NCBI GenBank assembly: GCA_003161495.1
Contig: PMOP01000340.1
Location: forward strand, 1-18,284
From: Acidobacteriota bacterium
GTDB taxonomy: Bacteria; Acidobacteriota; Terriglobia; Acidiferrales; UBA7541
Length of the DNA: 18,284 bases
Direction: 5' to 3'
The position numbers and the translations under genes are program-made. Positions 1 through 18,284 of this stretch are shown one piece after another. Within the stretch, counting starts at the first letter, position 1, and every line of letters starts with the position of its first letter. The notes under the pieces were generated by a model, which was not told where the DNA came from, ran no database searches, and worked only from the letters and a program-made list of their open reading frames with translations.

Positions 1-323
1 TGATTCGTGGTGGAAGCGGTGTCCCCCATGACCAATTGAATGTGGTCCAAGGGAACGTCGAGTTCCTCGGCGACGATTTGCGAATAAGCGGTTCCGACTC
101 CCATACCAATTTCCGGCTTGCCCGTAAATACGTGAACGATTCCCTCTTTATCGATGCGCAGCCAGGAATCCAGGCGGCTGGGAGAAGGGGCGGCCAACGT
201 TTCGGGCGCTGCCGCGGCAAAAACGCGGGGGAGGATTGCGGAATCCGCCAGGCTGAAACCGATGAGCAAGCCTCCCGCGTCCTTCACAAATTCTCTTCGC
301 GACACAGTGATTTTGGGAGCCAT
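1..323 (-). CDS. Molybdopterin-binding subunit of a xanthine dehydrogenase/isoquinoline 1-oxidoreductase-type enzyme, N-terminal part
   Basis: This is the large, molybdenum-cofactor subunit of a molybdenum hydroxylase, which oxidises aldehydes or N-heterocycles with water as oxygen source. The 107 visible residues begin with a twin-arginine signal (SRREFVK, residues 8-14) followed by a hydrophobic stretch and Ala-rich region to about residue 40, so the enzyme is probably exported folded to the periplasm. After it come GKPEIGMGVGTAYSQIVAEE (residues 68-87) and the following ELDV, the typical start of the family's catalytic domain. The ATG lies 3 nt after the stop of the 2Fe-2S subunit, with an AAAAGGAG ribosome site inside the end of that gene, so the two are translationally coupled. 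The gene leaves the window on the left; the full protein is usually about 700 residues. The substrate cannot be told. Confidence 0.88.
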   Translation of the reverse strand, partial: MAPKITVSRREFVKDAGGLLIGFSLADSAILPRVFAAAAPETLAAPSPSRLDSWLRIDKEGIVHVFTGKPEIGMGVGTAYSQIVAEELDVPLDHIQLVMGDTASTTN

Positions 324-326
324 TTT

Positions 327-800
327 TTATGCGCTCCTTTTCGCGGATTGCGACGCGCGGCGGACTGCGGCGAAAATGCCCACATGGCTTCCGCACCGGC
401 ACACCAGACTTTCAAATGCACTTCGCATCTCGGCGTCGCTCGGAGACGGATTTTTGTCGAGCAGCGCTTTGCTGGTCATCACCCAGCCGTTCAGGCAGTA
501 ACCGCACTGGAAAGTCTGTTCCGCGATGAACGCCGCCTGCACGGGATGAGGTTTCCCGGCGGTTTCCAGGCCCTCCAGCGTGATGATTTCTTTCCCTATC
601 GCATTCGCTACGGTCAATTGGCATGACCGCACGGCATGATTGTCCACCAGCACGGTACACGCGCCGCATTGCCCGACGCCGCAACCAAAGCGCGGATTGT
701 TCAATTCCAGATTGTCGCGCAGCACATACAGAAGAGGACATTTCGGGTCCACGTCCATCTTGTGCACCCGGCCATTCACTTTTAAAGAGGCAGCGCTCAT
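327..800 (-). CDS. (2Fe-2S)-binding subunit of a molybdenum hydroxylase (IorA-type)
   Basis: The 157-residue protein carries the two iron-sulfur clusters that pass electrons from the molybdenum site. The plant-type ferredoxin domain has C40, C45 and C48 (FGCGVGQCGACTV) and C60. The helical second domain has C99/C102 (QCGYCLNG) and C134/C136 (VCRCGSHVGI), so all eight ligands are present. Length is normal for the family. The frame stays open upstream to 998, but the ATG at 800 is chosen because the conserved domain starts at once and GAGGTG lies about 3 nt before it. It is the first gene of a two-gene unit with the molybdopterin subunit. No FAD subunit is beside it, as is usual for isoquinoline-oxidoreductase-like enzymes that hand electrons to a cytochrome. 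The export partner with a Tat signal suggests this subunit is carried out with it. Confidence 0.93.
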   Translation of the reverse strand: MSAASLKVNGRVHKMDVDPKCPLLYVLRDNLELNNPRFGCGVGQCGACTVLVDNHAVRSCQLTVANAIGKEIITLEGLETAGKPHPVQAAFIAEQTFQCGYCLNGWVMTSKALLDKNPSPSDAEMRSAFESLVCRCGSHVGIFAAVRRASQSAKRSA

Positions 801-883
801 AAGCACCTCACAATCGCAGATTGTAATACATTCTGCCATCCGGCAGTTAGGATGCAGTATTGCAGGCGCTGAGCGAGGATCTT

Positions 884-895
884 CCATATTTATGG
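884..895. promoter_or_regulatory. Candidate operator palindrome upstream of the VapB-like gene
   Basis: The sequence CCATATTTATGG has arms CCATA/TATGG around a 2-nt centre and ends 22 nt before the antitoxin ATG. It sits inside a looser pair, GATCT...AGATC. VapB antitoxins of the ribbon-helix-helix class usually repress their own promoter by binding a short palindrome in this position, so this is a plausible autoregulatory site. Such short AT-rich palindromes also occur by chance. Confidence 0.3.
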
Positions 896-917
896 CATCT
901 ATGAGATCATTGGGAAT

Positions 918-1160
918 ATGAAACCGGAAGCCATCCGAACTACTGTGGATATCCCTGCGTCCCTTTACCGCAGACTGAAAGAACAGGCCGCGGCACAAGG
1001 GCGGTCGGTCCGGGAACTCATTTTGGCGGGGGTCAAAATCACGTTATTGGAGGGCAAGCGCCCGCGAACAAAAAGGGTCTGCTTTCCACTGATCGTTTCC
1101 AAAGGTCCCAAAGTCGATCTTACCAACGAACAAATCTATGAACGCATTGAATTTCCTTGA
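918..1160 (+). CDS. Ribbon-helix-helix antitoxin, VapB-like
   Basis: This 80-residue protein starts with IRTTVDIPASLYRRLKEQAA (residues 6-25), a ribbon-helix-helix DNA-binding fold: one beta strand (RTTVDI) followed by two helices, with QGRSVRELILAGV as the second. The C-terminal half is rich in basic and then acidic residues and would be the part that wraps the toxin. In this family the antitoxin binds and silences the PIN-domain nuclease and, with it, represses the shared promoter. Its 3' end overlaps the toxin gene by 23 nt, which supports co-translation. The start ATG has only a weak upstream GGGA. The gene is divergent from the molybdenum hydroxylase genes across a 117-nt gap. Confidence 0.82.
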   Translation: MKPEAIRTTVDIPASLYRRLKEQAAAQGRSVRELILAGVKITLLEGKRPRTKRVCFPLIVSKGPKVDLTNEQIYERIEFP

Positions 1161-1563
1161 TGCCAACGTTTGGCTGGCTTTGCTCTGGAACCGGCATGTG
1201 CATTCAGACAGAGCGAAGGAATGGTTCGACAGGTCGGAAGAAGAGCAATTTTTCTTCTGCCGGTTCACTCAATTGACTGTTCTCCGGCTTCTCACCACTG
1301 AAAGCATAATGGGAAAAGATGTTCGGAGTTTGTCGCAGGCCTGGGACCTTTGGGACAAGATCTGGGCGGATCCGCGAATTGCATTCCTGCCGGAACCCGA
1401 AAACCTCGAGCCGGAGTTGCGGGTTCATACCCGTTTGACCAGCAGATCGCCTAAGGTCTGGGCCGACGCGTATCTGCTTTCCTTCGCCATCGTCGCTGGC
1501 TTGAAGTTGGTTACCTTCGATCGCGCGATTCAATCTCGCCGGGCTGATATTCTTATTCTCTGA
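1138..1563 (+). CDS. PIN-domain ribonuclease toxin, VapC-like
   Basis: The 141-residue protein is a PIN-domain nuclease, the toxin half of a VapBC pair; relatives cut tRNA or rRNA with Mg2+. The acidic metal-binding residues are visible as D8 in FLDANVWLALLW, D110 in KVWADAYLLSFA and D128 in LVTFDRAI. The segment CRFTQLTVLRLLT (41-53) is at the place where many members have a Glu after Thr; here it is Q45, which may change metal binding or may be normal for the subfamily. Length and motif order match the family once grouped with mycobacterial PIN proteins. The start codon lies inside the antitoxin gene. The gene ends 5 bp before the end of the convergent eutC gene, leaving no room for a separate terminator. 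Confidence 0.85.
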   Translation: MNALNFLDANVWLALLWNRHVHSDRAKEWFDRSEEEQFFFCRFTQLTVLRLLTTESIMGKDVRSLSQAWDLWDKIWADPRIAFLPEPENLEPELRVHTRLTSRSPKVWADAYLLSFAIVAGLKLVTFDRAIQSRRADILIL

Positions 1564-1568
1564 AAAAT

Positions 1569-2360
1569 CTATACCTTTATCGCTGGTCCGTCGAGAGCAG
1601 ATGCCAACTGCTCTCGGAGACTAAACCCGCTGATTCGCTGGGCCATCATCCGCGCTGCGAGGTTTAGGATCCGGTCTGCTGCGGTTTGCGAGTCGAGGCC
1701 GCGCGAGTGGATATTCGAAATAAGGTTACGATTCGCATCGGTGTTAGTTTTGCCGGGCTGATACGCCATGTAAGCGGATAAGCTCTCCGCGGTGGCAAGG
1801 CCTGGACGCTCGCCGATCAACAGGACGGCCACATTCGGCGCGAGCAATTCGCCAATTTCGTTCAGAATTCCTACGCGGCAGTGGCGAATCACAAATGGAT
1901 TGCCGATGGTCCAGCCGCGCGCTCGCGCTCCTTCTTCGAGCAGCGGCAATAGCGAAGGAACCTGCGCGACGACTGCCGTGACCGAAAGGCCGTCGCCGAT
2001 GGCGATCTGAATATCAGTTTCGCGCGTACAACGTTCCGCCAATTCTTGGCGCGATGTTTCATTCAAGCGGCGTCCGAGGTCCGGCTGCAGAAGATATTCT
2101 TGCTTGGAGCGTGCCTCGGTGCAGACCTCGAACAGATCCCATTGTTTGATAAACGCCCCGCCGAAGCCAGTTTCGAGATCCAACTCGGCGCGGACAGCAT
2201 CGCGCGCGGCGGCGTGCGCTTCGCGCAAATCCAACTGCGTCGAGGTGCGATATGAGGCGCCGGCGCGGCCCATAAAGATGCGCGCCGGAGTGCGTTCCCG
2301 AATTTTGCGCAAGCTATCGGGGAAATCGGCGGCGAGGAAGGAATCGGCGTCGCGCGGCAT
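1569..2360 (-). CDS. eutC: Ethanolamine ammonia-lyase small subunit
   Basis: EutC is the small subunit of adenosylcobalamin-dependent ethanolamine ammonia-lyase, which splits ethanolamine into acetaldehyde and ammonia. The 263-residue protein shows the conserved TPARIFMGRAGASYRTSTQL (24-43), then the DIQIAIGDGLSVTAV and IGERPGLATAESLSAYMAY blocks that help hold the cobalamin at the interface with EutB, and the PGKTNTDANRNLISNIHSRG segment near the C-terminus. Length is slightly short of the enterobacterial protein because the N-terminal extension is reduced. Its ATG directly abuts the eutB stop codon (TGA-ATG), so the subunits are made in step. No eutA-like reactivase, aldehyde dehydrogenase or shell gene follows; the next gene downstream is convergent. 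Confidence 0.95.
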   Translation of the reverse strand: MPRDADSFLAADFPDSLRKIRERTPARIFMGRAGASYRTSTQLDLREAHAAARDAVRAELDLETGFGGAFIKQWDLFEVCTEARSKQEYLLQPDLGRRLNETSRQELAERCTRETDIQIAIGDGLSVTAVVAQVPSLLPLLEEGARARGWTIGNPFVIRHCRVGILNEIGELLAPNVAVLLIGERPGLATAESLSAYMAYQPGKTNTDANRNLISNIHSRGLDSQTAADRILNLAARMMAQRISGFSLREQLASALDGPAIKV

Positions 2361-3752
2361 TCAGACAATTTCTCCCAGGGAAGATTCGAGGCCTTGCATC
2401 AGCTCGTGCCGCGCGGACGCACCGAGGAGCGCAGGTTCCGTGTCCCGGAAAATACCTTTCGTTTGCAGCCAGCTCAAAAATTCGGGCGCGGGACGCAGGT
2501 GGAACAGCTTTCGTGCGGCGAGAGCATCGTGGTAGCTGGTGGACTGATAATTCAGCATCACATCGTCCGATCCGGCAACGCCCATAAAGTAATTGCAGCC
2601 CGCTGCGGCCAGCAGCACTAAAAGATTGTCCGCGGAATTCTGATCGGCCGCGGCGTGATTCGTGTAGCAGACATCGCAGCCCATCGGCAGCCCCAGCAGC
2701 TTGCCCATGAAATGATCTTCCAGGCCGGCGCGAATGATCTGCCGCTCGTCGTAAAGATATTCCGGCCCGATAAATCCGACGACGCTGTTCACGAGGAATG
2801 GATGGAACACGCGGGCCACGCCATAGGCGCGAGCTTCGAGCGTGAGTTGATCTATTCCGTGATGAGCTTCCGCCGAAAGAGCGCTTCCTTGTCCCGTCTC
2901 GAAATACATCACGTTCGCGCCCTTCCAAGGAATGTCGCGTTTCGCGTGATGCTCAAGGACTTGCTCGCGACCTTCGCGCAGCATCTGGAGCGTGACGCCA
3001 AAACTGCTGTTGGCCGCCTCCGTGCCGGCAATGGATTGAAAGAGCAGATCCACCGGCGCGCCGCGCTTCATCGCTTCCAGTTGCGTTGTGATGTGTGCGA
3101 GACAGCAGGATTGCGTCGGCACGCCGTAAGCATCGATGAGCCGGGCCAACGCGCGCAGGATTGCACCCACCGTTTCCACCGAATCCGAAGCCGGATTCAC
3201 TCCAATCACCGCGTCGCCGCAACCGTACAACAACCCTTCAAAAGCGGCGAGCAAGATACCGCCGAGATCGTCCACGGGATGATTGGGCTGGATGCGAATT
3301 CCCAGCACACCGCATTCTCCCATCGTGTTCCGGCAGCGTGTCACATTCCTGATTTTCGCAGCGGCGAGGATGAGGTCCTTGTTGCTCATGAGTTTGGCAA
3401 CCGCCGCCGCGATTTCGGGAATGATCGCCCACTGGAGGTGTTTCAATTGATCTTCGCTCGTGGCGTCGTCGAGAATAAGTTCGCGGAATTCGCCCACGGT
3501 CATGCTCTGGATGGGTTGAAAGCGTTCCGCGTCGAAGGTTTCCAGGAGCAACCGGCTGACTTCGTCATGAGAAGGATCGATGAGAGGCTGCTGAACAATT
3601 TCGCCGAGAGAAAGATCCGCGAGCTTGCGCTTCGCGGCCACGCGTTCACGCTCCGAACGGGCGGCGAGCCCCGCCAATTGATCGCCGGATTTTTCCTCAT
3701 TGGCCTTTGCCAAGAGGTCACGCAAGTCGCGAAAGACAAATTGTTCAGGCAT
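2361..3752 (-). CDS. eutB: Ethanolamine ammonia-lyase large subunit
   Basis: EutB is the catalytic (beta/alpha)8-barrel subunit of B12-dependent ethanolamine ammonia-lyase. The 463 residues match the usual length. By motif comparison the substrate-binding residues are present: R153 and Q155 in RIQPNHP, N186 in GVNPA, E285 in FETGQGS and D360 in MGCDVCYTNHA, matching E. coli R160, Q162, N193, E287 and D362. The start has GGTGGGA about 5 nt upstream. The enzyme would supply ammonia as a nitrogen source and acetaldehyde as carbon from membrane-lipid ethanolamine. It is the first gene of a two-gene unit with eutC, 145 bp downstream of tRNA-Leu on the same strand. Nothing here encodes a carboxysome-like shell, so it probably acts free in the cytoplasm. 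Confidence 0.96.
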   Translation of the reverse strand: MPEQFVFRDLRDLLAKANEEKSGDQLAGLAARSERERVAAKRKLADLSLGEIVQQPLIDPSHDEVSRLLLETFDAERFQPIQSMTVGEFRELILDDATSEDQLKHLQWAIIPEIAAAVAKLMSNKDLILAAAKIRNVTRCRNTMGECGVLGIRIQPNHPVDDLGGILLAAFEGLLYGCGDAVIGVNPASDSVETVGAILRALARLIDAYGVPTQSCCLAHITTQLEAMKRGAPVDLLFQSIAGTEAANSSFGVTLQMLREGREQVLEHHAKRDIPWKGANVMYFETGQGSALSAEAHHGIDQLTLEARAYGVARVFHPFLVNSVVGFIGPEYLYDERQIIRAGLEDHFMGKLLGLPMGCDVCYTNHAAADQNSADNLLVLLAAAGCNYFMGVAGSDDVMLNYQSTSYHDALAARKLFHLRPAPEFLSWLQTKGIFRDTEPALLGASARHELMQGLESSLGEIV

Positions 3753-3857
3753 GGATTTCCCACCGGCGAATCGGGTGTCGCGTAAAAAATAGCATCAATC
3801 GCAAGCGCAAGATAGGCGGAGTAGTTTAACGAGCGGCATTCCAACTAAGGCGGGTTT

Positions 3858-3891
3858 TCACCAGTCACCGGTCACAAATCACCAGTCACCG
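3858..3891. repeat. Short direct repeat pair between tRNA-Leu and eutB
   Basis: TCACCAGTCACCG occurs twice (3858-3870 and 3879-3891) with 8 nt between, and the spacer holds a further GTCAC. The array is only two and a half units long. Similar GTCACC-rich strings are scattered between genes in some bacterial genomes. It is not a CRISPR, which would need longer repeats and unique spacers of about 30 nt. Confidence 0.6.
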
Positions 3892-3897
3892 TATTTA

Positions 3898-3984
3898 TGG
3901 TGCCCGAAAGAGGACTCGAACCTCCACTCCCTTGCGGGAACTAGCTCCTGAAGCTAGCGCGTCTGCCAATTCCGCCATTCGGGC
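3898..3984 (-). tRNA. tRNA-Leu (anticodon CAG)
   Basis: The minus strand folds as a class II tRNA of 87 nt including an encoded CCA. The acceptor stem GCCCGAA pairs with TTCGGGC, with A as discriminator base. The D arm holds TGGCAGACGCG. The anticodon stem CTAGC/GCTAG encloses the loop TTCAGGA, giving anticodon CAG, which reads the leucine codon CUG. A long variable arm (TTCCCGCAAGGGAG) confirms Leu rather than a class I tRNA. The T arm GGAGG-TTCGAGT-CCTCT is canonical. It has its own promoter 30-60 nt upstream. Confidence 0.97.
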
Positions 3985-4012
3985 GTACCTGCGGGTCTTG
4001 CGAGGCAAATTG

Positions 4013-4042
4013 ATTGTGCCCGCGCATGGCGGCGGTTGTCAA
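4013..4042 (-). promoter_or_regulatory. Sigma70-type promoter of tRNA-Leu
   Basis: Read on the minus strand, a perfect -35 box TTGACA (4037-4042) is followed after 18 nt by CACAAT (4013-4018), four of six matches to the -10 consensus. Transcription would start near 4006, about 20 nt before the mature tRNA 5' end. Position and box quality fit a strong stable-RNA promoter. Confidence 0.65.
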
Positions 4043-4156
4043 CGCGAGGCCAGGAAGTGGCCAGGAAGCGCCGCCGGGCCTGCGGTTACAGCCGAATTGC
4101 ATGCAATCTTGACATGAGCTGGGATGATGAATGATTTACTATAAGGTTAGTCATCG

Positions 4157-4186
4157 TTGACAGAGCCATGATCCACATCATAGGCT
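4157..4186 (+). promoter_or_regulatory. Possible promoter of the PilZ-like gene
   Basis: TTGACA (4157-4162) is followed after 18 nt by TAGGCT (4181-4186), which keeps only the first, second and last bases of the -10 consensus. A start near 4193 would give a leader of about 33 nt to the TTG start at 4226. A second TTGACA at 4109-4114 has no well-spaced -10 box. The call is weak. Confidence 0.3.
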
Positions 4187-4225
4187 ATTACTCTTTTTGT
4201 TAAGGGATCATCTGGGTAGATTGGA

Positions 4226-4570
4226 TTGATTGACAAACCTGATTTTGAAAGAGAACGGCAAAGTACGCGCGTTGTAATGCGGGTCCCCGTGGAAGTGCGG
4301 GGCACGGCGGCGGATGGAAGCCCGCTGGAGGAATCCACGCACACCGGCGTAATCGGCGTGCTGGGGGCGATGATCTGGATGTCCCGCAGGCTGCAAATCG
4401 GGACGGAAGTGGAAGTCACCAACCGTTTTTCACAACAGACCGCGAGGTTTCGGGTTGCCTGGGTAAAGCACCAACGCGAGGGCGAATTGTGGGAAACCGG
4501 AGTGGAATCTCTTCGACCGCTGGACGATTTCTGGAGAGTGCGATTCCCCGCGAAGAACAGTCCGCCATAA
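4226..4570 (+). CDS. PilZ-like domain protein with degraded second motif
   Basis: The 114-residue protein is a stand-alone PilZ-like domain. PilZ domains bind the second messenger cyclic di-GMP through RxxxR and [D/N]xSxxG motifs. The first is present (RQSTR, R11 and R15) just before the first barrel strand VVMRVPVEV. The second aligns with V42-I-G44-V-L-G47, so the Asp/Asn and Ser are lost and only the last Gly remains. The strands TEVEVTNRF, ARFRVAWV and WETGVESL follow as expected for the six-stranded barrel. The start is TTG at 4226: an in-frame stop lies at 4217, and the next ATG (4277) would remove RxxxR. It may be a non-binding PilZ used as a protein adaptor, or may bind weakly. The gene stands alone, 118 bp before a small membrane-protein gene. 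Confidence 0.72.
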   Translation: MIDKPDFERERQSTRVVMRVPVEVRGTAADGSPLEESTHTGVIGVLGAMIWMSRRLQIGTEVEVTNRFSQQTARFRVAWVKHQREGELWETGVESLRPLDDFWRVRFPAKNSPP

Positions 4571-4675
4571 AGAACACTTGCCTTTGAAGCCCTGGAATTG
4601 ATGTATACTTCGCTCAAGTGTGGCCACGCAGGACGGGGCGATTTTTTTGCTCCATTCCATTCCGCTCCGTTCCGC

Positions 4676-4682
4676 AAGGAGG
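4676..4682 (+). promoter_or_regulatory. Strong ribosome binding site fixing a TTG start
   Basis: AAGGAGG is a perfect Shine-Dalgarno sequence, 5 nt before the TTG at 4688. It decides the start of the small membrane protein over the ATG at 4598, which has no such site and would add 30 unconserved-looking residues. A possible -10 box TATACT lies at 4604-4609, giving a leader of about 70 nt. Confidence 0.8.
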
Positions 4683-4687
4683 AGACC

Positions 4688-4972
4688 TTGGAACAATCCC
4701 AATCGCTTATTCTCGATCTGCTCATGATTTCGTGGGGTGTCATCACAGCCTTACTGGTGGTGATCGTTATTTACCGTGGAACGCTGTCATCGAAGGAAGA
4801 TGATCAGATCTTCATCGATGCCGCCGAACAGCATCATTATAAGGAACAGCAGGCCATCATCGCCCGCATTTCACGCCTGACCAAGCCGATTATCGCTCTC
4901 GCGGTCGTGTCCGGAGCTTTGCTGCTGGCCAGCGCAGGGGTGTGGATTTATCGGGGCCTCAAGAGCTTCTAG
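4688..4972 (+). CDS. Small membrane protein with two transmembrane helices
   Basis: I do not recognise a named family. The 94-residue product has two hydrophobic helices, about residues 11-30 (LLMISWGVITALLVVIVIY) and 68-88 (IIALAVVSGALLLASAGVWIY). They are joined by a charged loop of about 35 residues with an acidic patch (KEDDQIFIDAAEQ) and a basic stretch (ARISRLTK). This suggests a hairpin in the inner membrane. The start is TTG, supported by the AAGGAGG site 5 nt before it. The stop codon shares bases with the stop of the convergent SnoaL-like gene: CTAG at 4969-4972 reads TAG on both strands. It follows the PilZ-like gene on the same strand but probably has its own promoter. A function cannot be assigned. 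Confidence 0.75.
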   Translation: MEQSQSLILDLLMISWGVITALLVVIVIYRGTLSSKEDDQIFIDAAEQHHYKEQQAIIARISRLTKPIIALAVVSGALLLASAGVWIYRGLKSF

Positions 4973-5562
4973 GGCTTGCCGGGCTGGGACGAAACCCCCG
5001 GGGTGGCGGCCTCCGGAAGCGCGGAGTCCACGACCGAGGAGTGGTTCAGTGTAATCACCCAGCGATTCGCCTGCTTTACGAGGATGAGTGTCGTGTGCCC
5101 GCGAAACTGGACCACCCTGCCCGACATCTGCGCTGCGTACACAAATTGATAAGTGGCCCAGGCGAAGTCGCCATTCACTTTAATGAGCGTATTGGAACGA
5201 TCCATGCGCGCGCCGCTGACTTGAGCGCGCTGCGCCTGGTAAGCCTTTAAAAAATTATCCCAGCCGATGATGGGCGGTTCCCATGCGCCGCTTACCAGGA
5301 CCACATCGTCCGCATAGTATTTGTGCATGGATTCCGCGTCGCCAATCTGCCAGTAACCGAGGGCTTCGCCGATGGCCTGGTCGATGGCCTGCGCATCCGG
5401 TGTGTGCATCGCGGCCTGGATATTCTCTCCGAGATCGGGCGGCGGATTTTTATTTTTATCTTTTTTTTGCGCGCACGCTGGAATTGCAATCGCCATCCAG
5501 GCCATTGCCAGGATGACGCCGATCCGAACGCTTCTAAAATATTTCGCCGCAACTTTTGTCAT
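4969..5562 (-). CDS. Secreted SnoaL/NTF2-like (DUF4440-type) protein
   Basis: The 197-residue product has a signal peptide: basic start MTKVAAKYFRSVR, hydrophobic core to about residue 29, and cleavage probably after ACA (residue 31, before QKKDKNKN). An IPAC string could be read as a lipobox but Pro at -2 is unusual. A Lys/Pro-rich linker precedes an NTF2-like cone fold at about 60-180. It is seen as AIGEALGYWQIGDAESMHKY (64-83), YADDVVLV, then strands ending in RGHTTLILVKQANRWVITLNH. Such domains are small enzymes, ligand binders or dimerisation modules, so no reaction is assigned. The ATG at 5562 is chosen over an upstream frame opening at 5670 because GAGG lies just before it and the signal peptide begins there. 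It is 104 bp downstream of tamB on the same strand and may be read through from it. Confidence 0.82.
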   Translation of the reverse strand: MTKVAAKYFRSVRIGVILAMAWMAIAIPACAQKKDKNKNPPPDLGENIQAAMHTPDAQAIDQAIGEALGYWQIGDAESMHKYYADDVVLVSGAWEPPIIGWDNFLKAYQAQRAQVSGARMDRSNTLIKVNGDFAWATYQFVYAAQMSGRVVQFRGHTTLILVKQANRWVITLNHSSVVDSALPEAATPGVSSQPGKP

Positions 5563-5666
5563 GTTTGCCCCTCGCCGCTGAAGATAACACGAACAGATTT
5601 GCGCCGGCCGGGAATCGGCGCGGGAAGTGTCGTGGCAGTGCACGCTTTTCCTGGAGCGTGGATTCG

Positions 5667-8600
5667 TCACTTGAAGCGCGTCTTCCGCACGACATCGAGG
5701 CCGAAGGTCCCGTTTTCATCGCGCAAAGCAACCACTGAGAATTCGCGGTTAATCGTGTATTCGATTTGAATCACTTGATATTGCGTGGTCGTGATGTCTG
5801 TGATGTAAGTCACCACGAGGCCTCGGGTAACCTGCTGCTCGATGGTTACGCTGGCGATCGAGTTTTGCGTGTTGTTCAAGGTTGCCACCGAGGGCCCGAC
5901 GCTGAAGTGGCTCACCCCGAACAGGCGCTGAATCCGCCCGCCCAACTGGCTGGAAATCGCTTCGGAGAGAAGCGCCGAGGCGCCCAGCCCCGAGTTTTGC
6001 CCGGTGGCGGTTCGTGCCGCGCTTTCTTCGCCGGTTTGGCCCAGAGCAAGCAACTCGATGATGTCGCTGGAGGGCAAAGGCGGGTCGGAGCGGTAGGCCA
6101 GCGTGAGACGGCTCGCAGGGCCCGTGAAATCGAGAGTGACTTCATACTGGCGAATCGTGGTGGAGGCCTCGACGTTCAACACCGGGTCCAGCCGGAACGG
6201 ATTGGCGAAATTGATATCGCCGCGCGCGATGGTGTACTGGTTTCCGCGAAAACTCATTTCTCCGCTCAACAGATGAATGTGTCCGAGGAGAATGGGATGC
6301 TCCCATGTCCCCCGCAAACGCAGGCTCGCATCCGTCAGCAGCCGCGCACCGGTCCATTCCATTCGCGAATCGGGGCTGGAGTCCGCCTGAATGTCAAACT
6401 CCAAATTCTGCAGGAACGAAGAAGTCGTGCTCGGTCCGGTCGCCGGTTGCTTGGCTGAAACCATGAAGGACCCGAGATCGAATCCTTCTGCCATCAGCAG
6501 GCGATCCACAACGATGCGTCCGGAAAGCGTCGCCGCTTGCGAATTTCCAGAGAGCCGCAGCGTTCCCCCCACCAGCCAGCTCATCCCGACCGGATAGCGA
6601 ATGCGAACCTGGTCGGTGCGCGCGTTGATCACGTAGTTCATCGGCCCTTCGCCGTAGGCCACCGTGCCGCCGATGGCGAGCTTTCCTCCGCCGGTTTCCG
6701 TGACCACGTTATCGAACACCATGCGATTCGCGTCAAAATTGAAATCTCCGGCAACATTGCTGAGGCCCGCCGGAAAATCGCCGTAGCGCAGCGAAACGCC
6801 CTCCACATGAACTTTGCCGTTGAAGCGCGGAGTGATCACCGTCCCGCCAACGGCGGCATTGATTTGCGCCCGGCCGGTCGCTTCCAGTTGCGGCATAAAT
6901 CCAGCGAGCAACCGGAGGCTGACCGCCCCATCGAGGCGCAAATTCAGTGCTTGATCCCCGGTAAAACGCGCGGAACCCGCGATGTGAAAATCCGTGTCGG
7001 TCCCGCGCAGGTTACCCTGCTCAACACGCACTTCGTCTCGACGGTACGTCAGCCGCACAGGGCCCGCATTTTCCAGCTTGACGTTTTGAAAATCGAATGT
7101 GAGGCGGGAGAGATTTGCTTCCACGGCGAGCGTTTCCGGGCGCGCGCCAAAACCCGCGACGTCAAATTGGCCGTCAACCAGGCTGTGGCTATTCAGCTGG
7201 GAGAGATGCAGTGCAGAGACTAGAAAAGGATTGAAATCAATTCGCTCGACTGTGATATGCGCGGTCACCGGATAATCGCCCTCCAGGCCAATGTCCAGTT
7301 TCCCGGCCAGCCGCCCCGACGTCATCGCCGAATCCAATGTGGCGCTCAGGTGGCGCCCATCGGAATCGATTTTTCCGTCAAAGCTTCCGACCACGTCACT
7401 ACCCAGCTTCAAGTCTACCAACCGCAGCGTTGCGTGTAATTCCGGGGCGCGCAGCGGTCCCTGGCCGTGGGCCTGCACATTGAGGCGGCCTCCCACTGGC
7501 AGGCGCGCCATCTGGATTTTTTCGATGTCCTCCAGGGGAATCGCCGCGCCCGTGAAGTCAAAAGATACTTCTCCTGTGCCGGTGTGATAGTCCAGATTCC
7601 CTGTCACGAGTCCCGCAGGCGCTCCGGGCGCGTGCGCCGCCATGCGGACTTCGGCGTTGGCGATTCGCACTTCGCCGGAATGAATGGACAATTCTCCACG
7701 GGCACGCTCGAAGCGCCACGCCTGTATCGTTGCATTGGACACATCAAACGGCCCGAAAAATTCCGGCTGTGCGCGCGTGCCTTTTCCGTGAAATTGTCCG
7801 GTCAGCAGCCCGTGCGCGGCATACGAGGTCCCTGCCATTTTTTGGAGATCGTCGGTATCGGCGCCCACCAGGTTGACTTCAAACGTCCATTCGCTTTCGG
7901 GAGAAAAACCCCAATTGTCGAGATCGAGCTCCAGCTCCAGATCCGCGGAGGACCGGCCGCGGCGCGCCCGCGTTCGTTCCAGTTGCAATTCGTATGGCGA
8001 GTAGGTCAGCTCTCCCTCGAGATCGTCCCAGTACAACGAGCCATATTTAGCTTCAGATCCCTTGAAATGCCCTGCGAACGTCGGTCCGTCCAGCGGTCCT
8101 GTCAAGCGCCCGTCCCAATGAAACTGACCGCCGATTATTTCCGGTTGCACATCCGTTCCGCGGAGCCGGTTGATGAAATCGTCCCACAACGTGAGATCTT
8201 GTGTGTCGACGGTCAAGTCCATCGAAGTCTCGACCATGCTGAGAGAGCCGCGGAACTGGATGCGGCTGGTGGGAGTCGTGATCTCGCCGGGTGAAAGCGC
8301 GAATTGACTGTGGTCCATGTCGTAATGAAATTCGAAATGCGCTGCCGTGGGAATTTGCCCCGGCACGGGCGTGCCTGGTGGCGTCCACACGGAAGAGCCT
8401 CGCGAATCGACATGCTTGAAATCGGCGACCCATGTGGTGGTCGCGTCCGCATCCATGCGGCTGCCCCAGTGCAGTGGATTGATGGGCAAACTCGGGTTAT
8501 TTTCGGCGGCAATCGCTTGATGCAGGTCCAGCCCGCGCACTTTTGTTTCGGCGCGGAAATCCAGCTTCGGGAAATTTACACGCACGTGGCTCGTCGCGGT

Positions 8601-9638
8601 TCCCCCGAGAATCAACGCTTCCAAATCCGGCAAATCCACCGAATGATTGTCGGCGCGGTAGCTGCCGTGCGCGGAAATATTGCCGGGATGAAACCACTCA
8701 TATTTTATGGTGACCCGGTCGGCGGTATAGCGTCCGTTGAAATTCATTTGTTCGGCGGAGTACGCTCCGTCGCCGGCAAAATCAATGTGGCCGCCCGGCA
8801 CATCTTTTTGGCGGAGGATGGTCCACATGTCTTCGAGGCGCAGTTGACCCCGGTAACGGAATGTCCAGGCGGGCTGCGCGAAGCTGGCGAGGTTTGCCTG
8901 CGCATCGAGCTCGCTCCCGGCTGTCTTCCATTGCAATTGCGTTACGGACAAGGAATCCTGATGGAGAGTGAAATGCGCGGAGAAATTCGACGTGAAGGGC
9001 AAATTACGCAGCGCCGCGATTTCAAATTTCTGCCAGCTGACCTGGCCCAGGTACACGGGGCGCCCGCCTTCGCCGGCATAGTTCATGGCAAACTCAAAAT
9101 TCCCGCCTCGGGCCTGGAGCGGAATTCGCGCGTCATTCCATAAGATTTCGCCGTCCTCGAGACGCAACTGCGCAATTTTCAAATCGAACAGGCTCTGCAG
9201 GTTCGGAGCGCCCGTGCTCCCGGAAATATTTGGTCCCGGAATATTTGTCGAGCCGTTTTTTGCGATTTGCACATGCGCGGAGAAGTGGGACATCTCCAAA
9301 TTGCCCAGCGAGACCTTTCTTCCCCAGAACGATTCGACGTGGATGCCGAATTGCAATGTGTTGGCGTGGAATAGCGGCGGGCTTCCAGCCGGCTCGCGGC
9401 CATGCAGGGTCAATCCGTCGAAACGCGCGGTGAATAATCGCCAGCTGAAATGAAAATTTCCCAGTTCGACGCGCGCGCCCGTGGTTTCTTCAAGCTCCTC
9501 CACAATCGTCCGGCGAGCCCAGCGATCCGCGAGCCCGCTGGCAATCAGATAGGCGACGCCCAATCCGACGACGAGCGCCAGGGCGACGACGATGCCCACG
9601 CCGTGTTTCAGTCCGAATTTGCGTTTCGTTCCGTTCAT
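5667..9638 (-). CDS. tamB: TamB-type translocation and assembly protein (DUF490)
   Basis: TamB is an inner-membrane-anchored, periplasm-spanning protein of the AsmA-like bridge family, which shields hydrophobic cargo and works with an Omp85 partner in the outer membrane. The 1323 residues begin with a basic stub and one transmembrane helix (about 11-34, VGIVVALALVVGLGVAYLIA). A long run of amphipathic beta strands follows, with an AsmA-like start (GARVELGNFHFSWRLFTARF). The C-terminal DUF490 region is clear from about residue 960, with IIELLALGQTGEESA, a Gly/Ala-rich SALLSEAISSQLGGRIQ and the closing QVTRGLVVTYITDITTTQYQ. Length is in the normal range. The ATG lies 22 nt after the SurA-like gene in the same operon as the Omp85 gene, which is the classic genetic partner. 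By structure of relatives it forms a groove for lipids; cargo here is unknown. Confidence 0.93.
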   Translation of the reverse strand: MNGTKRKFGLKHGVGIVVALALVVGLGVAYLIASGLADRWARRTIVEELEETTGARVELGNFHFSWRLFTARFDGLTLHGREPAGSPPLFHANTLQFGIHVESFWGRKVSLGNLEMSHFSAHVQIAKNGSTNIPGPNISGSTGAPNLQSLFDLKIAQLRLEDGEILWNDARIPLQARGGNFEFAMNYAGEGGRPVYLGQVSWQKFEIAALRNLPFTSNFSAHFTLHQDSLSVTQLQWKTAGSELDAQANLASFAQPAWTFRYRGQLRLEDMWTILRQKDVPGGHIDFAGDGAYSAEQMNFNGRYTADRVTIKYEWFHPGNISAHGSYRADNHSVDLPDLEALILGGTATSHVRVNFPKLDFRAETKVRGLDLHQAIAAENNPSLPINPLHWGSRMDADATTTWVADFKHVDSRGSSVWTPPGTPVPGQIPTAAHFEFHYDMDHSQFALSPGEITTPTSRIQFRGSLSMVETSMDLTVDTQDLTLWDDFINRLRGTDVQPEIIGGQFHWDGRLTGPLDGPTFAGHFKGSEAKYGSLYWDDLEGELTYSPYELQLERTRARRGRSSADLELELDLDNWGFSPESEWTFEVNLVGADTDDLQKMAGTSYAAHGLLTGQFHGKGTRAQPEFFGPFDVSNATIQAWRFERARGELSIHSGEVRIANAEVRMAAHAPGAPAGLVTGNLDYHTGTGEVSFDFTGAAIPLEDIEKIQMARLPVGGRLNVQAHGQGPLRAPELHATLRLVDLKLGSDVVGSFDGKIDSDGRHLSATLDSAMTSGRLAGKLDIGLEGDYPVTAHITVERIDFNPFLVSALHLSQLNSHSLVDGQFDVAGFGARPETLAVEANLSRLTFDFQNVKLENAGPVRLTYRRDEVRVEQGNLRGTDTDFHIAGSARFTGDQALNLRLDGAVSLRLLAGFMPQLEATGRAQINAAVGGTVITPRFNGKVHVEGVSLRYGDFPAGLSNVAGDFNFDANRMVFDNVVTETGGGKLAIGGTVAYGEGPMNYVINARTDQVRIRYPVGMSWLVGGTLRLSGNSQAATLSGRIVVDRLLMAEGFDLGSFMVSAKQPATGPSTTSSFLQNLEFDIQADSSPDSRMEWTGARLLTDASLRLRGTWEHPILLGHIHLLSGEMSFRGNQYTIARGDINFANPFRLDPVLNVEASTTIRQYEVTLDFTGPASRLTLAYRSDPPLPSSDIIELLALGQTGEESAARTATGQNSGLGASALLSEAISSQLGGRIQRLFGVSHFSVGPSVATLNNTQNSIASVTIEQQVTRGLVVTYITDITTTQYQVIQIEYTINREFSVVALRDENGTFGLDVVRKTRFK

Positions 9639-9660
9639 CGTTCCAGCATCCGGCAGTCCG

Positions 9661-10320
9661 TCACGGCTTGCCGCCGGGAGTTTCGATTTTCAATCTCGAT
9701 TTTGTGTCGTCCAGCCACTTCGCCGTCATATCGCTGATTCCGCGCTGGACGAGCAGCTCGCGAATCTGTTCTTCGACCACGGCACGGCCCGGATCGGGTT
9801 GATTATTTTTCGCCAGCTCCGGCAGGAACTCTTTCTGATAATACGTTTCAATATCCGCGGGTTCGATCAGCACGGACGGCCGGAATTTATAATCGACGTA
9901 GCGTTCAACGTAAATTTGCCGGCTCAGCAATTGCCGCACCTCGGCAGCGGAAAGGCTGAGTTCGCTCAAGCGGGTCGCATAAATTTCCGGGTTCGCAAAA
10001 TGGTCCTTGAGGCGCGCCAATTCGCGGTCGACCTCGGATTGCGCAGGCTGCGGGAAATGCGCCGCGGCGGCTTCCGTTTCCACGATCCACTGTTCGATCA
10101 ACTCCTCAAGCAGTTTGTCGTCGCTTTCCGTATGTCCGTCGACTAACTGCTGAAAGGCATCGAGTTCGCGCACCTGGCTTTGCAGGATAATGTCGTCTTC
10201 CACGCGCGCCACGATGCGGTCCACCACGCGTGTGGATTGAGGCGCGGCGGTGCCGCTGAAGGCTTGCGGCGCGCCTGCCGCGGCCCAGAGCGAAACGAAA
10301 ATGAGAATCGCGCGGCGCAT
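9661..10320 (-). CDS. SurA-like periplasmic chaperone lacking parvulin domains
   Basis: The 219-residue protein has a signal peptide (about 1-26) and then RVVDRIVARVEDDIILQSQV (31-50), the hallmark opening of SurA-type chaperones. Helices to about residue 150 form the N-terminal chaperone lobe. The segment VVEEQIRELLVQRGISDMTAKWLDDTKSRLKI near 180-211 resembles the C-terminal helix that packs onto that lobe in SurA. The one or two parvulin prolyl-isomerase domains expected between them are absent; only about 20 residues (ELAKNNQPDPGRA region) connect the parts. It would act as a holdase for outer-membrane proteins, not an isomerase. Its ATG overlaps the stop of the Omp85 gene (TGATG), and tamB follows after 22 nt. 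This strongly ties it to outer-membrane assembly. Confidence 0.85.
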   Translation of the reverse strand: MRRAILIFVSLWAAAGAPQAFSGTAAPQSTRVVDRIVARVEDDIILQSQVRELDAFQQLVDGHTESDDKLLEELIEQWIVETEAAAAHFPQPAQSEVDRELARLKDHFANPEIYATRLSELSLSAAEVRQLLSRQIYVERYVDYKFRPSVLIEPADIETYYQKEFLPELAKNNQPDPGRAVVEEQIRELLVQRGISDMTAKWLDDTKSRLKIETPGGKP

Positions 10321-13300
10321 CAGAACGTCGTCCCCAAGTTGAAGAAAAATTGGAAGGCGGGCAGGCGCGAGACCGTCACGCCGGGATTGCCGTTCACCGT
10401 TGCCGGGCTGATAAAGCTTCCCGGATTGAGCTGATAACCCAAATCCAAAGCGATCGGCCCGATTGGCGTGGCATAGCGAAATTCAAATCCCACCGTGTGC
10501 GAGAAATATTTCAATTCGTTGGTGCAATTTGTCAAGCAGACCGTGGTGGGCAGTCCGTTCGGGCCGGTTGCGTTCCCGATGGTTGGAACCGGCGCTGAAG
10601 TGCGCAACGTGATTTCCCGGATACTCGGGAAAACGTTGCCGGCATCGTAAAACACGGCGCCGCCCAGGCGATCGCCGATCAGCGGCAAGTGCATCGGAAA
10701 GCGCAAGTCCTGGTTAAAAATAAGTTCGGTCTGTCCGCCGATGGGAAATCCAGTGACGGGGTCGCGCGGCCCCGCCTGGTTGAGTCCGAATCCGCGCAAG
10801 GACGTGCCGCCGCCGGCGAAGAACCGTTCAGGAAGCGGAATGTCACCTGAGACCGAATTGCCGTAGGGAGTTTGCACGCCGAACCGGGTCGATCTCGCAA
10901 AGACCAGCCGCCGTCCGATCGGAGTGTAAGTCGTATTCTGCAAGAACACGTGTATGAAATTCGCCGATGAGCCAATCGATTTCATGGCTACGTCCACATC
11001 CGCATTTTCAAAAGACCCGCGGCTGGGATCGGAGACGCTATTGCGGCGGTCCCGGAGCCAACTCACGCCGAATTCGGACACCTCCGTGTTTTGGCTGAAC
11101 AGCGGAATTTCCTCGACCGCGATTTGCAGATTGCTCGCGACCACGTGACGATAGGCATACTGATACAGAAGCGTGCTCGTTGCAGAGAGCTTCTGAGCGA
11201 GACGGACAGTTCCCTCGGCCCGCCGTGAATCGAAGGTTTGCACGTCGCGACTGGTTATGTAATCGGCCACCAGTTGAAGGCTAAAATTCGGAGACGCGAA
11301 ATAATTGGGCGCCGTGTACGTAATCAGAGCGCGGCCTTGAATCGTGCTCACTCGCGCTTTGAAGGAGAGAGAGTCCGCGCGTCCGGTGAGATTGGCCTTG
11401 GTTAATTCCAGTGTGACGCGCGGCGCGAAGCTGAGCGATTCGGAAGTCGCGCTCGTGCTGCTGCCCAGGCGTTGCACCTCAAATCCCAGACCGTAAGCGA
11501 AGGTATAGCGCCTGGCCTCGTCCACCATGACGACCATCGTCTTGTCTTTTTCCTCGCCATCCGGATTTTGCGGCGCGACCGAAACGCGGCTGAAAATTCC
11601 CAGATTGTAGAGCTTCCTTTGCGTCTCGACGACGGCGCCTTCACTTAACGGCTCCCCCGCTTTGATTCCCACCTGTCGCGAAATTATGCCGGGGCGCGTG
11701 TGCTCATAGCCGCTTAGGAGAACGCGCGCGACCCGGACCTGGCGTCCTTCGGTGATGTGATACCTCAGGCGGACCATGGGACCGGCATTCGGCTCCGCGG
11801 GCGGCACTTTCTCCAGATCGGCGGTAAACCGTGCTTCGGAAAATCCCTGGTCATAGTAGGTGGCAAGAATGTTGTCACGGTCGGTGGACACGTTGAATTC
11901 GGAATAGGGCTGCCCCTTCGAGGAGCCGACCACTCCAAGGATTTCATCCATGCTCAGCTGTTGGTTGCCTTCAATGGTCAGGCTCGCCACGCGAGTTTGC
12001 TGTCCTTCCTGGATCACAAATTTCACCGACAAGTCGCCGTGATGGCCCTTGTAATCATCGACGAGTTGACTCTGCACATTGCAGTCTTGAAACCCGTTGG
12101 AATCGTAGAGGGTGCGGATCGAAGTGACATCATCCTGCAATAACTCGGTCGAGTACCGTCCCGGCGAAGCATAGGCGGCAGGCAGAATCTTTACGCGGCC
12201 TCGAAGAAGTACCGAGTCAAAATATTTATTGCCGGTAAATTCCACATTGACCAATCGGTGGTGGTCGCCGCGTTCGACTTGATAGGTCACAACCCTTGAG
12301 GCTCGGCGCACTACTTTGCTCGTTTCGTCCGCGGGAGCATCCGATACGGTGTAGCTCACTTGCGCATCAAAATATCCGGCGCGTTGAAACCAATCCCGCA
12401 AGGAACGCCGCCCTTCCTGAAGCAGGTCTTCATCCACCGCGCCTTCCATGTAGATGGGGACCAGCTTGCGCAAAGTTCCCGCCGGAACTTTCGCGCCGAC
12501 TACAGCCACGCGCACCTCCAGCCCCGCATACATCGTGACCTCGATCGGCACGCGATTGGACTGCGCATCGTAGGCGCCGCGATGGATCGTGGCTCGCGCC
12601 CCGAGGTAGTCCTTCCCCGCCAGCCATTTTCGTGCCCGGTCGGCCGCGCGAGTCAGGCGGTCCACGGTCACCGTGTCTCCTTCCTTGAGCTTTACCCGGC
12701 TGCGAAGCTCCGCGTTCGCAAATTGCGTCTGATTTTGAATGGTGATGGCGCCGATCCGCGCGCGAGGACCGGCCATGACGCGCACCAGAATATCCATCTG
12801 CAGCGTGTCGGGATGCGGCGTGGCCACATAATCAAGCTTGGCCTGATATTGTCCATCGTCTTCCAGGGTTTGGCGAAGACGGGCGAGCGCTTCCTTCATG
12901 TCGCTTTCGCGAAATGGTTCTCCGACGTTGAGCCTGAGCGCGGAAAGCGCCAGCGCTTCTCCCGGCGGTTCGTGTAAACCTTCGATCTGTACTCGATTGA
13001 TGTATAAGTTTTGGCGAACCACGAAATCCAGGCGGACTCCTCCGGGAACATCGGCCAGTTCGGCGCGCAAATCCGCATAACGGCCCGTGCGGAACAGTTC
13101 CCGCAGGCTCGCGCTCTCTGCATCCATGGAAAAAGTTTGGCCCGGCTGCAGCGTCAGCTTGGGAGGATTCTGTTCCAGCACCGCGCCGTATTCCGTGACC
13201 ACGCGCACTGCGACGACGCGCGGCGGCTCACCGGGAATACCGTTCTGCGCGGCGAGAGGGCCTGCGCAGAACAACCAGAACGCCGATAGCCATCCGGCGA

Positions 13301-13331
13301 ACCGTACGAAGGGGCGCTGAACGATTGGCAT
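10320..13331 (-). CDS. Omp85-family outer-membrane assembly protein (BamA/TamA-like) with about seven POTRA repeats
   Basis: The protein (1003 residues) inserts or exports proteins at the outer membrane. A signal peptide ends near LAAQ (about residue 28). By eye, seven POTRA-like repeats follow, beginning near residues 38, 110, 190, 265, 355, 440 and 520; each opens with a strand such as INRVQIEG, VNVEFTGN, VASLTIEG or VARVLLSG. BamA has five and TamA three. The 16-strand barrel runs from about 600 to the end. It carries the conserved loop motif GGGTSLRGFGLNQAGP (xRGF) and ends in a strand closing with Phe (FQFFFNLGTTF), the usual outer-membrane signature. The start is ATG at 13331; a GTG one codon upstream is possible. 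It heads an operon with the SurA-like gene and tamB, so by context it is the TamA-like partner, though its length is BamA-like. Confidence 0.93.
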   Translation of the reverse strand: MPIVQRPFVRFAGWLSAFWLFCAGPLAAQNGIPGEPPRVVAVRVVTEYGAVLEQNPPKLTLQPGQTFSMDAESASLRELFRTGRYADLRAELADVPGGVRLDFVVRQNLYINRVQIEGLHEPPGEALALSALRLNVGEPFRESDMKEALARLRQTLEDDGQYQAKLDYVATPHPDTLQMDILVRVMAGPRARIGAITIQNQTQFANAELRSRVKLKEGDTVTVDRLTRAADRARKWLAGKDYLGARATIHRGAYDAQSNRVPIEVTMYAGLEVRVAVVGAKVPAGTLRKLVPIYMEGAVDEDLLQEGRRSLRDWFQRAGYFDAQVSYTVSDAPADETSKVVRRASRVVTYQVERGDHHRLVNVEFTGNKYFDSVLLRGRVKILPAAYASPGRYSTELLQDDVTSIRTLYDSNGFQDCNVQSQLVDDYKGHHGDLSVKFVIQEGQQTRVASLTIEGNQQLSMDEILGVVGSSKGQPYSEFNVSTDRDNILATYYDQGFSEARFTADLEKVPPAEPNAGPMVRLRYHITEGRQVRVARVLLSGYEHTRPGIISRQVGIKAGEPLSEGAVVETQRKLYNLGIFSRVSVAPQNPDGEEKDKTMVVMVDEARRYTFAYGLGFEVQRLGSSTSATSESLSFAPRVTLELTKANLTGRADSLSFKARVSTIQGRALITYTAPNYFASPNFSLQLVADYITSRDVQTFDSRRAEGTVRLAQKLSATSTLLYQYAYRHVVASNLQIAVEEIPLFSQNTEVSEFGVSWLRDRRNSVSDPSRGSFENADVDVAMKSIGSSANFIHVFLQNTTYTPIGRRLVFARSTRFGVQTPYGNSVSGDIPLPERFFAGGGTSLRGFGLNQAGPRDPVTGFPIGGQTELIFNQDLRFPMHLPLIGDRLGGAVFYDAGNVFPSIREITLRTSAPVPTIGNATGPNGLPTTVCLTNCTNELKYFSHTVGFEFRYATPIGPIALDLGYQLNPGSFISPATVNGNPGVTVSRLPAFQFFFNLGTTF

Positions 13332-13466
13332 CACTCTTCACAACAGAGCTAGGTTAGCATAGCTGGGGTTGTCCGCCCGGCGCGAATTCTGCCCGGCACG
13401 CGCAAAACGCTACTCGATTTCCCCGCGCAGCTTCCGGGGCGCTATCATGAGGTAGGACGGCTTTAA

Positions 13467-13545
13467 GTAGGACGGGCTTCAGCTTGTCGGGTTTAGAGTT
13501 GCCATGCGCGCAGACCTAAAATCGACAGGCTGAAGCCCGTCCTAC
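13467..13545. repeat. REPIN-like element 1: two inverted REP sequences
   Basis: A REP unit, GTAG followed by GACGGGCTTCAGCTTGTC (13467-13488), faces an inverted copy GACAGGCTGAAGCCCGTC then CTAC (13524-13545), with 35 nt between. Each unit is itself a near-palindrome (GACGGGCT/AGCxTGTC), and the GTAG tetranucleotide at its foot is the mark of REPs mobilised by RAYT transposases. The arms match at all but one base (T for C). A worn single copy, GTAGGACGGCTTTAA, precedes it at 13452. It lies between divergent genes, 27 bp before the ThiF-family ATG, so it would be in that gene's leader. Confidence 0.8.
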
Positions 13546-13572
13546 TGAACCCCTGGAGATCGATTCGGTTCC

Positions 13573-14613
13573 ATGGACGCAAAATCCTACGAACGCTATT
13601 CGCGGCAGATTCTTTTCGGCGAAATCGGCGAGGCGGGCCAGGAGCGCCTGCTCGAATCCTCGGCCGTAATCGTGGGCTGCGGAGCGCTGGGAACCGCGCT
13701 GGCAAATTTGCTCGTGCGCGCGGGCGTCGGCAAGCTGCGCATCGTCGACCGCGATTTTGTCGAGCCTTCCAACCTGCAGCGGCAAACTCTGTTCGAGGAA
13801 TCCGACGCGCAGGAAGCCCTGCCGAAAGCCGTCGCCGCCGAGCGCCGACTGCGCGCCATTAATTCCGGAGTATCGGTCGAGGGAATCGTCGCGGACGTCA
13901 GCCCAAAAAACGCCGAGGAATTACTGCGCGGGTTCCCGCTCATTTTGGATGGGACGGACAATTTCGAGACGCGTTTCCTGCTGAACGATGTTGCGATCCA
14001 TCTAAACGTTCCGTGGATTTATGCCGCCGTGGTCGCCAGCTATGGCGTAACGCTTACCGTGCGACCGGGCGAAACGGCGTGCCTTGCATGCGCGCTCGAA
14101 TCCGAAAGCGCGAACGGTTCGCGAGCAACCGGCACGGAAGATACCTGTGACACCATCGGAGTTCTCGGCGCCGCTGCGGGAGTGATTGCATCGATTGAAG
14201 CCGCGGAAGCCATCAAGCTGCTCATCGGTAAATCCGAATCGGCGGGAGGGCGGATCATTTCCTTCGATGTCTGGTCCGGAAAATTTCAAACGGTGCGCGT
14301 GGCGCGCAATCCGGAATGCCGCGCGTGCGTCCGCCACGATTTCCGCTACCTGGAAGGCGAAGCGCAACCGCACCTGACCATGTGCGGCCGCGATTCCGTC
14401 CAGATCCACGAGCGCCGCCGCCAACTCGATCTCGCCGCGCTGGGAAAACGCATCGCGCCCACAGTCGCCGAAGTGCGCGAAAATGGTTTTCTCCTACGCT
14501 TCCGTGTCCCCCCCTATGAAATGACAGTCTTCGCCGACGGCCGCGCCATAATCAAAGGCACCCGCGACCCCAGCGTCGCCCGTTCCCTCTACGCCCGCTA
14601 CATCGGGATTTAG
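13573..14613 (+). CDS. ThiF/MoeB-family E1-like adenylyltransferase
   Basis: This 346-residue enzyme would adenylate the C-terminal Gly-Gly of a ubiquitin-like sulfur carrier (ThiS or MoaD) for thiamine or molybdopterin synthesis. It has the nucleotide-binding GCGALG (35-40), the D59/D61 pair and NLQRQ (67-71) of the ATP site, K85, and DGTDN (126-130). Zinc ligands are C170/C173 (CLAC) and C249/C252 (CRAC). C192 in TCDTIGVLG is the candidate catalytic cysteine. In place of a rhodanese domain it ends in a tail of about 75 residues (MCGRDSVQI... TVFADGRAIIKGT... SLYARYIG), which resembles the tail of Firmicute ThiF proteins. The start has only a distant GGAG (15 nt). No carrier gene is adjacent, so ThiF or MoeB cannot be chosen. 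Its stop codon abuts REPIN element 2. Confidence 0.9.
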   Translation: MDAKSYERYSRQILFGEIGEAGQERLLESSAVIVGCGALGTALANLLVRAGVGKLRIVDRDFVEPSNLQRQTLFEESDAQEALPKAVAAERRLRAINSGVSVEGIVADVSPKNAEELLRGFPLILDGTDNFETRFLLNDVAIHLNVPWIYAAVVASYGVTLTVRPGETACLACALESESANGSRATGTEDTCDTIGVLGAAAGVIASIEAAEAIKLLIGKSESAGGRIISFDVWSGKFQTVRVARNPECRACVRHDFRYLEGEAQPHLTMCGRDSVQIHERRRQLDLAALGKRIAPTVAEVRENGFLLRFRVPPYEMTVFADGRAIIKGTRDPSVARSLYARYIGI

Positions 14614-14695
14614 TAGGACGGGCTTCAGCCTGTCTGGTTTTGATTCTTGTAGAGTCGGCAGAAGTCAAAAAAAGACAGGCTGAAGCCCGTCCTAC
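14613..14695. repeat. REPIN-like element 2: perfect inverted REP pair
   Basis: GTAG and GACGGGCTTCAGCCTGTC (14613-14634) face an exact inverted copy (14674-14695) across about 39 nt. Including flanking bases the match is perfect over 25 bp per arm (14611-14635 against 14673-14697). The element lies between convergent genes: the TAG stop of the ThiF-family gene is its first three bases, and the dual-OB gene ends 37 bp after it. The RNA hairpin could protect or end both transcripts, but no U-tract follows on either strand, so it is not a standard intrinsic terminator. Confidence 0.88.
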
Positions 14696-14733
14696 TAAAC
14701 GCACTTCAAACGCCGCACACATCATCCTTGGAA

Positions 14734-15432
14734 TTATTCGAGCGAAGGCCAGCCATCGGGTGGTTGCAGCACGGCCGCCACGAGCTTGAAACAATAGCCA
14801 TTGTCTAACGGCTCGCCCAGACTGATCGTAAAATAAAGTTCGTTTTCATTCTGGATCCCCAACTGCGCCGAAGAATATTCGCCCAGCGGCAGGTCTTTTA
14901 GCATGTCGTCATAAGGAATATCCGTGACCGCGAGATCGTATGGAACTGCATCGAGATGGAAGCGTACCCGCAATTGTTTCTTCCAGCCGGGAGTGCGTTT
15001 TGCGATCCACCGTGGATGAACAGGCTTCGCCAAAAGGAGAGAAGCCTTGGCGGGCGCACCGTCGAATTCGCGATACGCAACCCTGTCTAAGGTATTTCCG
15101 AACAAGACGCAACCTCGATACAGCACTTTCTTCAGAAGAGGGGCATGCTCTTTTGGGCATGGTCTGCAAACCAGGCTCCACGGAGAGCATTGAATTCTCC
15201 AGTTTTCAGGCTGTTTTTTTACGGGACAATGCGCTTCCAGACAGGCGGAAACAACGTCAAAGTTTTTCATGTCTCCACCGTTGGGGAAATGGACTTGGCG
15301 AGGGGGAAGTTCACCATGCACCTCCTTGCTGATGGGCCGAATCCACTCGCCGGTGTCGAGCCGCACTCCGGCCACACAACGCTGCGAATATTTTTTAGAA
15401 TGGGCCATGCAGATGAACTGGACTTGCCGCAC
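14734..15432 (-). CDS. Dual OB-containing (DuOB) domain protein
   Basis: The 232-residue protein begins with FICMAHSKKYSQRCVAGVRL (6-25) and then DTGEWIRPISKEVHGEL. This 'NSRKYSGRCVAG...GEWIRPVS' pattern is typical of proteins annotated with a dual OB-fold domain. OB folds usually bind nucleic acid or nucleotides, but no ligand or activity is established here. The middle holds ENWRI and a Cys-rich stretch (IQCSPWSLVCRPCPKEH). The C-terminal half has LRVRFHLDAVPYDLAVTDI and LYFTISLGEPLDNGYCFKLV, repeated beta-rich elements that would be the second OB fold. The start is GTG at 15432, 15 nt after the stop of a DUF488 gene; the ATG at 15408 would cut into the conserved beginning. It is the last gene of a three-gene unit with two DUF488 proteins. 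Confidence 0.75.
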   Translation of the reverse strand: MRQVQFICMAHSKKYSQRCVAGVRLDTGEWIRPISKEVHGELPPRQVHFPNGGDMKNFDVVSACLEAHCPVKKQPENWRIQCSPWSLVCRPCPKEHAPLLKKVLYRGCVLFGNTLDRVAYREFDGAPAKASLLLAKPVHPRWIAKRTPGWKKQLRVRFHLDAVPYDLAVTDIPYDDMLKDLPLGEYSSAQLGIQNENELYFTISLGEPLDNGYCFKLVAAVLQPPDGWPSLE

Positions 15433-15447
15433 GCACCCATATACATC

Positions 15448-15885
15448 CTAAAGGTGGTGGATTGTCAAGTTAGACCATTTTTGCTGGAGATACTGCAGGA
15501 CGAGCCGGCGGTGGCAATGATCCGGCTTAGGCTCGCTGCACAGTAGAACTGTCGGAATTGCGAATATACCAGTGTCGAGTTTTTCCTCGACTCTCCGCTC
15601 CGCCATCAAGGAAAGAAACCTTTGCTCATATTCTTCCCAGCTTCCTTTGTTCTTCTTGTATTCGTCCAGCATTTCTTGTGTCGGCGCCAGCAAAGGTTCA
15701 TGCTTGTATTCCGCGCCGCAAATTTCACGCAGAAAATATTGAAGGTCATCGCGTTTGCTGAAACCCGCCAGCTGCGAGATATTATTGAGGCGCACGTCGA
15801 GCAACTTCCGAATGCCAGCGCTTTTTAGTAGGCTGAAGAATTGTTCGGCCGTTTTTTTCGTAAAACCGATGGAATAGACTTCCAC
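15448..15885 (-). CDS. DUF488 family protein B (short)
   Basis: The 145-residue protein is a DUF488 member. It starts VEVYSIGFTKKTAEQFFSLL (1-20), followed by GIRKLLDVRLNN (24-35), and carries the signature VLLCSEPKPDHCHRRLVL (C116, C124, H125, R126). It ends KWSNLTIHHL as expected for a complete domain. The Cys and Cys-His-Arg of this signature are the likely active-site or metal-site residues, but the reaction of the family is not known to me. The start is GTG at 15885, chosen because AGGCGG lies 4 nt upstream and the domain begins at once. The open frame above it encodes low-complexity Arg/Ser/Pro sequence antisense-like to no domain. Its first 61 nt overlap the end of the DUF488 A gene in another frame. 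Confidence 0.85.
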   Translation of the reverse strand: MEVYSIGFTKKTAEQFFSLLKSAGIRKLLDVRLNNISQLAGFSKRDDLQYFLREICGAEYKHEPLLAPTQEMLDEYKKNKGSWEEYEQRFLSLMAERRVEEKLDTGIFAIPTVLLCSEPKPDHCHRRLVLQYLQQKWSNLTIHHL

Positions 15886-16442
15886 GGTTCCGCCTCGGCT
15901 TTCTGAAAGAGGGACAACTGGTCGCGGTCCGGATCGGCCTCGGCCGCGACTTCCTCCTCCGATTGAATCCGGCCGTCGCCGCGAATGTGTTGCACTTGAA
16001 TTCCGCGATCGAGGAGCACCCGGCCGACCAGCAATCGGCGGTGGCACGCGGCTGGATTTTCCTCGGCGCACAGCATCGCGACATGGTATTCGCGGATTCC
16101 GCGCTCCAGCCGCGTTAACCCTTCTTGAAAAACGCAGGTGGCCGCGACGCGGTCATACAGGACATGCCCTTCGTCATCGTAAAATTCGTCGCCCTCGGGC
16201 CGGCCGCCGAGTTCCCGCCCGAGATATAGATAACGGATTCCAGCGTCCTGCAGGACCGGCTTCAGCGCCTCATGATCGAACTGCGTGGCATATTTGGAGT
16301 AGGGCTGTGAGCGCGTATCCACGACCACCTGGATGCCGTGCGCCTTCAACAAGCTAAGGAAATGTTCCACGGTATGATTGGAATGGCCGACCGTAAAGAC
16401 GCGCGGGCTCGCAGTAGAGTTATTTTGCATTTGCGGCGGCAT
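15825..16442 (-). CDS. DUF488 family protein A (long)
   Basis: The 205-residue protein is a second DUF488 member. It has VFTVGHSNHTVEHFLSLL (15-32), the VVVDTRSQPYSKYATQF segment (39-55), YLGRELGGRP (73-82) and the signature MLCAEENPAACHRRLLVG (C125, C133, H134, R135). Both DUF488 proteins here share the spacing C-x7-CHRR but differ greatly elsewhere, so they are not a recent duplication. After the domain, about residues 155-205 form an acidic then basic tail (SEEEVAAEADPDRDQLSLFQ... RKKRPNNSSAY) that probably lacks fixed structure. ATG at 16442 or 16430 could start it; neither has a clear ribosome site. It heads the unit with DUF488 B and the dual-OB protein, all on the minus strand. Confidence 0.87.
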   Translation of the reverse strand: MPPQMQNNSTASPRVFTVGHSNHTVEHFLSLLKAHGIQVVVDTRSQPYSKYATQFDHEALKPVLQDAGIRYLYLGRELGGRPEGDEFYDDEGHVLYDRVAATCVFQEGLTRLERGIREYHVAMLCAEENPAACHRRLLVGRVLLDRGIQVQHIRGDGRIQSEEEVAAEADPDRDQLSLFQKAEAEPWKSIPSVLRKKRPNNSSAY

Positions 16443-16511
16443 GCTCGTGCACGCCAGTTTATCACAGGGAAGGAATTCCGAAGTTGTTCGCGCAGCGCAG
16501 CGAGCGGCGGC

Positions 16512-16856
16512 CTAGCTGCTTCGGCCGATGGGTTGCCGGAGAGCGGCGCGATCGAGATTTTCGCGCAGGTTCATTAAAGTGAGGAAAGTGTTCAGCACGC
16601 GCGCTTTCATTTCGTCGGCCAGGTGAATGCCGCTTGTGGAAGCGCGCGCCAGCATTTCTCCATGGTCGGCGATGAAGCGAATGATTTCGACCTGGCGCGC
16701 ATGGGGAGTTTTTCCGTACACAGTTTCACGCCGCATCTGGGCGCAATCGTTTTCGACTTTCAGCGTGAAATGAAGCATGCAGAGGTGGACCGCTTCAAGT
16801 GCCGCGGGCACCTGTCCCTTGCATCCGTTTTCACTGCACGCCGTATGTGTAGCCAT
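16512..16856 (-). CDS. Small Cys/His protein, possible zinc finger
   Basis: I do not recognise a named family. The 114-residue product has C7, C12, C26 and H29 near its N-terminus (C-x4-C-x13-C-x2-H), a spacing that could hold one zinc ion. The rest is predicted mostly helical and charged (RQVEIIRFIADHGEMLARAS, then DEMKARVLNTFLTLMNLREN). It contains no signal peptide or membrane segment, so it is cytoplasmic. The ATG at 16856 is preceded by GGAG at some distance; that GGAG can pair with a CTCC between it and the start. The gene ends 69 bp before the DUF488 A gene on the same strand, so it might be the first gene of that unit or independent. It is divergent from the pepF-like gene. Confidence 0.6.
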   Translation of the reverse strand: MATHTACSENGCKGQVPAALEAVHLCMLHFTLKVENDCAQMRRETVYGKTPHARQVEIIRFIADHGEMLARASTSGIHLADEMKARVLNTFLTLMNLRENLDRAALRQPIGRSS

Positions 16857-17009
16857 GGCTGGGAGCGCACTCCGAGTCTATGATTGTAAGCACCCCTTAT
16901 GCCAAAAATCCAGTTGGTCCGCAAAATGTGCTACGAATCAGCCATCTGCATGCCTGCCGAATGCCAAATTCCCAGATAAAGCCATTCAAACGCATCGAGG
17001 GGAACGGGT

Positions 17010-17015
17010 TACAAT
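17010..17015 (+). promoter_or_regulatory. Possible -10 box of the oligoendopeptidase gene
   Basis: TACAAT matches five of six bases of the -10 consensus and lies about 100 nt before the ATG at 17116. The only -35 candidate, TTCAAA, is 19 nt upstream and matches four of six. The remaining bases of the 259-bp divergent gap (16857-17115) show no other structure that I can support. Confidence 0.25.
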
Positions 17016-17115
17016 ATCTTGGGCGTCTTATGCATTTGTAGCGGTACGGCATGCAGTGTCTGGACGAGCCACCTGCGTTTCAAAACTGAACAAAATCTGG
17101 AGACCGGGTTTCATC

Positions 17116-18284
17116 ATGGAAAACACAATCGAAAGTACCGAATTGATCCGCTGGGACCTCAGCATTCTTTACACGGATATCGCCGATCCGCGGCTGGATT
17201 CCGACCTGACCGCTCTCACTGCCATGGCTCGGCATTTCTCCGTCACCTACAAGGGCAAGCTTGGGGAGTTGCTGGGCGGGGCGATCAGGGACTATTCGGA
17301 AATCGAAATGCTCAGCGGCAAAATCTCCTCCTACCTTTTCTTGAGAGAGAGCACGGACCTGACCAACGCGGCCATCAAGGCCAAGCACGCCGCCGTTGAG
17401 CGCGAGCTAAGCGCGATCCGGGGAGAACACCTCACCTTCTTTGAATTAGAACTCGTCCAGCTCAGCGACGAAACGCTGAAAACATTTTATGAGCGCGATC
17501 CCATCGTTTCCAAGCATCGCCCGTGGATCGAGCACATCCGCACATTCAAGCGGCATTTTTTGACCGAGCCCGTCGAGTCCGCCCTGGTGAAGCGTTCGCC
17601 CTTTGACTCCAGCTCCTGGAGCGATTTTTTCGATGAAGTCGAGGCCGATCTTAATTTTGAATTTCGCGGTGGCACAAAAAATCTCACCGAGATGATGCAC
17701 GTGATCGCCGAATCCAAGGATGCCGCCGAGCGCGCCGAAGCTTTGCAAACCGTGAATAGAGGCCTGGCCGGCCCGTTCGCGAAATATGCCGCCCAGACGC
17801 TCTACATGGTCGCCGGATTGAAAGCGGTGGAAGACAAAGAGCGCGGCTACGCGCACCCGATGGACCTTCGCAACAAGGCCAATCGAATTCCGGACTCCGT
17901 CGTCCATGTTCTCCACAATGCCGTCACGACGCTGGGCGGTTCCTTGTCGCGGCGTTATTACAAATTGAAGGCGCGCCATCTGGGACTCACCGTGATGCGC
18001 TGGAGCGACCGCAACGCCCCGATGCCGTTCGCCGATACAACCACGATTCCTTTCGACGAGGCCGCCGGAATTGTCAAAAGTTCCTACGAAAGCTTCAGTC
18101 CCACTTTGACCGCGCTCGTGAAAACATTTTTTGCCGACCGCCGCATCGATGTGCCGGTGGCAAAAGAAAAACGCAGCGGCGCCTTCAATTCCTCGCACGT
18201 TCTGCCCGGCGGAAAGGCCGTCTCCTTCACGCTCATGAATTATCTGGGATCCAATCGAGACGTGATGACGCTCGCGCACGAGCT
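17116..18284 (+). CDS. M3-family metallopeptidase, oligoendopeptidase F type, N-terminal part
   Basis: The visible 389 residues match the front two thirds of a PepF-type oligoendopeptidase, a cytoplasmic zinc peptidase that cuts short peptides. It opens with WDLSILYTDIADPRLDSDL (13-31), the usual start of the helical N-terminal domain. Next come ELELVQLSDE, ERDPIVSKHRPWIEHI and a conserved middle region (KARHLGLTVMRWSDRNAPMP). The window ends at TLAHEL, the first residues of the HExxH zinc motif, so the catalytic half is outside. About 200 more residues are expected. The ATG at 17116 is chosen because homology starts right after it; a GGAG lies 14 nt upstream, further than ideal. The gene is divergent from the small Cys/His protein and appears to be a single gene as far as can be seen. 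Confidence 0.9.
   Translation, partial: MENTIESTELIRWDLSILYTDIADPRLDSDLTALTAMARHFSVTYKGKLGELLGGAIRDYSEIEMLSGKISSYLFLRESTDLTNAAIKAKHAAVERELSAIRGEHLTFFELELVQLSDETLKTFYERDPIVSKHRPWIEHIRTFKRHFLTEPVESALVKRSPFDSSSWSDFFDEVEADLNFEFRGGTKNLTEMMHVIAESKDAAERAEALQTVNRGLAGPFAKYAAQTLYMVAGLKAVEDKERGYAHPMDLRNKANRIPDSVVHVLHNAVTTLGGSLSRRYYKLKARHLGLTVMRWSDRNAPMPFADTTTIPFDEAAGIVKSSYESFSPTLTALVKTFFADRRIDVPVAKEKRSGAFNSSHVLPGGKAVSFTLMNYLGSNRDVMTLAHE

Follow-up and report, generated by a model that had tools for sequence, protein, structure and literature searches.

A cassette of two DUF488 proteins and a dual OB-fold protein of the PDC-M45 kind, a phage-defence candidate, in an acidobacterial genome

Results

Gene layout of the locus

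The window, that is the whole 18,284-nucleotide stretch of acidobacterial DNA analysed here, carries three adjoining genes on one strand in the order B-C-A, two of which encode DUF488 proteins and the third a DuOB (dual OB) protein.

16442..15825, minus strand: gene B, DUF488 protein of the PDC-M45B type, 205 aa, ATG start (open reading frame, Pfam, PADLOC)
15825..15885, minus strand: overlap of genes B and C, 61 nt (from the coordinates)
15885..15448, minus strand: gene C, DUF488 protein of the PDC-M45C type, 145 aa, GTG start (open reading frame, Pfam, PADLOC)
15433..15447, minus strand: gap between the stop of C and the start of A, 15 nt (from the sequence)
15432..14734, minus strand: gene A, DuOB protein of the PDC-M45A type, 232 aa, GTG start (Pfam, PADLOC)

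The preliminary description had claimed two DUF488 proteins sharing the signature C-x7-CHRR together with a DuOB protein, all on one strand, with a 61-nt overlap and a gap of 14-15 nt; this is confirmed, the gap being 15 nt. Chance or an artefact of motif reading is ruled out by strong Pfam matches for all three proteins. B and C match DUF488 (PF04343) with E=8.1e-23 (81.8 bits) and E=2.2e-23 (83.6 bits) against a curated cut-off of 22.2, C also matches DUF488-N3a above its cut-off (2.9e-10), and A matches DuOB (PF22557) with E=1.9e-37 and 129.8 bits, where the curated cut-off is 27.

The motif AGGATG sits 5' of the GTG of A, and GAGG sits 5' of the GTG of C, within gene B; both are putative ribosome sites. 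The reading frame of C is open as far as a GTG at 16071. Given that 117 of the 120 listed relatives of C (the window's own protein included) are 145 aa long, the GTG at 15885 is favoured as its start. A scan of positions 14560-16900 for one promoter type yielded one promoter-like site, on the opposite strand, where 1.1 are expected by chance. Since this lone site is on the opposite strand, A, B and C are probably carried on one transcript. An Rfam scan of the window detected a single tRNA and nothing else.

The insertion site in the host

The genes on either side of the cassette belong to the host and lie outside the cassette.

16512..16856, minus strand: flanking gene of 114 aa, a host-family gene; of 299 genomes of the class 71 have it, and 67 of these 71 belong to the host's own family
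13573..14613, plus strand: flanking ThiF-family gene (Pfam ThiF, 6.7e-72), syntenic in genomes with an empty site
14611..14697, no strand assigned: inverted repeat of TAGTAGGACGGGCTTCAGCCTGTCT and its complement, between A and the ThiF-family gene and overlapping the stop of the latter, terminator-like and belonging to a palindromic repeat that recurs throughout the genome

BamA, ThiF and the 114-aa gene occur in the order of the window, without the cassette, in three genomes of the same genus (G098, G102 and G126) and in one of another genus of the same family (G297); SurA is likewise in place in the three of these four whose stretch reaches that far. The spacing from ThiF to the 114-aa gene is about 176 nt in G098, 569 in G102, 680 in G126 and 56 in G297, and in G102 and G126 the space is filled by a hemerythrin-type gene (Pfam in G102, 7.1e-12; similar letters in G126). 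A second contig of the same bin, C434, carries the 114-aa gene, then B, C and A, and then the start of what appears to be the same hemerythrin-type gene. Given the empty site in relatives and the gene order on C434, a single spot has either received the cassette or lost it; the occurrence of same-genus genomes with and without it at one site shows gain or loss as a unit.

The B-C-A cassette of C434 (G000, L132) has the same upstream host gene and is 77% identical to that of the window over 2.1 kb of DNA, with B 85% identical. It was considered as a true second copy; gene order through the hemerythrin-type gene makes it more likely that the bin contains another strain or species and that C434 carries its version of the window locus. 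Contamination of the bin is given as 2.62%. The 114-aa gene, which precedes both copies in the bin, was considered as a fourth component and rejected, being family-wide and occurring without the cassette in G098, G102 and G126.

A 19-mer palindrome arm, GGACGGGCTTCAGCCTGTC, is found 76 times per strand of the 3.9-Mb bin at one mismatch or fewer, and its reversed control 0 times. It lies in the window at 14616-14634, 14674-14692 and 13524-13542, and its copies in the bin often form facing pairs a few dozen nucleotides apart. By number and arrangement of copies, the palindrome is a genome-wide REP-like repeat family of the host. Elsewhere in the window, positions 918-1563 (plus strand) hold a ribbon-helix-helix gene and an overlapping PIN-domain gene, probably a toxin-antitoxin pair of the VapBC type (ribbon-helix-helix matches below cut-offs); EutC and EutB ethanolamine ammonia-lyase genes occupy 1569-3752 and a tRNA 3901-3984, both on the minus strand.

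The DUF488 proteins

Each DUF488 protein carries a loop that resembles an active site.

16035..16070, minus strand: active-site-like loop of B, CAEENPAACHRR, residues 125-136, exact C-x7-CHRR, at the end of a strand with a helix next
15505..15540, minus strand: active-site-like loop of C, CSEPKPDHCHRR, residues 116-127, exact C-x7-CHRR

C125, E127, C133, H134 and R135 are invariant among 40 aligned rows of B. In C, the invariant residues among 26 rows, whose mean column identity is 63%, are C116, E118, C124, H125, R126 and R127. Counted over proteins longer than 130 aa in loci L020-L107, C-x7-CHRR is present in 74 of 75 proteins of the C family and in 14 of 73 of the B family, and C-x-E-x5-C-H-R in 72 of the 73; by this count the second arginine of CHRR is not general among B proteins.

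The AlphaFold2 model of B (pLDDT 85.2) has a fold like that of PTP and dual-specificity phosphatases, and the loop cysteine in it terminates a strand and leads into a helix, a feature of the rhodanese-phosphatase superfamily. The structural matches shown for this model are chiefly phosphatases and methyltransferases, the methyltransferases scoring alike. The predicted likeness to PTP/dual-specificity phosphatases (DUF442, PRL-1, KAP, SsoPTP) thus lies in the fold and in the loop cysteine between strand and helix. It differs in the distance from cysteine to arginine, which is x5 in the classical PTP loop and x9 in B (C125 to R135), and an activity of this kind in B would be putative. The DUF488 subunits had also been put forward as possible metal binders; metal binding would be putative, and the predicted PTP-like fold of B suggests a cysteine loop instead. 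By sequence, no convincing relatives of solved structure were found for the window proteins.

Besides the loop cysteine, the alignments of B and C show that a D-x-R close to the second strand is conserved, and we take both to be rhodanese-like features. They would agree with rhodanese-type sulfur transfer, in which nucleic acid would gain or lose sulfur through the pair, in loose analogy to phosphorothioation systems. The ThiF-family gene beside the window cassette points the same way, yet it is a host gene, present in relatives that lack the cassette. No annotated cysteine desulfurase or sulfur carrier occurs in the six plasmid loci viewed, and phosphatases and methyltransferases dominate the structural matches shown for B, so that we regard sulfur transfer as very improbable.

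The DuOB protein

The AlphaFold2 model of DuOB reaches a pLDDT of 96.7 and consists of OB folds. In a Foldseek search it matched OB-fold nucleic-acid binders, a HIN-200 domain being the best and Teb1, LEF-3 and RPA being among the rows shown. The HIN-200 match has E=1.8e-4 with a TM score of only 0.34/0.39, and a second aligner covers mainly OB1. What the predicted model shares with HIN-200 domains (MNDA, IFI16, p204), RPA, LEF-3 and Teb1 is OB folds in a row; with TM scores mostly of 0.2-0.4 and identity of at most 13% in the rows shown, this is a likeness of fold and does not imply descent. A search of annotated phages for DuOB gave no match.

Identity with a catalogued defence candidate

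All three window proteins have their best matches in PADLOC-DB 2.0.0 (2023) to the A, B and C models of PDC-M45: A to PDC-M45A (PDLC04653, E=4e-32), B to PDC-M45B (PDLC04657, E=4.4e-58, residues 14-167) and C to PDC-M45C (PDLC04658, E=1.2e-68, full length), the order in the window being B-C-A. By these profile matches the trio is an accessory cassette with all three genes of PDC-M45, a phage-defence candidate. The expectation of an undescribed system therefore fails, as PADLOC-DB of 2023 already lists all three proteins as PDC-M45A/B/C. In the open-licence literature, no account of this trio was found among the matches listed, and the name PDC-M45 is absent from the 20 listed of 28 matching papers. 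Burroughs and Aravind reportedly described in 2023 a rhodanese-phosphatase superfamily with a RapZ-C-DUF488-DUF4326 clade, for which DNA-end processing in conflict systems is said to have been predicted. The window DUF488 proteins share the loop cysteine with this superfamily, and in related cassettes DUF4326 replaces one DUF488.

Recurrence of the trio across genomes

A genome collection was scanned with a DuOB alignment; 118 stretches matched, 84 were confirmed and the best 80 were kept as loci, whose gene content was scored with a purpose-built profile for each of A, B and C. As conserved DuOB motifs served to find these 80 loci, linkage among divergent DuOBs is undersampled. Both DUF488 genes adjoin DuOB in 65 of the 80. 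Apart from some unassigned records, these 65 trios come from 15 named phyla, and they include one from a Methanomassiliicoccales archaeon. In four of them (L098, L099, L101, L102) the DuOB frame is in two or three pieces and was counted as one. The order is A-B-C in 40 full trios, B-C-A in 24 and A-C-B in 1. Two further loci of the 80 read A-C-DUF4326, which leaves 13 partial or lone ones. In five of these 13 (L028, L035, L074, L083, L084) the contig ends at or close to the locus, and two (L106, L107) hold only gene fragments. Adjacency confined to close relatives, on which the proposed partnership would have foundered, is ruled out by the 15 named phyla.

Gene order follows the DuOB tree. Over 66 rows it requires 2 changes, against 20.8 with shuffled labels, and either side of the tree contains a mixture of phyla; pieces shorter than 200 aa were left out of this tree and the long rows L015 and L017 are placed unsurely. 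We read this as exchange of whole cassettes between phyla, since the orders follow the tree and the phyla do not separate. Distances among the three proteins are correlated (Mantel test, 64 loci: A-B 0.65, A-C 0.58, B-C 0.63; 0 of 999 permutations as high). The overlap of B and C recurs in 20 of the 24 B-C-A loci, with a median of -58 nt, and in 29 of 39 A-B-C loci, these overlaps being approximate as each open frame was taken to start with its first Met. Because it recurs in 20 of 24 loci of the window's order, the packing of B and C is not due to chance. Judged from sequence, two DUF488 proteins and a DuOB protein are a unit kept together across many lineages, and the fixed partnership proposed at the outset stands for the 65 of 80 loci.

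Within the host's own class, DuOB is present in 16 of 299 genomes. The usual DUF488 pair lies beside it in nine (G000, G082, G093, G106, G130, G189, G227, G262, G289) and a divergent pair in G016; no DUF488 gene accompanies it in G069, G237, G252 and G282 within at most 1.5 kb on each side, or in G097 and G249 within about 5 kb. Given these six genomes, forms of DuOB without DUF488 exist, and on gene content such forms count against a partnership that is fixed everywhere.

Divergent forms are also found. L131 has a DUF488 pair and a DuOB too divergent for Pfam (21.3 bits against a cut-off of 27), and L127 has a DUF488 pair and a third gene without a Pfam match, with similar letters at DuOB's place.

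One genus of the host's class carries DuOB without DUF488 (L128:4643-6631, L010, L011, L014). In L010, L011 and L014 a gene of 324 aa directly follows DuOB, with no Pfam match in the one tested. Two cyanobacterial DuOB proteins (L039:9677-10846 and L049:10001-11170) are 390 aa long, of which about 150 aa form a C-terminal extension; neither locus showed a DUF488 partner.

Fusions and replacements

In L089 a RecQ helicase (DEAD, Helicase_C, zinc, RQC, HRDC and HTH_40 by Pfam) and then DuOB form one protein, with B and C downstream. The same RecQ-then-DuOB arrangement occurs in L063 (55% identity to the L089 helicase), in L074 (41%) and in L062 (54%, cut by the contig end); L051 has it with the helicase split across two frames, and L087 shows its helicase tail at a contig end. 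In L129 the order is reversed, DuOB preceding RecQ in one protein, with divergent B and C alongside (Pfam). The opposite domain orders suggest at least two separate fusions of RecQ and DuOB. B and C are themselves fused in L124 as one chain of 349 aa with both loops intact, and DuOB was not detected in the 10-kb stretch of this locus.

DUF4326 stands in the place of B in five loci (L024-L026, L066 and L093; confirmed by Pfam in L024). Nineteen plasmid records have a match, and of six viewed, three read A-B-C and three A-C-DUF4326. E. coli genomes searched for near matches of the Citrobacter DUF4326 form gave none. The RecQ-DuOB fusions, the DUF4326 replacement and the B-C fusion were found here and may possibly have been described elsewhere earlier.

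The replacement bears on a different view of the cassette, that of a sensor-effector abortive system, in which DuOB would sense foreign DNA and activate the DUF488 pair, which would consume a small molecule (NAD+/ADP-ribose derivatives or nucleotides), so that growth stops. DUF4326, the stand-in for B, is proposed in PMC9503650 to act on the terminal phosphate attached to ribose in ADP-ribose or in products of its breakdown, and the top structural match of DuOB, HIN-200, is a family of DNA sensors; both would suit such a system. RecQ fusions in both orientations point instead to action on DNA itself, and no family of nucleotide or NAD metabolism is among the Pfam, NCBIfam and PHROGs matches of the three window proteins. 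We consider an abortive system of this type unlikely.

Defence genes near the cassette in other genomes

In L068 the cassette sits between HmaB and HmaC, in the Hma locus of another genome. Such a position would be expected for a 'guilt-by-embedding' candidate (PMC12988326 and PMC10855318). Hma genes did not turn up in the window: none of the 16 window proteins searched with Pfam is an SNF2 helicase, a DUF1156 methylase or a DUF499 ATPase (HmaA/HmaB/HmaC). In Agrobacterium the cassette is near a CBASS cyclase and a HORMA gene, in Allochromatium it adjoins type III CRISPR genes, and in L055 a type I specificity gene. In five loci a Schlafen AlbA_2-type gene, identified by Pfam in L073 and L103, precedes DuOB at a distance of no more than about 31 nt. 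L060:11843-15079 encodes a protein of 1079 aa with an N-terminal SLFN_AlbA_2 domain, downstream of A-B-C, with no PADLOC match at E<=0.001.

Neighbours were compared in 15 of the 80 loci, those on long contigs, taking the 8 nearest genes and 8 genes at least 45 kb away on the same contig. At E<=1e-20, 142 PADLOC models matched among 120 flanking proteins and 23 among 120 control proteins, these being counts of overlapping models and not of proteins, with HmaA, HmaB and HmaC all contributed by one locus. At E<=1e-50 the counts, again over 120 proteins each, are 33 and 0 (best control E 7.2e-49). A-B-C is also present on two contigs of a virus collection. The suggestion of a role in nucleic-acid metabolism or defence thus gains partial support, from the OB-fold model of DuOB, the RecQ fusions and the defence genes nearby in other genomes.

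On another view the cassette is not primarily immune and would be an accessory module for DNA repair or end cleaning, working with RecQ on blocked ends and carried along by mobile DNA. The RecQ fusions would agree with this, as would a MutS_V and Smr gene directly downstream in L105, the chromosomal position of the window cassette among core genes, and metabolic settings elsewhere, such as the dehydrogenase gene of metabolic type beside the cassette in L072. Patchy occurrence on plasmids and virus contigs fits immunity better, and models of defence genes are commoner nearby than in control stretches; we therefore hold a repair role of this kind to be doubtful.

Discussion

The reading that we prefer is of a cassette of the PDC-M45 kind in which DuOB delivers helicase-exposed DNA to the B-C pair, acting as a cysteine phosphotransferase, in the service of defence, and to this we assign a probability of roughly one half. 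We consider it the best explanation given the PDC-M45 matches, the 65 trios in 80 loci, the correlated distances, the fusions, the OB and PTP models, the defence neighbours and the empty sites. The evidence supports a nucleic-acid-directed pair of cysteine enzymes better than it supports any particular chemistry.

The two DUF488 proteins would be paired cysteine-loop enzymes of the PTP/rhodanese type, and DuOB would bind nucleic acid, its most likely targets being single strands or ends that a helicase has opened. The helicase would be RecQ in the fused forms and others acting in trans elsewhere. DuOB would then present the bound DNA to the enzyme pair, which may carry out phosphotransfer through the loop cysteine on a DNA-end phosphate or sugar-phosphate. 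Invading DNA would be blocked or destroyed as a result, making the cassette antiviral or directed against mobile elements. To our knowledge, PTP/rhodanese-type chemistry on DNA is used by no characterised defence system.

A more specific form of this proposal, which we advance tentatively and would not yet favour, is an immune complex of bacteria and archaea. In it a paired cysteine phosphotransferase would chemically process DNA ends, receiving the exposed DNA from a HIN-like tandem-OB protein that certain lineages have joined to RecQ.

The cassette is one of the catalogued and unexplained defence candidates. Its presence as a fixed trio in 15 named phyla, the replacement by DUF4326 and the fusions of B with C and of RecQ with DuOB lead to a testable proposal, namely that it may encode a DNA-directed, cysteine-dependent end-processing complex.
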